Origin: Rathayibacter sp. Leaf185 | Lineage (GTDB): Bacteria; Actinomycetota; Actinomycetes; Actinomycetales; Microbacteriaceae | Direction of reading: 5' to 3' | Assembly (NCBI RefSeq): GCF_001423885.1 | Contig: NZ_LMPP01000001.1 | Coordinates: forward strand, 1-64,000 | Length of the DNA stretch: 64,000 nucleotides | Part shown: positions 1 to 64,000 of the stretch, one piece after another | Layout: every line of letters starts with the position of its first letter | Position numbering within the stretch: the stretch's first letter is position 1 | The notes under the pieces: generated by a model | Database searches by the model: none | Told to the model about the DNA's origin: nothing | Seen by the model: the letters and a program-made list of their open reading frames with translations, nothing else | Program-made: the position numbers and the translations under genes

Positions 1-83
1 TGTGATGTCTCAGGACTTCGGTGTGTGATGTCTCAGGACTTCGGTGACGGTTCTGTCTCGGGACTTCGGTGACGGTTTGTGTC

Positions 84-1319
84 TCAGGACTTCGGTGACG
101 GTTCTCGGGTGTTCATGAAGCCGCGGGGTTTGCCGTTGCCGACGTAGCGGGTGCCTTTGGGGGGTCGGGGGAAGGTGTGGAGGTGGGTGCCGTCGGCGTC
201 GAAGACGTCGATGGCGGCCAGATTCCAGGTGACGTGGACGGTCGTGTTCGCGTGGGTTTTGCCGATTCTGAGGTGGGTGCCGGCGGCTCCGATGGTGCCG
301 TTCGCGGAGGCGGTCCGGGTTGCGGTCCCGGAGGTGTTCGCGAGTGGTTCGAGCAGGTCGCCGGCGGGCGCGGGGCGTGGTGGTTCGACGGGGTCGATCG
401 CGTCCCAGGCTTGTTGCGGGGTGATGCGGCCGGGGAGGGCTTGGTGTCCGCGCCGAGTGTTGTAGTGGTCATCGAACGCGTCGACCTGGGTTTGCAGTTG
501 CTCGAGGGTGTCCGCCAACGGCTGTTTGTCGAGCCAGCGGAACAGGGTCTGGTGGAAGCGTTCGTTCTTTCCCTGCGTGGTCGGTTTCCCGGGTTTGCCG
601 GTGATGGCTTCCACTCCGAGCGCAGTGACGTAGTCGACGAGTTGGCCGCGGAACCCGCGTCGGGTGGGGTTCAACGCGGCGCCGTTGTCGGAGAGGAGCT
701 TCTGGGGAACTCCACGGACGGCGATCCCTTTGCGCACCACGGCCAGAGCGCCCTCCGCGGTCTCCCCGGACGCGACGTGAGAGGCGACGGCGACGCGGGA
801 GTGGTCATCGATGAGCTGGAAGATCACGCACGTCCTCCCGCCGGTGAGCGTGTATTGGGTGGCGTCGAGCTGCCAGAGACAGTTCGGCGCCGGATACACG
901 AATCGCCGATACGCCGATCGGGGCTTCTTCCTCGGCTCCGGCACCACCACGCCCGCCAGCCGGAACGCTCGCGCGAGAGTGGCTCGTGAGGGCGCTGCGA
1001 GCCCTAGCTGCAGCATCCGGTCGTGAACGCTGATCGGACCGTGATCCAACCCTGACTGCTCCAGCGACGCCCGCACCTGCAACGCCTGCACGAGCGCGGC
1101 TTCACCGGTCTTGGTGGGCGATGTCCTCGGGCGACGCGACCGCGGGGCGAGGACCTGAATCGGGCCCTCATCCCGCGCTCGCGCCCGGATCGCGTAGAAC
1201 GACTTCCGGCTGATGCCGTACTCCAAGCAGAACGCCGTCACAGCTCCCCGCGGAGCGTCCTCGGGCCACTGCGCAATCGCAAGACGGACGGACGAAGAGA
1301 TCGGGACGACACCAGCCAT
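84..1319 (-). CDS. IS481-family DDE transposase
   Basis: The 411-residue protein catalyses cut-and-paste or copy-type transposition of the surrounding element. It starts with a helix-turn-helix region (about residues 25-50, with YGISRKSFYAIR) and continues into an RNase H-like integrase core. The catalytic triad is readable as D152 (LWQLDATQY), D211 (LLSDNGA) and E253 (GKNERFHQTL). The length is normal for the family and the frame is intact, so the element could still be active. It shares no operon with the genes to its right. The identification is firm at family level; the exact subgroup is not determined. Confidence 0.9.
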   Translation of the reverse strand: MAGVVPISSSVRLAIAQWPEDAPRGAVTAFCLEYGISRKSFYAIRARARDEGPIQVLAPRSRRPRTSPTKTGEAALVQALQVRASLEQSGLDHGPISVHDRMLQLGLAAPSRATLARAFRLAGVVVPEPRKKPRSAYRRFVYPAPNCLWQLDATQYTLTGGRTCVIFQLIDDHSRVAVASHVASGETAEGALAVVRKGIAVRGVPQKLLSDNGAALNPTRRGFRGQLVDYVTALGVEAITGKPGKPTTQGKNERFHQTLFRWLDKQPLADTLEQLQTQVDAFDDHYNTRRGHQALPGRITPQQAWDAIDPVEPPRPAPAGDLLEPLANTSGTATRTASANGTIGAAGTHLRIGKTHANTTVHVTWNLAAIDVFDADGTHLHTFPRPPKGTRYVGNGKPRGFMNTREPSPKS

Positions 1320-1516
1320 CCCACGATCACGACCGAGAGAACCGTCACCACCAAATCCACCGAACCGTCACCGATGTCCTGAGACAGAACTGTCACCGAT
1401 GTCCCGAGACTTCACAAATCCCACGATCACGACCGAGAGAACCGTCACCACCAAATCCACCGAACCGTCACCGATGTCCTGAGACAGAACTGTCACCGAT
1501 GTCCCGAGACTTCACA
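1318..1516. repeat. Tandem duplication of the IS right end, 100-bp period
   Basis: The segment from 1318 to 1416, starting ATCCCACGATCACGACC and ending GAGACTTCACA, is repeated without visible change at 1418-1516, so the element has two consecutive right termini. Each copy holds two transposase-binding-type repeats. A parallel 23-bp doubling of the left tip exists at 1-23 and 24-46. This may be a scar of one-ended transposition, adjacent insertion followed by recombination, or replication slippage. Confidence 0.9.
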
Positions 1517-1583
1517 CCGGACGGCTTCGACGGTCCGGGGTTCCCTCACTGCCGACAGGAGCCGACCGAGGCCGCGGCGCACC

Positions 1584-1787
1584 TCAGTAGTGGGGCGGCA
1601 CGTCCTGGCGGAGGCGGGCGTCGTTCGGGCCGGTGTCCGGGCGGGCCGGCGGTGCCTCCGGATCGGGGATCGGGGCGTCGTGCGGCGACGGGTCGGTCCC
1701 GGGCTTGGCCGGCAGAGTCGCCCGCCGACCGCCGCGCGACCGCCGGAGCGGCCGATCGGAGCCGGCGGGCGAGAGTCCCTCCGCCAC
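1584..1787 (-). CDS. Small proline-rich protein downstream of the helicase-like gene
   Basis: This is a 67-residue frame starting at a GTG only 2 nt after the stop of the large upstream gene, a spacing that suggests translational coupling. The product is rich in proline, arginine and aspartate (PDPEAPPARPDTGPNDARLRQDVPPHY at its end, shown here in part as PNDARLRQDVPPHY) and has no membrane segment. I recognise no domain. In GC-rich DNA such short frames arise by chance, so it is a candidate only; conservation of the C-terminal stretch in related genomes would decide. Between its stop and the IS end (1517-1583) I see nothing else. Confidence 0.35.
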   Translation of the reverse strand: MAEGLSPAGSDRPLRRSRGGRRATLPAKPGTDPSPHDAPIPDPEAPPARPDTGPNDARLRQDVPPHY

Positions 1788-1789
1788 GG

Positions 1790-4700
1790 TCAGTCGCGCA
1801 CCAGCGGCGGGATCGGGTGCGTCTCGTTCGGGCCGGCCCCGGCCGGGACCGCGATCGGACCCGTGGCGCCGTCGTCCGTCGGTGCGCCGATCAGGCCGGC
1901 GACACGGGCGGCGACCGCCTCGGGGTCGGCGAACAGCTCGAAGTTGTGCACTCGCAGGTAGTGCCAGCCGAGGCGGCGCAGCAGCTCGGGACGCAGTCGC
2001 AGCGACACCCGCAGGCTCTGCGTGCTGACGTCGCGGTCGGTCTCGACGACGACCGCGCGGGTGCCGTGCGCCGCGACCAGCGCGAGCTTGCCCTTGTGCC
2101 CGATGTTGACGCGGAGACCGCGGCGCTCGAGGCGGGCGGCGAGGTCGACGAGCATCGGCTCGGAGTAGTCGTCGCGATCACTCGGCTGGACGCGGTCCTC
2201 CGCCTCCTGAAGCACCTGCGCGAGAGCGACCATGCCGTAGCGCATGCGCGACTCGTCGATGTCGCCCGGGCGGAAGCACGAGACGATGTCCATCGAACGC
2301 CGGGCACGCGTCATCCCGACGGCGAGCAGGCGCTCTCCCCCGGGCTCGGCGAGGGCGCCGAAGTTCGACAGCAGGCGCCCGTGGGGCGTGCGTCCGTACC
2401 CGATCGAGAAGATCACCCGGTCGCGGCTCTGCGCGACCGACTGCTCGAGCGTGACCACGGCGAACGGCTCCGGCCTGTCGCCGAGGATGAAGTCGTTGAG
2501 ATCCGCGCGCTTGGCGAATGCCGTGAGCACCGCCTGCTGCACGCGCACCGCGTGGCGCGGGCTCGCGGTGATGACCATGAGCGACTCCCGCGGCCGAATG
2601 ACCGCGTGCTCGAGGACCAGCTCGACGACCTTCGCGACCTCGGCATCGACCGACTCGACGGCTCCGGAGTCGTTCTCGGGCATCCCGTGACCGCTGGCGA
2701 TGTAGTGGAAGCGCAGGGAGTCGTGGCCGAGGAACGAGCCCGCCCACGGCAGCGAGTCGATGCGCCCGCCGTAGAAGCGGCGGTTCACCAGCTCGGCGAG
2801 GTCCTCGCCGCCCGCGCGGTAGCTGCGGGTCAGGGTGACGGTGTTGAGCAGCTCGCCGAGACGGGCCAGCGCGGACTGCGCGTGCAGCGCCTCCACATCG
2901 GTGCGCGACGCGGCGTTGCCGAACTCGACCGCCTCGTCGACCCGCAGGCCGAACGGAGTCGGGGTCTGCGTCACAGGGTCGCCGAAAGCGACGACCTGCT
3001 TCGCCCGGCGGATCGCTCCGACGTTCTCGGCGAGGGTCGTGGCTCCGGCATCGACGAGGAACACCGCGTCGAAGGTGGTCTCGGTGCCGATCCTGTGCAC
3101 CTCGTAGGTCGAGGCGAGCCAGGCCGGGGCGAGCACGCGCGAGAGGTGCGGCGCCGCCTTCTGCAGCTCCTGGGGCGTCGTCGCCGACTCGGTGCGGAGG
3201 AGCGCCTTCAGCGCGTCGCGCTCCTGCGGCCAGTCGACGAGACCGATCTTCCAGGTCTCTGACAGCTTCCAGGCCAGCAGCTCGGAGCTCGACGCGGCGT
3301 GCGCCTCGTCGACGAGCTTGAAGTCGGCCTCGAGGCGGTCGAGCACGCCGGTGTTGCCGCCGAGGAGCGCCCGCTCGTCGGTCAGCATGATCTCGAGCGC
3401 CGAGCGCCACCAGGCGAGGTCGAGCTCGATCGCGACCAGCTCGGCGGGCACGTGGCGGCGCGAGAGGTCGGTCAGCAGCGGGTCGAGACCCCACTCGCGC
3501 AGAGTCGAGAGCAGAGTCGTGCGCTCCTGGAGGTTCGCCAGCACCTCGCTGTCCTCCGCGAGACCCGAGACCATCGAGATCAGCTCGGCCAGGGGCAGGG
3601 AGGCGAGCTGGTTCGTGCCGCCGAGGCGCCCCAGAGGCTCGTCGAGACGGCCGAGCTGCTCGGAGACGTGCTGGAACGCGACCTGCACGTCGGCGACGCC
3701 GACCGGCACCTCCGGTACGGTTCCGGCGACCGCATAGCGCTGCCAGAGGGTGCGCTGCTGCTGCACTCGGCGCAGCGCCGCGTTGAGGTCGGTGACATGG
3801 GCGCCGGGCCGCATGTACTCGCGGGCGAGCTTCTTGAGGCGGCGTCGGTTCGTCGACGACATCTCGGCAGCGTCGCGGCGCGGGGACGTCGCGACGATCA
3901 GATCCTGGATCGAGCGGTCGAAGACGGCGGGCTGGAACTTGTCGAGAGTGTCGCGGACGTCCTGCAGGAGACGCAGGTAGATGCCCAGCTCGGCGACGGA
4001 CTCGAAGGGCCGCATGCGGGTCTGGCCGATGACGTCCTGAGCGCGGTCGAGCAGACGCGGCAGATCGCGCAGGTGCAGGCGCTTCGCGAGCTCGTGCGCG
4101 GCCTCGGCGTCGGTGGTGGACTCGAACTGCGCGCCGTACCAGGGCGAGTCGCCCGGGCCGTAGCGGAACTCGCCGAGGCGCGCCGACTCGATCAGCATGC
4201 GCGTGGCCTCGGGACGGCTGTGCGCGAGCGCGGTGACGGCGCGGCGGTCGAGGCGGGCGGTGGTCGACGGAGGCGTGCGCAGCTGCGAGAGGCGCGCCAG
4301 CTCCTCGAGGGCCTGCAGTGCCGACACTCCGAAGCTGCCGTCGCGGCGCGAGAGCGCGCCACGGTAGTCGAGCAGCACCTTGCGCAGGCGCAGCAGGGCG
4401 TCGTCGATCTCGCTGACGGAGGGCCGCGCGGCCTTCTCGTTGCGACCGATCGACTGGATGAGGTCGCGGCGCAGCGTGCGGGGGCTGACGGCGATGCCGC
4501 CGAGGCCCGCCGAGAGCAGGCGCTGGTGGATGCTGTCGAGGCTCGAGCGGCGGGCGCTCACGACGAGGACGCGCTTGTGCTGCGCGGCCAGGGCACCGAT
4601 CGCGTTGACGATCGTCTGCGTGCCGCCGGTGCCCGGGAGGGTCTTCACGACGAGCGAGTTGCCGGCCGCGATGTTCGCGATGACCTGCTCCTGCTCGGCG

Positions 4701-5614
4701 TCCGCGTCGAGGAGCAGGTTGTCGGTCGCCGGAGGGCGCTCGTCCTGCGGGATGATCGACGCCACCTTCTGCGACTGCTGCAGGGCGCGCTTGGCGGCCG
4801 GGTTGCCGGCGACCGCGTCGAGGACGGGGTGCTCGAGCATCCGGGCGTCGCGCAGCATGTCGCCCGCGACGTCGGCGAAGCTCGACACGACGAGGCGGGG
4901 ATGCACGGCGAACCAGGGCAGGTGCGAGGTCAGCCCGCGCAGCTGGTCGATGACCGGCTGGGGCTTGAAGACGCCGTTCTGCACGGCCAGCTCGACGAAC
5001 TGCTCGGGATCGATGGTGATCCCGAACTGCTGCTTGAGGGCGCGAGCCAGCTGCGGGTTGAAGAACGGCTGGCCCTTGAGCTTGAGCTCGAAGTCGCGGC
5101 CGTAGCGGCGGATCGCGAGCGGACGCAGCAGGACCGGGGCGGTGAACTCCGTCTCGCCGGCGCGCCACTGGGCCAGGCCGATCGCGAGGTGGACGCCCTC
5201 GATGCCGCGCACCGAGCGCAGCTCGATTCCCTTGTCGGTGATCGCCGCGGCGGCGTTCTTCGCGGTCCGCAGAGCCAGCTCGTCGCGGATCAGCGACGAC
5301 AGAAGGGTCGTCTTGCCGGAGATGAACGGGGGCAGCCCGCCCGGGTGCGTCGTCGAGAGCTCGATCCGCGTGCGCGGCGAGTCGACGAAGTGCAGAAGCG
5401 GGGAGGGGCCGCCCACCTTGGCGAGCTCCTCACGCCACGACTGCCAGACCGGGTCGGCGACATTGCCGCTCTGGTAGCCGGCCTCACCGCTGGTCACCTG
5501 ACCGGGGGCGGTGGCGTTCGGGGGGAGCTGGAGGGCGGACGCCTCCCGCGGGTCACCGGGTTCGGGTGAGGTCGCCACCGGTCCGGCTCCTGGGAAATCG
5601 TCGACACGTTGCAC
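1790..5614 (-). CDS. Giant SF1-helicase-like protein with C-terminal REase_MTES_1575-type nuclease fold
   Basis: The 1274-residue cytosolic protein has the order: N-terminal conserved region (residues about 90-250, with HPGGLPPFISGKTTLL and LRPLAIRRYGRDFELKLKG), a UPF1/SF1-type helicase core split over about 300-1130, and a C-terminal region (LGWHYLRVHNFELFADPE) resembling the Vsr-like REase_MTES_1575 domain. Late helicase motifs are clear (TRSYR; MTRARRSMDIV). The Walker A position reads LPGTGGTQT (about 326-334), with Gly instead of the catalytic Lys, and the Walker B position reads FLVDAGATT rather than DEA. Relatives in this family are usually annotated as AAA or DNA helicase proteins; ATP hydrolysis by this one is doubtful. 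Function unknown, DNA- or RNA-related by fold. Confidence 0.8.
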   Translation of the reverse strand: MQRVDDFPGAGPVATSPEPGDPREASALQLPPNATAPGQVTSGEAGYQSGNVADPVWQSWREELAKVGGPSPLLHFVDSPRTRIELSTTHPGGLPPFISGKTTLLSSLIRDELALRTAKNAAAAITDKGIELRSVRGIEGVHLAIGLAQWRAGETEFTAPVLLRPLAIRRYGRDFELKLKGQPFFNPQLARALKQQFGITIDPEQFVELAVQNGVFKPQPVIDQLRGLTSHLPWFAVHPRLVVSSFADVAGDMLRDARMLEHPVLDAVAGNPAAKRALQQSQKVASIIPQDERPPATDNLLLDADAEQEQVIANIAAGNSLVVKTLPGTGGTQTIVNAIGALAAQHKRVLVVSARRSSLDSIHQRLLSAGLGGIAVSPRTLRRDLIQSIGRNEKAARPSVSEIDDALLRLRKVLLDYRGALSRRDGSFGVSALQALEELARLSQLRTPPSTTARLDRRAVTALAHSRPEATRMLIESARLGEFRYGPGDSPWYGAQFESTTDAEAAHELAKRLHLRDLPRLLDRAQDVIGQTRMRPFESVAELGIYLRLLQDVRDTLDKFQPAVFDRSIQDLIVATSPRRDAAEMSSTNRRRLKKLAREYMRPGAHVTDLNAALRRVQQQRTLWQRYAVAGTVPEVPVGVADVQVAFQHVSEQLGRLDEPLGRLGGTNQLASLPLAELISMVSGLAEDSEVLANLQERTTLLSTLREWGLDPLLTDLSRRHVPAELVAIELDLAWWRSALEIMLTDERALLGGNTGVLDRLEADFKLVDEAHAASSSELLAWKLSETWKIGLVDWPQERDALKALLRTESATTPQELQKAAPHLSRVLAPAWLASTYEVHRIGTETTFDAVFLVDAGATTLAENVGAIRRAKQVVAFGDPVTQTPTPFGLRVDEAVEFGNAASRTDVEALHAQSALARLGELLNTVTLTRSYRAGGEDLAELVNRRFYGGRIDSLPWAGSFLGHDSLRFHYIASGHGMPENDSGAVESVDAEVAKVVELVLEHAVIRPRESLMVITASPRHAVRVQQAVLTAFAKRADLNDFILGDRPEPFAVVTLEQSVAQSRDRVIFSIGYGRTPHGRLLSNFGALAEPGGERLLAVGMTRARRSMDIVSCFRPGDIDESRMRYGMVALAQVLQEAEDRVQPSDRDDYSEPMLVDLAARLERRGLRVNIGHKGKLALVAAHGTRAVVVETDRDVSTQSLRVSLRLRPELLRRLGWHYLRVHNFELFADPEAVAARVAGLIGAPTDDGATGPIAVPAGAGPNETHPIPPLVRD

Positions 5615-5693
5615 ACGGACACCCTAAACCGGGTACATCCGAAAGGCCGTAGCGACGCGGAGGGGCGTCGATCCCGTCTCGGCGACCCGCGCC

Positions 5694-6086
5694 TCAGAGC
5701 GTCCAGGCGCCGAGCGGCGGGGCGTTCTCGACGCGGCGCTCCCCGCCGACGAGGCGGATGCGGCTGCCCGCCCGGTCGTGCCCGCCGGCGCAGGCGACCG
5801 CGGTCATCACCAGTTCGGCGTGGTCGCGCGTGAGGTAGCCGAGGGCGCTGCGCAGGTCGACGGGGCGTCCCGTCGCGAGCGAGAGGGCGATGCGGGCGAC
5901 CGCCTCCTCCGACAGATCGAGCACGCCCGCTTCTCGATCGAGGACGCCGAAGTCGACCATCGGCTGGCCGTCTGCGCGCGTCCCGAGAACCCAGGGGTGC
6001 TCGGGACGGAGGCAGCCCGCGCGGCTGAGGAGCTCCTCCGCGGTACCGACGGAGGGGCCCGCCAGGGGACGCGACCGGGCCGTCAC
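5694..6086 (-). CDS. Conserved hypothetical protein, 130 residues
   Basis: The start is a GTG inside the TGA of the upstream membrane-protein gene (GTGA overlap), which fixes the reading frame and suggests coupled translation. The soluble product has segments such as LLSRAGCLRPEHPWVLGTRADGQPMVDFGVLDREAGVLDLSEEAV (only parts quoted) and an RDHAELVMTAVACAGG stretch, with no signal peptide or membrane helix. I do not recognise a domain. The tight overlap with the small membrane protein upstream suggests a joint function. Between this gene and the helicase-like start at 5614 lie 79 bases with no obvious signal. Confidence 0.65.
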   Translation of the reverse strand: MTARSRPLAGPSVGTAEELLSRAGCLRPEHPWVLGTRADGQPMVDFGVLDREAGVLDLSEEAVARIALSLATGRPVDLRSALGYLTRDHAELVMTAVACAGGHDRAGSRIRLVGGERRVENAPPLGAWTL

Positions 6087-6412
6087 GACTGCGCTCCCGA
6101 GCGCTCGGCCGAGCGGGCCGCGACGCGCAGGCCCACCGCGATCGCGCTGGCGACGAGGCACACGGCTCCGGCGATCAGGGGCGCGAGCCAGCCGAGGACG
6201 CTCACCTCGTCGACGTCGGGGCCGAAGTACTGCCAGTGCGCGATGGCGAAGACGAACAGCGAGAAGAAGCAGAGCGCGACACCGGTGAGCGCCGACACGA
6301 GATCGGCGGGACGGACGAGGTGCTCCGACTCGAGCATCGGCGCCGTGTCGGGAGCGACGGGGAGCGCGGGCGGAGCGAGTTCGAGCGCGCCGGTGGGCGA
6401 GGAGAGGGGCAT
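6083..6412 (-). CDS. Small two-helix membrane protein
   Basis: The 109-residue product has a polar N-terminus of about 38 residues, then two hydrophobic helices (LVSALTGVALCFFSLFVFAIA and LAPLIAGAVCLVASAIAVGL, approximate limits) separated by a short polar loop, and an Arg/Glu-rich tail. It is an integral membrane protein of unknown role. The gene is the first of a two-gene unit, its TGA overlapping the next GTG. No family assignment is possible from the sequence alone. Confidence 0.65.
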   Translation of the reverse strand: MPLSSPTGALELAPPALPVAPDTAPMLESEHLVRPADLVSALTGVALCFFSLFVFAIAHWQYFGPDVDEVSVLGWLAPLIAGAVCLVASAIAVGLRVAARSAERSGAQS

Positions 6413-6526
6413 GCGGATGATGCAAGCAGACCGAGGGCCACAGGGGCGTCCTCCGCTGGCATGATGGCGCGCAACTCCGGTATGGCCCTGCGGGCGCGAC
6501 GCCCCTGCCGTCGCCGTCGGGATCGG

Positions 6527-6952
6527 CTACTCGCGGGGCCTGCGACCGAGCGGCGACTGGAAGCGCAGGAGGTAGCCGTCGGGATCGGTGACGAGGACCT
6601 GGCGGACCCCCGCCTCCTCCTCGCCCACGCCGTACCAGCGCGTCTCGGAAGGAGCGAACAGCTCGATCCCGGCACGCGTCAGGGCCGAGGCGACGGCGTC
6701 GGCGTCCGGCACGCGGATCTGGAGGTTGAGGCCGCGGCCGAGGGGTCGCTCGAGCGGGCCGGTGATCCAGTCGCGCGTGCGTCCGATCTGATCGAGCATC
6801 ACGTGCGAGCCGCCCGAGACGAGGTACGCGAAGCCCTCCTCGGGGCGCGCGTAGCGGACGGTGAAGCCGCAGGGCCCGCACCAGAAAGCGAGACTGCGCT
6901 CGAGATCGCCGACCAGCAGCTCGGGGACGAGGTCGGGGTCGGAGTCGGGCAC
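6527..6952 (-). CDS. VOC-family (glyoxalase/bleomycin-resistance-like) protein
   Basis: The 141-residue protein has the paired beta-alpha-beta-beta-beta layout of vicinal-oxygen-chelate proteins: a first module with VPELLVGDLERSLAFW and FAYLVSGGSHVMLDQ, and a second with LNLQIRVPDADAVASAL and VLVTDPDGYLLRFQ. The GTG at 6950-6952 was chosen because homologous sequence starts there; the open frame further upstream runs into repeat DNA. Proteins of this type can bind drugs such as bleomycin or act as small metalloenzymes; the substrate cannot be told. Its upstream region carries 19-bp iterated repeats (6998-7139). Confidence 0.8.
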   Translation of the reverse strand: MPDSDPDLVPELLVGDLERSLAFWCGPCGFTVRYARPEEGFAYLVSGGSHVMLDQIGRTRDWITGPLERPLGRGLNLQIRVPDADAVASALTRAGIELFAPSETRWYGVGEEEAGVRQVLVTDPDGYLLRFQSPLGRRPRE

Positions 6953-6997
6953 TGAGCCATGCTGGCAGGCTCGCGCCGGTGCGGTTCGAAGCTGCGC

Positions 6998-7139
6998 GCG
7001 TGGTCTGCAAAAGCTCGTGCGATCTGCAGGAGCTGGTGCGATCTGCAGGTGATCAGGGCCTTCACCCGGAATCGATGCGGCGGAGAGCGCTCTTCGAGCT
7101 GCGGCTCCTGCAGACCGCACCGGCACCTGCAGACCGCAC
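6998..7139. repeat. Iterated and inverted 19-bp-period repeats, GTGCGATCTGCAGG core
   Basis: Two exact copies of GTGCGATCTGCAGG start at 7017 and 7036 (19-bp period), preceded by a degenerate unit at 6998. On the other side of a 57-bp centre are two copies of CCTGCAGACCGCAC at 7107 and 7126, which are the inverted form with one change and the same 19-bp period. The whole forms a roughly symmetric inverted array in the gap between the VOC and HdeD-like genes. A diverged version occurs at 32113-32216. It could be an extragenic palindromic element or an operator array. Confidence 0.85.
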
Positions 7140-7153
7140 GCACGGCGCTCGCG

Positions 7154-7705
7154 TCAGTCCTTTTTGGTACGGCCGGGGAGGAGCAGGAGGCCCGAGACGC
7201 CGACGACGATCAGGAGGATCGCGACGACGGTCACGAAGGAGGCCAGCGCGAGCACCGGCATGATGATCGTCAGCACGCCCGCGATCACCGAGGCGATGCC
7301 CGCCGCGATCGGCAGCCACGCCGGTCCGGCGACGCTGCGGCCGCTCGTGATGCTCGAGACGCCGTCGAGGATCCAGCCCGCGCCGATCACCACGCCGAGC
7401 ACGCTGAGCGACTCGAACGGGTTCGAGAGGCACAGGATGCCGGCGACGAGGATGAGCGCGCCGAGCAGGCCGGCGACCCAGCGCACCCGCGCCTCCAGCC
7501 GCGACGCGGTGAACGCGAGCAGGAGGCGGAACACGCCCGCCGCGATCAGGTGGATGCCGAAGACGATGGCGACGGTGAGGAGCGTCGGACCCGGGATGAG
7601 GACGGCGATCACGCCCAGCACGATGGCGATGAGGGAGACGCCGATGATCCAGCCGCGCTCGACGGCGGTGCGGGACATCGTGGGCGCGGGGGTGGTCTCG
7701 GACAT
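7154..7705 (-). CDS. HdeD-family (DUF308) membrane protein
   Basis: The 183-residue protein is nearly all hydrophobic, with about six helices in three pairs, including GWIIGVSLIAIVLGVIAVLI, LLTVAIVFGIHLIAAG and WVAGLLGALILVAGILCL. This repeated two-helix plan matches the HdeD/DUF308 family, whose name comes from an acid-resistance membrane protein of E. coli; the molecular role is not known. The start at 7705 follows an AAGGAACT ribosome-binding site; a longer frame upstream lacks one. It ends GLLLLPGRTKKD with a cytoplasmic basic tail. It appears to be transcribed alone. Confidence 0.8.
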   Translation of the reverse strand: MSETTPAPTMSRTAVERGWIIGVSLIAIVLGVIAVLIPGPTLLTVAIVFGIHLIAAGVFRLLLAFTASRLEARVRWVAGLLGALILVAGILCLSNPFESLSVLGVVIGAGWILDGVSSITSGRSVAGPAWLPIAAGIASVIAGVLTIIMPVLALASFVTVVAILLIVVGVSGLLLLPGRTKKD

Positions 7706-7832
7706 GGAGTTCCTTCGCGTCGGAGGGGCGGGGTCGGGCACCTCGAACGTTAGGGCACCGGGGCGGCGCCCGGCACGGTCTTGCGCGCTCCGCGCTCGGA
7801 GCAGGACGGCGACGCCGCCCGGCAGACCGCCG

Positions 7833-8531
7833 TCAGTGCCGCCGACCGACCCGCGCCGCGCGGTGACGTCGCACGCTCCGGACGACCAGCAGCAGGAAGA
7901 GGACGCCGATCGCTCCGTAGATGATCGCGTCGAGCACCCCGGCGTACTGATCGACCAGCTCGTACTGGGTTCCGAGCGCGGCGCCGAGGCCGATCAGCAG
8001 GCCGTTCCAGACGCCGGACCCGAGGACCGTGAGGCCCGAGAACACGAGGAGGTTCATCCGCTCGGATCCCGCGGGCAGCGAGATGAGACTCCGCACGCCC
8101 GGGATCAGCCGGCCGAACAGCACCGCCCACGTGCCGTGGCGGCGGAACCAGCCGACGGCCTTCTCGAAGTCGTCGCGGTCGACCAGCGGGAGCTTGGAGA
8201 GCAGGCGGATCGAGCGCTCGGTGCCGATGCGGTAGCCGAGCCAGTAGAGGACCAGCCCGCCGAGGTAGGCGCCGAGGGTCGCGGTGATGATCACGAGGAT
8301 CAGATTCATCCGCCCCTGCTGCGCAAGGAAGCCCGCCAGCGGCAGCACCAGCTCGCTCGGGATCGGCGGGAACACCGTCTCGATGAGGGTCAGCAGGCCG
8401 ACACCGGCCTCGCCGAGTGCGGCGATGACTCGGGCGGCGACGCCGACGAGTCCGGAGAGCTCGTCGATGCTGTCGGAGGAGGAGGCGGTGGCCAGGGACG
8501 CCGGGGCGAGGGCGAGGGTCGCGATCGTCAT
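7833..8531 (-). CDS. DedA-family (SNARE-associated/VTT domain) membrane protein
   Basis: The 232-residue protein carries the DedA signature: TLIETVFPPIPSELVLPLAGFLAQQG near residue 60 (quoted in part: PPIPSELVLPLAGFLA), a conserved glycine-rich segment (GAYLGGLVLYWLGYRIG), F-x-R-x-x-P-G-x-R (LFGRLIPGVRSLISLPAG) and a C-terminal helix. DedA/VTT proteins move lipids such as undecaprenyl phosphate or phosphatidylethanolamine across membranes. ATG 8531 is preferred to a GTG at 8555. No operon partner is evident. The family call is firm; the lipid substrate is unknown. Confidence 0.88.
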   Translation of the reverse strand: MTIATLALAPASLATASSSDSIDELSGLVGVAARVIAALGEAGVGLLTLIETVFPPIPSELVLPLAGFLAQQGRMNLILVIITATLGAYLGGLVLYWLGYRIGTERSIRLLSKLPLVDRDDFEKAVGWFRRHGTWAVLFGRLIPGVRSLISLPAGSERMNLLVFSGLTVLGSGVWNGLLIGLGAALGTQYELVDQYAGVLDAIIYGAIGVLFLLLVVRSVRRHRAARVGRRH

Positions 8532-8586
8532 GACTGAGAAGCTACTCAGTGTCACCCGCGAGCACCTGGGAATCCGGTCGCGGGGG

Positions 8587-9309
8587 TCAGGGCGAGCCGG
8601 TGAGGACGACCTCGTCGGAGCCCTGGACCCGCACCTCGACGGCGGCGATGTCGGCGAGCGCGAGGCCGGTCGCGAGGGTCGGGTGCACGGTGCTGCCGGG
8701 CGTGCTCGTCCAGGAGCCGACCGGCGAGGTCGCTCCAGACGTGTCGGTGACGTACATGACGTAGCCGACGCCGCCGGAGTACGGGCCGGCGTCGCCCTCG
8801 GGGGCGCCCCAGCTGCAGTCCATGTCGATCCGCGTGCCCCACTCCTCCGACACGAACTCCACGGTCGCCTCGACGGGGATTCCCGGTGCGCTTGCCAGCG
8901 AGACGACGGAGCCGGCGGTCTCGACGGACGGCAGCGACGAGCCGACGAGGAGCGGGAGGGCGAGGGCCGCCGCGGCCGAGACTCCGGCCGCCGCGACGAC
9001 GAGCGCGGCGATCCTGAGCCGTGTGCGCCGGCGGACGGCGGCGGCGGTGGCGGCCAGCCGCTCGAGGAGCGCGGGCGGTGCGGACTCGACGCTGCGCTCC
9101 TCCGGGACCTCGAGCAGGCTCAGCGCCTCGTCGTGCGGGAGGTGTGCGAGCAGACCGGGGAGCGGCACGAACTCGGCGAGCCCGTCGCGGCAGCCCGGGC
9201 ACGCGCGCAGGTGCAGCTCGTAGGCGCGGCGATCCGTCGCCGACAGTGCGCCGAGCAGGTAGGCGGCATCCCAGTCGCGGAACTCGTCGTCGTGCATCTC
9301 GTCGCTCAC
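8587..9309 (-). CDS. Zinc-finger anti-sigma factor
   Basis: The 240-residue protein has an N-terminal zf-HC2 motif (HLRACPGC, HxxxCxxC, about residues 25-35), an Ala-rich linker, one membrane helix (IAALVVAAAGVSAAAALALPLLVG, about residues 95-118, given approximately) and an extracytoplasmic C-terminal domain, the RskA/anti-sigma-K plan. It is expected to hold the adjacent ECF sigma factor at the membrane until a signal triggers release. The GTG start overlaps the sigma stop (GTGA), so the two are translationally coupled. The C-terminal domain (ATVEFVSEEWGTRIDMDCSW) probably has a sensing role. Confidence 0.85.
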   Translation of the reverse strand: MSDEMHDDEFRDWDAAYLLGALSATDRRAYELHLRACPGCRDGLAEFVPLPGLLAHLPHDEALSLLEVPEERSVESAPPALLERLAATAAAVRRRTRLRIAALVVAAAGVSAAAALALPLLVGSSLPSVETAGSVVSLASAPGIPVEATVEFVSEEWGTRIDMDCSWGAPEGDAGPYSGGVGYVMYVTDTSGATSPVGSWTSTPGSTVHPTLATGLALADIAAVEVRVQGSDEVVLTGSP

Positions 9310-9815
9310 AGCTCGGTCACCCCCCGCTCCTGGAGGGCGAGCTTGAGCGCCCGCATGCCGTAGTGCATCCGCGACTTGACGGTGCCGGGGGCGATGCCCA
9401 GCAGCTCGGCGATCTCGCTGACGCTGCGCCCGCCGTAGTAGGCGTGCACGATGACGGCGCGGTGGTCGTAGCTGATGCCGCTCAGCGCGTCCGAGAGGAG
9501 CCAGGCGTCGAGCACCTGGTCGGTGCGGTCGCCGTGGGCGCGCTCGGGGACCTCGTCGGTGCCGAACTCGCGCGCGTGGCGGGCGCTCCGGCGGTCGTCG
9601 ATGACGAGGTTGCGGGCGACGGTGTAGAGCCAGGAGCGGGCGGCGGCCTCGCCCTGCGCGAGGATCTCGGGGTGCTTCCAGGCACGCAGCAGCGCCTCCT
9701 GGACCACGTCCTCCGCCAGATGGCGATCGCCCGTGAGCCGGAGGACGAACCTCCACAGCGCCGCGGAGTGCTCGTCGTGCAGCGCACGCAGCATCTCGGC
9801 CTGATCTTCGGACAT
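9306..9815 (-). CDS. ECF-type RNA polymerase sigma factor
   Basis: The 169-residue protein has sigma region 2 (LWRFVLRLTGDRHLAEDVVQEALLRAW, residues about 18-45; key part DRHLAEDVVQEALLRAW) and region 4 with a helix-turn-helix (SVSEIAELLGIAPGTVKSRMHYG). It directs RNA polymerase to stress promoters. ATG 9815 has an AGGAAGAGGTGG ribosome-binding region; the upstream TTG at 9836 is less likely. It is followed by its zinc-finger anti-sigma gene with overlapping stop and start. The group resembles the SigK/SigL-type ECFs with RskA-like partners, an inference from gene order and the partner's domain plan. Confidence 0.9.
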   Translation of the reverse strand: MSEDQAEMLRALHDEHSAALWRFVLRLTGDRHLAEDVVQEALLRAWKHPEILAQGEAAARSWLYTVARNLVIDDRRSARHAREFGTDEVPERAHGDRTDQVLDAWLLSDALSGISYDHRAVIVHAYYGGRSVSEIAELLGIAPGTVKSRMHYGMRALKLALQERGVTEL

Positions 9816-9922
9816 CTCCACCTCTTCCTTCTCCAACGTAACGGGGGCGCACTCGGTTCAGCTCTGGCGCGGCCGCGGCCGCCGGTTCGCGCCGGCGCCC
9901 GCACTCTGGTACTCCGGGTACG

Positions 9923-11119
9923 GTGACCTTCCCCGATGCCGCCGACGCCGCCCGCGTCCGCACCTTCCTCCGCGACAACCGCGGGCACATCCTCGACGAC
10001 ATCCGTCACCTGGTCATGATCGAGAGCCCCAGCGACTCGCTCGACGCGCTCGAGGAGCTGCACTCCTATCTCGTGCACTGGGTCGGCGAGCGCCTCGGCC
10101 ACGCCGCCGAGGTCGAGCACCTGCGCGAGCAGGACGCCCCCCGCGCCACCAGCTGGACCTTCCCGGGCTCCGCGCCCGGTCGCGGTGCTCGCGGCTCCCG
10201 CCCGTTCCTCGCACTGCTCGGCCACTACGACACCGTCTGGCCGCTCGGCACCACCCGCTCGTGGCCCTTCGCCGTCGACGGCGACCGGCTGAGCGGGCCG
10301 GGCACCTACGACATGAAGGTCGGCCTCGTGCAGATGGTGTGGCTGGTCGCCGCTCTGCGGCACGCACGCCTCGGGCATCCCGCCGTGCGCCTCGTGATGA
10401 ACGGCGACGAAGAGGTGGGCAGCCTCTCCTCCCGCGGGTTCCTCGAGCGGCAGAGCAGGGGGGCGGAGGCTGCGCTCGTGTTCGAGGGCGCCATCGGCGA
10501 TGCGGTGAAGACGGCGCGCAAGGGGATCGGCAACTTCGTGGTCGACATCGTCGGTGTCGAGGCGCACGCGGGGGTGGAGCCCGAGAAGGGCGCGAGCGCG
10601 ATCCACGAGCTGGGCGAGCTGATCCCCCGCATCCTCGGCATCGCCCGGCCCGACGCCGGCACGACCGTGAACATCGGACTCGTGGGCGGCGGGCACCGCG
10701 TCAATGTGACGACGGGCAGGGTGCGGCTCGAGCTCGAGGCGCGGATCCGCGGTACGGCGGAGGCGGCCCGGGTCGAGGCCGAGATGAACGCGCTCGAGGC
10801 GTCGGATCCGCGCATCCGGATCGAGGTGCGCGGCTCGTGGCAGCGCCCCGTGTTCGAGCGGACGGCCGCCGTCGCCGCGCTGTTCCGCCGCGCCGAGCGG
10901 ATCGCGCGCACCATCGACGTCCCGCTCACCGAGACGGCGGTCGGCGGGGCGAGCGACGGCAACCTGATCGCGGCGCTCGGGATCCCGGTGCTCGACGGTC
11001 TCGGCGCTCCCGGCGAGGGCGCGCACGCTCGCGGCGAGTCGGTGAGCATCGAGGGCATCCTGGAGAGGATCACGCTCGCATCGCTCCTGGTGGCGAGCTT
11101 CGCGGCCGAGGCCGACTGA
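9923..11119 (+). CDS. M20-family metallopeptidase (carboxypeptidase G2/ArgE-like)
   Basis: The 398-residue cytosolic enzyme has the M20 metal-site motifs: LGHYDTVWP (His and Asp ligands, about residue 99), GPGTYDMKVGL (bridging Asp), NGDEEVGS (catalytic Glu and ligand), FEGA, and a late GEGAHARGE with the last His ligand. A lid/dimerisation domain lies between (about 200-300). It should hydrolyse an amide bond of an N-acyl amino acid or a glutamate conjugate; the exact substrate is not predictable. GTG 9923 begins the conserved region. The SRPBCC gene follows after 12 nt, so the two probably form a unit. Confidence 0.85.
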   Translation: MTFPDAADAARVRTFLRDNRGHILDDIRHLVMIESPSDSLDALEELHSYLVHWVGERLGHAAEVEHLREQDAPRATSWTFPGSAPGRGARGSRPFLALLGHYDTVWPLGTTRSWPFAVDGDRLSGPGTYDMKVGLVQMVWLVAALRHARLGHPAVRLVMNGDEEVGSLSSRGFLERQSRGAEAALVFEGAIGDAVKTARKGIGNFVVDIVGVEAHAGVEPEKGASAIHELGELIPRILGIARPDAGTTVNIGLVGGGHRVNVTTGRVRLELEARIRGTAEAARVEAEMNALEASDPRIRIEVRGSWQRPVFERTAAVAALFRRAERIARTIDVPLTETAVGGASDGNLIAALGIPVLDGLGAPGEGAHARGESVSIEGILERITLASLLVASFAAEAD

Positions 11120-11131
11120 GAGGACACTCCG

Positions 11132-11554
11132 ATGACCCTGTTCGAATCGCGCCCGGTGGGCGTCGTCATCGACGCCCCCGCCGACGAGGTCTACTCGTTC
11201 GTCGTCGATCCGGGCAATCTGCCGCTGTGGGCCGCGGGGCTCGCCTCCGCCTCGGTCGAGGAGGTGGACGGCCACTGGTTCGCCGACTCTCCGATGGGGC
11301 GGGTCGAGGTGCGGTTCGCTCCGCGCAACCCGTTCGGGGTGGCCGACCACGTGGTGACGCTGCCGGACGGCACGTCGGTCGACAACCCGCTCCGAATCCT
11401 CGTCAACGGCGACGGCGCGGAGGTCGCGTTCACGGTCCGCCGGCAGCCGGGGATGAGCCTCGAGCAGTGGGACGACGACTGCGCGCGCGTGGCCGAGGAT
11501 CTCGAGACGCTGCGCGGGCTGCTCGAGCGCGAGGACTCCTCCACCGGCTCGTAG
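11132..11554 (+). CDS. SRPBCC-fold (polyketide cyclase/START-like) protein
   Basis: The 140-residue protein shows the START-like pattern: an opening beta strand (GVVIDAPADEVYSFVVDPGNLPLWAAG, key part APADEVYSFVVDP), central strands rich in Val and a long C-terminal helix (LEQWDDDCARVAEDLETLRGLLE in part). Such helix-grip proteins bind hydrophobic ligands in a cavity. The gene starts 12 nt after the M20 peptidase stop, with GAGGACA as a weak ribosome-binding site, and likely belongs to the same transcript. The ligand is unknown. Confidence 0.75.
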   Translation: MTLFESRPVGVVIDAPADEVYSFVVDPGNLPLWAAGLASASVEEVDGHWFADSPMGRVEVRFAPRNPFGVADHVVTLPDGTSVDNPLRILVNGDGAEVAFTVRRQPGMSLEQWDDDCARVAEDLETLRGLLEREDSSTGS

Positions 11555-11657
11555 ACGCACCCGATCACGGGCGCCGGAGGATCAGGCGCTCCGGCGGGGA
11601 TAGATTCGATGCACCGTCGGCGTTCCGGCGCCACTCCGCGCGAGAACGAGGGATGCG

Positions 11658-13103
11658 ATGACCTCTCCCGAACCGACCACCCGCCCCGCCGGCGGCATCG
11701 AGCTCAACGGGCTCGACACGATCCAGGAGTCGGAGCGGCACGGCCGTCCGCGTGACCTGTTCTGGCCCTGGTTCGCGTCCAACGTGTCGGTGCTCGGGCT
11801 GAGCTACGGCTCGTTCCTGCTGGACTTCGGCCTCTCGTTCGGGCAGGCGACCGCGGTGAGCGTCGTCGGGATCGTGCTCTCCTTCCTCTTCTGCGGCTTC
11901 GTGGCAGTGGCGGGCAAGCGCGGCTCGGCTCCGACGATGGTGCTCAGTCGCGCGGCCTTCGGCGTCGACGGCAACCGGCTGATCGCGGCGGTCTCGTGGC
12001 TGCTGACCGTGGGCTGGGAGACGGTGCTCGCCTCCCTCGCCGTGCTGGCGACGGCGACGGTGTTCGAGGAGTTCGGCTGGGACGGCGGAGTGCTGACCAA
12101 GGTCGTCGCGCTGATCGTCGTCGCCGCGCTGATCGTGATCGCGGGGATCGCCGGCTTCCGGCTGATCATGCGCCTCCAGCTGGCGATCACCATCGCCACC
12201 GCGGTGCTCACCGTGGTCTACGTCGCTCTCGTGCTCGACCGCATCGACCTGGCGGCGGTGGCGAGCCTCCCCGCGGGGTCGGCCGCGGCCGTGATCGGCG
12301 GGCTGGTGTTCATGATGACCGGCTTCGGCCTGGGCTGGGTGAACGCGGCGGCCGACTACTCGCGCTACCTCCCGCGCACGGCGGGCACCGCCGGGGTCGT
12401 CGGGTGGACGACGGTCGGGGGTGCGGTCGCCCCGGTCGTTCTCGTCGTCGTCGGCCTGCTGCTCGCGGCCTCGTCCTCGGACCTCTCGGGGGCGATCGCC
12501 GCAGATCCGATCGGGGCGCTCGCGAGCATCCTGCCCGCCTGGTTCCTGCTGCCGTTCATCGTCGTGGCGCTCCTCGGGCTGATCGGCGGGGCCGTGATGG
12601 ACATCTACTCCTCCGGTCTCGCGCTGCTGAGCACCGGACTCAAGGTCTCCCGCCCGGTCGCCGCCGGGATCGACGGGGTGCTGATGATCCTCGGTGCGAT
12701 CTACGTGGTGTTCATCGCGGGCGACTTCCTCGGCCCGTTCCAGGGCTTCCTGATCACGCTCGGCGTGCCGATCGCGGGCTGGCTCGGTGTGTTCCTGGCC
12801 GACCTGATCCTCCGCCGTCGCGACTACGACCAGGAGGCGCTCTACGACTCCCGCGGGCGCTACGGCAGCGTCTCGATCGCACCGGTCCTGCTGGTCGTCG
12901 TCGGCTCGGTGATCGGCTGGGGGCTCGTCGTCAACTACTCCCCCGGCTTCGAGTGGGAGGGCTACCTCCTCGGCCCGATCGGCGGGCGCGACGGCGAGTG
13001 GGCGGGTGCGAACCTCGGGGTGCTGGTGGCCCTCGTGATCGGCTTCGTCGGCACCCTCGTGTTCTCGCGGTCGGCCGTGCGCCGGCAGGAGTCGCGCGGA
13101 TGA
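11658..13103 (+). CDS. NCS1-family permease (cytosine/purine/allantoin type)
   Basis: The 481-residue membrane protein has about twelve helices and the NCS1 features near the N-terminus: DLFWPWFASNVSVLGLSYGSF, then VLSRAAFGVDGNRL. The helix with FGLGWVNAAADYSRYLPR matches the substrate-pocket region of Mhp1/CodB relatives. It should import a nucleobase, hydantoin or allantoin-type compound with a cation. Its stop overlaps the start of an isochorismatase-like hydrolase (ATGA), suggesting that the hydrolase acts on the imported compound or its product. The substrate is an inference only. Confidence 0.87.
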   Translation: MTSPEPTTRPAGGIELNGLDTIQESERHGRPRDLFWPWFASNVSVLGLSYGSFLLDFGLSFGQATAVSVVGIVLSFLFCGFVAVAGKRGSAPTMVLSRAAFGVDGNRLIAAVSWLLTVGWETVLASLAVLATATVFEEFGWDGGVLTKVVALIVVAALIVIAGIAGFRLIMRLQLAITIATAVLTVVYVALVLDRIDLAAVASLPAGSAAAVIGGLVFMMTGFGLGWVNAAADYSRYLPRTAGTAGVVGWTTVGGAVAPVVLVVVGLLLAASSSDLSGAIAADPIGALASILPAWFLLPFIVVALLGLIGGAVMDIYSSGLALLSTGLKVSRPVAAGIDGVLMILGAIYVVFIAGDFLGPFQGFLITLGVPIAGWLGVFLADLILRRRDYDQEALYDSRGRYGSVSIAPVLLVVVGSVIGWGLVVNYSPGFEWEGYLLGPIGGRDGEWAGANLGVLVALVIGFVGTLVFSRSAVRRQESRG

Positions 13104-13648
13104 CGACGCTGGTCGCGATCGATCTGCAGCACGTCTTCGCCGATCCGGAGTCGCCGTGGGGCTCGGGAGAGTTCGCGCGCGCGGCGGAGGGCACTCGGCG
13201 CCTGATCCCGGCGTTCGGCGAGCGCGTGGTGACCACGCGGTTCGTGGCGCCGGCGGAGCCTGCGGGTGCGTGGATCCCCTACTACCGCGACTGGCCGTTC
13301 GCCCTCGTGCCCGACGGCGATCGCCTCTACGAACTGGTCGACGGCGTCGAGGGGCACCGGACGCTGACGGCGACGACGTTCGGCAAGTGGGGGCCCGAGC
13401 TCGAGGCGATGCTCGACGGGGCGCGCGAGATGGTGCTGACCGGCGTCTCGACCGACTGCTGCGTGCTGTCGACGGCGCTCGCCGCGGCGGACGCGGGAGT
13501 GCACGTGCGGGTCGTCGTGGACGCCTGCGCCGGCGCCTCCGAGACCGACCACCGCAGGGCCCTCGACGCGATGGCGCTGTACGCGCCGCTGATCACGCTC
13601 ACGACGGTCGACGAGGTGCTGGCGAGCCTGCAGACCGCTCAGCGCTGA
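13100..13648 (+). CDS. Cysteine hydrolase of the isochorismatase-like family
   Basis: The 182-residue enzyme carries the family's triad: D9 in VAIDLQHVF, the Lys in TTFGKWGPELEAML and the nucleophilic Cys in LTGVSTDCCVLSTAL, preceded by the usual cis-peptide region. Members cleave amides such as ureidoacrylate, N-carbamoylsarcosine or nicotinamide. The ATG overlaps the stop of the NCS1 permease gene, so the pair probably works in nitrogen scavenging from a nucleobase-like compound; this pathway is inferred from context. The PfkB gene begins 31 nt downstream with its own -10-like box. Confidence 0.85.
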   Translation: MTTLVAIDLQHVFADPESPWGSGEFARAAEGTRRLIPAFGERVVTTRFVAPAEPAGAWIPYYRDWPFALVPDGDRLYELVDGVEGHRTLTATTFGKWGPELEAMLDGAREMVLTGVSTDCCVLSTALAAADAGVHVRVVVDACAGASETDHRRALDAMALYAPLITLTTVDEVLASLQTAQR

Positions 13649-13679
13649 CGTCGAGGCGCGGACGCGGCATGATGGCGGG

Positions 13680-14591
13680 ATGTCCTCCGCGAACGACCGC
13701 GACAGCGCGGCACCCCGAGTCCTCGTCATCGGCGAAGCGCTGATCGACATCGTCGAGCGCGACGGCGCGAGCAGCGAGCACGTCGGCGGGTCGCCCGCCA
13801 ACGTCGCGCTCACGCTCTCGCGCCTCGGGCGCGAGGCGACGCTCGTCACCGACATCGCCGATGACGCCCGCGGTCGGCGCATCGCCGAGCACCTCGGCGC
13901 GTCGGGAGTCGAGGTGCTGCGCGGTGACTCCGAGCGCACCTCCACCGCCCGGGCGACGATCCGCGCGGACGGCTCCGCCGAGTACGACTTCGACCTCTCG
14001 TGGAACCCGCCCGCCGCGGACCCGACGACGGCCGCCCACGTGCACACCGGCTCCATCGCGATCTACCTCGAGCCCGGCGGCTCCGCCGTCCTCGAGCTGC
14101 TCGAGGCACTGCCCGCCGGAGTGACCGCGAGCGTCGACGCGAACATCCGCCCCGCGCTGGTCGGCGCGCACAACGACGCCCTCGCGCGCTTCGAGCGCGT
14201 GGCCTCCGCCTGCGAGATCGTGAAGCTCAGCGACGAGGACGCCGAATGGCTGTACCCGACGATGCAGCTCGACGAGGTGCTGACCCGGCTGCTCTCGCTC
14301 GGTGCGCAGCTGGCCGTGGTCACTCGCGGCGGCGACGGGCTGCTGCTCGCCTCCGCCGTCGCGCGCGCGACCGTGCCGGCAGCCGAGATCGTCGTCGCCG
14401 ACACCATCGGCGCGGGCGACTCGGCGATGGGCGCCATCCTCGACGAGGCGTTCCGCCAGGGGCTGGGAGCCCCGAACGGGATGCTGCTCGACGAGCCGTC
14501 GCTCCGGGCGATCGGGCACTGGGCGGCGCGGGTGGCGGGGATCACGACGTCGCGCTCCGGTGCGAACCCGCCGACGCGCGCCGAGCTCTGA
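13680..14591 (+). CDS. PfkB-family carbohydrate kinase (fructokinase-like)
   Basis: The 303-residue kinase has both ribokinase signatures: the N-terminal GGSPANVALTLSRLG (about residues 37-51) and the C-terminal DTIGAGDSAMGAILDEA with the catalytic Asp of GAGD. The early motif VLVIGEALIDIVERDG is typical of fructokinases and 2-keto-3-deoxygluconate kinases. It phosphorylates a sugar with ATP in the cytosol. The sugar is uncertain; fructose is the commonest annotation for this layout. A CATGAT box ends 6 nt before the ATG, so a leaderless start is likely. Confidence 0.85.
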   Translation: MSSANDRDSAAPRVLVIGEALIDIVERDGASSEHVGGSPANVALTLSRLGREATLVTDIADDARGRRIAEHLGASGVEVLRGDSERTSTARATIRADGSAEYDFDLSWNPPAADPTTAAHVHTGSIAIYLEPGGSAVLELLEALPAGVTASVDANIRPALVGAHNDALARFERVASACEIVKLSDEDAEWLYPTMQLDEVLTRLLSLGAQLAVVTRGGDGLLLASAVARATVPAAEIVVADTIGAGDSAMGAILDEAFRQGLGAPNGMLLDEPSLRAIGHWAARVAGITTSRSGANPPTRAEL

Positions 14592-14679
14592 GGCAGTCCC
14601 CGCAGAGCCATTGCTCATCGGCGGAGGGCAGGTCGATACTGAGCCCGTCAGCGCGACCCTCCAGCGGAAAGGCACCCCC

Positions 14680-15096
14680 ATGTCGACGAGCCTCAGCCCC
14701 TACATCAGCTTCCGCGGTACCGCCCGCGAGGCGATGGAGTACTACCGGTCGGTCTTCGGAGGCGAGCTCCAGTCGAGTACCTTCGCCGATTTCCCGATGG
14801 GCGGTGATCCCGCCGACGACGACCTGATCATGCACGCGCAGCTCACCACGCCGAAGGGCCTGATCCTGATGGGCTCCGACACGCCGTCCTCGATGGACTA
14901 CGACGACGGCGCCCGCGTCACGATCGCGGTCTTCGGCGACGACGCCGAGGAGGCGGGCGGCTACTTCGACGCGCTGGCCGACGGCGGCTCCGTCACGATG
15001 CCCCTCTCCGACTCCCCCTGGGGCGACCGGTTCGGGATGCTCGTCGACCGCTACGGCGTCGGCTGGATGATCAACATCTCCGGCCCGTCCGCCTGA
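14680..15096 (+). CDS. PhnB-type VOC-family protein
   Basis: The 138-residue protein has the PhnB/3-demethylubiquinone-methyltransferase-like VOC pattern: LSPYISFRGTAREAMEYYRSVFGGEL, FADFPMG, DLIMHAQLTTPKGLILMGSD and a closing WGDRFGMLVDRYGVGWMINI (each quoted in part of the whole). Proteins of this type are small dimers of unclear substrate. A GGAAAGG ribosome-binding site precedes ATG 14680. It stands between the PfkB gene and the F420-dependent enzyme with gaps of 88 and 90 nt, so it is probably its own unit. Confidence 0.8.
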   Translation: MSTSLSPYISFRGTAREAMEYYRSVFGGELQSSTFADFPMGGDPADDDLIMHAQLTTPKGLILMGSDTPSSMDYDDGARVTIAVFGDDAEEAGGYFDALADGGSVTMPLSDSPWGDRFGMLVDRYGVGWMINISGPSA

Positions 15097-15186
15097 GGCG
15101 TCCCGATCCGCGCCTGAGCGGGCGCAGAATGGAGGGGCCGCCTCTTCGGACGGGCGGCTCCTCCTCCCGCGAAACGAAGGCTGCAG

Positions 15187-16203
15187 ATGACGATCACGCT
15201 CGGGTACAAGGCATCAGCGGAGCAGTTCGGGGCGCGTGAGCTCGTCGAGCTCGCGGTCGCCGCCGAGCGCCACGGCTTCGAGAGCGCCGTCGTCTCCGAC
15301 CACTTCCAGCCGTGGCGGCACACCGGCGGCCACGCTCCGTTCTCGCTCGCGTGGCTCGCGGCCGCCGGGGAGCGGACGTCGACCATCCGCCTCGGCACCT
15401 CGGTGATGACTCCGCACTACCGCTACAACCCGGCCGTCATCGCGCAGGCCTTCGGCACGCTCGGCGTGCTCTACCCCGACCGCATCATGCTCGGCGTCGG
15501 TACGGGCGAGGCGCTGAACGAGGTCGCGACCGGCTACCAGGGTGCCGGCGAGCAGACCTGGCCCGACTTCAAGGAGCGCTTCGCGCGGCTCCGCGAGGCC
15601 GTGCGCCTGATGCGCGCCCTCTGGGCCGGCGACCGCGTCACGTTCGACGGCGAGTACTACTCGACCCACGAGGCCTCCATCTACGACAAGCCCGAGGACG
15701 GCGTTCCCGTCTACATCGCCGCGGGCGGCCCGGTCGTCGCGAAGTACGCGGGCCGCGCAGGTGACGGCTTCATCTGCACCTCGGGCAAGGGCATGGAGCT
15801 CTACACCGAGAAGCTGCTCCCCGCTGTCGAGGAGGGGCTCGCGGCAGGTGGTCGCGACTCCGCTGCGATCGACCGGATGATCGAGATCAAGCTGTCGTAC
15901 GACACCGACCCGGCCCTCGCCCTCGAGAACACGCGGTTCTGGGCGCCGCTGTCGCTGACCCCCGAGCAGAAGCACTCGCTGACCGACCCGGTCGACATGG
16001 AGCGCGCCGCCGACGAGCTGCCGATCGAGCAGGTCGCCAAGCGATGGATCGTCGGCTCCGACCCCGACGAGACGGTCGCGCAGATCAAGCCCTACGTCGA
16101 CGCGGGCTTCACCCACCTGGTGTTCCACGCTCCCGGGGACGACCAGCAGCGCTTCTTCGACGCCTTCGAGCGCGATCTGGCACCGCGGCTGCGCGCGCTC
16201 TGA
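15187..16203 (+). CDS. fgd: LLM-class F420-dependent oxidoreductase, glucose-6-phosphate dehydrogenase-like
   Basis: The 338-residue TIM-barrel enzyme resembles F420-dependent glucose-6-phosphate dehydrogenase throughout: [19 protein letters not shown], the [21 protein letters not shown] segment (active-site His in [13 protein letters not shown]), [30 protein letters not shown] and [25 protein letters not shown]. It would reduce F420 using glucose-6-phosphate to feed F420H2-dependent reactions. The neighbour 58 nt downstream is fbiC, which makes the F420 core, so gene order supports the cofactor assignment. The substrate could differ from glucose-6-phosphate, since relatives include F420-dependent alcohol dehydrogenases. 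Confidence 0.85.
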
Positions 16204-16261
16204 TCCGCCCGTCGTCCTCCCCCGCCGACTCCGCGTCGGCCGACCCCTCCGGAAGAGCCGC

Positions 16262-18637
16262 ATGACCGCCCCCACGGCCGCCGTCCTCGCCCGCCTCGCC
16301 GACGGCGAGCCGATCACCCGTGCCACCGCTGAGATCCTGCTCTCGGCGCGCGGCGACGATCTCGACGCGCTCCTGGACGCGGCGGGGCGCCTGCGCGACG
16401 AGGGGCTCGCCCGCCGCGGCCGCGCCGGCGTCATCACCTACTCGCGCAAGGTCTTCGTGCCGCTGACGAAGCTCTGCCGCGACCGCTGCCACTACTGCGT
16501 GTTCGTCGAGACGCCCGGTGGCCTCGCGGCCAAGCGCGAGTCGACGTTCATGGAGCCGGAGGAGATCCTCGAGGTCGCGCGCGCCGGTGCCGCCCTCGGC
16601 TGCAAGGAGGCGCTGTTCACCCTCGGCGACCGCCCGGAGGACCGCTGGCCGGTCGCCCGCGCCTGGCTCGCCGAGCACGGCTACTCCTCGACGCTCGAGT
16701 ACGTGCGCGCGATGGCGGTGCTGGTGATGAGCGAGACCGGGATGGTCACGCACCTGAACCCGGGCGTGATGTCGTGGGCCGAACTGCAGCGCCTCCGCCC
16801 GGTCGCGCCGTCGATGGGCATGATGCTCGAGACGACGGCCGGGCGCCTGTGGTCCGAGAAGGGCGGCGTGCACTACGGGTCGCCCGACAAGGATCCGGCG
16901 CTGCGCCTCCGCGTGCTCGACGATGCCGGCCGCAGCCGCATCCCGTTCACCACCGGGGTGCTGCTGGGCATCGGCGAGAACGACGCCGAGCGCGCCGACG
17001 CGCTGTTCGCGATCCGCGAGTCGCACGAGCGCTGGGGCCACGTGCAGGAGTGCATCGTGCAGAACTTCCGCGCGAAGCCGCGCACGGCGATGCAGAACGA
17101 GGTCGACCTCGAGCTGCAGGAGTACGTCGCCAACGTCGCGGTCGCCCGGCTGGTCGTCGGCGCCGACGTGACGATCCAGGCGCCGCCGAACCTCACCGAC
17201 GAGCAGGAGCTGGGGCTCCTCATCCGTGCCGGGATCGACGACTGGGGCGGAGTCAGCCCGCTGACCGCCGACCACGTGAACCCCGAGCGCCCGTGGCCCA
17301 ACATCGACGACCTCGCACGCCTGACCGCGGCCGCCGGCTACACGCTCCACGAGCGCCTGACCGCGCACCCGCAGTACCTCCGCGAGGCGGCGACCTGGAT
17401 CGATCCGCGCGTCCAGCCCTACGTGCTCTCGCTCGCCGACCGGGAGTCGTGGCTCGCCGACGAGGCGGCCGCGGTGCTGCCCCGCCCGTACCACGAGACG
17501 CTCGACGCGCCCGCGCGCCCGACGGCTCCGACGCTCTCGGCGGTCCTCGAGCGCGCCGCCGCCGACCCGGCCGGGCTCGACGACTCCGACTACCTGGCGC
17601 TGCTGGCCGCCGACGGCGACGATCTGGAGGCCCTCGCGGCACTCGCGGACGATGTGCGCCGCGAGGCGGTCGGCGACGCGATCAGCGTGGTCGCCAACCG
17701 CAACGTCGACACGTCGCTGTGGGGTGGGGGCTTGAGCGTCGACGGGCTGGAGGCCCTCGCCGACGAGGCCGTGGCCCTCGGCGCGACCGAGCTCTGCCTC
17801 CAGGGCGCCCTGCCCGCGGAGCACTCGGGCGACGACCTGCTCGTCATCGCCCGCACGCTGAAGGCGCGGCAGCCCTCGTTGCACCTGCACGCGTTCCGCC
17901 CCGCCGAGATCCTCGACGCCGCCGCGCGGACCGGTCGGACCCTGCCCGGGATGCTCGAGGCGCTGCGCGACGCCGGAGTCGACTCGGTCCCCGGCACCGC
18001 CGCGCGGATCCTCGACGACGACGTCCGCCGGATCCTGAGCGAGGGCACGGATCCGACGGTCGCCGCCTGGCGGGAGTCGGTGACGGCCGCCCACCGCGCG
18101 GGGCTCCGCTCGACCGCGACGATGGTCTACGGCCACGTCGAGACTCCGGAGCAGCAGATCGCGCATCTGCGACTGCTCGCCGGGATCCAGGACGAGACGG
18201 CCGGCTTCACCGAGTTCATCGCCATGCCCTTCGTGCCGGCAGAGGCACCTCCCACGGTCGTGGCCGTCACCCGCGGCGGGCCGACCCTGCGCGAGACGCG
18301 GGCGGTGCACGCGGTGGCGCGTCTCCTCCTGCACGGCCGCATCGCCCACGTGCAGACCGCGTGGACGAAGCTCGGGCTGCACGCCTCGCAGGTGCTGCTG
18401 CGCGGCGGCGCCGACGACATCGGCGGGCTGCTGCTTGACGGGTCGGCCCCGGAGCTGGGCGCCGAGGCGCACCGCTCGCTCGACACGGCCACCGTCGCGC
18501 GGCTCGCCGGCGAGATCGGGCGGACATGGCGCCAGCGGACGACCGACTACGGGATCGTTCCCGCCGAGCGGGCGCTGCGTCCCGTCGTACGGCCGCTGCT
18601 CCCGGTGCGCGAGTCGCGGATCCGCCGCGTGTCATGA
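16262..18637 (+). CDS. fbiC: FbiC (F0 synthase) with CofG half intact and CofH half lacking its radical-SAM cysteine motif
   Basis: FbiC builds the deazaflavin F0 of cofactor F420 from tyrosine and a pyrimidine precursor, using two radical-SAM domains. The N-terminal CofG half is complete, with the iron-sulfur motif LCRDRCHYC (C72, C76, C79) and PHLNPGVMSW-like, GMMLETT and FTTGVLLGIGE segments. The CofH half keeps GATELCLQGA, HLHAF, PGTAARILDDDVR, TMVYGHVETP and TGFTEF-like blocks, but where the family has NRN, then CxxxCxxC, this protein reads NRNVDTSLWGGGLSV (from residue 479): about 18 residues and all three cysteines are missing. Length is 791 against about 850 in mycobacteria. F0 synthesis by this protein alone is therefore doubtful. 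Confidence 0.88.
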   Translation: MTAPTAAVLARLADGEPITRATAEILLSARGDDLDALLDAAGRLRDEGLARRGRAGVITYSRKVFVPLTKLCRDRCHYCVFVETPGGLAAKRESTFMEPEEILEVARAGAALGCKEALFTLGDRPEDRWPVARAWLAEHGYSSTLEYVRAMAVLVMSETGMVTHLNPGVMSWAELQRLRPVAPSMGMMLETTAGRLWSEKGGVHYGSPDKDPALRLRVLDDAGRSRIPFTTGVLLGIGENDAERADALFAIRESHERWGHVQECIVQNFRAKPRTAMQNEVDLELQEYVANVAVARLVVGADVTIQAPPNLTDEQELGLLIRAGIDDWGGVSPLTADHVNPERPWPNIDDLARLTAAAGYTLHERLTAHPQYLREAATWIDPRVQPYVLSLADRESWLADEAAAVLPRPYHETLDAPARPTAPTLSAVLERAAADPAGLDDSDYLALLAADGDDLEALAALADDVRREAVGDAISVVANRNVDTSLWGGGLSVDGLEALADEAVALGATELCLQGALPAEHSGDDLLVIARTLKARQPSLHLHAFRPAEILDAAARTGRTLPGMLEALRDAGVDSVPGTAARILDDDVRRILSEGTDPTVAAWRESVTAAHRAGLRSTATMVYGHVETPEQQIAHLRLLAGIQDETAGFTEFIAMPFVPAEAPPTVVAVTRGGPTLRETRAVHAVARLLLHGRIAHVQTAWTKLGLHASQVLLRGGADDIGGLLLDGSAPELGAEAHRSLDTATVARLAGEIGRTWRQRTTDYGIVPAERALRPVVRPLLPVRESRIRRVS

Positions 18638-19434
18638 CGCGGCGCGCCGAGTTCCTCGCGCGCCAGGCCGCGATCGTCCACGACGAGTCGATCGACGTCG
18701 GCGGGCGTGCGATGCGCCTCTTGACCGCCGGGGAGCCCTCGGCGGATGTCGTCCTGCTGGTCACGGGGCCGGGCAGAGGGGTGCAGGCCGACACGGCGCT
18801 GCTGCTGCCGATGCTCGCGCGGCGGCGGAGGGTCGCCGCGCTCGACCTGGAGGGGCTCGACGATCCCGTGGGCGCCGTGAGCGCCGCGCTCGATCACCTC
18901 GGTGCCCGCGAGGCGATCGTCGTGGGTCACTCCCTCGGCGCCGCGGTCGCGATCGCCGCGGCCGACGTCGATCCGCGCCTCCGGGCCCTGGCCCTCGTCG
19001 CCGGCTGGCTGCGGCCGACCGAGCGACTCGTGACCCTCGCCCGGCTCTGGCAGACCCTGCCCGCCGAGGCACGGGGCGACCTCGCCCGCCTGATCGCCGT
19101 CCGCTCGCTCACCGAGCTCGGACCCGGCAGGCCGTGGCCGCTCGCCGTCGACTCCGAGCTGCTCGTCGCGGCCGCCTCCGCCGACTCGAGTGCCGCCGCC
19201 GCACGCCTGCGCATCCCGGTGCTCGTGGTCGGCTGCAGCGCCGACGCCGTGGTCGGCGTCGAGGGCGCGGAGGCACTGCTCGGCGCGATCGACGACGCCC
19301 GGTACGCCGTCGTCGACTCGGGCCACGCGGTGCTCGCCGAGCGGCCTGCCGAACTGCTCGCCCTGCTCGAGCACTTCCTCGCCGACCCCCAGCGCGATCC
19401 GGCAGGCTCGGTCCTGCCGCGGATGACGGTCTGA
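18634..19434 (+). CDS. Alpha/beta-hydrolase in the F420/monooxygenase operon
   Basis: The 266-residue enzyme has an alpha/beta-hydrolase core with the nucleophile elbow GHSLGAAVAIAA (Ser about residue 93), a late Asp region (VLVVGCSADAVVG) and the catalytic His in DSGHAVLAERP. Esterase or lactonase activity is likely. The ATG overlaps the fbiC stop, and its own stop overlaps the next ATG, so fbiC, this gene and the monooxygenase gene are translationally coupled. A hydrolase next to a Baeyer-Villiger-type enzyme often opens the ester or lactone that the latter makes; here that is an inference. Confidence 0.8.
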   Translation: MTRRAEFLARQAAIVHDESIDVGGRAMRLLTAGEPSADVVLLVTGPGRGVQADTALLLPMLARRRRVAALDLEGLDDPVGAVSAALDHLGAREAIVVGHSLGAAVAIAAADVDPRLRALALVAGWLRPTERLVTLARLWQTLPAEARGDLARLIAVRSLTELGPGRPWPLAVDSELLVAAASADSSAAAARLRIPVLVVGCSADAVVGVEGAEALLGAIDDARYAVVDSGHAVLAERPAELLALLEHFLADPQRDPAGSVLPRMTV

Positions 19435-20885
19435 TGGACGTCGACGTCCTGATCGTCGGCGCCGGATTCGCGGGGATCGGCGCGGCGACCCGCCTCGCGC
19501 GCCGCGGCGGCGCCTCCTTCGCGGTGCTCGAGCGCGCCGATCGCGTCGGCGGGACCTGGCGCGACAACGACTACCCGAACGTGTCGTGCGACATCCCCTC
19601 GCACCTGTACTCGTACTCGTTCGCGCCGGAGCCGGACTGGTCGGCGTTCTACGCGCCGGGCGCCGAGATCCAGAGCTACCTCGAGCGGGTGGTGGAGCGG
19701 GAGCGGATCGCTCCGCACCTGCAGCTCGGCACCGAGGTGCTCGAGATGGCGTTCGACGAGCCGCCGGGGCGCTGGCGCGTGCGCACCTCGCGCGGCGACT
19801 GGTCGGCCGCGGTGCTCGTCGTGTGCGCGGGGCGACTGTCGGAGCCGCGGCTCCCGGCGACCCCGGGGCTCGAGGCGTTCGCGGGGCCGGTGTTCCACTC
19901 CGCTCGGTGGCGGCACGACGTCGATCTCGAGGGCGCGCGGGTCGGGATCGTCGGCTCGGGCGCCTCCGCGGTGCAGATCGTGCCGCACCTCGCCGAGCGG
20001 GCGGCGTCGGTCGTGCTCTTCCAGCGCTCGGCGCCCTACGTGGTCCCGCGCCGCAACCGCGAGTACCCGCTGGAGGAGCGCCGGACCCTCGCCCGCGTGC
20101 CCGGTGCTCTCGAACGCCTCCGCGACGAGCTGTTCTGGCGGGCCGAGCTCGGCTTCGCGGGCCGTGTCGGCATGCCTGCTGCGATCGACCGGCTGCGCGC
20201 GGAGGCGCTAGGCCACCTCGCCGCCCAGGTCGCCGACCCGGATCTGCGCGCCGCGCTGACTCCCGACTACGAGATCGGCTGCAAGCGGGTGCTGCTGTCC
20301 GACGACTACTACCCCGCGCTGACGCAGCCGCACGTGGCGGTGGTGCCGAGCCCGCTGCGCCGGATCGAGGGGTCGTCGGCGATCGGCGACGACGGTCTCG
20401 CCCACGAGGTCGATGTGCTGGTCTTCGCGACCGGGTTCCACTCGACGCGGCCGCCCTTCGCCCGCCGGATCCGCGGCCGCGACGGCCTGCTGCTCGCCGA
20501 CCGCTGGGCCGAGGGGATGTCGGCCTACGACTCGACGACGGTCCACGGCTTCCCGAACCTCTTCGTGATCAACGGACCCAACGCGAGCCTCGGCCACAAC
20601 TCGGCGATCCACATGATCGAGACGCAGGTCGACTACCTTCTCGCGGCGCTCGATCACCGGGAGGCCGCCGGGATCGACGTGCTCGAGGTGACCGCCGAGG
20701 CCGAGGCCGCGTCGGTCGAGCGGGTGGACGCGCTGAGCGCCGACACCGTCTGGACGAACGGCGGCTGCGAGAGCTGGTACGTCGACGCAGCGAGCCGTCG
20801 CCTGACCCTGCTGTGGCCCGACTTCGCGTTCGCGTTCCGCGAGGAGCTCGGTCGCTTCGACCCGGCGGCGTACGCGTCGGCCTGA
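19434..20885 (+). CDS. Flavin-containing monooxygenase of Baeyer-Villiger type
   Basis: The 483-residue protein has an N-terminal FAD-binding GAGFAGIGAATRL (GxGxxG) after VDVLIV, the Baeyer-Villiger fingerprint FxGxxxHxxxW as FAGPVFHSARW (about residue 142), a second nucleotide-binding motif GIVGSGASAVQIVPHL for NADPH, and the late VFATGFHSTRP motif. Such enzymes insert oxygen next to a carbonyl to give esters or lactones. It starts within the stop of the hydrolase gene (TGATG). The presence of F420 genes in the same unit suggests a shared catabolic or reductive pathway, not proven by sequence. Confidence 0.87.
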   Translation: MDVDVLIVGAGFAGIGAATRLARRGGASFAVLERADRVGGTWRDNDYPNVSCDIPSHLYSYSFAPEPDWSAFYAPGAEIQSYLERVVERERIAPHLQLGTEVLEMAFDEPPGRWRVRTSRGDWSAAVLVVCAGRLSEPRLPATPGLEAFAGPVFHSARWRHDVDLEGARVGIVGSGASAVQIVPHLAERAASVVLFQRSAPYVVPRRNREYPLEERRTLARVPGALERLRDELFWRAELGFAGRVGMPAAIDRLRAEALGHLAAQVADPDLRAALTPDYEIGCKRVLLSDDYYPALTQPHVAVVPSPLRRIEGSSAIGDDGLAHEVDVLVFATGFHSTRPPFARRIRGRDGLLLADRWAEGMSAYDSTTVHGFPNLFVINGPNASLGHNSAIHMIETQVDYLLAALDHREAAGIDVLEVTAEAEAASVERVDALSADTVWTNGGCESWYVDAASRRLTLLWPDFAFAFREELGRFDPAAYASA

Positions 20886-20993
20886 ACGGGTGCGCTGTCT
20901 CGCTGCCGACTCCGGGCGCCTGCGGACCCGATCGACCCGTCGCGAACGGTCCGTGCGAGACGGCCACACGGTGATTCTCCGACGGATCGAGCC

Positions 20994-21863
20994 TTACCCC
21001 GCGACGAAGGCGAGGATCGCGGCGGCCAGCCGCTCGGGTGCCTCCAGAGCAACGTAGTGCCCGACGCCCTCGAGCTCGACGGCGGTCACAGGCCCCGACG
21101 CGACCTGCGCGAGCGTCCACGCCGTGAACGGGCCACCCGAGCCTCCGACCGCGAGAGCGGGAACGGAGAACGGGGTGCGGGCGCGGAGGTCCTCCCCCTC
21201 GGCGAGCATCGACCGGTAGAGCCCGACGGCGCCGTTCCAGCCGTTCTCCCGCGAGAATCCGCGGGCGAATTCATCGGTGTCGACATCGGTGATCGAGCCG
21301 GGCACGGCCGACATCGAGGGGAAGGCCCACGAGCCGAGCAGTTCTCGTTCGCGTCCGGTGAAGAGCAGACGCGCGATCCCCGGCGCCGCGAGCGCGCCGA
21401 TGTGCCAGGATCCGCCGCGGGTGACGTCCGCGAAGCCCTCGAGGCCGAAGCCGGCGAGCCCCATCTCGGTCGCGATCACACTCCGCACGTCCTCGGGGTG
21501 GTCAGTGGCGAGCCGGTAGAGCGCGCCGCCGGCGATGTCCTGTCCGGCGAGGTGGACGGGACCGAGCGCCAAGGCCGTGATCAGAGCGTGCAGATCCTCC
21601 GCGGCATCGGCGCTCGTGAAGCCCTCCTCGGCGGTGGCGGAGTCGCCGAAGCCGCGGAGATCGACGGCGATGACGCGCAGATGCGGCGCGAGGAGCGGGA
21701 TGAGCCGGTGGAACGCCCACCACGACTCGGGAAAACCGTGCACGAGCAGGAGGGGCGGCGCCTCCACGTCACCGGCGAAGACGCAGTGCAGCGTCGTCCC
21801 GTTGACGGCGATGAGGTGGTGCTCGGCACCGGGGAGAGTGGCGCCGCGCGGGGTGACGGACAT
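20994..21863 (-). CDS. Alpha/beta-hydrolase, epoxide-hydrolase-like
   Basis: The 289-residue protein has the oxyanion-hole motif LVHGFPESWW (HGxP) and an Asp nucleophile in HLAGQDIAGGALYRL (GxDxxG), the pattern of epoxide hydrolases and haloalkane dehalogenases rather than serine esterases. The catalytic His is in VGHYVALEAPE. The start at 21863 follows GAAGGAG. It is transcribed divergently from a MarR gene, with paired palindromes between them, so a xenobiotic-inducible detoxification role is likely. The substrate is unknown. Confidence 0.83.
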   Translation of the reverse strand: MSVTPRGATLPGAEHHLIAVNGTTLHCVFAGDVEAPPLLLVHGFPESWWAFHRLIPLLAPHLRVIAVDLRGFGDSATAEEGFTSADAAEDLHALITALALGPVHLAGQDIAGGALYRLATDHPEDVRSVIATEMGLAGFGLEGFADVTRGGSWHIGALAAPGIARLLFTGRERELLGSWAFPSMSAVPGSITDVDTDEFARGFSRENGWNGAVGLYRSMLAEGEDLRARTPFSVPALAVGGSGGPFTAWTLAQVASGPVTAVELEGVGHYVALEAPERLAAAILAFVAG

Positions 21864-21881
21864 GGAGACTCCTTCGAATGA

Positions 21882-21920
21882 CAACCGGGTTGCCCAGTAT
21901 GCGAGAGCGCAATCTGGTTG
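21882..21920. promoter_or_regulatory. Paired MarR operators between divergent genes
   Basis: Two 11-bp palindromes, CAACCGGGTTG (21882-21892, perfect) and CAATCTGGTTG (21910-21920, one imperfect pair), lie 28 bp apart centre to centre. Outer arms TGACAACC and GGTTGTCA extend them into a larger inverted repeat at 21879-21923. They sit between the hydrolase start and the MarR start, where a dimeric winged-helix repressor controlling both genes would bind. Confidence 0.65.
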
Positions 21921-21949
21921 TCAATGCTGGCTCGCGCTACGGTGGGGTC

Positions 21950-22384
21950 ATGCAGGGCGACTCCGGAGTGCAGCTCGCGCAACTGCTGATGATGTCGTTC
22001 GACGCGATGGTCGAGAGCGCTCGATCGGAGCTCGTGCGAGCCGGCCACCCGGACCTGACCGTCGGTGCGGAATTCGCGCTGCAGGCGATCGATGCCGGAG
22101 CGGACAGCGCCGCAGAGCTCGGACGGGCGCTCGATGTCAGCAGACAGGCGGCCGCGAAGACGATCACGTCGCTGGAGCGCGCCGGCTACGTCCGCCGAGC
22201 CGCCGATGACGCCGACGCGCGCCGGAAGCGCCTGACCGTGTCGGAGCGCGGACGCGAGGCGATCGCGGTCGGAGCCGCGGGCTTCGAAGCCGCCTACCAG
22301 CAGTGGCGCAGAGTCGTCGGGGACGAGCGCGCGGAGTCAGTGGTCGACGCGCTGCGGGTGCTCCACAGCCGGACCGACGGCTGA
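21950..22384 (+). CDS. MarR-family transcriptional regulator
   Basis: The 144-residue protein has a winged helix-turn-helix with SAAELGRALDVSRQAAAKTITSLERAGYVRR (recognition part DVSRQAAAKTITSLERAGY) and a wing DDADARRKRLTVSERG, flanked by dimerisation helices. It probably represses itself and the divergent epoxide-hydrolase-like gene through the palindromes at 21882-21920, and responds to a small phenolic or xenobiotic ligand. A TACGGT box ends 6 nt before ATG 21950, giving a leaderless start; the longer frame from 21878 would run through the operators. Confidence 0.85.
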   Translation: MQGDSGVQLAQLLMMSFDAMVESARSELVRAGHPDLTVGAEFALQAIDAGADSAAELGRALDVSRQAAAKTITSLERAGYVRRAADDADARRKRLTVSERGREAIAVGAAGFEAAYQQWRRVVGDERAESVVDALRVLHSRTDG

Positions 22385-22447
22385 CAGCGGCGTCCGCCGA
22401 CACGCGCGATCATGGAGCCACCCGATCCCCGCACGACAGGACTCCGC

Positions 22448-25291
22448 ATGCCGTCCGATTTCACCGCCCCGCCGGCGCCGCCCGCTCTCGACCACGACGT
22501 CGCGGCCGCCTTCCTCCGCAAGCGCTACGGGCTCAAGGGGCGCCTCCGCGACCTCGGGAGCAACCAGGACCGCAACCTGCTGGTCGAGACGGGCGAGCAG
22601 CGCTTCCTCCTGAAGGTCGCCAACCCGGCGACCCCGGCCGAGGTCGTCGCGGCCCAGACAGAGGCGGTCGCCGGCCTGGCCGAGCGCCTCGACGGCGTGC
22701 GGCTCCCCCGGGTCGTCGCCGATCGCAAGGGGCGCACCCACCGCGAGATCGACCTCGGCGGGATTCCCGCGATCGCCCGCGTCCTCGACTTCGTCCCCGG
22801 CCGCACCCTCTCGGGCTCGGGCTACCTCTCGCCCGCCGTCGTCCGCGCCATGGGCTCGCTCGCGGCACGCCTCGATCTCGCACTGGCGGGGCAGCCGGTG
22901 ACGGGCCTCGAGAACGGCGGCCAGTGGGATCTGAGGAACGGCAGCGCGGTGGTCGACGCCCTCCTCCCGCAGGTGCCGCGTCGGGTGGCGCGGGCGATCC
23001 GCCACGCGGTGGCGCAGGCGCGCACGGTCGTGGAGCCGCTCGCCCCCGCCTTGCCGGTGCAGCTGATCCACGGCGATCTCACCGACGACAACGTCGTCGT
23101 GGGCGACGGCACCCTCCCCGACGGAGTGATCGACTTCGGCGATCTCGCGGCGGGCTGGGCTGTCGGCGAGCTGGCGATCACGATCTCGTCCCTCCTGCAC
23201 CACGCCGACGCGTCGGCGCCCACGGTGCTCCGGGCAGCGGCCGCTTACAACGCCGAGCGCCCACTCTCGGAGACCGAGGTCGAGGCGCTCTGGCCGCTCA
23301 TCACCCTGCGCGCGGCCGTCCTCGTCGTCAGCGCGTACGACGTGCTCGCGCAGGATCCGGGCAACGACTACGCGCGGGAGAACCTCGAGCACGAGCGCCT
23401 GATCCTCGAGCGCGCGACCGCCGCACCGCTCCCGGTGCTGCAGGCGCTGGTCCGCCGGGCTCTCGGCAGAGAGTCGCCGGCATCGGTCGTCACCAGCGCG
23501 ATCCCCGTGCTCGACGTCGACCCCAGCGTCATCGACCTCTCACCCGAGAGCGCCCTCCTCGACAGCGGGCGCTGGCTCGAGGACGAGAGCACCCTCATCG
23601 CGGGAGCCGGTGTCCTCCGCTACGGCGAGCGCCGCTTGACGCGCGCCCGCCCTCACTCGGCGCACGAGCCCGCGACCACCGCCCTGGGCGTCGAGGTGCA
23701 CCTCGCCGAGCCGGCGACCCTCCGCGCCCCGTTCGACACCGAGATCGTCGCGGGGGCTCCGGGCACGCTCACTCTGCTCGCCCCCGATGTCCGGCTGGTG
23801 CTCGAGGGAGTCGACGCCTCCGCGACCGGCACCGTCGCGGCCGGCGACCCGATCGGCACCGCCTCCGCGATCCTCCGCGCCCGGGCACTGCCTCGGGCGA
23901 TCGAGGAGGCGCCCTTCTTCGCCGAGCCCTCGTGGGCCGACGCCTGGCTCGACGTCCTGATCGACCCGACCCCGCTCCTCCTGGGGCACACCCTGGAAGC
24001 CCCCTGCCCCGACCGCACCGTCCTCGAGCGCCGCGTCGCGCACCTCGCCGACGTGCAGGAGCACTACTTCGACGAGCCGCCCACTCTTCTCCGCGGCTGG
24101 CGCGAGCACCTGATCGACGACTCCGGCCGTGTGCACCTCGACGTGCTCAACAACGTCTCGTCGATCGGCCACGGCCACCCGCTGCTGGTCGAGCGTGTCG
24201 AACGGCAGTGGCGGCTTCTCAACACCAACTCGCGCTTCTCGTACCCGGCGATCGGCGAGTTCTCCGAGCGGCTCGCAGCACTGCTGCCCGAGGGGCTCGA
24301 CTCCGTCTTCCTCGTCAATAGCGGCACGGAGGCGACCGACCTCGCCCTGCGCATCGCCCGCGCCTGGTCGGGCCGCGACGACGTCCTCGCGGTCCGGGAG
24401 GCGTACCACGGCTGGTCCGGACTCTCCGACGCCGTCTCCACCTCCGTCGCCGACAACCCCGACGCGCTCGCGACGCGGCCGCCGTGGGTGCACACCCTCG
24501 ACGCACCCAACAGCTACCGCGGCACGCACCGCGGTACCGACGCGCACCGCTACGCGACGGAGGCGGCGGACCGCATCCACGCGCTCGCTGCGGCCGGCAC
24601 TCCCGCGGGCGGCCTGATCGCCGAGACCTACTACGGCAACGCGGGCGGCATCGCGCTGCCCGACGGGTACCTCGCGGCGGTGTACCCCGCGGTCCGCGCG
24701 CACGGCGGGCTGTGCATCGCCGACGAGGTGCAGGTCGGCTACGGCCGGCTCGGCGAGTGGTTCTGGGGCTTCGAGCAGCAGGGCGTGGTCCCGGATGTGG
24801 TGGCCGTCGCCAAGGCGATGGGCAACGGGCATCCGCTCGGCGCTGTGATCACCACCCGCGAGATCGCCGAGCACTACCGCACGCAGGGCTACTTCTTCTC
24901 CTCCGCGGGAGGCAGCCCGGTCAGCTCGGTGGTCGGCCTCACGGTCCTCGACGTGATCGAGGGCGAGCAGCTGCAGCAGAACGCGGCCGTCGTCGGTGCG
25001 CACCTCCGGGCGCGACTCGAGGAGCTCGCCGAGCGGCACCCCCTGATCGGTGCGGTGCACGGTCACGGCCTCTACCTCGGCCTCGAGCTGGTGCGCGACC
25101 GCGAGACGCTCGAGCCGGCGACGGAGGAGACCCGTGCGATCTGCGAGCGCCTCCGCGAGCGCGGCGTGATCGTGCAGCCCACCTCCGACCGGCAGTGCGT
25201 GCTCAAGATCAAGCCGCCGCTCTGCTTCACCGCCGAGAGCGCCGACTTCTTCGCCGACCAGCTCGACGAGGTGCTGACCACGGGCTGGTGA
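22448..25291 (+). CDS. Fusion protein: aminoglycoside-phosphotransferase-like kinase, peptidase-M23-like region, class III aminotransferase
   Basis: The protein has about 947 residues. Residues 1-330 form a phosphotransferase (APH/choline-kinase) fold with catalytic LIHGDLTDDNVV and VIDFGDLAAGW. The middle (about 400-510) has a beta-rich lipoyl/M23-like pattern (ALGVEVHLAEPATLRAPFDTEIV, GDPIGTASA). The rest is a PLP class III aminotransferase or phospholyase: VNSGTEATDLALRIAR, EAYHGWSG, ADEVQVGYGR and the PLP lysine in VAVAKAMGNGHPLG. The architecture is known from proteins related to ethanolamine-phosphate phospho-lyase (AGXT2L). Kinase and lyase in one chain suggests phosphorylation of an amino alcohol followed by elimination; the substrate is not known. 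The start at 22448 follows AGGACTCC; ATG 22412 is an alternative. Confidence 0.85.
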   Translation: MPSDFTAPPAPPALDHDVAAAFLRKRYGLKGRLRDLGSNQDRNLLVETGEQRFLLKVANPATPAEVVAAQTEAVAGLAERLDGVRLPRVVADRKGRTHREIDLGGIPAIARVLDFVPGRTLSGSGYLSPAVVRAMGSLAARLDLALAGQPVTGLENGGQWDLRNGSAVVDALLPQVPRRVARAIRHAVAQARTVVEPLAPALPVQLIHGDLTDDNVVVGDGTLPDGVIDFGDLAAGWAVGELAITISSLLHHADASAPTVLRAAAAYNAERPLSETEVEALWPLITLRAAVLVVSAYDVLAQDPGNDYARENLEHERLILERATAAPLPVLQALVRRALGRESPASVVTSAIPVLDVDPSVIDLSPESALLDSGRWLEDESTLIAGAGVLRYGERRLTRARPHSAHEPATTALGVEVHLAEPATLRAPFDTEIVAGAPGTLTLLAPDVRLVLEGVDASATGTVAAGDPIGTASAILRARALPRAIEEAPFFAEPSWADAWLDVLIDPTPLLLGHTLEAPCPDRTVLERRVAHLADVQEHYFDEPPTLLRGWREHLIDDSGRVHLDVLNNVSSIGHGHPLLVERVERQWRLLNTNSRFSYPAIGEFSERLAALLPEGLDSVFLVNSGTEATDLALRIARAWSGRDDVLAVREAYHGWSGLSDAVSTSVADNPDALATRPPWVHTLDAPNSYRGTHRGTDAHRYATEAADRIHALAAAGTPAGGLIAETYYGNAGGIALPDGYLAAVYPAVRAHGGLCIADEVQVGYGRLGEWFWGFEQQGVVPDVVAVAKAMGNGHPLGAVITTREIAEHYRTQGYFFSSAGGSPVSSVVGLTVLDVIEGEQLQQNAAVVGAHLRARLEELAERHPLIGAVHGHGLYLGLELVRDRETLEPATEETRAICERLRERGVIVQPTSDRQCVLKIKPPLCFTAESADFFADQLDEVLTTGW

Positions 25292-25376
25292 GCGCACGCA
25301 GCCGCCCAGAGTAGGCGCCCGGCGCCACGCCCACCAGCGGTCGCCGGGCAGCGGCGGGCCCGGGATAATCGGAGCC

Positions 25377-25874
25377 ATGCGCGAAGACGACGATGTCGAT
25401 CTGGTGATCGACGCGTGGGCCGACGCCCTGCCCGATCTCGACTTCGCGCCGCTGGACGTCGTCTCGCGGCTGAGGCGCCTCAGCCCGCGCGTGCAGGAGA
25501 TCCGGCGGCAGTCGTTCGCGGCCAGCGACCTCGCACCGTGGGAGTTCGAGCTGCTCTCGATCCTGCGGCAGACCGGGGCGAGCGGGATGACCCCCTCCGT
25601 CCTCTCCCTCCGTCTCGGCATCTCGAGCGGCAATCTCGCCAGCCGCGTCGACCGCCTCGGCGCCCGCGGCCTCGTGCTGCGCGAGCAGAACGCGGCCGAT
25701 TCGCGGAGCAAGATCGTCTCGCTCACTCCGCGCGGCACCAAGCGTGTCGACGAGGCGATGCGCCATCTCGTCGCCGCCGAGAGCGAGGTGCTCGCGAACC
25801 TCGACACCCGGCAGATGTCGGTGCTCATCGAGTGCCTGCGCATCATCAGCGACACCCTCGACCACCTCGACTGA
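25377..25874 (+). CDS. MarR-family transcriptional regulator
   Basis: The 165-residue protein has a winged helix with MTPSVLSLRLGISSGNLASRVDRLGARGLVLR (recognition part GISSGNLASRVDRLGARGL), the wing ADSRSKIVSLTPRG and flanking dimer helices. The first 40 residues resemble the LRRLSPRVQEIRR opening of MarR proteins with N-terminal extensions. GATAAT at 25364-25369 ends 7 nt before the ATG, so the mRNA is probably leaderless. It lies between the large fusion gene and a two-component system; its targets are unknown. Confidence 0.85.
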   Translation: MREDDDVDLVIDAWADALPDLDFAPLDVVSRLRRLSPRVQEIRRQSFAASDLAPWEFELLSILRQTGASGMTPSVLSLRLGISSGNLASRVDRLGARGLVLREQNAADSRSKIVSLTPRGTKRVDEAMRHLVAAESEVLANLDTRQMSVLIECLRIISDTLDHLD

Positions 25875-25899
25875 CCCGCGGAGCGTCGATACTCGAAGG

Positions 25900-26580
25900 A
25901 TGCGCATCCTGGTGGTCGACGACGAGGTGCGCTTCGCCGACGGTGTCCGGCGTGGCCTCGAGGCCGAGGGGTTCTCGGTCGATCTCGCGCACGACGGAGT
26001 CGACGGCCTGTGGCGGGCGCGCGAGGTCGCCTAAGACGCGATCGTCGTCGACCTGATGATGCCCGGGCTCAGTGGCCTCGCGCTCTGCCGCACCCTGCGC
26101 GACGAGGGGGTCTGGACACCCGTCCTCATGCTGACGGCCAAGGACGGTGACGGTGACCAGATCGAGGGCCTGGACGCCGGCGCCGACGACTATGTCGTGA
26201 AGCCGCTGGAGCACTCGGTGCTGGTGGCGCGCCTCCGGGCCCTGGTGCGGCGGGGCCGCCCCGAGCGGCCCGTCGTGCACCGCGTCGGCGACCTCGTGAT
26301 CGACCCCACGGTCCGCGAGGTCGCGCGCGGAGGCATCGCCGTGCGGCTGACCTCGCGCGAGTTCTCGGTCCTCGACTTCCTCGCCCGCAACCGCGATCGC
26401 ATCGTGGCGAAGCGCGAGATCCTCGAGGGGGTCTGGGACGACCAGTTCGACGGGGACATGAACATCGTCGAGGTGTATGTCGCGCGGCTGCGCGCGAAGC
26501 TCGACCGGCCCTTCGGCACGGAGTCGATCACGACCCTCCGCGGGGCCGGCTACCGGCTCGTCGAGAGCGGCGATGCCTGA
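25900..26580 (+). pseudogene. OmpR-family response regulator broken by a stop at codon 45
   Basis: The intact gene would encode about 226 residues: a receiver domain (MRILVVDDEVRFADGVRRGL, phospho-acceptor expected in IVVDLMMPG at residue 51) and a DNA-binding domain (LTSREFSVLDFLARNRDRIVAKREIL to the end). Codon 45 is TAA (26032-26034), in EVA-stop-DAIVVDL, where relatives have Tyr (TAC or TAT), so one base change explains it. All other sequence is in frame. Re-initiation at ATG 26056 would give 174 residues lacking the phospho-acceptor and first strands. A GATACT box ends 6 nt before ATG 25900. The partner kinase overlaps the 3' end and is intact. Confidence 0.88.
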
Positions 26581-27904
26581 GCGCGGCCCGCGTGAGTGGA
26601 GCATCCGCGTCCGGCTCACCGCCCTCGTCGCCGGCGCGATCCTCGTCGTGCTCGTGGCCGGATCGCTCGCGTTCGTCGGCCTGCTCGAGCGCTCGCTCGT
26701 CGACGCGGAGGCGTTCACCGCCGGCCAGCAGGCATCGCAGATCGCGTCCGACACCGAGAACGCCGGCCGGCTCCCCCGGTACAACGCCGACGAGGTGGTG
26801 ATCCAGCTGCAGCGCGCGGGCGCGGTGATCGCCGTCGCCGACGACGACTTCGTCTACGCCGTGCCGCTGCCCGTCTCCGACCAGTCGGTGATCACGTCGA
26901 TCGGAGGCACGCGGTTCGTCGTCCGGTCCGCCGGCCTCCAGCTCGGTGCCGACCCGCGCGAGACCGTGGTCGTCGCGCGCACCCTGGCGGGAGCCGACGA
27001 CGCCACGGCCTCGGCCGTCTCGCTGCTCGCGGTCGCCGTCCCGCTGGTGACCGTCGTCGTCGGCGCCCTGGTCTGGTTCGTGGTCGGCCGGTCGCTCCGG
27101 CCCGTGGAGCGCATCCGCACCGACGTCGAGGCGATCGAGACCGCCGATCTGGAGCGGCGCGTGCAGGAGCCGCGTGGACGCGACGAGATCGCCCGGCTCG
27201 CGCAGACGATGAACGGAATGCTCGAGCGCCTGCAGCGCTCGCAGATCGCCCAGCGCGCCTTCGTCTCGAACGCCTCGCACGAGCTGCGCTCGCCCGTCGC
27301 CGCGATCCGGCAGCACGCGCAGGTCGCGCTGAGGCACCCGGAGGCGGTGCCGCTGGCCGAGCTCGCCCACGTCGTCGACGACGAGGCCGAGCGGATGCAG
27401 GCGCTCGTCGCAGGCCTCCTGCTGCTCGCGCGGATCGACGAAGGCGGTCCCGCCCGCGAGGAGATCGACCTCGACGACCTCGTCCTGGTCGAGGCCCAGC
27501 GACTCCGCGCCCTGGGCGTCACGGTGCGGACGGAGGGCGTCGGCCCGGCTCGAGTGCTGGGAGACATGCCGCTGCTGCGCAGCGCCGTGCGGAACGCGGC
27601 CGACAATGCGCGCCGGCACGCCGCCTCCGTCGTCGCCTTCACGGTGCAGCAGCGCGCGGACGAGGCCGTCGTCCGCGTCGACGACGACGGCACCGGCGTG
27701 CCGGAGGCCGACCGGGAGCGCGTCTTCCACCGCTTCGAGCGGCGCGATGACGCCCGGGCGCGCGACACCGGCGGCTCGGGTCTCGGGCTCGCGATCGTGG
27801 CCGAGGCGGCGCGAGCGAGCGGAGGCTCGGCCCGGATCCTCGACGCACCGCTCGGCGGGGCGCGGCTCGAGATCCGGTTCCCGGTCGCGCACGACGTCAG
27901 CTGA
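26573..27904 (+). CDS. Two-component sensor histidine kinase
   Basis: The 443-residue protein has two membrane helices (about 14-40 and 145-170) around an extracytoplasmic domain, a HAMP linker (RSLRPVERIRTDVEAI), the H-box FVSNASHELRSPVAAIRQHAQ, an N-box ADNARRHA, a G1 box DDGTGVPEADRERVF and a G2 box GGSGLGLAIVAEA. It should phosphorylate the response regulator encoded just upstream, with which it overlaps by 8 nt, but that gene carries a premature stop. Unless the full-length regulator is made elsewhere, this kinase has no encoded partner here. Confidence 0.88.
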   Translation: MPERGPREWSIRVRLTALVAGAILVVLVAGSLAFVGLLERSLVDAEAFTAGQQASQIASDTENAGRLPRYNADEVVIQLQRAGAVIAVADDDFVYAVPLPVSDQSVITSIGGTRFVVRSAGLQLGADPRETVVVARTLAGADDATASAVSLLAVAVPLVTVVVGALVWFVVGRSLRPVERIRTDVEAIETADLERRVQEPRGRDEIARLAQTMNGMLERLQRSQIAQRAFVSNASHELRSPVAAIRQHAQVALRHPEAVPLAELAHVVDDEAERMQALVAGLLLLARIDEGGPAREEIDLDDLVLVEAQRLRALGVTVRTEGVGPARVLGDMPLLRSAVRNAADNARRHAASVVAFTVQQRADEAVVRVDDDGTGVPEADRERVFHRFERRDDARARDTGGSGLGLAIVAEAARASGGSARILDAPLGGARLEIRFPVAHDVS

Positions 27905-27913
27905 GAACGGCGC

Positions 27914-27933
27914 TCGCGCACGATCGTGCGCGA
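27914..27933. repeat. 20-bp perfect palindrome after the kinase gene
   Basis: TCGCGCACGATCGTGCGCGA is a perfect 20-bp palindrome 9 bases after the kinase stop and about 80 bases before the Wzz-like start. It could form a short hairpin or bind a dimeric regulator; there is no U-tract typical of an intrinsic terminator. Confidence 0.6.
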
Positions 27934-28012
27934 CAGGCACTCCTGGCTGATGTCGTGCGGGCCTCACCACCGTTCAGGCTGGCGAAAGGCCCCGCGCCGC
28001 AGGCTGTGGCGC

Positions 28013-28810
28013 GTGGAAATCCCTGTCTACCTCCGTGTCCTCTGGTACTACCGCCTCGCCGTCGTGGGGGCCGCGGTGTTCGCCGTCGTCGTCGCGCTCG
28101 TCGCGCACTTCGATCTGAAGGACGGCTCCCTGCAGTACCGCGGTGACCGCGAGTACAGCGCCGCCGTGACCGTGCTCCTCGGCGGAGGGCCCGCTTCGGC
28201 CTTCGCCGCGGCGACGCCGGTCGTCGAGAGGGAGCAGGGGGTGACCGCCGCCCAGACCGAGGACCTCAGCGCCACGGCCGCCGTCTACGCCTATCTCGTC
28301 AGCGGCGAGGGCGTGCGCAGCCAGGTCGCGGATCGCGAGGGTCCGCTCGGCGAGCGCGAGAGCATCGGAGCGGTCCGCCGCACCTCCCAGCCCAGCCGGA
28401 CCGAGGAGAACCCGGGCCGCATGTCGCTGCCCGTCCTCACCATCATCGGCACGTCGCTCGACCCGGCCCGGGCGGTGGATCTCTCGCGCACCGCCGCCTC
28501 CGTGTTCCTCGACGAGGTCGCCCAGCAGCAGGACGCCGACGGCATCCCCGCCGACGCGCGGGTCACCCTCACCGTGACCGACGAGGGCGACGCCGTTCCG
28601 GGCCCGCTCGGCACCGTCGCCCTCCCGATCGGCGCGACCGGGGTCGCCGCGTTCGCCCTGGCGATCCTCGCGATCTTCGCGATGCACGGCCTGCGCCTGA
28701 AGCGGAGGGGCGCGGCCGCGACAGTGCCGCGGCCGGCCGACGCCGCCGGCGTCGAGGACTTCGCCGCTCTCGAGGACGAGGTCGCCGCGGCACTCGAGCA
28801 CGCCCGATGA
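28013..28810 (+). CDS. Wzz-like polysaccharide chain-length/capsule biosynthesis membrane protein
   Basis: The 265-residue protein has a short cytoplasmic N-terminus (VEIPVYLRVLWYYRL), one helix (VVGAAVFAVVVALVAHF), a long exported domain with AAVTVLLGGGPAS and TEENPGRMSLPVLTIIGTSLDPARAVDLSRTAASVFLDEVAQQQ (key part DPARAVDLSRTAASVFLDEV), a second helix near residue 210 (AFALAILAIFAMHGL) and an acidic cytoplasmic tail. This two-helix topology is that of Wzz/chain-length proteins. The GTG start was chosen at the conserved opening; an upstream start at 27926 would add unlike sequence. No tyrosine kinase domain or partner gene is nearby. Confidence 0.65.
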   Translation: MEIPVYLRVLWYYRLAVVGAAVFAVVVALVAHFDLKDGSLQYRGDREYSAAVTVLLGGGPASAFAAATPVVEREQGVTAAQTEDLSATAAVYAYLVSGEGVRSQVADREGPLGERESIGAVRRTSQPSRTEENPGRMSLPVLTIIGTSLDPARAVDLSRTAASVFLDEVAQQQDADGIPADARVTLTVTDEGDAVPGPLGTVALPIGATGVAAFALAILAIFAMHGLRLKRRGAAATVPRPADAAGVEDFAALEDEVAAALEHAR

Positions 28811-28873
28811 CCCCTGCGACGCCCCCCTGCGCAACCGCGGACGCCGAAGACCGCGGACCCTCTGCGCGCCGGC

Positions 28874-28893
28874 CGGGTACTCCGCAGTACCTG
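28874..28893. promoter_or_regulatory. Inverted repeat upstream of a small gene
   Basis: CCGGGTACT (28873-28881), a 4-bp CCGC spacer and AGTACCTGG (28886-28894) form an inverted repeat with one G-T pair. It lies 99 nt before the ATG at 28993, in a 182-base gap without genes, and could be an operator or an RNA hairpin. No regulator is assigned. Confidence 0.4.
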
Positions 28894-28992
28894 GGAGGTC
28901 AACCCCGTACGCCCGGCCGCTCTCGCGACATAGCGTGAGTGAGCGCGGTCGAGGCGAGAGCCACCCGCGCACGATGCACGCGAGAGAGCACC

Positions 28993-29220
28993 ATGACACA
29001 GATCCCCCTCATCCAACCCGCCCGATGGAGCAGGAACGGAGTCAGGATCGTCGTCGTCCCCGGAGCAGAGCTGCCCCGGTTCCGACTCGAGATCGACCCC
29101 TGCCTCGCCTCCGACCCGCGCCTCGTCCCCGGCGACCTCTTCTCGAGCGTCGAGGAGGCGGAGCGCGCCGCCGAGGCCGCCGCCGCCCGACTGATCCGCC
29201 CGCTCGCCGTCAGCTCCTGA
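28993..29220 (+). CDS. Small hypothetical protein, 75 residues
   Basis: The product begins MTQIPLIQPARWSRNGV and ends in an Ala-rich helix (EEAERAAEAAAARLIRPLAVSS) with no membrane segment. I recognise no domain. GAGAGAGCACC precedes the ATG and gives a weak ribosome-binding site. Its last 11 bases overlap convergently with the DUF429 gene on the other strand. Codon use is like that of the neighbours, so it is probably a real gene. Confidence 0.5.
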   Translation: MTQIPLIQPARWSRNGVRIVVVPGAELPRFRLEIDPCLASDPRLVPGDLFSSVEEAERAAEAAAARLIRPLAVSS

Positions 29221-29953
29221 CGAGCCCGTCGAGGGGTCCGGTCGGCAGCGCGATCCATCCCTCGGCCTCCGCTGCCTCACGGAGGGGGTCGGGCACCGGC
29301 AGTGTCTCGCCCAGCGCGTGCGCCCGAGCGTTGAAGGCCGCGATGACGGCGTCGAAGGCGTCGTTCGAGCGTGCCATGAGGGAGACGGTCTCCTCGGAGG
29401 CGTCGAGCCAGGGAGCTGCGCGACGCAGCGCCTCCACCGCGAGTGCCACCGCCTCCGGACGCGTCTTGTAGCCGGTCGTGTCGATGCGCCAGTGCCGCAG
29501 CGCCGCCGCCGGGTACACCTCGACGAGCCGCCCGCCTCCCGACCGGTCGACCTCTTCCCCCGCCGCGGCGAAGGCGTCGAGCAGCTCGGCGCAGCGCATC
29601 GCGGTCATCCCGAGGCGGTCCGTCGAGACGCTGAGGGGCCAGCGTCCCGTCACCTCCCGGGCGACGCGGTCCGTCTCTCGGTACGCGAGCCGGCGGCGCC
29701 ACTCGCGACCGGCGAGTGCGCGCGGAGCGACCTCGCGGCGGGTGTGCGCCGAGACGAACGCCGCGAACTCGAGCGGCCAGCCGAAGGCGCAGTCGACGCC
29801 GATCGTGGTCGCCTCGCGCGAGCGCGCGACGATCTCGTCGTCGCCCGCATCGAGCGAGAGGGAGACGACCCTCGCTCGGCCGCTCCGCCACTCGAGAGCG
29901 GCGAGCGCCGTGCGGGCCGGCTCGGCGGCGAGGTCGACCCCGATGGTCAGCAT
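29210..29953 (-). CDS. DUF429-domain protein, predicted nuclease fold
   Basis: The 247-residue protein opens with MLTIGVDLAAEPARTALAALEW, the DUF429 signature (an RNase H-like fold with an early Asp), followed by TTIGVDCAFGWPLEFAAFV and RETDRVAREVTGRWPLSVSTDRLG (parts), and VEVYPAAALRHW. Later comes SNDAFDAVIAAFNARAHAL with another acidic position. DUF429 proteins are predicted nucleic-acid-processing enzymes by fold; no activity is known to me. It stands alone on the minus strand, divergent from the Pr6Pr-type gene. Confidence 0.8.
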   Translation of the reverse strand: MLTIGVDLAAEPARTALAALEWRSGRARVVSLSLDAGDDEIVARSREATTIGVDCAFGWPLEFAAFVSAHTRREVAPRALAGREWRRRLAYRETDRVAREVTGRWPLSVSTDRLGMTAMRCAELLDAFAAAGEEVDRSGGGRLVEVYPAAALRHWRIDTTGYKTRPEAVALAVEALRRAAPWLDASEETVSLMARSNDAFDAVIAAFNARAHALGETLPVPDPLREAAEAEGWIALPTGPLDGLVRS

Positions 29954-30009
29954 CGGATCGCAGTCGTCGTGGGCATCGGATCAGGCTAGCCCGCCGCTAC
30001 GCTCGAGCG

Positions 30010-30636
30010 ATGACGCCGCCCGCCACCGCCACCTCGCGCAGGGGCGTCGCCGCCCTCCGGATCGTCGTCGCCCTGACGGTGCTCGCCGCCGTCGTCGCGA
30101 CCGCTGTCGACACCGCCTCGCGGACCCCGATCGTCCCGGTCAACTTCTTCGGCTTCTTCACCATCCAGGGCAACATCCTGCTGGCAGCGATCCTGCTGAT
30201 CACAGCCGTGACCGGTCGGAGTCTCTCGCTCGCCCGGGGCGCAGCGACCAGCTACATCGTCGTCGTCGGCCTCGTCTACAACACCCTGCTCGTGGGTCTC
30301 GCCGGTGGAGTCGCGTTGCCGTGGGCGAACACGGTCATGCACCTCCTCTTCCCGATCTACGGGCTGCTCGACTGGATCCTGTTCGCCGACCGGCCGCCGC
30401 TGCCGTGGCGCCGCCTCTGGATCGTGATCGTGTATCCGATCGTCTGGCTGGTCGTCGTGCTCGTGCGCGGAGCGACGGACGGCTGGGTGCCGTACCCGTT
30501 CCTCGACCCCGCCGGCGGCTACGGCACCGTCGCGGTCTACGTCGTTCTCATCGCTGTCGCCTTCCTGCTCTCGGGCGCGCTGATCTGGGCGCTGAGCCGC
30601 GTGCGGCTCCTCCGAGCCCGAGGCCCGTTCTCCTGA
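30010..30636 (+). CDS. Pr6Pr-family membrane protein
   Basis: The 208-residue protein has six predicted helices, starting after ATSRRGVAALR. The segment NFFGFFTIQGNILLAAILL is the hallmark F-x-x-F-T-x-Q-x-N of the Pr6Pr family, followed by GLVYNTLLVGLAG, VMHLLFPIYGLLDWILFADR and YPFLDPAGGYGTVAVYV. The role is not known. A TACGCT box ends 6 nt before the ATG, giving a leaderless start. It is followed by a separate secreted lipase gene. Confidence 0.8.
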   Translation: MTPPATATSRRGVAALRIVVALTVLAAVVATAVDTASRTPIVPVNFFGFFTIQGNILLAAILLITAVTGRSLSLARGAATSYIVVVGLVYNTLLVGLAGGVALPWANTVMHLLFPIYGLLDWILFADRPPLPWRRLWIVIVYPIVWLVVVLVRGATDGWVPYPFLDPAGGYGTVAVYVVLIAVAFLLSGALIWALSRVRLLRARGPFS

Positions 30637-30740
30637 GCCCCGTTCTGGGGCCAGAGGGGCAGGTCCGCTCAGGATCGCGCTCCCCTAACGTCGGCAGCGG
30701 CGGCCCCTACCGTCGACCACACGACCGAGAGCGGTTCCCC

Positions 30741-31646
30741 ATGCGACTCCCCCTGCCCATTTCGCCGCGCCGCTCGGGGAGTCGCCGCCTGCGCGCCCTC
30801 GCGACCGGCGCCGTCCTCGCCCTCGCGGCGGCACTGATCCCCGCCGGAGCCGCCTCGGCCGCGACTCCGACGCTCTCGCTCCTCAGCCTCGGCGACTCGA
30901 TCACCCAGGCCTACGGCACCTGCGGCCAGTTCGCCGACTGCCCGCGCAACAACTGGTCGACCGGCACCAACACGACGGTCGTGTCGTTCGCCTCGCGGCT
31001 GCGCACCGCGAACCCCGGCACCACGGTCACCACCGCCAACTTCGCGCAGACCGGCAGCCTCGTCGCCGGAGTCCCGGCCCGGATCGACGCCGCCGTCGCC
31101 GCCGGAGTCCGCCCCGATGTCGTCACCCTCCTCATCGGAGGCAACGACCTCTGCGCCGCGGGCAACCCCGTCGCCCCCGACGGCTACACGATGACCACCG
31201 CCGCGACCTTCAGCACCAACGCGAGCGCGGCGATCACCAAGATCCGCACCACCTGGCCGAGCGCCAAGATCGTGCTCTCGTCGATGCCGAACGTCGCCGC
31301 GGAGTGGGCGGTCGTCAAGGGCGGCATCGGCGCGCTCACCTGGTCCTCCGGCAAGCTCTGCCGCACCACCCGCGGGGTGAGCGCGACCGGCGCCCGACTC
31401 AGCACCGCGGCGGCGGCTGCATCGGCGACCGCCGCCAAGACCCGCACCACGCAGTACAACAGTGCGCTGCAGAACGCCTGCGCCGCAGCCGGTCCGCTCT
31501 GCGACTACGACGGAGGCGCGCTCACCGCGACCCCGGTCACCAAGGCCCTGATCGGCACGGTCGACTACTTCCACCCGAGCGTCGCCGGACAGGCCAAGAT
31601 CGCCTCGGTGCAGTGGAGCGCGTCGAACTTCTCGAAGACCGGCTGA
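30741..31646 (+). CDS. Secreted SGNH/GDSL-type lipase or esterase
   Basis: The 301-residue protein has a signal peptide (basic start, then LATGAVLALAAALIPAGAASA, cleavage after ASA). The mature part has block I LSLGDSITQAYGTCGQ with the nucleophilic Ser, block III LLIGGNDLC with the oxyanion Asn, and block V DYFHPSVAGQ with Asp and His. Cysteines at CGQFADC, CAAG, CRTT and NACAAAGPLC suggest disulphides, as in Streptomyces SGNH lipases. It should hydrolyse extracellular esters. It has its own promoter region; no operon partner. Confidence 0.88.
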   Translation: MRLPLPISPRRSGSRRLRALATGAVLALAAALIPAGAASAATPTLSLLSLGDSITQAYGTCGQFADCPRNNWSTGTNTTVVSFASRLRTANPGTTVTTANFAQTGSLVAGVPARIDAAVAAGVRPDVVTLLIGGNDLCAAGNPVAPDGYTMTTAATFSTNASAAITKIRTTWPSAKIVLSSMPNVAAEWAVVKGGIGALTWSSGKLCRTTRGVSATGARLSTAAAAASATAAKTRTTQYNSALQNACAAAGPLCDYDGGALTATPVTKALIGTVDYFHPSVAGQAKIASVQWSASNFSKTG

Positions 31647-31663
31647 GCCCGGCGCCGGGTGGG

Positions 31664-32047
31664 TCAGGCGTCCTGGGGACGTTCTCCCTCCCGACGGCGC
31701 CGCTGCTCCTCCGCGAGCCGCGCGTAGTGCGCCTCCTCGCGCTCGAGGTCGGCGAGCTGCTCCTCGGTGCTCTTCGGGGCCGGCCGCATCACGATCGGGG
31801 GCGGCGTCGTCTTCGGGCGGCGCAGCCGCGTCTTCTGCCCACCGGGCACGAAGGAGGCGCCGTCACCCTTCTTCCAGTCGTGGCCGAGCACGAACCACAG
31901 CGTCACGCCGATCAGCGGGATGAAGAAGATCAGCAGGATCCAGACGATCTTGGGCAGGTTGCGGACCACGTTGTCCGGTTGACGCACGACATCGACGAGC
32001 GCCAGCACCGTCAGCACGATGATCAGCAGCGAGAACAGGAACCCCAT
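31664..32047 (-). CDS. PLDc_N-domain membrane protein
   Basis: The 127-residue protein has two close helices (MGFLFSLLIIVLTVLALVDVV and IVWILLIFFIPLIGVTLWFVLG, approximate limits), the pattern of the phospholipase-D-nuclease N-terminal (PLDc_N) domain, without the catalytic HKD region. A cytoplasmic tail is charged and helical (TEEQLADLEREEAHYARLAEEQRRRRE in part) and may be a coiled coil. The role is unknown. Its start lies 66 bases from the 19-bp-period repeat at 32113. Confidence 0.75.
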   Translation of the reverse strand: MGFLFSLLIIVLTVLALVDVVRQPDNVVRNLPKIVWILLIFFIPLIGVTLWFVLGHDWKKGDGASFVPGGQKTRLRRPKTTPPPIVMRPAPKSTEEQLADLEREEAHYARLAEEQRRRREGERPQDA

Positions 32048-32112
32048 GGGTTCGAGGGTACGACGCGAGCCGGCTGAGCGCTCTCGCAGTGCGCGAGGTG
32101 GTCGTGCACGGT

Positions 32113-32216
32113 GTGCGATCCGCGGGTGACGGTGCGATCAGCAGGCGATGCGGCGGCCTCGCGCGCGATCCCCCAGCAGGATCGGCCTCCGGACCCGCCC
32201 CGCCCGCAGACCGCAC
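32113..32216. repeat. Second, diverged copy of the 19-bp-period inverted repeat
   Basis: GTGCGATCCGCGGGTGACG starts at 32113 and GTGCGATCAGCAGG at 32132, again exactly 19 bp apart, followed by an inverted unit CCCGCAGACCGCAC at 32203-32216. The order and period match the array at 6998-7139. It lies in the gap between two divergently read genes (31664-32047 and 32244-32642). Confidence 0.7.
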
Positions 32217-32243
32217 CCATGCAGCTCGTGACACGATCGACGG

Positions 32244-32642
32244 ATGACCGAGCCGACCCCCGCCGCCGCGGCGGACGCCTCCGCCCCCGCTCGGCGCCTC
32301 ACCCCGCGCCGCCTCGCCCTGATCTCGGGCGCCGTGCTCACCCTCGTCGGCCTGGCCCTCGTCGCCCTGATCCCCCTGCAGTACTGGAGCCTCGCGCAGC
32401 AGGGCTTCGACGCCGTCTGCTCCGCGAGCGTCGGCGGTGTCCCGCCCGGCGAGGGCACCCTCGTCGGAGGCTCGTGGTCGTGGTGGCCCCTCGGCGCCTC
32501 GTGCGAGTGGCAGTCCCTCGACGGCGCGACCCGCGTCGATCAGCCCGACTGGTCGAGCACCGCGGTCGCGATCACCGGAGCGGCGATCCTGCTCGTCGGA
32601 GTGGTCACCCTGCTCGTCGCCGCGTTCCGCCGGCGCCGCTGA
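32244..32642 (+). CDS. Two-helix membrane protein with a Cys-containing exported loop
   Basis: The 132-residue protein has a polar N-terminus, a helix at about 26-50 (LISGAVLTLVGLALVALIPLQ), an exported loop with two cysteines (DAVCSASVGGVPPGEG and GASCEWQSLDG) that could form a disulphide, and a second helix (VAITGAAILLVGVVTLLVAAF) before RRRR. I recognise no family. CACGAT ends 6 nt before the ATG, so the start is probably leaderless. Downstream gene is convergent. Confidence 0.6.
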   Translation: MTEPTPAAAADASAPARRLTPRRLALISGAVLTLVGLALVALIPLQYWSLAQQGFDAVCSASVGGVPPGEGTLVGGSWSWWPLGASCEWQSLDGATRVDQPDWSSTAVAITGAAILLVGVVTLLVAAFRRRR

Positions 32643-32646
32643 CCGC

Positions 32647-33444
32647 TCAGCGGTCGAAGAGGTTCCCGAGGTCGCCGAGGCCCGGCATCTCGAAGTTCGA
32701 GCCGAACTCCGACACCTGCTCACCGAGCCCCGACACCTGCTCGCCGGCCCCCGACACGAACTCGCCCGCCCCGCCGGTGATGTCGCCGAACTCGCCGAGG
32801 TCGCCGAAGCTCCCGGCCATCCCCTCGAGGTCGACGCCCTGCAGGAGCGGACCGGCGACGCTGCTGAGCACCGCGCCGCCCGCGACCGCTGCGAGCAGTC
32901 CGCCCGCCGCGCCCAGCCCCACTCCGGCGACCGCGCCGACTCCGGCGCCCGCAAGAGCCCCGCGGGTGCCCGGCTTCGAGAACATCTTCTTCAGGAACCC
33001 CGGGTGCTGAGCCTCGCCCCGCGTCGCCGCGCGCGCGAGGTCGTCGGGATTCGACGACCTCGGCTGCTCGTTCGCGGGCAGCTCCTCGCGCAGGCGCGCC
33101 TCGACCTGCGAGCGCTGCGCCGGCGTCAGCTTCGCGAACGCGTCGCGGTGCACCTGCTCGAGCTGCTCGGGGTCGGCGGTGCGGAGGAGGTAGTCGTAGC
33201 GCGCGATCGCGGCGCGATCCTCCTGCGTCACGGCGGGCTGCCCCGGTCGTGCGTCCTGCGGGCGCACGGGAGTCCGCGGCGTGCCGTACGAGGGTGCGGG
33301 CTGCGCCTGCCGCGAGTCGCCCGTCACCTTGTCGGCGGCGGTGCGCACCATGTCGCGCCAGTCGGTGGTGCCGCCGGTGCTCGACGACCCCTTCGAGTCG
33401 AGTGCCTTCGACGCCATGCCGAGGACGCGCTTGAACATGCTCAC
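32647..33444 (-). CDS. Glycine-rich conserved hypothetical protein
   Basis: The 265-residue protein has a charged N-terminal part with SMFKRVLGMASKAL, a helical segment ITQEDRAAIARYDYLLRTADPEQLEQVHRDAF-like (seen as DRAAIARYDYLLRTADPEQ), then a Gly/Ala-rich hydrophobic stretch (GALAGAGVGAVAGVGLGAAGG, LLAAVAGGAVLSSVAG) and a Gly/Glu-rich tail with FVSGAGEQVSGLGEQVSEF repeats. Relatives are commonly labelled cation-transporting ATPase without ATPase motifs; I see none here. The GTG at 33444 has GGAAGG 6 nt upstream, which fits better than ATG 33438. Function unknown. Confidence 0.65.
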   Translation of the reverse strand: MSMFKRVLGMASKALDSKGSSSTGGTTDWRDMVRTAADKVTGDSRQAQPAPSYGTPRTPVRPQDARPGQPAVTQEDRAAIARYDYLLRTADPEQLEQVHRDAFAKLTPAQRSQVEARLREELPANEQPRSSNPDDLARAATRGEAQHPGFLKKMFSKPGTRGALAGAGVGAVAGVGLGAAGGLLAAVAGGAVLSSVAGPLLQGVDLEGMAGSFGDLGEFGDITGGAGEFVSGAGEQVSGLGEQVSEFGSNFEMPGLGDLGNLFDR

Positions 33445-33833
33445 AGAGAACCTTCCGTCGGGTATCAGCCTCGATCATGTCGACGGAGCCTGTGGAGAAC
33501 CCGTCCGAGACCCGTCCGGACCCTTGGAACCGTCCCACCGCGCGACGCCGACTCCTCGTCCACAATCTCTCGATGCGTCACGAACTGCGCCCCGGCGCGA
33601 GCGAAGGGAGCCGTTCGCGACCGATCGACGCAGCGATCAGCCGAGCACGACGCGCACGACCGACCTCCGGCTCGCAGAATCACGTTCGGCCCGCTGGATC
33701 TCTCGGATTCCGCGAGCCGAACGCCGTTCTGCGAGCCGCAGAGACGCCGGAACCAGCCCTTCCCCGGCCGATCGGTCGGATCCCGCGGCCGTCCGGTCGG
33801 GCACACCGGGCGCCCATCCGCCAGGCTCGACCC
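33445..33833. promoter_or_regulatory. 389-base gap with a long nested hairpin upstream of the MFS gene
   Basis: This gap between divergent genes holds a nested hairpin at 33668-33738: a perfect 12-bp outer stem (CGGCTCGCAGAA with TTCTGCGAGCCG) enclosing an 8-bp stem (CGTTCGGC with GCCGAACG). It ends 95 bases before the MFS start. It could be a leader structure controlling expression, or a cruciform. The frame open through this region lacks conserved features and I do not annotate it. Confidence 0.55.
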
Positions 33834-35030
33834 ATGCCCTCGACCGCGTCCGTCCCCGTCGTCCGCCCCGAGCCGACGACGAGGCGCTTCCCCTACGTCC
33901 GGCTCGTCACCCTGATGCTCCTGAGCTTCCTGCTCGTGACCGCCGAGTTCCTGCCCAACGGAGTCCTCACTGAGATGGCGGCCGGCCTCGACGTCCCCCC
34001 CGGTCAGGCGGGCCAGACCGTCACCGTCACCGCGCTCGTCGGCCTCCTCGTCGCGCCGACGGTCGGCCTGATGTTCCCCCGGCTCGACCGCCGCACCCTC
34101 TTCATCTGGACGGCCCTCGCCGCCGGCGCCTCGAGCGTCTTCGCCGGCCTCGCGCCGACCCTCCCCCTGGTGCTGCTCTCGCGCCTCCTGCTGGGAGCCG
34201 CGATCAGCGCCTTCTGGTCGATGTCGATCACCGTCGCCGCCCGCGTCGCCGGCCCGGACCGCGTGGGCCGCGCGACGATGTTCACCAGCGCAGGCCTCTC
34301 GCTCGCGACCGTCGCCGGAGTCCCCCTCGGCGTGATCCTCAGCGAGCTCGTGGACTGGCGCGCCGCCTTCGTCCTGATCGGCGTCCTCACCGCGCTGCTC
34401 GCCGTCCCGCTGCGTCTGCTCCTGCCCCGCGTCCCCGCCGCCCCGGCCGCCGGGCTCGGCGTCCTCCTCGACACCGTCCGCCGCCGCGGCGTGCGCCAGG
34501 GCTTCGCGGGCCACATCCTCGTCGTCCTCGGCCACTTCCTCGCCTACACCTACATCCGCCTCGCCCTCGAGCGCGCCGAGGGCATCGAGCCCGCGACCGT
34601 CGTCGCCCTGCTGGCGGTCTTCGGCGCGGGCGGTCTCATCGGCAACATCGTCATCGGCTCGGTGATCGACCGCACCTTCGCCGTCTTCGGCGTCGTCGCG
34701 CCCGTCGCCATCGCCGTCGCCGTCGGAGGCGTCCTGCTGCTCCCCGGTTCCGTCGCCGCCATCGCCGTGGCCGTGTTCGTCTGGGGCTTCTTCTTCGCCT
34801 CCTGGCTGATCATCGTCAACGCCTGGGTCGGGCACCGGATGACCGACCGTCTCGAGGCCGGGGGCAGCCTCGTCGTCGTCGGCTTCCAGGCCGCGATCGT
34901 CGTCGCGGCCGGAGCCGGCGGGGTCCTCGTGGATGCGGTCGGAGTCGAGGCCGACTACCTGATCGGTGTGGTCCTGCTCCTCGTCGGCGCGGCCCTCTTC
35001 GGCTCGTCGAACCGCAGGCGCACGGCCTGA
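33834..35030 (+). CDS. MFS transporter, DHA1/AraJ-like efflux family
   Basis: The 398-residue protein has twelve predicted helices. The first is preceded by a basic stretch, and the sequence LVTAEFLPNGVLTEMAAGLDVPPGQAGQTVTVTALVGLL matches AraJ/NepI-type efflux proteins (VTAEFLPNGVL...GLDVPPGQAGQTVT). The loop motif GRATMFTSAGLSLATVAGVPLG follows. It should export a small molecule using the proton gradient. ATG 33834 was chosen because the longer frame upstream is non-homologous. It is convergent with an AraC regulator gene, 4 nt between stops, a likely controller. Confidence 0.88.
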   Translation: MPSTASVPVVRPEPTTRRFPYVRLVTLMLLSFLLVTAEFLPNGVLTEMAAGLDVPPGQAGQTVTVTALVGLLVAPTVGLMFPRLDRRTLFIWTALAAGASSVFAGLAPTLPLVLLSRLLLGAAISAFWSMSITVAARVAGPDRVGRATMFTSAGLSLATVAGVPLGVILSELVDWRAAFVLIGVLTALLAVPLRLLLPRVPAAPAAGLGVLLDTVRRRGVRQGFAGHILVVLGHFLAYTYIRLALERAEGIEPATVVALLAVFGAGGLIGNIVIGSVIDRTFAVFGVVAPVAIAVAVGGVLLLPGSVAAIAVAVFVWGFFFASWLIIVNAWVGHRMTDRLEAGGSLVVVGFQAAIVVAAGAGGVLVDAVGVEADYLIGVVLLLVGAALFGSSNRRRTA

Positions 35031-35034
35031 CCGC

Positions 35035-35910
35035 TCACGCCGCGGGTCGCGCCGCTCGCCACTGCGACGGCACGACGCCGGCGTGGCGCCGGAATGCCCG
35101 GCTGAACCCGTCGTCGGAGGAGTAGCCGAGCGCCCTCGACGCCTCCGACACGGTCCCTCCCGCCTCCAGCAGCTCCTTCGCCCTCCGCATCCGCACCTCG
35201 GTGACATAGCCCGCGGGGCTCCGCCCGAACGCCGCCCGGAACCGCTCCGTCAGCACCGTGCGCGACATGGCGCCGACGCTCGCGAGCTGGTCGACCGTCC
35301 ACTCGCGGCCGGGCTCGCTGTTCACGGCCGCCGCCACCCGGTCGAGGTAGCGGTCGCCCGTCACCGGAGGCGCTGCGCTCGCGTCCCCGAACGCCCACGC
35401 CCGCACCACCGAGAGCAGCACGGTCCGCACCATCAGCCGGCAGATCACGGGGTCGCCCGATCGCGCCGAGCCGTCATATGCCGGTCCGAGCTGCGCCGCC
35501 AGCGCCGCGGCGGCGGGCTCGAGCCGCGCGAAGCCGGTCGCGAACACCAGACTCGGCAGCGACCGAGGGCACGCTCCGGTATCGAGCTGCACCTCGACGA
35601 TCGTCAGCCGAGCGCCCGAGACCGACGCGAGCGTCGCCGCCCGCCGCCCGAAGGTCACCAGCGCGTCCCCCGCGAGCAGGGTCCGGGGCACGGAGGCGGC
35701 CACAGCGTCCCCCGCGCACACGTCGAGCGCGCAGGCGGTCGCCTCCGGAGCGAGCGCCGTGACCTCGCCCTCGGCGACGTACACGAGCACGACGGCGCCG
35801 GCCGCGAGCACGGTCCGCTCTCCGGAGGCGAGGGTCGCGCGCCGAGTCGCCCCGAGCGTCACCTCGAGCGAAGCCAGGACATCCTCGAGCACCGCGGGTT
35901 CGATCGTCAT
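35035..35910 (-). CDS. AraC-family transcriptional regulator
   Basis: The 291-residue protein has an N-terminal cupin-like ligand domain (ASGERTVLAAGAVVLVYVAEG, GDAVAASVPRTLLAGDALVTFG) and a C-terminal double helix-turn-helix: WTVDQLASVGAMSRTVLTERFRAAFGRSPAGYV and AKELLEAGGTVSEASRALGYSSDDGFSRAFRR (both in part). The order cupin_6 plus HTH_18 is typical of activators of efflux or catabolic genes. It faces the MFS transporter gene tail to tail, so it may regulate that gene. Start ATG 35910 fits the domain; the upstream extension does not. Confidence 0.85.
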   Translation of the reverse strand: MTIEPAVLEDVLASLEVTLGATRRATLASGERTVLAAGAVVLVYVAEGEVTALAPEATACALDVCAGDAVAASVPRTLLAGDALVTFGRRAATLASVSGARLTIVEVQLDTGACPRSLPSLVFATGFARLEPAAAALAAQLGPAYDGSARSGDPVICRLMVRTVLLSVVRAWAFGDASAAPPVTGDRYLDRVAAAVNSEPGREWTVDQLASVGAMSRTVLTERFRAAFGRSPAGYVTEVRMRRAKELLEAGGTVSEASRALGYSSDDGFSRAFRRHAGVVPSQWRAARPAA

Positions 35911-36000
35911 TCTCGAGGCAACGCGCGCTGCTCCCCCGCCATTCCGGAGGCACGGCCCCGGGACGCACCCCGTCCGAGGGAGCAGCACTACCCTGGCCCG

Positions 36001-36501
36001 ATGAGGCATGCCGGCATCCCGACGGTCGTGGGCGACCTGCTCCTGGTGGCCGACGGCGACACCCTGGCGGGGCTCTACTTCGACGGTCACCGCTATCCGC
36101 CCGCTGCGGGATCGATCGGCGAGGAGGACCCCTCGGCCGCGATCTTCGGCGACGCGGCGCAGCAGCTCGATGAGTACTTCGCGGGCGATCGCCGCTCCTT
36201 CGATCTACCCCTGGCACTGCAGGGCGACGCCTTCTCGCAGTCGGTCTGGGCGACGCTGCTGGCGGTCCCCTACGGCGGGACGACGACGTACGGAGCGATC
36301 GCCCGCGATCTCGGCAACCCTCACCTGGCCCAGCGCGTCGGCCAGGCCGTCGGCCACAACCCGGTCTCGATCATCGTCCCCTGCCACCGCGTCCTCGGCG
36401 CCGACGGCGCCCTCACCGGCTTCGCAGGCGGCCTCGCCCGCAAGCGCCACCTGCTCGACCTCGAGGAGCCGGAGGAGGTCAGGGCCACCCGCCTGTTCTG
36501 A
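36001..36501 (+). CDS. ogt: Methylated-DNA--protein-cysteine methyltransferase
   Basis: The 166-residue protein has the C-terminal MGMT domain: SVWATLLAVPYGGTTTYGAIARDLGNPHLAQRVGQAVGHNPVSIIVPCHRVLGADGALTGFAGG. The active-site Cys is in IVPCHRV, which takes the alkyl group from O6-alkylguanine irreversibly. The N-terminal region (LLLVADGDTLAGLYFDGHRY) resembles the Ogt N-domain. TACCCT ends 6 nt before ATG 36001, giving a leaderless start. It acts alone in DNA alkylation repair. Confidence 0.92.
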   Translation: MRHAGIPTVVGDLLLVADGDTLAGLYFDGHRYPPAAGSIGEEDPSAAIFGDAAQQLDEYFAGDRRSFDLPLALQGDAFSQSVWATLLAVPYGGTTTYGAIARDLGNPHLAQRVGQAVGHNPVSIIVPCHRVLGADGALTGFAGGLARKRHLLDLEEPEEVRATRLF

Positions 36502-36545
36502 GCGGCCACTGGTCGGCACGACCCGCCCCGAACCCGCTAGGCTCT

Positions 36546-36565
36546 TTAATCAGCTAGCTGACTAA
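36546..36565. promoter_or_regulatory. 20-bp palindromic operator before the TspO-like gene
   Basis: TTAATCAGCTAGCTGACTAA is palindromic in nine of ten pairs, in an AT-rich block that stands out from its surroundings. It overlaps the likely -10 region 12 bases upstream of ATG 36578, a place where binding would repress. The form suits a MarR- or PadR-type dimer. No regulator gene is adjacent. Confidence 0.65.
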
Positions 36566-36577
36566 TCGAGGAGCGAC

Positions 36578-37399
36578 ATGACCGCCACAGCATCCCCCAC
36601 CCGCGCCGACCGCATCCGGCAGTCCGTCGTCGCCGTCAGCGCCGTGCTCGCGATCGTCGGCTCGTTCATCGGCTCGGGTGCCGCCGGCGGCACGCAGATC
36701 CAGAACGCTGCCGGAGGAGCGCTGTCCGCCTCCTCGACGCCCATCGCCCCCGACGGTCCCGCCTTCGCGATCTGGAGCGTCATCTACCTCGGCCTCATCG
36801 CCTACGCGATCTGGCAGTTCCTCCCCTCGCAGGCCACCCGCGACCGTCACCGCCGCCTCGGCTACTGGGCGGCCGCGAGCCTGCTCCTGAACGCCGCGTG
36901 GATCCTCGTCGTGCAGGCCGGCCTCCTCGCCCTCAGCGTCGTGGTGATCACCCTCCTGCTCGCCGTCCTCGCCCGCATCTTCGTGCTCCTCCGCGCCACC
37001 CGCACCAGCGGAGTCGTCGACGCGATCATCACGGACGGCACCTTCGGCCTCTATCTCGGCTGGGTCTGCGTCGCCACCGCGGCCAATGTCACCGCCGGCC
37101 TCGTCGCCGCCGGCCTCGGCACCGCCGACGGCCCCGGCGCCTCCGTCTGGGCGGCCGTCGTCCTGGCCGTCGCCGCGCTGGTCGGCCTGCTCCTCGCCGT
37201 CACCGGCCGCGGCCGCCTCGCCCCCATGCTCTCCCTCTGCTGGGGCCTCGCCTGGGTGGCGGTCGGCCGCTTCACCGGCGAGCTCATCTCGGTCCCCGCC
37301 GGTATCGCCGCGCTCATCGCCGCAGCCGTCGTGCTCGTGGCGACCCTCCTCCTCCGCGTCACCGCGGCTCGCCGCTCGGATCGCTCCCGCGTCGCCTGA
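36578..37399 (+). CDS. TspO/MBR-family (tryptophan-rich sensory-like) membrane protein
   Basis: The 273-residue protein has about eight helices. The early segment PIAPDGPAFAIWSVIYLGLIAYAIWQFLPSQ and LLLNAAWILVVQAG resemble the conserved part of TspO-type proteins, which are smaller (about 160 residues) and bind porphyrins and other ligands. The extra C-terminal helices are as in actinobacterial relatives. The gene has a GGAG ribosome-binding site and a palindrome over its promoter, so it is probably regulated by a MarR/PadR protein. Exact function unknown. Confidence 0.7.
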   Translation: MTATASPTRADRIRQSVVAVSAVLAIVGSFIGSGAAGGTQIQNAAGGALSASSTPIAPDGPAFAIWSVIYLGLIAYAIWQFLPSQATRDRHRRLGYWAAASLLLNAAWILVVQAGLLALSVVVITLLLAVLARIFVLLRATRTSGVVDAIITDGTFGLYLGWVCVATAANVTAGLVAAGLGTADGPGASVWAAVVLAVAALVGLLLAVTGRGRLAPMLSLCWGLAWVAVGRFTGELISVPAGIAALIAAAVVLVATLLLRVTAARRSDRSRVA

Positions 37400-37429
37400 C
37401 CTCCCGCACGTCTCCAGCGTCGCCTGACA

Positions 37430-37456
37430 CGCCTCCCGCAGAGGACGCGGGAGGCG
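37430..37456. terminator. Hairpin after the TspO-like gene
   Basis: CGCCTCCCGC (37430-37439) and GCGGGAGGCG (37447-37456) form a perfect 10-bp stem with a 7-nt loop, 31 bases after the TspO-like stop. There is no long U-tract, which is common in GC-rich actinobacterial terminators. Confidence 0.65.
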
Positions 37457-37528
37457 AGACGCGAGGAGAGCGATCAGAGCGGAGAAAGGGAAGGCGCGCG
37501 CAAGACCTCTGACGGTTAGCGTGAGCAC

Positions 37529-38935
37529 ATGCGCACACCCGCCACCCTCGCGCTCAGCGCGCTCGTCGCCTCCTCGCTCCTCCTCGCCCCGGCCGCCGCG
37601 GCAGCCCCCTCCGCCGGCGCAGGACCCGTCGACGGCGGCACCAGTGCCGGCGACCCGTACTTCCCCGGCCTCGGCAGCACGGGCTTCGACGCCCTCTCCT
37701 ACAGCCTCTTCCTGAGATACGACCCGGCCTCGCGCGCCCTCGGCGGCCGGGCGGTCGTGACGCTCGCCCCGACGCAGGACCTCCGCTCGTTCTCCTTCGA
37801 CCTCACCGGCCTGACGGTCTCGAAGGTCACGGTCAATGCGCGCGCAGCCGTGGCGACGCAGTCCGGTGACGAACTGACCATCACCCCCGCTCGCGCGCTG
37901 AAGAAGGGGGTGCCCGCGCTCGTGAGCATCGAGTACGCCGGCACGACCGGCAACCCGGTGGACGACACCGGCGCCCCCTTCGGCTGGTGGTCGACCAGCG
38001 ATGGCGCTCTCGTCGCCAGCGAGCCGAACGGCGCCTCCACCTGGTACCCCGTCAACGACTCCCCCGCCGACAAGGCGCTGTACTCCTTCAGCATCACCGT
38101 TCCGCAGGGCAAGACAGTGGTCGCGAACGGCGTCCCGATCGGCTCCCCGACCACCTCGAAGGGCTGGACGACGTCGCATTGGGTCGAGACCAGCCCGATG
38201 GCGAGCTACCTCGCCATGGTCAACATCGGCGACTACGACCTGGTCACCTCGAAGAAGGGCGGAGTCACGACGATCGACGCGATCGACCGGGACATCACCG
38301 GAGACACCAGGGTCCAGACCGAGGCCGCCCTGGCGAAGCAGGGCGAGATCATCGACTTCTTCTCGGCGACCTTCGGGCGCTACCCGTTCCGCTCCGGCGG
38401 CGCCGTGGTCGACGACGAGGAGATCGGATACGCGCTCGAGACGCAGGGCCGCTCCTTCTACTCCGGCGGAGCCGACGAGACGACCGTCGCTCACGAGATC
38501 GCGCACCAGTGGTACGGGGACAGCGTCACGCCGGGCGTCTGGTCGGACATCTGGCTGAACGAGGGCTTCGCGACCTACGCGGAGTGGCTCTGGGAGGAGC
38601 ACGCCGGCCGATCGAGCGTCGCCGAGTCCGCCGGGGAGATCGCCGCGATCCCCGCCGACGACGAGTTCTGGTCGACGAAGGTCGCGGATCCGGGCGCGAC
38701 CGGCCTGTTCGACGGCCCCGTCTACGCCCGAGGTGGGCTCTTCCTCGTCGAGCTCCGCGACGAGATCGGTGCGGAGACGTTCGACACGCTGCTCACGCGG
38801 TGGGCCTCCGAGAACCGCTACTCCACGGTGAGCACCGCCGACCTCGAGGACCTCGCCGAGGACCTTTCGGGACGCGACCTGTCGGCGTTCTTCCAGACCT
38901 GGCTCTACACCCCCGAGAAGCCCGCGGGGCTCTGA
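37529..38935 (+). CDS. Secreted M1-family metallopeptidase (aminopeptidase N-like)
   Basis: The 468-residue protein has a signal peptide (MRTPATLALSALVASSLLLA, cleavage in the Ala-rich stretch). The zinc site is complete: TTVAHEIAHQWYGDSV (HExxH, the first Glu catalytic) and LNEGFATYAEWLWEE giving the third ligand Glu. Upstream are an N-terminal beta domain and a segment resembling GAMEN (EIGYALETQG), where the Ala-Met core is replaced, so exopeptidase preference is uncertain. It is shorter than full-length aminopeptidase N, lacking most of the C-terminal domain, as in many secreted actinobacterial forms. Confidence 0.87.
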   Translation: MRTPATLALSALVASSLLLAPAAAAAPSAGAGPVDGGTSAGDPYFPGLGSTGFDALSYSLFLRYDPASRALGGRAVVTLAPTQDLRSFSFDLTGLTVSKVTVNARAAVATQSGDELTITPARALKKGVPALVSIEYAGTTGNPVDDTGAPFGWWSTSDGALVASEPNGASTWYPVNDSPADKALYSFSITVPQGKTVVANGVPIGSPTTSKGWTTSHWVETSPMASYLAMVNIGDYDLVTSKKGGVTTIDAIDRDITGDTRVQTEAALAKQGEIIDFFSATFGRYPFRSGGAVVDDEEIGYALETQGRSFYSGGADETTVAHEIAHQWYGDSVTPGVWSDIWLNEGFATYAEWLWEEHAGRSSVAESAGEIAAIPADDEFWSTKVADPGATGLFDGPVYARGGLFLVELRDEIGAETFDTLLTRWASENRYSTVSTADLEDLAEDLSGRDLSAFFQTWLYTPEKPAGL

Positions 38936-38961
38936 CACGGCTCGGCTCGCTCATCGTGCGC

Positions 38962-39543
38962 CTAGGCGTCTCTGTCCGCGATCCCGGGGTACTCGGCGAC
39001 GAGCCCTGAGCCGTCGTACCTGAGATCGCACGCGAATCCGAAAGTCGACGACTCGTAGTGGAACAGGATCTGCTCCGGGCCGGCCTCGATCAAGGTGTAG
39101 CGCTGTTCGAGACGCTCCACGCGGAGGTCATCAGCGCGGACGAAGGCTGCCGGCACGTCGACACCGACTCCCTCGACGAAGTCGAGACGGTGGAGGGGGA
39201 GCGTGTTCGTCACCGCGGACGACTCGAAATCGACATCCAGGCATCCGTCGAGCTCGGGTCGCAGCTCACCGTTCGCGGTCCACCGTCCCGTGGAGTCGCG
39301 CGTCAGCGTCAGTTCGGCTCTCCCTGCGTCCGACAGATTCGCCGCCTTGACCGCGACTGTTGTCCACGAACGATCCGCCGTCACGTCGTAGCCGACCGAC
39401 CAGAGCGCGGAGGACTCGTGTGCGGTCGTGTGACCGACCACACGATGCCCGTCGCTCAGGACCTCGAAGAAAGCGACCTCGAAACCGGCTCGTGCTCCCC
39501 TGTGGTTCCAGCTCGCCCCATCGGGCAGTGCCGTCAGTCTCAT
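38962..39543 (-). CDS. Putative glycolipid-binding domain protein (PA1994-like)
   Basis: The 193-residue protein has the pattern of the putative glycolipid-binding family: SALWSVGYDVTADRSWTTVAVKA, DSTGRWTANGELRPELDGCLDVDFESSAVTNTLPLHRL (in part) and a late LFHYESSTFGFACDLRYD, forming an all-beta half-barrel. It has no signal peptide. The ligand in bacteria is not known. It is a single gene, convergent with the M1 peptidase gene. Confidence 0.75.
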   Translation of the reverse strand: MRLTALPDGASWNHRGARAGFEVAFFEVLSDGHRVVGHTTAHESSALWSVGYDVTADRSWTTVAVKAANLSDAGRAELTLTRDSTGRWTANGELRPELDGCLDVDFESSAVTNTLPLHRLDFVEGVGVDVPAAFVRADDLRVERLEQRYTLIEAGPEQILFHYESSTFGFACDLRYDGSGLVAEYPGIADRDA

Positions 39544-39988
39544 GGACGGAACCTACCGCCACCTCGCCGAGGATCAGGGATCCCGAGCCACGGCGGAAGG
39601 CGCCGGGAGGACACCGCCGCGAAGCGCCGCCCTTCACGCCCCGCGGCGCAACTCGGTCGCCGAAGCGATGCGGTGCGCAGGCGTCAGCTGTGAGAGCAAT
39701 CAGATCAGCGCTCAGGCAGCAGCACGATCCGGGTGGACCAGAAGGCGAGGCTCCGGGCGCGGGCCCGAGAATCGGATCCAGACCTGGAGCCGCGCTTAAA
39801 GGGGGGTGTCCCGATCCGCGGCCGATCAGGGCGGAGTAGGTCACACTGAGCGCGTCGACCGTTGCGCACCCCACTCCGGTCGACCGGGTCGCGCCGATGG
39901 TGTGCGGCACGGAGACGGGCCCGCCTCGCCGACCGGCGGCCGTCGCGCTTCCGATCCCTCGCCGGACCGAACGCCCTGGAGCACGCTC
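39544..39988. other. 445-base gap upstream of the Tat-exported protein gene
   Basis: The gap between two divergently read genes has several overlapping open frames without recognisable features. A run of six Gs following TTAAA (39795-39806) is the only unusual feature. I see no clear operator, riboswitch or terminator. The promoter of the Tat-protein gene probably lies here. Confidence 0.5.
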
Positions 39989-40519
39989 ATGACTGACCTC
40001 GAAGAGACCGCCACTGAGTCGACCGGCCTCTCGCGTCGCCACCTCGCCCAGGCCGCCGGCTGGTCCGCGCCCCTCGTCCTCGCAGCGGTTTGCGCGCCGG
40101 CTGCTCAGGCGAGCGTGACTCCGGAGCCGTTCGATGGATTGACGGGAACGTGGAGCGCACCGGAGGTACTGGGGACCGGCATCGTGCACGCTGTCTTCAC
40201 CGTCACGAACACGTCGCAGACGCCCCAGCAACTCCTCACGCTGGTGTTCGAGTACGCCGACACCAACATCGCTCGCTCCGTGATCGCCGGCGGCCCCGGC
40301 AACGCCTACAGCTACTCGATCTTCAACCGTGGCGGAGAGCTCGATAACGCCGCCGAACTCTATACCGGCTCCGACGTGTACCAGCCCGGGCAGAGCGTCT
40401 CGTTCGACTGCTTCACGAACCGCACGCTCGAACGCGGATCCGATCTGATCGTGTACGCAACGGGAAACGGGGTTCCGACGTCGTTCACGACCGTCCACAT
40501 GCCTGGATACCCCTCCTGA
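39989..40519 (+). CDS. Tat-exported protein of unknown function
   Basis: The 176-residue protein has a twin-arginine signal at the N-terminus: TGLSRRHLAQAAGWSAPLV, then a hydrophobic stretch and AQAS, with cleavage near residue 38. The mature part is a beta-rich domain (GTWSAPEVLGTGIVHAVFTVTNTSQTPQQLLTLVFEY, IFNRGGELDNAAELYTG and FTTVHMPGYPS). The gene precedes a broken kinase-like/PqqD gene by 49 bases in the same direction, so the two may have formed a pair. I recognise no domain in the mature protein. Confidence 0.7.
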   Translation: MTDLEETATESTGLSRRHLAQAAGWSAPLVLAAVCAPAAQASVTPEPFDGLTGTWSAPEVLGTGIVHAVFTVTNTSQTPQQLLTLVFEYADTNIARSVIAGGPGNAYSYSIFNRGGELDNAAELYTGSDVYQPGQSVSFDCFTNRTLERGSDLIVYATGNGVPTSFTTVHMPGYPS

Positions 40520-40568
40520 CCGTGACTCCACGGCTCACGCTCCGGCGTGAGGCAGCGAGGACACTGCA

Positions 40569-41490
40569 GTGCTGATTCGGGCGTTGAACCGGACCATCGC
40601 GATGGATGTGCGTCGTCTCTCCACTGCGGACCGTGCCGCCATGAGAGCGCTCTGGGATCGCGCGTCGGTCAGTCTTCCGGATTCCGTGGGCGACAGTTCT
40701 TTCACCCTCCACAGCTCGACGGATCCCTTCGATCATCGGGCCTCGGCTGCGATCGCGGAGGTGACGCTGCGGGCGATCGAGGCCGCGCGGGGCTCGCTCC
40801 TGATGCTGCACGCCTGCGCCCTCGCCGACCCGACCGGCGCCACGATCGTGCTCGTCGGGCCCTCCGGTCGAGGGAAGACGACGGCCGCCGCGACCCTGGG
40901 CCGCACCTACGGGTACCTGACCGACGAGACGACCGGCATCACCCCGGAGGGGCGGATCCTCCCCTACGAGAAGCCGCTCCTGATCCGGACCGCGGAGGGC
41001 ATGCCCAAGCGGCCCTTCTCGCCCGACGAGCTCGGCCTGCTGCCGGCTCGCACTCCTCGACCTGGCCGACGCGATCCCGCTGCTGGTGCCCGAGACCAGT
41101 GCCCTGCCCGCGCTCGAGAACGGCATCCCGATCCTCGCCCGCCTCGCAGCGGGCCTCGGAGGCGTGCACCGGGTCCGCTACCGCGACGCGGAGCAGCTCG
41201 TCCCGATCACCGCCGAGCTGCTCTCGGCGCCACCCGCACCGGACGAGAGCTGGCGGGAGGTCGAGAATCGCAATGCGGTCACGGACGGACAGCGGGTCAT
41301 CGTCCTGGCCGCCGGCACCGTGCACGTGCTCGACGGCATCGCCGCGACCATCTGGCACCACCCGCACCTGCACGGCGACACCCTCACCGACGCTGTCACT
41401 GCACAGCACGGACCCACGATCAACGCCTCGGAGCGCGTCGACGGTGCCGCGGCAGCGCTCTCGACGCTCGGGCTGCGCGAAGAGGCGTGA
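40569..41490 (+). pseudogene. HPr-kinase-like ATPase fused to a PqqD-like domain, frameshifted
   Basis: The N-terminal part (from GTG 40569) reads RGSLLMLHACALADP, then VGPSGRGKTTAAATLGRTYGYLTDET, a Walker A and phosphate-site pattern as in HPr-kinase-like proteins, up to DELGLLPA. The frame then fails near 41044; the +1 frame continues LALLDLADAIPLLVPETSAL, VHRVRYRDAEQL and ends in a PqqD-like domain (TDGQRVIVLAAGTVHVLDGIAATIWHHP, LSTLGLREEA) with TGA 41488-41490. About 20-30 residues usual at this point seem to be lost, so a small deletion is more likely than a single-base error. Kinases of this type work in RiPP and lasso-peptide loci. Confidence 0.75.
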
Positions 41491-41492
41491 CC

Positions 41493-41513
41493 GCGGGCGT
41501 CACCACCGCCCGC
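41493..41513. terminator. Hairpin after the broken kinase/PqqD gene
   Basis: GCGGGCG (41493-41499) and CGCCCGC (41507-41513) form a 7-bp stem with a 7-nt loop two bases after the stop of the shifted reading frame. Its place suits a terminator for that gene, which supports the view that the shifted frame was the original 3' end. Confidence 0.5.
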
Positions 41514-41688
41514 ACCTCCGCCGCCGTCGCGGACCACCGGACATCACACGCCGCGGCACACGACTCGCCGCAGCGTGCTGCCCCACGCAGGCAAGAGGGC
41601 GCCCCGCTCGGACCGGCAGAAGCTCTCCGCTGGCCGCCCTGCAGCCGAGGCGCCGACGTCGGCAACGGTTCTCGTACCGACGCTGTGG

Positions 41689-41760
41689 TGCCCCTGGAGG
41701 GACTCGAACCCCCAACCTGCTCCTTAGGACGGAGTCGCTCTTCCATTGAGCTACAGAGGC
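41689..41760 (-). tRNA. tRNA-Arg (anticodon CCT)
   Basis: On the minus strand the cloverleaf is complete: acceptor GCCTCTG pairing with CAGGGGC (one G-U pair), D stem GCTC/GAGC, anticodon loop GTCCTAA (anticodon at 41726-41728) and T-arm GGGGGTTCGAGTCCCTCC. The encoded 3' CCA follows at 41686-41688. It decodes AGG, a rare codon in this GC-rich genome. tRNA genes are frequent integration sites, but no integrase or att repeat is visible here. Confidence 0.93.
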
Positions 41761-41835
41761 TGGCCGGGTCCAGTGTACCGACGACCGGTCGCCTCGCCAC
41801 GACCGCGCACCCTTGACAGCAGCCCCGCACCCTGC

Positions 41836-41863
41836 TTGGTTAGTTACTGCACCAACTAACCAA
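41836..41863. promoter_or_regulatory. YtrA-type operator upstream of the GntR/ABC operon
   Basis: TTGGTTAGTT (41836-41845), an 8-bp spacer and AACTAACCAA (41854-41863) form a perfect inverted repeat 26 bases before the regulator start. It is AT-rich against its surroundings and overlaps the likely promoter, as expected for autorepression by the GntR/YtrA protein. Confidence 0.8.
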
Positions 41864-41889
41864 CACACCAGCCAGGGAAGGAGGCCCCC

Positions 41890-42246
41890 ATGGACGACTC
41901 CCGCCCGATCTTCCTGCAGATCGCGGAGCAGATCGAGAACGACATCATCGCCGGGGCGCTCCCCGAAGAGACCCAGGTCCCCTCCACCAACGAGTTCGCA
42001 GCGTTTCACCGCATCAACCCGGCCACGGCCGGCAAGGGCGTGAACCTGCTCGTCGACGACGGGGTCCTCTACAAGAGACGGGGGATCGGCATGTTCGTCG
42101 CCGAGGGCGCCCGCGACCGGCTGGTCGAGAAGCGCCGCACGCAGTTCCGCGACCAGTTCGTCGCACCGCTGCTCGCCGAGGCCGCCAAGCTCGGCCTCAC
42201 CACAGAGCAGCTCGCCGCCATGATCAACGAAGGGGGATCGCGATGA
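41890..42246 (+). CDS. GntR-family regulator, YtrA subfamily
   Basis: The 118-residue protein has a winged helix (PIFLQIAEQIENDIIAGALPEETQVPSTNEFAAFHRINPATAGKGVNLLVDDGVLYKRRGIGMFV; recognition part HRINPATAGKGVNLLVDDG) and a short C-terminal helical region of about 45 residues, the YtrA layout. It should repress its own operon through the inverted repeat at 41836-41863 and be released by cell-wall stress or antibiotics. The stop overlaps the ATPase gene start, so it is the first gene of a four-gene unit. Confidence 0.88.
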   Translation: MDDSRPIFLQIAEQIENDIIAGALPEETQVPSTNEFAAFHRINPATAGKGVNLLVDDGVLYKRRGIGMFVAEGARDRLVEKRRTQFRDQFVAPLLAEAAKLGLTTEQLAAMINEGGSR

Positions 42247-43118
42247 GCGCGGTCATCGAGGTCGCCGGCCTCAGCAAGCACTACGGCTCCATGCACGCGG
42301 TCACCGATGTCAGCTTCGCGCTCGACGAGAACCGGATCCACGGCCTCCTCGGCCGCAACGGCGCCGGTAAGACCACCCTCATGTCACTGCTCACCGGCCA
42401 GGAGTTCGCGAGCAGCGGCGACATCCGCGTCTTCGGCGCCTCCCCCGTCGAGAACGCCGCGGTCCTCTCCCGCACCTGCTTCATCAAGGAGAGCCAGAAG
42501 TACCCCGACGACTTCCGGGTCAAGCACGTCCTCACGAGCGCCCGCTGGTTCTTCGAGGGCTGGGACGAGGAGTTCGCCCAGCAGCTCGTCGGGGAGTTCC
42601 GCCTCCCCCTCGACCGCAAGGTCAAGAAGGTGAGCCGCGGCCAGCTCTCGGCGATCGGCGTGATCGTCGGCCTCGCCTCCCGCGCCCCGCTGACCTTCTT
42701 CGACGAGCCCTACCTCGGTCTCGACGCCGTCGCCCGGCAGCTCTTCTACGACCGCCTGCTCGCCGACTTCGCCGAGCACCCGCGCACCGTCATCCTCTCG
42801 ACCCACCTGATCGACGAGGTCAGCAACCTCCTCGAGCACGTCCTCGTCATCGACGACGGCCGCCTCCTCATCGACAGCGACACGGAGGAGCTGCGCGGCT
42901 CGGCCGCGACGGTCACCGGGCCCCGCGGCGCGGTCGACTCGTTCACCAGCAGCCGCGAGGTCATCGGCCGCACCGCAATGGGGGGCCTCGCCACGGCCAC
43001 GCTCCCCCGGCTCGACCAGGCAGGACGTGAGAGCGCCCGCGCCTTCGGACTGGAGCTCGAGCCGGTCTCGCTCCAGCAGCTCGTCGTGCAGCTCACCACC
43101 GGGAAGGACGAGAGATGA
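42243..43118 (+). CDS. ABC transporter ATP-binding protein (YtrB-like)
   Basis: The 291-residue ATPase has Walker A LLGRNGAGKTTLMSLL, a signature VSRGQLSAIGVIVGLASR (VSRGQ instead of LSGGQ), Walker B APLTFFDEPYLGLD with FDEP, and the H-loop STHLIDEV. It energises the transporter formed with the two following permeases. It overlaps the regulator by 4 nt and the next gene by 4 nt (ATGA), so all are coupled. By analogy with YtrBCDEF it may act on cell-envelope-active compounds. Confidence 0.9.
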   Translation: MSAVIEVAGLSKHYGSMHAVTDVSFALDENRIHGLLGRNGAGKTTLMSLLTGQEFASSGDIRVFGASPVENAAVLSRTCFIKESQKYPDDFRVKHVLTSARWFFEGWDEEFAQQLVGEFRLPLDRKVKKVSRGQLSAIGVIVGLASRAPLTFFDEPYLGLDAVARQLFYDRLLADFAEHPRTVILSTHLIDEVSNLLEHVLVIDDGRLLIDSDTEELRGSAATVTGPRGAVDSFTSSREVIGRTAMGGLATATLPRLDQAGRESARAFGLELEPVSLQQLVVQLTTGKDER

Positions 43119-43876
43119 CCGCCTTCACCGACACCCGCTCCCGCAGCGGCGGCCGGCTCCTCGCCGTCGTCCGGCTCCACTTCGCGAACCCGGCCACGAT
43201 CCTCTACACGCCGTTCTTGATCCTGATGGTGATCTTCCTCGGCAACCTCGCGGTGTGGTGGCTGATCCTGCAGAACCTCGACACTCAGGCCGAGATCGAC
43301 GAGACGACGCTCGGCATGCAGTACTCGGGCGCGACGTTCTTCATCTTCGTCTACATGGGGGTGGTCGCCGTCCAGGCCGTGAACATCAGCTTCGGGCTGG
43401 CTCTCGGCTACGGCTCCACCCGACGCGAGTTCTCCCTCGGCAGCGCCGTCACCTTCATCGGACTCTCGTTCGCCTGGACCGCGCTCTTCGCCGTCCTCGG
43501 CGGCCTCGAGGAATCGACCGGCGGGTGGGGCTTCGGCGGCAACTTCTTCCGCTCGATCTACTTCGGCGACGGCTCGCTGCTCGAGCGCGTCTTCGCGGTT
43601 CTCTGCGCGTTCCTGTTCTTCTTCTTCGTCGGCGCGGCCACCGCCTCCGCCTACGTCCGCTGGCGTCAGCGGGGCATGCTCGTCTTCTTCACCGCGCTCG
43701 GCGCTCTCGTGCTCGGAGCGGTCACGCTGCTCACCCTCACCGAGAGCTGGGCGGAGTTCGGCGCGTTCTTCGCCCGCGTCGGCTTCGTCGGCGGATACGC
43801 GCTCTCGCTGATCCCGACCGCGCTCGCCGCCCTCGCCGGTCACCTGATCCTCCGCCGCGCGACGCCACGCGGCTGA
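43115..43876 (+). CDS. ABC transporter permease, first of a tandem pair
   Basis: The 253-residue protein has six predicted helices; the opening [33 protein letters not shown] and the late [33 protein letters not shown] match its downstream neighbour almost position for position. It is the membrane partner of the YtrB-like ATPase gene, which it overlaps by 4 nt. It ends in [10 protein letters not shown], identical to its paralogue's end. No substrate can be read from the sequence. Confidence 0.82.
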   Translation: MTAFTDTRSRSGGRLLAVVRLHFANPATILYTPFLILMVIFLGNLAVWWLILQNLDTQAEIDETTLGMQYSGATFFIFVYMGVVAVQAVNISFGLALGYGSTRREFSLGSAVTFIGLSFAWTALFAVLGGLEESTGGWGFGGNFFRSIYFGDGSLLERVFAVLCAFLFFFFVGAATASAYVRWRQRGMLVFFTALGALVLGAVTLLTLTESWAEFGAFFARVGFVGGYALSLIPTALAALAGHLILRRATPRG

Positions 43877-43938
43877 ACGACCGCACCGACATCCCGGCGC
43901 CCTGAGCGTCGGCCCACCGCACAGGAAGGACCAGCACC

Positions 43939-44703
43939 ATGACCACGACGATCACCGCCACCGGACGGCGCCCCACCCGGGCGAATCGACTGCTCGCCGT
44001 CGTCCGCCTCCACTTCGCCAACCCGGCGACGCTGCTCTACTCACCCCTGCTGATCCTCGCGGCCATCGTCGCCGGGAGCCTCGTCATCTGGCTGCTCGTC
44101 CTCCGGCTGATCGGGGTCGAGACGGCCGGCGGCGACTCCGGAGTCAGGATCACCGGGGGTACGTTCTTCATCTTCATCTACATGCTGATCGTGGCGATCC
44201 AGGCCACGAACGTCACGTTCGCCCTCGCCCTGGGCTACGGCTCGACGAGGCGCGACTACGTCCTCGGCAGCGCGCTGACCTTCGTCCTCCTCTCCGCCGG
44301 ATGGACGGTGCTCTACTCCCTCCTCGCGGCGCTCGAGGCGGCGACCGACGGCTGGGGACTCGGTGGCAGCATGTTCCGGTCGGACGACTTCGCCGGGACC
44401 GGGTGGGCTGAGCAGGCCTTCGCGACCTTCGTCCTGTTCCTCTTCTTCTTCTTCGTCGGCTCCGCCACCGCCTCCGTCTACGTCCGCTGGCAGTCCCGCG
44501 GGATGACGATCTTCTTCACCGCCCTCGGCGCGCTCCTGCTCGCTCTGTTCGCGCTCGTCACCCTGACGGACGGCTGGGGCGCGATCGGCGAGATCGCGAC
44601 GACGATCGGTCCGACCGGGGCGTTCGCCCTCCTGCTGATCCCGACGGTGCTGGCCGCGGTCGCCGGGTTCCTGATCCTCCGCCGCGCCACTCCCCGGGGC
44701 TGA
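43939..44703 (+). CDS. ABC transporter permease, second of a tandem pair
   Basis: The 254-residue protein is a paralogue of the preceding permease: [74 protein letters not shown] and [32 protein letters not shown] are shared with it (in part). It has six predicted helices. ATG 43939 has AGGAAGGACC upstream. The pair may form a heterodimer with the ATPase. Recent tandem duplication is likely. Confidence 0.82.
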
Positions 44704-44785
44704 GGCGGAGCTGAGCCGGGGCCGAGACGGAGCCTCGGGCCACAAGACCCTTCCGCACTCGGCCAGGTGCTGCCAGCGTTGCCTC

Positions 44786-47248
44786 ATGGCCGCATCCGAG
44801 ATCACCACCGCCGCCCAGCACGTCTGGGCCACGCGCGACGACACTCCCCTCGACCCCGACACCCTCGAGACGATCGACGCCTGGTGGCGCGCCGCGAACT
44901 ACCTCGCGGTGGGCCAGATCTACCTGCTCGCCAATCCGCTGCTCCGGACGCCGCTGAGCCGCGACGACATCAAGCCCCGCCTCCTCGGCCACTGGGGCAC
45001 GACGCCCGGCCTGAACCTCGTCTACGCGCACCTCAACCGGGCGATCCGCGAGCGCAGCCAGCCGACGCTCTACATCACCGGTCCCGGTCACGGCGGCCCC
45101 GGCATGGTCGCCAACGCCTACCTCGACGGCACCTACAGCGAGATCTACTCGCACATCGACGAGACCGAGGACGGCCTGCGCCGCCTCTTCCGCCAGTTCA
45201 GCTTCCCCGGCGGCATCCCGAGCCACGCGGCCCCCGAGACGCCCGGCAGCATCCACGAGGGCGGCGAGCTCGGCTACGCGCTGAGCCACGCCTACGGAGC
45301 CGCCTTCGACAACCCCGACCTGCTCGTCGCCACCGTCATCGGCGACGGCGAGGCCGAGACCGGGCCACTCGCCACCAGCTGGCACTCGAACAAGTTCGTG
45401 AACCCCGCGACCGACGGCGTCGTGCTGCCGATCCTGCACCTCAACGGCTGGAAGATCGCGAACCCCACGATCCTCGCCCGCATCCCGCACGCCGAGCTCG
45501 AGAGCCTGATGCGCGGCTACGGCCACGAGCCGTTCCTCGTCGAGGGCGGCTTCGACGGCGAGGACCCGATGCGCGTGCACGAGCGCTTCGCCGCCGTCCT
45601 CGACACGGTGCTCGACCGCATCGCCGCCATCAAGAAGCGCGCGGCCGAGGGCGACACAACCCGCCCGGCCTGGCCGATGATCATCCTGAAGACCCCCAAG
45701 GGCTGGACCTGCCCGGCCGAGATCGACGGCGTCCAGGTCGAGGGCACCTACCGCGCCCACCAGGTCCCGCTCGCCAACGCCCGCGACACGGAGGCGCACA
45801 CCCGCCTCCTCGAGGAGTGGCTGCGGTCCTACCGCCCCGACGAGCTCTTCACCGAGAGCGGAGGCGTCACCGACCGCGTCCGCTCCCTCGCCCCCGAGGG
45901 CGACCTGCGGATGAGCGCCACGCCGCACGCCAACGGCGGACTGCTGCGGCAGACCCTCCGCCTCCCCGACTTCCGCAAGTACGAGGTCGTCGTCGAGCAG
46001 CCCGGCGGGACCATCGCCGAGGCGACGAAGGTCCTCGGAGAGTGGCTCGCGGACGTGATCCGAGCCAACCCCACCAACTTCCGGATCTTCGGCCCGGACG
46101 AGGTCGCCAGCAACCGCCTGCAGAGCGTCTACGCCGCCACCGACAAGCAGTGGGAGGCCGAGCTCAGCCCGTTCGACGACCACCTCGCCCGCGCCGGTCG
46201 CGTGATGGAGGTGCTCTCGGAGCACCAGTGCCAGGGCTGGCTCGAGGGCTACCTCCTCACCGGCCGCCACGGGCTCTTCACCTGCTACGAGGCGTTCATC
46301 CACATCATCGACTCGATGTTCAACCAGCACGCCAAGTGGCTCAACGGCACGCGCGAGATCGAGTGGCGGCGCCCGATCGCCAGCCTCAACTACCTGCTCT
46401 CGAGCCACGTCTGGCGGCAGGACCACAACGGCTTCAGCCACCAGGACCCCGGGTTCATCGACCACGTCGTCAACAAGAAGCCGGAGGTCGTGCGCGTCTA
46501 CCTGCCGTTCGACGCCAACACGCTGCTCTCGGTCTACGACCACTGCCTCCGCAGCGTCGACTACGTCAATGTCGTCGTCGCCGGCAAGCAGCCCGCCCCG
46601 GCCTGGCTCACCATGGCGGAGGCTGTCGCGCACTGCACGCGCGGCCTCGGCATCCTCGAGTGGGCCAGCAACGAGCGCCGGGGCGAGTCTCCGGATGTCG
46701 TGATCGCCTGCGCGGGCGACGTGCCGACCCTCGAGGCCCTCGCTGCCGTCAGCATCCTCCGCGAGAAGCTCCCGGACCTCGCGATCCGCACCGTCAACGT
46801 CGTCGATCTGATGCGCCTGATGTCCGAGTCCGAGCACCCGCACGGACTCTCCGACCGCGAGTTCGACGCGATCTTCACGCCCAATCGCCCCGTGATCTTC
46901 GCGTACCACGGCTACCCGTGGCTGATCCACCGTCTGACCTACAAGCGGACCGGCCACCAGAACCTGCACGTCCGCGGCTACAAGGAGAACGGGACGACGA
47001 CCACTCCGTTCGACATGGTGATGCTGAACGACCTCGACCGCTACTCGCTCGTGATCGACGTCATCGACCGCACCCCCGGCCTCGGCGCCAGAGCCGCCGG
47101 CCTCCGCCAGGAGATGCAGGACTCCCGGATCCGCGCCCGCGCCTACACCCGCGAGTTCGGCGAGGACCTCCCCGAGGTCGCGAACTGGAGCTGGGCCGGC
47201 GAGCGCTCCGGCAATGCCTCCGACGCCACCGGCGGCGACAACGAGTGA
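44786..47248 (+). CDS. xfp: Phosphoketolase (xylulose-5-phosphate/fructose-6-phosphate)
   Basis: The 820-residue cytosolic thiamine-diphosphate enzyme cleaves xylulose-5-phosphate (and fructose-6-phosphate) with phosphate to acetyl phosphate and an aldose phosphate. Family motifs include [37 protein letters not shown], the ThDP site [40 protein letters not shown] and GYHGYPW-like [16 protein letters not shown]. Length and order are normal. No acetate kinase or phosphotransacetylase gene is next to it. It is a single transcription unit with a large inverted repeat at its 3' side. Confidence 0.95.
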
Positions 47249-47258
47249 CCACAACCGT

Positions 47259-47360
47259 TGACGCGTCGCGGGCGTTTCTCTCGCAAGGCGGAGGAGGAAG
47301 CGATACCGGCGGTATCGCGACCGACGACAACGCCGCGAGAGGAGCGCCCGCGGCGCGTCA
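47259..47360. repeat. Large nested inverted repeat between convergent genes
   Basis: The outer arms (47259-47284, starting TGACGCGTCGCGGGCG; 47335-47360, ending GCGGCGCGTCA) are complementary over 26 positions with only three T-G pairs and no true mismatch. Inside is a second 8-bp hairpin, GCGATACC/GGTATCGC at 47300-47318. The right arm overlaps the stop codon of the HNH gene. A bidirectional terminator for phosphoketolase and HNH genes is the simplest reading; the size and nested form also suit a small mobile or palindromic element. Confidence 0.75.
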
Positions 47361-47858
47361 CGCGGCTGACGCCACCAGGTAGTCGTCCCACTCGGGCTGG
47401 GTGCGCTCCGCTCCGCGCACGAGCCAAGAGCCGGCGCGCGGCACCCGCGGCACGGTGCGCAGGCGCCAGCCCATCTCGAGCGGCGTGCGATTGCTCTTGA
47501 CGTTGTTGCAGCGGTGGCAGCAGGCGACCAGGTTCTCCCAGGTGTCGCGCCCACCGCGCGACTTGGGCTGGATGTGGTCGATCGTGTTCGCGTGCGATCC
47601 GCAGTATCCGCAGCGGTGGTTGTCCCGTCGCAGCACCCCGCGCCGAGAGACCGGTACGGTCCGCGAGTTCGGGATCCGCACGTAGCGCGTCAGCAGGATC
47701 ACGGAGGGCCGCACGTAGTCGCCGGCCGCCCCGTGCACCGGATTCTCGTCGTCGGCCGCGATGATCGTCGCCTTCTCGGTCATCAGCAGGACGAGCGCCC
47801 GCTTGAACGACACGACCGCGAGCGGCTCGTATCCGGCGTTGAGAACCAAAGTGCGCAT
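47358..47858 (-). CDS. HNH endonuclease-domain protein
   Basis: The 166-residue protein opens with MRTLVLNAGYEPLAVVSFKRAL and has a compact HNH motif: CGYCGSHANTIDHIQPKSRGG, then NLVACCHRCNNVKSNRTPLEMGW, with two CxxC pairs for structural zinc and the catalytic His of DHIQP. This form is widespread in Actinobacteria, with an unknown role in DNA metabolism or defence. GGAGG lies 5 nt before ATG 47858. Its 3' end lies within the large inverted repeat. Confidence 0.9.
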   Translation of the reverse strand: MRTLVLNAGYEPLAVVSFKRALVLLMTEKATIIAADDENPVHGAAGDYVRPSVILLTRYVRIPNSRTVPVSRRGVLRRDNHRCGYCGSHANTIDHIQPKSRGGRDTWENLVACCHRCNNVKSNRTPLEMGWRLRTVPRVPRAGSWLVRGAERTQPEWDDYLVASAA

Positions 47859-48285
47859 CACTGACCTCCGGGCTGTCGCACTCGGCCCCGCTCCGTCGCC
47901 GCGGACACGAAAAAGGACGCCGTCATGATGACAGCGCCCTTCGAGTCCCCAGCGCGCAGGCGCGTGACGTCGTGGAGTCGTATCCGCGTGTCGGAGGAGT
48001 GCACCGAGGCGGAGAGGATCTCCGCCCGGATCGAGTCGGTCCGCCGCACGCGCCAACGCAGCCCCACGCAGTGGTGCCCGTTCCGCCCGGCCATCCGGCA
48101 CTCCGTCCCTCGACGAACCGGTCCGCTCGCCACGAGCGGACTGGGGTTCAGATTAACCCTTCACGCCCGGAACACCAGAGGAACTCCCGGATTCGTTACC
48201 CGCAGTTCACACCGCGAGACCGTCGCCGAAACGCGTGGAGCCCGCCCCGGAGGTTCGGGACGGGCTCGACGTACAGCGGACAGGC
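47859..48285. other. 427-base gap between the HNH and NlpC/P60 genes
   Basis: The gap holds the HNH promoter region on the right-hand side and a terminator hairpin at 48238-48267. Open frames cross it but show no conserved features. I see no RNA gene or mobile sequence in it. Confidence 0.5.
48238..48267 (-). terminator. Hairpin after the NlpC/P60 gene
   Basis: GAGCCCG-C-CCCG (48238-48249) and CGGG-A-CGGGCTC (48256-48267) form an 11-bp stem with one mismatch and a 6-nt loop, 18 bases beyond the stop of the minus-strand NlpC/P60 gene. Confidence 0.7.
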
Positions 48286-49209
48286 TCAGCCGGGGATGCG
48301 GACGATGCGGTAGTCGGACGTCCAGATCGGCTGCACGCGGACGCTCGCACCCTCGTACGGCGCGTGCAGGATGTTGCCGTTGCCCGCGTAGAAGCCGTCG
48401 TGCCCGTCCATGATGACGAGGTCGCCGGGCTGCGCGTCGGCGAGCGAGACGGGAGTCCCCATAGCGCCCTGGGCGGTCGAGGAGTGCGGCATCGAGATGC
48501 CGTACTGCGCGAAGACGTACATCACGAAGCCGGAGCAGTCGAAGCCGCTCGGGTCGGCGCCGCCGAAGACGTAGGGCACTCCCTGGTACTGCAGTGCCGT
48601 GTTGAAGACCGCCGAGAGGCTGTAGCCGGTGGTCGGTGCCGACGCGGCGAGCTCGCTGGCCGAAGCACCGTCGTAGGAGTTGAACTCCTCGGCCGTCTCG
48701 GCGCGGGCCTCGGCGACGTCGGTGGTCTCGGCGACCGGCTCGACCACGGGCTCCGGCTCGGGCGGCGGCGGCGCGGCCTCGGCCGAGAAGCCGTCGCGCG
48801 CGATCGCGGCCAGCACGACGCTCCCGGCGACGTCGACGCTCTGCGCATCACCCTGTCGCAGAAGGTCGGCCTTGGAGGCGGCGAACAGCCCGTCGTCCTC
48901 GGTCCCGGGAGAGAACGCGTAGGCGGGCAGCGCCATCGTGGCGACCAGGGCACCGGCGAAGCCGACGATCGCGATCTTGCCGAGCTTCCGGCCGCGACGC
49001 CTGCGCGGCGATCCGAGCGGAGACGGGACGAAGTCGGTCACGTCGCCCTGGCGAACCGGGGCGGTCGGGACCGCACGGCGGGCGACGGGTGCCTCGTCGT
49101 GCATCCGGGCCCGGATCACGGGCGGCTGGTTCTCGAACGAGGCGGCATTGCGGTTCGGGTGGGTGGAGCGGAACCGGTCGGGTGAACCGGAAGGAGTGTT
49201 CTGGGGCAA
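48286..49209 (-). CDS. NlpC/P60-family peptidoglycan hydrolase (C40 peptidase)
   Basis: The 307-residue protein has a long cytoplasmic N-terminus of about 75 residues ending in RRRRGRKLGK, a membrane anchor or signal (IAIVGFAGALVATMALPAYA), a Pro/Glu linker (EAAPPPPEPEPVVEPVAETT) and a C-terminal NlpC/P60 domain: GVPYVFGGADPSGFDCSGFVMYVF with the nucleophilic Cys, GDLVIMDGHDGFY and GNILHAP with His residues. It should cleave D-glutamyl-diaminopimelyl-type stem bonds during cell separation. An MtrA-like box and structured leader lie upstream. Confidence 0.88.
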   Translation of the reverse strand: MPQNTPSGSPDRFRSTHPNRNAASFENQPPVIRARMHDEAPVARRAVPTAPVRQGDVTDFVPSPLGSPRRRRGRKLGKIAIVGFAGALVATMALPAYAFSPGTEDDGLFAASKADLLRQGDAQSVDVAGSVVLAAIARDGFSAEAAPPPPEPEPVVEPVAETTDVAEARAETAEEFNSYDGASASELAASAPTTGYSLSAVFNTALQYQGVPYVFGGADPSGFDCSGFVMYVFAQYGISMPHSSTAQGAMGTPVSLADAQPGDLVIMDGHDGFYAGNGNILHAPYEGASVRVQPIWTSDYRIVRIPG

Positions 49210-49364
49210 GGGGGAGATCCTCCGACGTCCCGTCAGCCCAGGCAGCTGTCCCGTCTCATGCGCGAAGCATCGAAGTTCACGAGGTCCGAGACGGGCGAGG
49301 GGGCGTCGGACTCCGCGCCCAGCGATCGGGGTTCGACCGGTGGGCTCCCCAGAGCGTAAGCGAC
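49210..49364 (-). promoter_or_regulatory. Structured 5' leader, candidate ydaO/yuaA-type c-di-AMP riboswitch
   Basis: Read on the minus strand, the leader contains CGCTTACGCTCTGGGGAGCC near the 5' end and ends GACAGCTGCCTGGGC followed by GACGTCGGAGG, which partly follow the ydaO consensus (CGCTTA, GGGGGAACC, GACAGCT, GGCG, then GGAG). In actinobacteria this riboswitch often precedes resuscitation-factor and NlpC/P60 genes. The fit is incomplete (no clear GGGGTGAA block), so it is a candidate; a covariance-model search is needed to decide. Confidence 0.4.
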
Positions 49365-49381
49365 CGTTACCGATTTGTCAC
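49365..49381 (-). promoter_or_regulatory. MtrA-type direct repeat upstream of the NlpC/P60 gene
   Basis: The minus-strand sequence GTGACAAATCGGTAACG is two GTNAC half-sites with 5-bp spacing, matching the MtrA box described for dnaA and cell-wall hydrolase promoters of actinobacteria. It lies about 160 bases upstream of the NlpC/P60 start, at the 5' edge of the structured leader. MtrA regulation of peptidoglycan hydrolases fits this placement. Confidence 0.7.
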
Positions 49382-49448
49382 CATTCGACGCCGATGATCT
49401 CCGCGCGGATGATGCGCGCGACTCCTGCGATCGGATAATGCCTGGCCC

Positions 49449-50141
49449 TCAGACCACGACGAAGATGTGCGCCGCGACCTCGTTCGGCAGCTCGATGCCC
49501 GCCTCGACGTCGTCGATGCGCACCAGCACGTAGCCGCTCAGCGCCGAGAACTCGCCCTCGGCTCCGGGGATGACGCCCGCCTGTTTGAGCTGGAGCAGCA
49601 GCTCCGGGTCGACCTGCGCCGGCTCCCCCAGTCGGCGGACGACGCCGCGCTTGGGCTCGGCGGATCCCGCGACGAAGCGCGGCAGGCTGATGACGCCGTC
49701 CGCGAAGCGCGATGCCGGAGAGTCGCCGAGCTCGTCGAGTCCCGGGATCGGGTTGCCGTAGGGCGACTCCGTGGGGTGGTCGAGCATCTCGAGGAGGCGG
49801 CGCTCCACCTGCTCGCTCATGACGTGCTCCCAGCGGCACGCCTCCTCGTGCACGAACTCCCAGTCGAGCTTGATCACGTCGTGGAGGAGTCGCTCGGCCA
49901 GGCGGTGCTTGCGCATCACGTGGATCGCCTTGCGGCGTCCGTCGGTCGTGAGCTCGAGGTGGCGGTCGCCCGAGACGACGACGAGGCCGTCGCGCTCCAT
50001 GCGGCCGACGGTCTGCGAGACGGTGGGCCCCGAGTGGCTGAGGCGCTCCGAGATGCGGGCCCGGAGGGGGATGATGTTCTCCTCCTCGAGCTCGAGGATG
50101 GTGCGGAGGTACATCTCGGTCGTGTCGATCAGATCCGTCAT
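49449..50141 (-). CDS. DtxR/IdeR-family metal-dependent transcriptional regulator
   Basis: The 230-residue protein has an N-terminal winged helix (MTDLIDTTEMYLRTILELEEE, ERLSHSGPTVSQTVGRMERDGLV), a metal-binding dimer domain with the ligand cluster HVMRKHRLAERLLHDVI and EEACRWEHVMS (Cys, Glu, His as in DtxR), and a C-terminal SH3-like domain. It should repress iron- or manganese-related genes when metal-bound. M10 of DtxR is matched by Met10 here. It is divergent from serC. Whether it senses iron or manganese cannot be settled from sequence alone. Confidence 0.92.
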   Translation of the reverse strand: MTDLIDTTEMYLRTILELEEENIIPLRARISERLSHSGPTVSQTVGRMERDGLVVVSGDRHLELTTDGRRKAIHVMRKHRLAERLLHDVIKLDWEFVHEEACRWEHVMSEQVERRLLEMLDHPTESPYGNPIPGLDELGDSPASRFADGVISLPRFVAGSAEPKRGVVRRLGEPAQVDPELLLQLKQAGVIPGAEGEFSALSGYVLVRIDDVEAGIELPNEVAAHIFVVV

Positions 50142-50255
50142 GACAGCCTTCCCGTCTCGGCGCGCTCAACCTTAGTGGGCGCCGAACGACCTCATCCGCG
50201 AGGGCGCACAGCGCTCCGGCCTTCGTGACTCGAAGGCGGGGCGAGCCGGGAACCT

Positions 50256-50261
50256 TAGTAT
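50256..50261 (+). promoter_or_regulatory. -10 box giving a leaderless serC start
   Basis: TAGTAT ends 6 nt before ATG 50268 and is the clearest of the many TANNNT-plus-six-base starts in this window. Transcription would begin at or next to the ATG, so serC is probably translated without a Shine-Dalgarno sequence. Confidence 0.55.
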
Positions 50262-50264
50262 TAA

Positions 50265-51386
<1,122 letters not shown>

Positions 51387-51399
51387 GGCGGCGATCCGG

Positions 51400-51627
51400 A
51401 TGCGCCTGTGGCTGAGGACGGACGAGCGTCGTCCGAGCCCACCGGCGTACCCGAGCGATGACGCGACCGCGCTGCTGGTCGGCTGCATCGCCTGGGCGCT
51501 CGCGCTGGTCGGCGTCCTGATCGCGGTCGCCGTGGGAGTCGACGTGCCGCCGATCGTGTTCTCGACGGTCGTGATCGGCTTCGTGCTCGGGACGATCGGG
51601 CTCTTCTACAGCCGCAACCGCCGCTGA
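51400..51627 (+). CDS. Small DUF2530-like membrane protein
   Basis: The 75-residue protein has a polar N-terminus (MRLWLRTDERRPSPPAYPSDD) and two helices (ATALLVGCIAWALALVGVLIAV and PPIVFSTVVIGFVLGTIGLFY), ending SRNRR. The size and layout fit the DUF2530 family of actinobacterial membrane proteins. It starts 13 nt after the serC stop, so it is likely co-transcribed. It is convergent with the AlaX-like gene, which follows with no gap. Confidence 0.65.
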   Translation: MRLWLRTDERRPSPPAYPSDDATALLVGCIAWALALVGVLIAVAVGVDVPPIVFSTVVIGFVLGTIGLFYSRNRR

Positions 51628-52482
51628 TCAAGAGGCGCGCGTCTCCATCCGGAGCGAGGTGGCGTCCTCGTCGAGCGACAGCTCCACGCGCACCCGCCCG
51701 AGATCCGAGAGGCGCGACACGTGCGTGCCGCCGCACGGGATCGTCGCGTCGCCTCCGGGCGCGACGTCGCACCGCCAGCTCCGTCGCGTGCTGAGGAGGG
51801 AGTCGTCCCGCTCGATGCGCACGGCGGGATCGGCATCGACCCAGACGGCGAGCAGCGCCTCGATCCGCTCGGTGATCGCCGGCAGCTCGTCCCGGAGGCG
51901 TGCCGTGTCGAACCCGCTGCGCCGCAGCGACTTCCCGAGCCGGTAGACGTCGGTCGAGCCCGAGGGGCGAATGAGCGAGCTCTGGATCGCCGCCTGATCG
52001 AAGTCGGGGCGCCCGAGCGAGTCGACGCGGGCGGCCTTGGTCCAGAGATCGGCGACCGCCGCGTTGAGCGCGAGCGAGGCGAGGTGGCAGGCGGTGTGGC
52101 CGCGCGAGAGCTGCTCGCGGTGAGCGACGTCGATCTCGACCGCGACCGACGCCCCGAGGGGAATCGGATCGGCGAGCAGATGGACGACGACGAAGCTCCA
52201 CCCGGGAGTGCCCAGGCGCTCCGGGAGCCGGTCCCCGACGTGCAGCACTCCGTCCTGCCAGGCACCGATCCGGCAGTCGAGCAGCTCGTGGCGGACTCCG
52301 CCGACGACCAGCGCGCCGAGATCCGGACCCTGGTCGGGCCACGTGGGATCGACCGGGTGCGCCGGCGTCTCGTCGAGCACCGTCGCCCACCGACCGTCGG
52401 CGAGCTGTTCGACGTGCACGACGGCGCCGGTGCCGGTCGTCGCCCCGTCGGGGTAGGTGATCAGGGTGTCGGAGTCGATCAT
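51628..52482 (-). CDS. AlaX-like trans-editing domain protein
   Basis: The 284-residue protein resembles the editing domain of alanyl-tRNA synthetase: a zinc site from SRGHTACHLASLALNAA (HxxxH) and TIPCGGTHVSRLSDLG (CxxxH), with a long N-terminal beta domain. It should hydrolyse Ser- or Gly-mischarged tRNA-Ala in trans. Relatives are often annotated as metal-dependent hydrolases. It is a single gene, convergent with the serC unit and upstream of the DUF3027 gene by 30 nt on the same strand but transcribed after it. Confidence 0.85.
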   Translation of the reverse strand: MIDSDTLITYPDGATTGTGAVVHVEQLADGRWATVLDETPAHPVDPTWPDQGPDLGALVVGGVRHELLDCRIGAWQDGVLHVGDRLPERLGTPGWSFVVVHLLADPIPLGASVAVEIDVAHREQLSRGHTACHLASLALNAAVADLWTKAARVDSLGRPDFDQAAIQSSLIRPSGSTDVYRLGKSLRRSGFDTARLRDELPAITERIEALLAVWVDADPAVRIERDDSLLSTRRSWRCDVAPGGDATIPCGGTHVSRLSDLGRVRVELSLDEDATSLRMETRAS

Positions 52483-52512
52483 CGCCGGCCGCCGGAACGT
52501 CGCGACCCGCCG

Positions 52513-53181
52513 TCAGCGACGGTCGAGGTCGTCCTCGTCATCGTCGGACTCCTCGTCGTCGTCATCCGAGTCGTCGTCCTCCGAGTCGTCGTCATCGTCC
52601 GACTCGTCGTCATCGTCCGACTCGTCGTCGTCATCCGACTCGTCGTCGTCATCGGACTCGTCGTCGTCATCGGACTCGTCGTCGTCATCCGACTCGTCGA
52701 ACTCGCCCTCGCCGGACTCCTGCGCGGCCTCGTAGTCCGCCAGACGGACCGACCACGGCACCCAGTCGGGAGCCAGTACCGAGCCCTCGCCCGGCAGCAG
52801 CTCGACCTCGAGCACGTTGACGTCCTCGCTCTCGTCGATCCGCGAGAGCGTCGCGGTCCACAGCCAGCCCGGGTACCCGCGCATGAGGTTCGCGAACTGC
52901 AGCGAGACGACGTGCTCGCCCTGCGCGAGCGTCGCGACGAGCGCGCCGATCATGTCGGGAGTCGTGATCTCGGCGAGTGCGGCTCTGGCGCGGTCCTCGG
53001 ACCCGGCGAGCACAGGATCGAGGTCGTACACCCGCTCCGGCTCGACCGGATCGGCGTCGTCGGTCTCGGATCCCGGCTCGTCGGAGTCGTCACCGGCGCG
53101 ATCGGCGTCGCCCGAGAACGTCAACGGCTGGTCGTCCGACCACTCGAGGGCGCCTCCGGTCGTCTCGTCGGCGTCAGGCAT
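52513..53181 (-). CDS. DUF3027-family protein with an acidic repeat tail
   Basis: The 222-residue protein has a central conserved region (RARAALAEITTPDMIGALVATLAQGEHVVSLQFANLMRGYPGWLWTATLSR; key part FANLMRGYPGWLWTATL), typical of DUF3027, followed by LLPGEGSVLAPDWVPWSVRLADYEAA. The C-terminal 55 residues consist of repeats of ESDDDD, coded by an 18-bp unit at 52550-52692. The tail is strongly anionic and probably disordered. Its start overlaps the cold-shock gene stop (ATGCCTGA), so they are co-transcribed, as in related genomes. Confidence 0.82.
   Translation of the reverse strand: MPDADETTGGALEWSDDQPLTFSGDADRAGDDSDEPGSETDDADPVEPERVYDLDPVLAGSEDRARAALAEITTPDMIGALVATLAQGEHVVSLQFANLMRGYPGWLWTATLSRIDESEDVNVLEVELLPGEGSVLAPDWVPWSVRLADYEAAQESGEGEFDESDDDDESDDDDESDDDDESDDDDESDDDDESDDDDDSEDDDSDDDDEESDDDEDDLDRR
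52550..52692. repeat. 18-bp tandem repeats coding the acidic tail
   Basis: Near-identical 18-bp units of the form GACTCGTCGTCGTCATCC (plus strand) repeat at least five times, with flanking degenerate copies. The length is a multiple of three codons, so changes of unit number keep the frame. This is a likely length-variable locus between strains. Confidence 0.85.
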
Positions 53182-53554
53182 CCAGCTCGTCCGCCACTCG
53201 GCGCAGCAGCGCCGCGATCGTCTTGCCGTGCGCCTTGTCGGGGTAGCGGCCTCGCTTGAGGCCGGTGCCGATCCCGTCGAGGAGCTTCACCGTGTCCTCC
53301 ACGATGACCGACATGTCGTCGGCCGACTTGCGGTTGAGCTTGACCATGCTGGGCGGTGCGTCGAGGACGCGGGCCGAGAGCGCCTGAGCGCCCCGCTTGC
53401 CGTCGGCGATGCCGAACTCGAGGCGAGTGCCGGCCTTCACCGCGGTCCCCGAGGGCAGCGCGGAAGCGTGCAGGAAGACCTCCTGGCCGTCATCAGTGCT
53501 GATGAAGCCGAAGCCCTTCTCCTCGTCGTAGAACTTGACCTTGCCGGTAGGCAT
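53174..53554 (-). CDS. Cold-shock-domain protein with C-terminal extension
   Basis: The 126-residue protein has an N-terminal cold-shock domain (MPTGKVKFYDEEKGFGFISTDDGQEVFLHASAL) with RNP1 KGFGFI and RNP2 VFLHAS, followed by about 60 residues of unlike sequence (DDMSVIVEDTVKLLDGIGTGLKRGRYPD). It binds single-stranded RNA or DNA. This two-part form is common in Actinobacteria. GGAGGGG precedes ATG 53554, a strong ribosome-binding site. It is followed by the DUF3027 gene with overlap. Confidence 0.9.
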   Translation of the reverse strand: MPTGKVKFYDEEKGFGFISTDDGQEVFLHASALPSGTAVKAGTRLEFGIADGKRGAQALSARVLDAPPSMVKLNRKSADDMSVIVEDTVKLLDGIGTGLKRGRYPDKAHGKTIAALLRRVADELDA

Positions 53555-53621
53555 GCAGAACCCCTCCTGAAATGAAGCAACCATCAGTTTAGACGACTGC
53601 GCGCCGCCCTATCCTTGACGG

Positions 53622-53870
53622 GTGAAGCCACAGGAGCCCGCGGGCATCGGACGCGTCGAGCGCACTCTCGCCTACATGTTCATCGCGATCATCGTCGTGA
53701 CGGTCCTCGCGTTCCTCGCCATCCTGCTCGCGCCGGTGCTGGGAATCCGCGAGTACAGCGGCCCGCTCTGGGAATTCGTCTTCGCCCTCCCGCTCGTCGG
53801 CCTCCCGATCGCGTTCCTGATGATGATCGCGATGCTGATCGTCGGCGTGCGGCGACGTCGCGCCTCCTGA
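53622..53870 (+). CDS. Small two-helix membrane protein
   Basis: The 82-residue protein has two helices (TLAYMFIAIIVVTVLAFLAILL and FALPLVGLPIAFLMMIAMLIVG, approximate limits) and ends RRRRAS. GTG 53622 is preceded by TATCCT ending 6 nt upstream, so it is probably leaderless. I recognise no family with certainty. It lies divergent from the cold-shock gene and 93 bases before the response regulator gene. Confidence 0.65.
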   Translation: MKPQEPAGIGRVERTLAYMFIAIIVVTVLAFLAILLAPVLGIREYSGPLWEFVFALPLVGLPIAFLMMIAMLIVGVRRRRAS

Positions 53871-53963
53871 CCAGACGGCTCACCGAGGACGTCGGGCCGA
53901 CGTCGATAGCCCGGCCATGCGACTCCCAGACTTCGTCCAGCTGACGCGCAGATACTGTCGACC

Positions 53964-54653
53964 ATGGACGGACCCCGCATTCTCATCGTCGACGACGAGC
54001 CCAACATCCGCGACCTGCTCACCACGAGCCTCCGCTTCGCCGGCTTCGCCGTGCGTGCGGTCGGCAACGGCGCGCAGGCCATCTCCGCAGTCCTCGAGGA
54101 GGAGCCGGACCTCATCATCCTCGACGTGATGCTGCCCGACATGAACGGCTTCGGAGTCACCAAGCGCCTCCGTTCCGCGGGCTACACCTCGCCGATCCTC
54201 TTCCTCACGGCGAAGGACGACACCGAGGACAAGATCACCGGTCTCACCGTCGGCGGCGACGACTACGTGACCAAGCCGTTCAGCCTCGACGAGATCGTCG
54301 CGCGCATCAAGGCGATCCTCCGCCGCACTATGCACGCCGAGGAGGACGCCGTCATCCGCGCCGGCGAGCTGACCATGGACCAGGACACGCACGAGGTCCT
54401 GGTCGGCGACGACCCGGTCGAGCTCAGCCCGACCGAGTTCAAGCTGCTCCGATACCTGATGCTCAACCCCAACCGGGTGCTCAGCAAGGCGCAGATCCTC
54501 GACCACGTCTGGGAGTACGACTTCAACGGCGATGCCGGCATCGTCGAGTCCTACATCTCCTACCTCCGACGTAAGCTCGACACGCATTCGGAGGAATCGC
54601 TCATCCAGACCAAGCGAGGATTCGGGTACATGCTGAAGGTCGCGAAGGTCTGA
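53964..54653 (+). CDS. OmpR-family response regulator
   Basis: The 229-residue protein has a receiver domain (RILIVDDEPNIRDLLTTSLRFAGF, phospho-acceptor in LIILDVMLPDMNG, Lys in VTKPFSLDEIVARI) and a winged-helix DNA-binding domain (LSPTEFKLLRYLMLNPNRVLSKAQILDHVWEYDFNGDAGIVESYISYLRRKLD in part). It resembles TcrA/TrcR-type regulators. It is followed after 68 bases by its sensor kinase gene. GATACT ends 7 nt before the ATG, giving a leaderless start. Confidence 0.92.
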   Translation: MDGPRILIVDDEPNIRDLLTTSLRFAGFAVRAVGNGAQAISAVLEEEPDLIILDVMLPDMNGFGVTKRLRSAGYTSPILFLTAKDDTEDKITGLTVGGDDYVTKPFSLDEIVARIKAILRRTMHAEEDAVIRAGELTMDQDTHEVLVGDDPVELSPTEFKLLRYLMLNPNRVLSKAQILDHVWEYDFNGDAGIVESYISYLRRKLDTHSEESLIQTKRGFGYMLKVAKV

Positions 54654-54721
54654 CCTCCGGCCCGGTGGCGCCTCCCGAAGAGGAGTCGCCGCCCGCTTGA
54701 TCTCGAGGGAGTTCCACCGCC

Positions 54722-56380
54722 ATGCACCAGGGTCTGGCCGAGCGGTGGAACTCCATCTCGTTGCGCACCAAGATCACCGCCGTCACGGTGCTGCTGCTGA
54801 CGCTCGGCCTGCTCGTCTCGGGCATCGGGACGATGACGATGCTGAAGCCCCAGCTCATCTCGCAGCTCGACCGCAATCTGACGCTCAAGGCGCAGTCCGT
54901 CGCCGACACTCTCGCGACCGTCGGCGAGGCGGGCCTCGACGACGACGACGCCGATTACAGCGGGGCCGTCTACGACGCGGCGGGCAATCCTGGAGACACG
55001 ACGGCCGTCGGACCCTCCGACCCGGTCTTCCCCGAGCGGTTCACGATCGAGCAGTCGCTCAAGATGACCGACCACGTGGAGACCGTCTACAGCGCCAACG
55101 GCAAGATCGAGTACCACTACGTCGCCACGACGTACTCGCAGGGCAACGAGATCGCGACGCTGCTGCTGGCGACGTCGACCCGCAACGTCGACTACATCAT
55201 GACGCTGTACCTGACGATCTTCCTCGGCTTCGGAGTCGCGATCGTCGTCATCGGCGCGATGCTCACCCGTCTGCTCGTGACCACCACCTTCGCGCCGCTC
55301 CGCGAGGTCGAGCGCACCGCCGCCGCGATCGCCGACGGCGACTTCAGCCAGCGGCTCGACAGCACGACGCCCAACACCGAGGTCGGGCGGCTGAACCGCT
55401 CCCTCAACGCGATGCTCGGGCGCATCGACACCGCCTTCCGCGATCGCGCGCGCACGATCGACCAGATGCGCCGCTTCGTCGGCGACGCCAGCCACGAGCT
55501 GCGCACTCCCCTGGTCTCGGTCCGCGGCTATGCGGAGCTCTACCGGATGGGCGCGCTGCAGACCCCTGAGGCCGTCGGCCAGGCGATGGAGCGCATCGAG
55601 AAGGAGGCCATCCGGATGGGCGGCCTCGTCGAGGACCTCCTCGAGCTCGCCCGCCTCGACGAGACCAAGCCGCTCGCCCTGGCTCCGGTCGACCTCATGC
55701 CCCTCGCCCGCGACGCCGCGATGGATGCGATGGCCTCGTGGCCCGATCGCGACTTCGGCGTCGAGACCCGCGACGACACCCCGGTCGAGACCCCGGCGCT
55801 CGACGCGGAGGAGCTCGACGGCTCCGCCACGCAGACGATGGAGATCGCCTCCCCCGGCCTGACCGGACCGATCGCCGCAGCCGGCGCGCGGCTCGCGCGC
55901 TTCAGGCGGCGACCGCGCCGCCTCGCAGCCGAGGACATCGCCGCAGGCACCGCCGTCGCCGCCCCCGAGGAGCCGGGCGTCCCCGCGATGGTGATGGCGG
56001 AGGAGAACAAGATCCGCCAGGTGCTCACCAACCTGATCGGCAACGCCGTCCGCTACACCCCCGATGACACCCCGATCGAGATCGGCGTCGCCGTCGACCG
56101 CTCGCGACGCCTCGCGCTGCTCGAGGTCATCGACCACGGCGACGGCATCCCGCCGCAGATCCGCGAGAAGATCTTCCAGCGCTTCTGGCGCGCCGACACC
56201 TCGCGCACCCGCGAGACCGGCGGCAGCGGCCTCGGCCTGGCGATCGTCTCCTCCATCGTCAGCGCTCACAAGGGCCGGGTCGACGTCGTCGAGACGCCGG
56301 GCGGAGGCGCCACATTCCGCGTCGCGCTGCCTCTCCTCACCATCGGCCCGAACGGCGAGTCCTCCCCAGCTTCGGTCTGA
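54722..56380 (+). CDS. Sensor histidine kinase with an insertion in the catalytic domain
   Basis: The 552-residue protein has two helices (about 19-40 and 160-185) around an exported domain, a HAMP linker (FAPLREVERTAAAIADGDFSQRL), the H-box FVGDASHELRTPLVSVRGYAELY and a catalytic domain. Between the VDLMPLARDAAMDA strand and the N-box (RQVLTNLIGNAVRYTP) lies about 80 residues of Ala/Pro/Glu-rich sequence, longer than usual. The G1/G2 boxes are DHGDGIPPQIREKIFQRFW and GGSGLGLAIVSSI. It is the partner of the response regulator upstream. Confidence 0.9.
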   Translation: MHQGLAERWNSISLRTKITAVTVLLLTLGLLVSGIGTMTMLKPQLISQLDRNLTLKAQSVADTLATVGEAGLDDDDADYSGAVYDAAGNPGDTTAVGPSDPVFPERFTIEQSLKMTDHVETVYSANGKIEYHYVATTYSQGNEIATLLLATSTRNVDYIMTLYLTIFLGFGVAIVVIGAMLTRLLVTTTFAPLREVERTAAAIADGDFSQRLDSTTPNTEVGRLNRSLNAMLGRIDTAFRDRARTIDQMRRFVGDASHELRTPLVSVRGYAELYRMGALQTPEAVGQAMERIEKEAIRMGGLVEDLLELARLDETKPLALAPVDLMPLARDAAMDAMASWPDRDFGVETRDDTPVETPALDAEELDGSATQTMEIASPGLTGPIAAAGARLARFRRRPRRLAAEDIAAGTAVAAPEEPGVPAMVMAEENKIRQVLTNLIGNAVRYTPDDTPIEIGVAVDRSRRLALLEVIDHGDGIPPQIREKIFQRFWRADTSRTRETGGSGLGLAIVSSIVSAHKGRVDVVETPGGGATFRVALPLLTIGPNGESSPASV

Positions 56381-56460
56381 GGGGCCGCGGCTCCCGTGCC
56401 CTCCGGCCTAGGTTTCTCGCACGCGCCGACCGGCGTGCAGCACAGCGAGAGGACCTACCG

Positions 56461-56751
56461 ATGACCCACTACCAGACCGACGCCGACGCGATCTCGTCCA
56501 TGACCGGCACCGCCCACGGATACAGCGAGCGCATCCAAGCCGAGGTCGACGGCCTCCTCGGCCACCTCCTGAGCCTCGAGTCGTCCTGGACCGGCCAGGC
56601 TGCGACAGCGTTCCAGGGGATCGTCGGCATCTGGCGGACGACGCAGAGCCAGGTGCACGAGGGGCTCGCCTCGATCACCGTGGCACTCGGTACCGCCGGA
56701 CAGCAGTACGCCGAGACCGAGCAGGCGAACGCCCGTCTCTTCGCGTACTGA
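56461..56751 (+). CDS. WXG100-family (ESAT-6-like) secreted protein
   Basis: The 96-residue protein is a helix-turn-helix with WTG in the turn (LESSWTGQAATAFQGIV), ending with FAY, the size and motif of WXG100 proteins exported by type VII secretion. GAGAGGACC precedes the ATG. No EccC/EccD-type secretion genes are nearby, so its export machinery is elsewhere. It could dimerise with itself. Confidence 0.9.
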   Translation: MTHYQTDADAISSMTGTAHGYSERIQAEVDGLLGHLLSLESSWTGQAATAFQGIVGIWRTTQSQVHEGLASITVALGTAGQQYAETEQANARLFAY

Positions 56752-56816
56752 GCGGCCGGCGGAGGAGGAGCGGCGCCGGCTCCCCCTCCCGCCAGAGCCG
56801 GCCCCCGGAAACGCCG

Positions 56817-56846
56817 AAGGCGGCTCCCCCGGAGGGGAACCGCCTT
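56817..56846. terminator. Bidirectional terminator hairpin
   Basis: AAGGCGG and CCGCCTT (56817-56823, 56840-56846) with an inner TCCCC/GGGGA pair form a stem of 12 pairs with two unpaired bases, between the WXG100 stop and the groEL stop, and thus can end both transcripts. Confidence 0.8.
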
Positions 56847-56865
56847 CTGCGTGGAACGGGTCGGA

Positions 56866-58556
<1,691 letters not shown>

Positions 58557-58564
58557 GAGCGATT

Positions 58565-58591
58565 CTGGCACTCGCGGGTGACGAGTGCAAG
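58565..58591 (-). promoter_or_regulatory. Second, imperfect CIRCE element
   Basis: CTGGCACTC, 9 bp and GAGTGCAAG follow the same pattern with changed outer bases, 35 bp from the first. Two sites may give tighter repression by HrcA. Confidence 0.75.
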
Positions 58592-58670
58592 TGACGCCGA
58601 AGGCCGGCACGACGACGGGAGCCGCCGCTCGCGCGAGGCGGACAGCGGCCCGCGTCACGCGCCGCAACGA

Positions 58671-58707
58671 CAGCAGCCGCCGTCCGCGAGGCGGACGACG
58701 GCTGCTG
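58671..58707 (-). terminator. Terminator hairpin of the cspA gene
   Basis: CAGCAGCCGCCGTCCGC and GCGGACGACGGCTGCTG pair over 17 positions with one mismatch and a 3-nt loop, directly after the cspA stop on the minus strand. It also separates this gene from the groEL control region. Confidence 0.85.
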
Positions 58708-58721
58708 GAGCGATGAGCGAC

Positions 58722-58925
58722 TCAGACCACGCGCACCGACTCCGCCTGCGGACCCTTGGACCCGCTGCCGACCTCGAACGCCACGTGCTGGCCCTCTTCG
58801 AGGACCTTGTAACCGGACATGTCGATCGCGGAGTAGTGGACGAAGACGTCCTGCCCGCCGCCGTCGACCGTGATGAAGCCGTAGCCCTTCTCAGCGTTGA
58901 ACCACTTGACGGTTCCGTTCGCCAT
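58722..58925 (-). CDS. cspA: Cold-shock protein CspA
   Basis: The 67-residue protein is a single cold-shock domain with RNP1 KGYGFITV and RNP2 VFVHYSAI, typical in length. It binds single-stranded RNA and DNA and helps translation in the cold. GGGGAGTGG precedes ATG 58925. The next gene upstream starts at 59121 on the same strand after a 195-base gap, so a leader could be long. It is distinct from the extended cold-shock protein at 53174. Confidence 0.95.
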
Positions 58926-59092
58926 TTCCACTCCCCAGTGCTGTGCTGCCCGCGGCACGTGCGATGCGCAGGTGCCTGGTTGGGAATACTAATGCGGCGA
59001 TTCGGGCCGGATGGGGCTGATCCGGGCGTGACGGAAAGAGTTGCCCGGGATTCAACATGAATTAAACGTGCCCGAAACAGAAGAGCTCCTCC

Positions 59093-59110
59093 GAGGCGGT
59101 GAAACGCCTC
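59093..59110 (-). terminator. Hairpin after the LytR_C gene
   Basis: GAGGCG (59093-59098) and CGCCTC (59105-59110) form a 6-bp stem with a 6-nt loop just beyond the stop at 59121 on the minus strand, followed in that direction by a short T-rich stretch (CTCTTCTGTTT). Confidence 0.55.
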
Positions 59111-59120
59111 TCAGAGCGCC

Positions 59121-59663
59121 CTACTCGGCGGTGTAGTCGGCCCCGAGGACGACGACGAGGTTCGCCGTCTCGACGAAGTCCTGCGTCAGGACGACGGTCC
59201 CCGTCCCGAGCGAGCTCACGAGACCGAGCGCCGCGCCCTCCTGCGTGGCATCGGAGTAGTACACGGTCGTCGCCGCCTCGTCCTCGGTGCTGGCGTTGGT
59301 GACCGTCGGCACGTTCCAGCCGGCGGCGGTGAGCACCTGCCCGGCGCTCGCGGCGAGGCCCGCGGTCGGGGTGCCGTTCAGGACGGCGACGGTGAGGGAC
59401 GGGTCCACGGTCGGGGAGACGGTCGGGGTGGCCGTGGTCTCCGCGAGACCGGTGGGAGGAGTGAAGACGTCGTTGAACTGCACGCGGTTGTCGATGACCA
59501 GCAGGCCGATGAAGCCCAGCAGCACGATCACTCCGGTCGCGAGGGCCGCCCAGGCGAGGGCGATGGCCCTGGCGTGCGGCGCGGGCGGGCGACGGTGCGC
59601 ACCCACGCGGCCCTCGGTGGCCGGGATCTCGTCGAAGCGGTCCTTCTGGTGCGTGTTCGACAT
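59121..59663 (-). CDS. LytR C-terminal-domain membrane protein
   Basis: The 180-residue protein has a basic cytoplasmic N-terminus, one helix (IALAWAALATGVIVLLGFIGLLVI, about 33-56, approximate limits), a Thr/Pro linker (TATPTVSPTVDPS) and an exported LytR_C domain (LTVAVLNGTPTAGLAASAGQVLTAAGWNV, DATQEGAALGLVSSLG). The domain is found with LytR-CpsA-Psr proteins and alone. Its role is unknown, probably in envelope assembly. The DUF3263 gene lies upstream, 46 nt away, on the same strand. Confidence 0.85.
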   Translation of the reverse strand: MSNTHQKDRFDEIPATEGRVGAHRRPPAPHARAIALAWAALATGVIVLLGFIGLLVIDNRVQFNDVFTPPTGLAETTATPTVSPTVDPSLTVAVLNGTPTAGLAASAGQVLTAAGWNVPTVTNASTEDEAATTVYYSDATQEGAALGLVSSLGTGTVVLTQDFVETANLVVVLGADYTAE

Positions 59664-59709
59664 CGGTGTGACGGCCGGCCTTCCGTTGCAGTGGGCTCGA
59701 GCAGCGGAT

Positions 59710-59997
59710 CTACTCGGGTCGCCCGAGTCGTCGCGCCGCGCGGGCGCCGGCGCGTCCGTCGCGGATGCGCTGCAGCCGCGTGACGAGCATCGGGTCGTGA
59801 GCGAGGGCCGCCGGAGAGGCGAGGACCGCGCCGAGGACCTGATAGTAGCGGGCGGCTGAAAGACCGAACTGCGAGCGGATCGCGTCGTCCTTGCCGCCGG
59901 TCCGCGCGGTCCACTCGCGTTCGAACTCGAGCACCCGGCGATCCCGTTCGGGCAGAGCGGCGCCCTGCCTGCTGTCCGTACCCGCGGTTCCGCTCAC
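59710..59997 (-). CDS. DUF3263-family protein
   Basis: The 95-residue protein matches the actinobacterial DUF3263 pattern: RRVLEFEREWTARTGGKDDAIRSQFGLSAARYYQVLGAVLASPAALAHDPMLVTRLQRIRDGR (key part EFEREWTARTGGKDDAIR, FGLSAARYYQ). It looks like a small helix-turn-helix DNA-binding protein. The GTG start at 59997 begins the conserved region; the upstream extension is non-coding. With the LytR_C gene it forms a two-gene unit known from many relatives. Confidence 0.87.
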   Translation of the reverse strand: MSGTAGTDSRQGAALPERDRRVLEFEREWTARTGGKDDAIRSQFGLSAARYYQVLGAVLASPAALAHDPMLVTRLQRIRDGRAGARAARRLGRPE

Positions 59998-60207
59998 CTG
60001 TCCAGGGTAGGCAGACCTGATGCAGGAGCCGGGAAGGCGCTCCGGAGCAGGTCGACGGAGCACCACGTCGTGGTGCCGCCGACGTCCGCGGACGTGAGTT
60101 CCCTCCATGCCGACGAGATGACGGAATGCGCCTGCGCACGACGGGGTTCATCAGAGAGGAGGGGACGCCCCTCCCCCGTAAACTGGCGAGGATTCCTAGG
60201 GAGACCC

Positions 60208-60612
60208 ATGTCGTATTCCGTGAACAAGACCGATGCCGAGTGGCGCGAGGAGCTCGACCGCGAGAAGTACGCGGTCCTGCGCGAAGCCGCCACCGAGCGT
60301 CCGTGGACCGGCGAGCTGCTCGACGAGCACCGCTCCGGCCTCTACACCTGCGCCGCCTGTCACGCCGAGCTCTTCAAGAGCGGCACCAAGTTCGACTCCG
60401 GATGCGGGTGGCCGAGCTTCTACGAGTCGGTGAACCCCGAGGCCGTGCAGCTCATCGAGGACAGCACGCTCGGAATGGTCCGCACCGAGGTCCGCTGCGC
60501 CAGCTGCGGCTCGCACCTGGGACACGTGTTCCCCGACGGCTTCGGCACGCCGACCGGCGACCGCTACTGCATGAACTCCCTCGCGCTCGACTTCCAGGCC
60601 GAGAGCGAGTGA
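60208..60612 (+). CDS. msrB: Peptide-methionine (R)-S-oxide reductase
   Basis: The 134-residue enzyme reduces methionine-R-sulfoxide in proteins. Zinc Cys pairs are in YTCAACHAELFKS and EVRCASCGSHLGHVF, the substrate region in FDSGCGWPSFYE, and the catalytic Cys in DRYCMNSLAL. GAGACC precedes ATG 60208, preceded by AGGATT. The stop is followed at once by the nitroreductase gene, so a repair/redox unit is likely. Confidence 0.95.
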   Translation: MSYSVNKTDAEWREELDREKYAVLREAATERPWTGELLDEHRSGLYTCAACHAELFKSGTKFDSGCGWPSFYESVNPEAVQLIEDSTLGMVRTEVRCASCGSHLGHVFPDGFGTPTGDRYCMNSLALDFQAESE

Positions 60613-60614
60613 CG

Positions 60615-61166
60615 ATGGCGTCGGCACCCGTTCTCGAGGCCGTCCTCGCGCGCCGTTCGCGCTCGAAGGTGACTCCGGAGGCGCCCGGTCACGAGGAGAT
60701 CGCCGCGTTCGTCTCGGCGGCCTCCCGCCTGGCCGATCACAGCTCGCTCCGGCCGTGGCGCGTCATCGAGATCCGGGGTGCCGCGCGCGATCGGATCGGC
60801 CGCAGCTTCGCGGCCGCCTCCGGGTCGAAGAAGGACCCGCACAAGTACATCGAGAAGACCCACCGGGCGTCCCTCCTGCTCGCCGTCGTGGTGAGCGTGA
60901 AGAAGTCATCGGTCCCGGCCTGGGAGCAGGAGGCGGTCGCCTCCGGCGTCGCGCACCTCCTGAGCCTGCTGCTGGACGAGGCGGGCTGGGGCGTGTTCTG
61001 GCGCACCGGTTCGTACACGCGCGCCAAGCAGGTGCGGAAGGCGCACCGGCTCGAGAAGGGCGAGGAACTGCTCGGCTGGCTCTACGTCGGACGCCCCGAC
61101 GGCAAGATCGGCGGGCCCAAGCGGCCCAGCCCGGCGGCGCGCCACCTCAGCATTCTCGAGCCGTGA
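60615..61166 (+). CDS. Nitroreductase-family protein
   Basis: The 183-residue protein has the FMN-binding nitroreductase pattern: VLARRSRSKVTPEAPGHEEIAAFVSAASRLADHSSLRPWRVIEI (opening RRSRSKVTP, then DHSSLRPWR) and LLLDEAGWGVFWRTGSY and LLGWLYVGRPDG. It should reduce a nitro compound, quinone or other electron acceptor with NAD(P)H. It starts 3 nt after msrB stop, so the two are co-transcribed. Confidence 0.87.
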   Translation: MASAPVLEAVLARRSRSKVTPEAPGHEEIAAFVSAASRLADHSSLRPWRVIEIRGAARDRIGRSFAAASGSKKDPHKYIEKTHRASLLLAVVVSVKKSSVPAWEQEAVASGVAHLLSLLLDEAGWGVFWRTGSYTRAKQVRKAHRLEKGEELLGWLYVGRPDGKIGGPKRPSPAARHLSILEP

Positions 61167-61240
61167 TCCTCCCTCGCGGGCCGGAGCCCGTCCGGCTCCG
61201 ACGCCCGCGATAGGGTGACGAGAGGCGCGGCGACGCACCT

Positions 61241-61313
61241 GCCGACGTGGCGCAATTGGTAGCGCACCCGACTTGTAATCGGGCGGTTACGGGTTCAAGT
61301 CCCGTCGTCGGCT
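61241..61313 (+). tRNA. tRNA-Thr (anticodon TGT)
   Basis: A full cloverleaf: acceptor GCCGACG/CGTCGGC, D arm GGCGCAATTGGTAGCGC, anticodon stem CCCGA and TCGGG with loop CTTGTAA (anticodon 61274-61276) and T arm ACGGGTTCAAGTCCCGT. The discriminator is T and no CCA is encoded. It decodes ACA. Confidence 0.93.
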
Positions 61314-61344
61314 CCCCTGCTGCGGGACACCACCCGCCGAGACG

Positions 61345-61377
61345 AGAACGGCCCGCTCATCACGAGCGGGCCGTTCT
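61345..61377. terminator. Bidirectional terminator after tRNA-Thr and the DsbA-like gene
   Basis: AGAACGGCCCGCTC and GAGCGGGCCGTTCT form a perfect 14-bp stem with a 5-nt loop, between the tRNA-Thr end and the DsbA-like stop at 61397. Confidence 0.9.
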
Positions 61378-61396
61378 GCATTCCCCTGCCGGGCAC

Positions 61397-62299
61397 TCAG
61401 CTGCTGGGCGTAGGGCTCGGCGTTGCGGAGGAGTAGGAGTCGGCGGCCGCCGAGAGGACGAACGAGCTGAAGGCGTCGGGGTCGGTCAGCGATCCGGAGT
61501 AGGCCTCGCCGTTCACGAGGACGGTGGGCGTCCCGGAGACGGCTGCGACCTCGGTGCCCGGGAGCGGACCGGCCGTTGCGCGCTCGGTCGCGGCGCGCAC
61601 CCAGCTCACGAACGACTGATCGTCGATGCAGGTGTCGATCGCCGTGGTGTCCTCGACTCCCGCCTCGGAGACGTAGTCCTTCAGCTGGTCGTCCGAGAGC
61701 CCGTCGGTCCCCTCCTCCGGCTGGTTCGCGAAGAGCAGCGCATTGAAGTCGAAGAACGAATCGGGAGCCGTGTCGGCGACGCACGCCGCGGCATTGGCGG
61801 ACCGCTCCGAGTACTTGGTGCCGTTCGACCGGGTCGTCAGGATCGCGATCGGGTGGATCTCTACCGTGGCGGCTCCGCTGGAGACCCACTCCTTGATCTG
61901 CTCGCCGTTCGTCGCCTCGAACTGGCCGCAGTAGGGGCAGAGGTAGTCGAGGTAGACCCGGATGTCGACAGTGCCGGAGGACGTGTCGAGCGCGCTCGGG
62001 CTGGGAGTGCCGTCCGCCGGGATCGCCGCGGTGGTCTGCGCGACCATGCCCTCGCCGATCACGATGCCGTCGCTGGCCATGTTCGCGGGGCCGGGGCCGG
62101 CGGGGCGGATGCTCGAGGTGACCGCGAAGACGACCACGGCGACGATCGCGATGACCACCACGGCCAGGCCGCCCTGCAGAGCGAAACGGCTCACGCGGTC
62201 GCGGCGCTTCTGCTGCTCTCGGAGCCGCCTGGCCTTCTCGCGGGCGGCCTCTCGACGCTGATTCTTCGAGAGACGGTCGTTGGCTCCGCCGTTGGTCAT
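61397..62299 (-). CDS. DsbA-like membrane-anchored thiol oxidoreductase
   Basis: The 300-residue protein has a charged, helical N-terminus (NDRLSKNQRREAAREKARRL), one helix (GLAVVVIAIVAVVVFAVT), and an exported thioredoxin-like domain with active-site DYLCPYCGQFE (CPYC), a second Cys pair (AACVADT and DTCIDD) and the cis-Pro loop SGTPTVLVNG. It should make or isomerise disulphides in secreted proteins. It is a single gene on the minus strand with a terminator at its 3' end. Confidence 0.88.
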   Translation of the reverse strand: MTNGGANDRLSKNQRREAAREKARRLREQQKRRDRVSRFALQGGLAVVVIAIVAVVVFAVTSSIRPAGPGPANMASDGIVIGEGMVAQTTAAIPADGTPSPSALDTSSGTVDIRVYLDYLCPYCGQFEATNGEQIKEWVSSGAATVEIHPIAILTTRSNGTKYSERSANAAACVADTAPDSFFDFNALLFANQPEEGTDGLSDDQLKDYVSEAGVEDTTAIDTCIDDQSFVSWVRAATERATAGPLPGTEVAAVSGTPTVLVNGEAYSGSLTDPDAFSSFVLSAAADSYSSATPSPTPSS

Positions 62300-62460
62300 G
62301 ACAAGGACACTCCGAGTGAGAGGGGAAGACTGTCGCTCGGGCAGCGACTCGCCGGAATCCTACGCGCGAGCCCTGGGAATCCTCCAAACGACGGATACGG
62401 CCCCGGGCGGCGGAGCGTCCACCCGCCGGACACTCCCGCGATCACCGCCCATGGCATACT

Positions 62461-62475
62461 GTGACGGTTGGTCAC
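62461..62475. promoter_or_regulatory. Inverted repeat upstream of the ABC ATPase gene
   Basis: GTGAC, a 5-bp spacer and GTCAC form a perfect inverted repeat 80 bases before ATG 62556 and 160 bases from the divergent DsbA-like start. It could be an operator; no regulator is assigned. Confidence 0.35.
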
Positions 62476-62555
62476 TGTCGTCCAGACGGCGATGGCCATC
62501 ACTTCCATTCACTCGGATCGTCCGGCACGTACCTGCCGGTGAAGGAGCAAGCACA

Positions 62556-63632
62556 ATGGCGTCCGTAACTTTCGACCACGCGTCCCGCGTCTACCCCGGG
62601 GCCACGCGTGCCTCCGTCGACAAGCTCAACCTCGAGGTCGGTGACGGGGAGTTCCTCGTCCTCGTCGGCCCCTCCGGTTGCGGCAAGTCCACCTCCCTCC
62701 GCATGCTCGCCGGCCTCGAAGAGGTCAACGAGGGCCGCATCCTCATCGGCGACCGCAACGTCACGGACGTTCCGCCGAAGGACCGCGACATCGCGATGGT
62801 GTTCCAGAACTACGCGCTGTACCCGCACATGTCGGTCGCCGAGAACATGGGCTTCGCGCTCAAGATCGCCGGCGTCAACAAGGACGAGCGCGCCGCCCGC
62901 GTCCTCGAGGCCGCGAAGATGCTCGACCTCGAGCCCTACCTGAACCGCAAGCCGAAGGCCCTCTCGGGTGGTCAGCGTCAGCGCGTCGCGATGGGTCGTG
63001 CCATCGTCCGCAAGCCGCAGGTCTTCCTCATGGACGAGCCGCTGTCGAACCTCGACGCGAAGCTCCGCGTCTCGACCCGCACCCAGATCGGCACCCTCCA
63101 GCGCCGCCTGGGCATCACCACGGTCTACGTCACCCACGACCAGACCGAGGCGCTCACCATGGGCGACCGCATCGCGGTCCTCAAGGACGGCCTCCTCCAG
63201 CAGGTCGGCACCCCGCGCGACCTCTACGAGAACCCGAACAACGTCTTCGTGGCCGGCTTCATCGGCTCGCCCGCGATGAACCTGTTCCACGCCGACGTCA
63301 CCGACGGCGGCGTCAAGTTCGGCGACACCGTCCTCCCGATCGCCCGCGAGGCGCTCGCGAAGACCACCCAGAAGGTCGTCACGCTCGGCGTGCGTCCCGA
63401 GGACGTCACCGTCTCGACCCAGCCCGGCGGCCTGCCGATCGAGGTCGACCTCATCGAGGAGCTCGGCTCGGACGGCTACCTCTACGGCCACACCGAGGTC
63501 GAGGGTCGCCGCACCGACATCGTCGCGCGCGTCGACGGCCGTGTGCACCCGACCGCGGGCGACCGCGTCTACGTGACCGCGAACCACCGCGTGCACATCT
63601 TCGACGGCGAGTCGGGCCTGCGCCTCTCCTGA
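62556..63632 (+). CDS. ugpC: ABC transporter ATP-binding protein, MsmK/UgpC/MalK type
   Basis: The 358-residue ATPase has Walker A VGPSGCGKSTSLRMLAGLE, Q-loop VFQNYALYPHMSV, signature LSGGQRQRVAMGRAIV, Walker B VFLMDEPLSNLD and H-loop VTHDQTEALTMGDR, followed by a TOBE regulatory domain (about 240-358, with GSPAMNLFHADV and VTLGVRPEDV). It energises sugar or glycerol-3-phosphate importers and is often shared by several systems in actinobacteria. GAAGGAG precedes ATG 62556. No permease or binding-protein gene is adjacent, supporting a shared ATPase. Confidence 0.9.
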   Translation: MASVTFDHASRVYPGATRASVDKLNLEVGDGEFLVLVGPSGCGKSTSLRMLAGLEEVNEGRILIGDRNVTDVPPKDRDIAMVFQNYALYPHMSVAENMGFALKIAGVNKDERAARVLEAAKMLDLEPYLNRKPKALSGGQRQRVAMGRAIVRKPQVFLMDEPLSNLDAKLRVSTRTQIGTLQRRLGITTVYVTHDQTEALTMGDRIAVLKDGLLQQVGTPRDLYENPNNVFVAGFIGSPAMNLFHADVTDGGVKFGDTVLPIAREALAKTTQKVVTLGVRPEDVTVSTQPGGLPIEVDLIEELGSDGYLYGHTEVEGRRTDIVARVDGRVHPTAGDRVYVTANHRVHIFDGESGLRLS

Positions 63633-63645
63633 CCTCGCGTCACCT

Positions 63646-63697
63646 CGCGAACGACACTGCCGCCGTCTCCTCCGGGACGGCGGCAGTGTCGTTCGCG
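63646..63697. terminator. Strong terminator hairpin
   Basis: A perfect 22-bp stem (63646-63667 with 63676-63697, from CGCGAACGACACTG to CAGTGTCGTTCGCG) with an 8-nt loop, 14 bases after the ATPase stop and 41 bases before the next gene. Confidence 0.9.
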
Positions 63698-63738
63698 GGG
63701 CCTCCCCACCGTCCGCACCACCACACGAACGGCGCAGC

Positions 63739-64000
63739 ATGTCCGGCTCCCTCAACATCACCTCCGCCACCGTCGACCCGGCGCTCCTGGATCTGCCGTG
63801 GGCTCTGCGGCTGAACGACTGGCCCGACGAGTACATCGCCGCACTGCCCAAGGGCATCTCGCGGCACACCGTCCGCTTCGCGCACCTCTCGGGGCACGTC
63901 GTCGCCGTCAAGGAGACGACCGCCGAGATGGCGCGTCGCGAGTACGAGATGCTCAAGACCCTCCAGCGCCTCGACGTCCCGTGCGTCGTCCCCGGCGCGG
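63739..64000 (+). CDS. DUF4032-domain protein, 3' end outside the window
   Basis: Only the first 87 residues are present: MSGSLNITSATVDPALLDLPW, then PDEYIAALPKGISRHTVRFAHLSGHVVAVKETTAEMARREYEMLKTLQRLDVPCVVP (key part ISRHTVRFAHLSGHVVAVKE). This start matches DUF4032 proteins, which have a kinase-like (lipopolysaccharide-kinase-type) fold and about 400 residues. It is probably co-regulated neither with the ATPase, from which a strong terminator separates it, nor with anything visible downstream. Confidence 0.75.
   Translation, partial: MSGSLNITSATVDPALLDLPWALRLNDWPDEYIAALPKGISRHTVRFAHLSGHVVAVKETTAEMARREYEMLKTLQRLDVPCVVPGA

Follow-up and report, generated by a model that had tools for sequence, protein, structure and literature searches.

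A CofH half without its iron-sulfur motif and an adjoining Baeyer-Villiger monooxygenase: a probable two-component replacement of the radical-SAM CofH step

The closest described system is the FO synthase FbiC, or CofG-CofH (NF006687, TIGR03550 and TIGR03551). The two-radical mechanism of FO formation is called universal among the studied producers in a 2021 review (PMC8498797), and two other papers mention F420 enzymes in passing (PMC5408115, PMC9415550). In the open-access literature, preprints and subscription papers aside, no title or beginning of an abstract pointed to a CofH lacking its cysteine triad (hereafter, triad-less CofH) or to a Baeyer-Villiger monooxygenase (BVMO) in F420 synthesis. 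FbiC of Rathayibacter sp. Leaf185 resembles the known synthases in the fusion of two halves, the intact CofG motif, the modeled CofH fold and 38 conserved CofH positions. Its locus is also like theirs, with FGD adjoining and with cofC, cofD and cofE elsewhere in the genome. In contrast to the known synthases, its CofH half has neither the cluster motif nor the GGIxP motif, carries Arg in place of Ser at position 546 and is accompanied by an adjoining BVMO. Based on the sequence comparisons described below, triad-less CofH and the BVMO probably form a two-component replacement of the radical-SAM CofH step, which we regard as a previously undescribed form of a known pathway whose chemistry could prove to be entirely new.

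The window, by which we mean the whole stretch of 64,000 bases that was analysed, covers bases 1-64000 of contig 1 in a genome of 4.1 Mb (9 contigs, 99.99% complete). Four co-directional genes on the forward strand encode F420-dependent glucose-6-phosphate dehydrogenase (FGD, 15187..16203), FbiC (16262..18637), an alpha/beta hydrolase (18634..19434) and a flavin monooxygenase designated as a type I BVMO (19434..20885). FGD, which ends 58 bases upstream of fbiC, scored 629.1 bits with TIGR03554 at this one locus tested, far over the cut-off of 420. The ATG codon of the hydrolase overlaps the stop codon of fbiC (ATGA), and that of the BVMO overlaps the stop codon of the hydrolase (TGATG). With the start codons chosen here, fbiC, the hydrolase and the BVMO therefore overlap in a manner that resembles a translationally coupled operon.

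The assignment of FbiC is based on its translation, profile scores and an AF2 model. The CofG half contains LCRDRCHYC at residues 71-79, and its cluster motif C72-x3-C76-x2-C79 (16475..16498) is invariant across an alignment of 65 sequences. As a CofG it has both the CxxxCxxC motif (CRDRCHYC) and a family score (TIGR03550, 468.3 bits) over the cut-off of 213.35. The CofH half (residues 415-775, 17504..18586) reads VANRNVDTSLWGGGLSVDGLEALADEAVALGATELC, without a CxxxCxxC motif, and its TIGR03551 score of 319.8 bits is under the cut-off of 374.1. After the NRN sequence (17696-17704), a loop of 25 residues (17705..17779; from translation and alignments) extends to GATELC, whose Cys512 is the first cysteine of the segment. 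The corresponding iron-sulfur segment of intact relatives is 43 residues long in 51/51 measured of 62 sequences, the search pattern having missed the other 11. The preliminary description had reported an intact first radical-SAM center and an open frame in which the CofH half, about 18 residues shorter than usual, lacks the whole CxxxCxxC motif and any Cys before GATELC. All of this agrees with the translation, which is open across the whole of fbiC, and the length difference proved to be exact. Because FbiC scores just under the cut-off of the CofGH family NF006687 (995.9 against 1018) despite the absent second center, the CofGH label alone cannot tell F420 production here. MqnE is a radical-SAM enzyme that holds a cluster. 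In the AF2 model of FbiC (pLDDT 91.2), the triad-less CofH half is predicted to adopt the CofH/MqnE fold, and unlike MqnE aminofutalosine synthase (PDB 6xi9 and 6xig), it has no cluster motif.

The preliminary description had proposed a comparison of FbiC across the family, and the loss of the triad turned out to be common. The family sample comprised 398 genomes, of which 96 match FbiC; 90 of these were read and six were not. Among the 90, 65 are triad-less, 24 have the normal NINFTNVCYTGCRFCAF segment after NRN and one (G155) showed CofG alone. A distinct set was assembled from 70 triad-less FbiC sequences (64 from the family sample and 6 from named records) and 62 intact ones, after leaving out 11 duplicates, two fragments (loci L045 and L084) and 25 intact sequences with a CofG motif outside the search pattern. 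The CxxxCxxC motif of the CofH half is found in 0/70 of the former, as the class is so defined, and is present in the 62 intact sequences. The triad-less loop to GATE is free of Cys and ranges from 21 to 63 residues (62 of 70 measured; 8 missed by the pattern). It reaches 63 residues in locus L062 and is of low complexity in L058 and L064; such long or low-complexity replacements look as if they were free surface loops. The loci of named genomes number at least 80; of the 80 listed, 67 are intact and 13 triad-less. The triad-less matches listed come from Rathayibacter, Humibacter, Frigoribacterium, Herbiconiux (MAG), Subtercola, Curtobacterium, Cryobacterium (MAG), Microbacterium testaceum, Promicromonospora soli, Arthrobacter sp. 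MYb23, and MAGs labeled Actinomycetales and Acidobacteriaceae. The last of these (L102) is a contig with a triad-less FbiC and a BVMO, which reflects either mis-binning or transfer. In a search for FbiC carried by plasmids, the best 15 of 74 record matches were at most 46.4% identical.

The loss recurs in numerous other species and genera and is therefore not attributable to chance or sequencing error. An assembly error or a recent pseudogene is ruled out by the many genomes, nearly all with one open frame, and by the dN/dS ratios. The exception is L045 (genome G318), in which FbiC is open in two overlapping frames owing to a frameshift or a sequencing error. Among pairs kept within dS 0.1-0.8, the median dN/dS of the CofH half was 0.189 for triad-less (53 close pairs) versus 0.167 for intact sequences (87 pairs), and that of CofG was 0.088. 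Judged by these ratios, the triad-less CofH half is under purifying selection, with no decay.

Thirty-eight CofH positions are kept at 97% or more in both triad-less and intact sequences. The GGIxP motif after the second strand, which we take to bind SAM, has Gly516, Ile517 and Pro519 in 103/103 intact sequences, whereas triad-less sequences have them in 0/81, 8/81 and 25/81, respectively. Residue 546 (17897..17899) is Ser in 103/103 intact and Arg in 81/81 triad-less sequences. Of the positions that are invariant in intact FbiC, 137/180 in the CofG part and 55/149 in the CofH part keep their residue in at least 90% of triad-less FbiC. The triad-less CofH half has very likely lost the radical chemistry itself. 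The suggestion in the preliminary description that this half is dead agrees with the loss of both motifs but not with the dN/dS ratio, the 38 shared positions and the fixed Arg546. An improbable explanation drawing on the lost cluster motif and the complete loss of Gly516 is that the CofH half, dead as a catalyst, serves as a scaffold or holds a substrate, that CofG or an unrelated enzyme carries out both steps and that the BVMO is otherwise employed, for example in using or protecting F420. The new fixed Arg546 and the altered loop suggest changed chemistry, in which case the module might yield another deazaflavin or an altered form of F420, and the BVMO might oxygenate that product or draw on a different aromatic donor. 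We assign little probability to this second explanation, against which stands the retention of the CofG positions.

The association with the BVMO is strict in the loci examined. A BVMO gene lies downstream of FbiC in 52/52 testable triad-less loci, which are related and not independent, and in 0/56 intact ones; the test was confined to loci with at least 3 kb downstream and left aside short-flanked intact loci of the order-level search. Two apparent exceptions without a BVMO were dismissed: L270 has the triad, and L271, which is cut by a contig end, has the intact-type Ser. The gap is shorter than 450 nt in 34/52 of the triad-less loci, and the hydrolase was found in 13/52. Type I Baeyer-Villiger monooxygenases are defined by the fingerprint FxGxxxHxxxW, together with two GxGxxG nucleotide-binding motifs. 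Among 50 partner BVMOs, the fingerprint residues Phe149, Gly151, His155 and Trp159 occur in 49, 50, 50 and 49 sequences, respectively, and Gly9, Gly11 and Gly14 of the first GxGxxG motif in 50/50. The active-site residues Asp53 and Arg285, which in the alignment correspond to the Asp and to the KR motif found in cyclohexanone and steroid monooxygenases, are also present in 50/50. The second motif is GxGxxA (Gly174 and Gly176 in 50/50, Ala179 in 49/50), by which the partner BVMOs differ from phenylacetone monooxygenase and other type I BVMOs (2ylx, 1w4x, 5m0z and 4aox). They differ further in forming their own group against 15 other BVMOs of the family and in being tied to triad-less CofH, and the BVMO of the window is shorter (483 residues versus approximately 520-540).

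BVMO homologues that are about 45-52% identical are also encoded in genomes, or at places, that have no triad-less CofH; therefore, the wider BVMO family has other roles. Such homologues without FbiC are in line with the dead-scaffold explanation, whereas the lack of any BVMO beside the 56 intact FbiC loci argues against it. Against the two-component replacement it also counts that a gene neighborhood can persist without joint function. By eye, the wider-family BVMOs of eight loci away from FbiC (L273-L278, L280 and L282) have an alpha/beta hydrolase-like gene directly upstream, which suggests an ancestral hydrolase-BVMO pair.

Loci with separate CofG and CofH genes indicate which parts belong together. 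Of 396 genomes sampled at the order level, 69 had a match, and two other families (f15 and f8) include members, in genera g99 and g92, with separate CofG and CofH, and others with the fusion. In 15/15 of the split loci fetched, triad-less CofH is located directly before the BVMO on the same strand and CofG is on the opposite strand. In G155, a member of the window's family, CofG lies on one contig and a triad-less CofH-hydrolase-BVMO cluster on another (L084 and L272); several other genomes of its genus (g12) have an intact FbiC. The split loci and G155 show that what stays together is not FbiC but the pair of triad-less CofH and BVMO. That a separate triad-less CofH lies beside the BVMO speaks for its taking an active role in producing the substrate of CofG. 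The structural or substrate-channeling role offered in the preliminary description, which does not mention the BVMO, may still hold in part, but this arrangement speaks for more. It also weighs against a dead scaffold, as does the occurrence of triad-less CofH on different CofG backgrounds.

Trees were built by quick searches with SH-aLRT support only. The CofH tree was built from 80 rows without the motif columns, and in it one branch with a support of 100 parts triad-less from intact sequences. Given its long-branch warning, triad-less CofH likely, but not certainly, arose only once. The CofG tree (92 rows) forces at least three changes; the CofG genes of f15 and f8 cluster with intact relatives, away from the fused triad-less clade, and a single clade of all triad-less CofG was rejected (AU p 0.0008, lnL difference 107). 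The 64 partner BVMOs are set apart as a single group from 15 non-partner BVMOs, with a support of 100. Over 54 loci, the distance correlation was 0.75 for CofH-BVMO and 0.61 for CofG-BVMO, a moderate difference. The trees alone give no direction of change. Because intact CofH is broader (67 of the 80 named loci listed), the simplest history would be that the module displaced normal CofH repeatedly and left the CofG already present in place. Such recurrent displacement would be expected if the two were equal in function. The best reading of these loci is a mobile module of triad-less CofH and BVMO, sometimes with the hydrolase, and it is quite likely that this module replaces the CofH step.

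The preliminary description had also considered a separate CofH encoded elsewhere. This was not borne out: no CofH over the cut-off was found in 90 triad-less genomes (0/65 of the family and 0/25 more, three of the latter classed as triad-less by score only), whereas 4/4 intact controls were over it. Weak CofH matches elsewhere (e.g., in G263, G328 and G215) reached 38 bits at most, far below the cut-off. The remaining pathway genes, for which a search had been proposed, are present. In the window's genome, cofC, cofD and cofE lie away from FbiC. Among the genomes tested, cofC was found in 43/43 triad-less and 15/15 intact ones (over the cut-off in 39 and 13), cofE in 43/43 and 14/15, and cofD in the window's genome and 29/29 others, 25 of which are triad-less. 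The presence of CofC, CofD and CofE, mostly over their cut-offs, and the high score of FGD in the window count against a different deazaflavin. With no CofH over the cut-off in any of the 90 genomes, the strains could conceivably make no FO at all and scavenge FO or an intermediate, the gene cluster serving another purpose. This is very improbable, given that CofG, which an FO scavenger would not need, keeps its cluster motif and is under strong selection.

We infer that FO and F420 are still made in triad-less strains and that the CofH-BVMO pair delivers the usual 4-hydroxybenzyl adduct of 5-amino-6-ribitylaminouracil to CofG. No FO or F420 measurement in a triad-less strain was found in the open-access literature. 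As the source of the benzyl donor, the BVMO has a chance that appears to be about even. Less surely, it would insert an oxygen beside the carbonyl of a keto compound derived from tyrosine, either 4-hydroxyphenylpyruvate or 4-hydroxyphenylacetaldehyde, to give a 4-hydroxybenzyl ester. The ester would shed its acyl group and yield a p-quinone methide, which the triad-less CofH barrel would direct to the uracil C5 for an ionic addition, and CofG would close the ring as usual. In the BVMO chemistry on which this scheme draws, phenylacetone monooxygenase converts phenylacetone to benzyl acetate. We know of no documented BVMO with an alpha-keto acid as its substrate, and it is doubtful that 4-hydroxyphenylpyruvate itself is the donor precursor. 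The proposed chemistry fits the BVMO fold and the dispensable hydrolase, with the substrate of the BVMO being a guess from its fold. The full scheme, an oxygen-dependent and radical-free route to the FO precursor with a self-cleaving ester made via the BVMO, a cluster-stripped barrel and at least three replacements by module transfer, is put forward tentatively, at somewhat less than even odds.

A broad group of actinobacteria, among them some soil and plant bacteria, appears to have swapped one radical step for a flavin oxygenase. If true, an oxygen-using step would, unusually, have taken the place of a radical-SAM one, the radical-SAM barrel would prove useful even after cluster loss and one SAM instead of two would be spent per FO. 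It might aid oxygen-tolerant F420 production in other hosts.

Other candidates for the missing step were partly excluded. Of the eight PF04055 matches in the window's genome, two lie inside FbiC. In the search for a stand-in for CofH, proteins were read at three of the six remaining loci, and these are presumably MiaB-, LipA- and SplB-like. As for a replacement gene near cofE, two larger gene families were found only there (15 and 12 loci), one of which looks like RsmD. In one triad-less genome (G371:C1:2980390-2983910), two CofE-like genes lie close together, both over the family cut-off.
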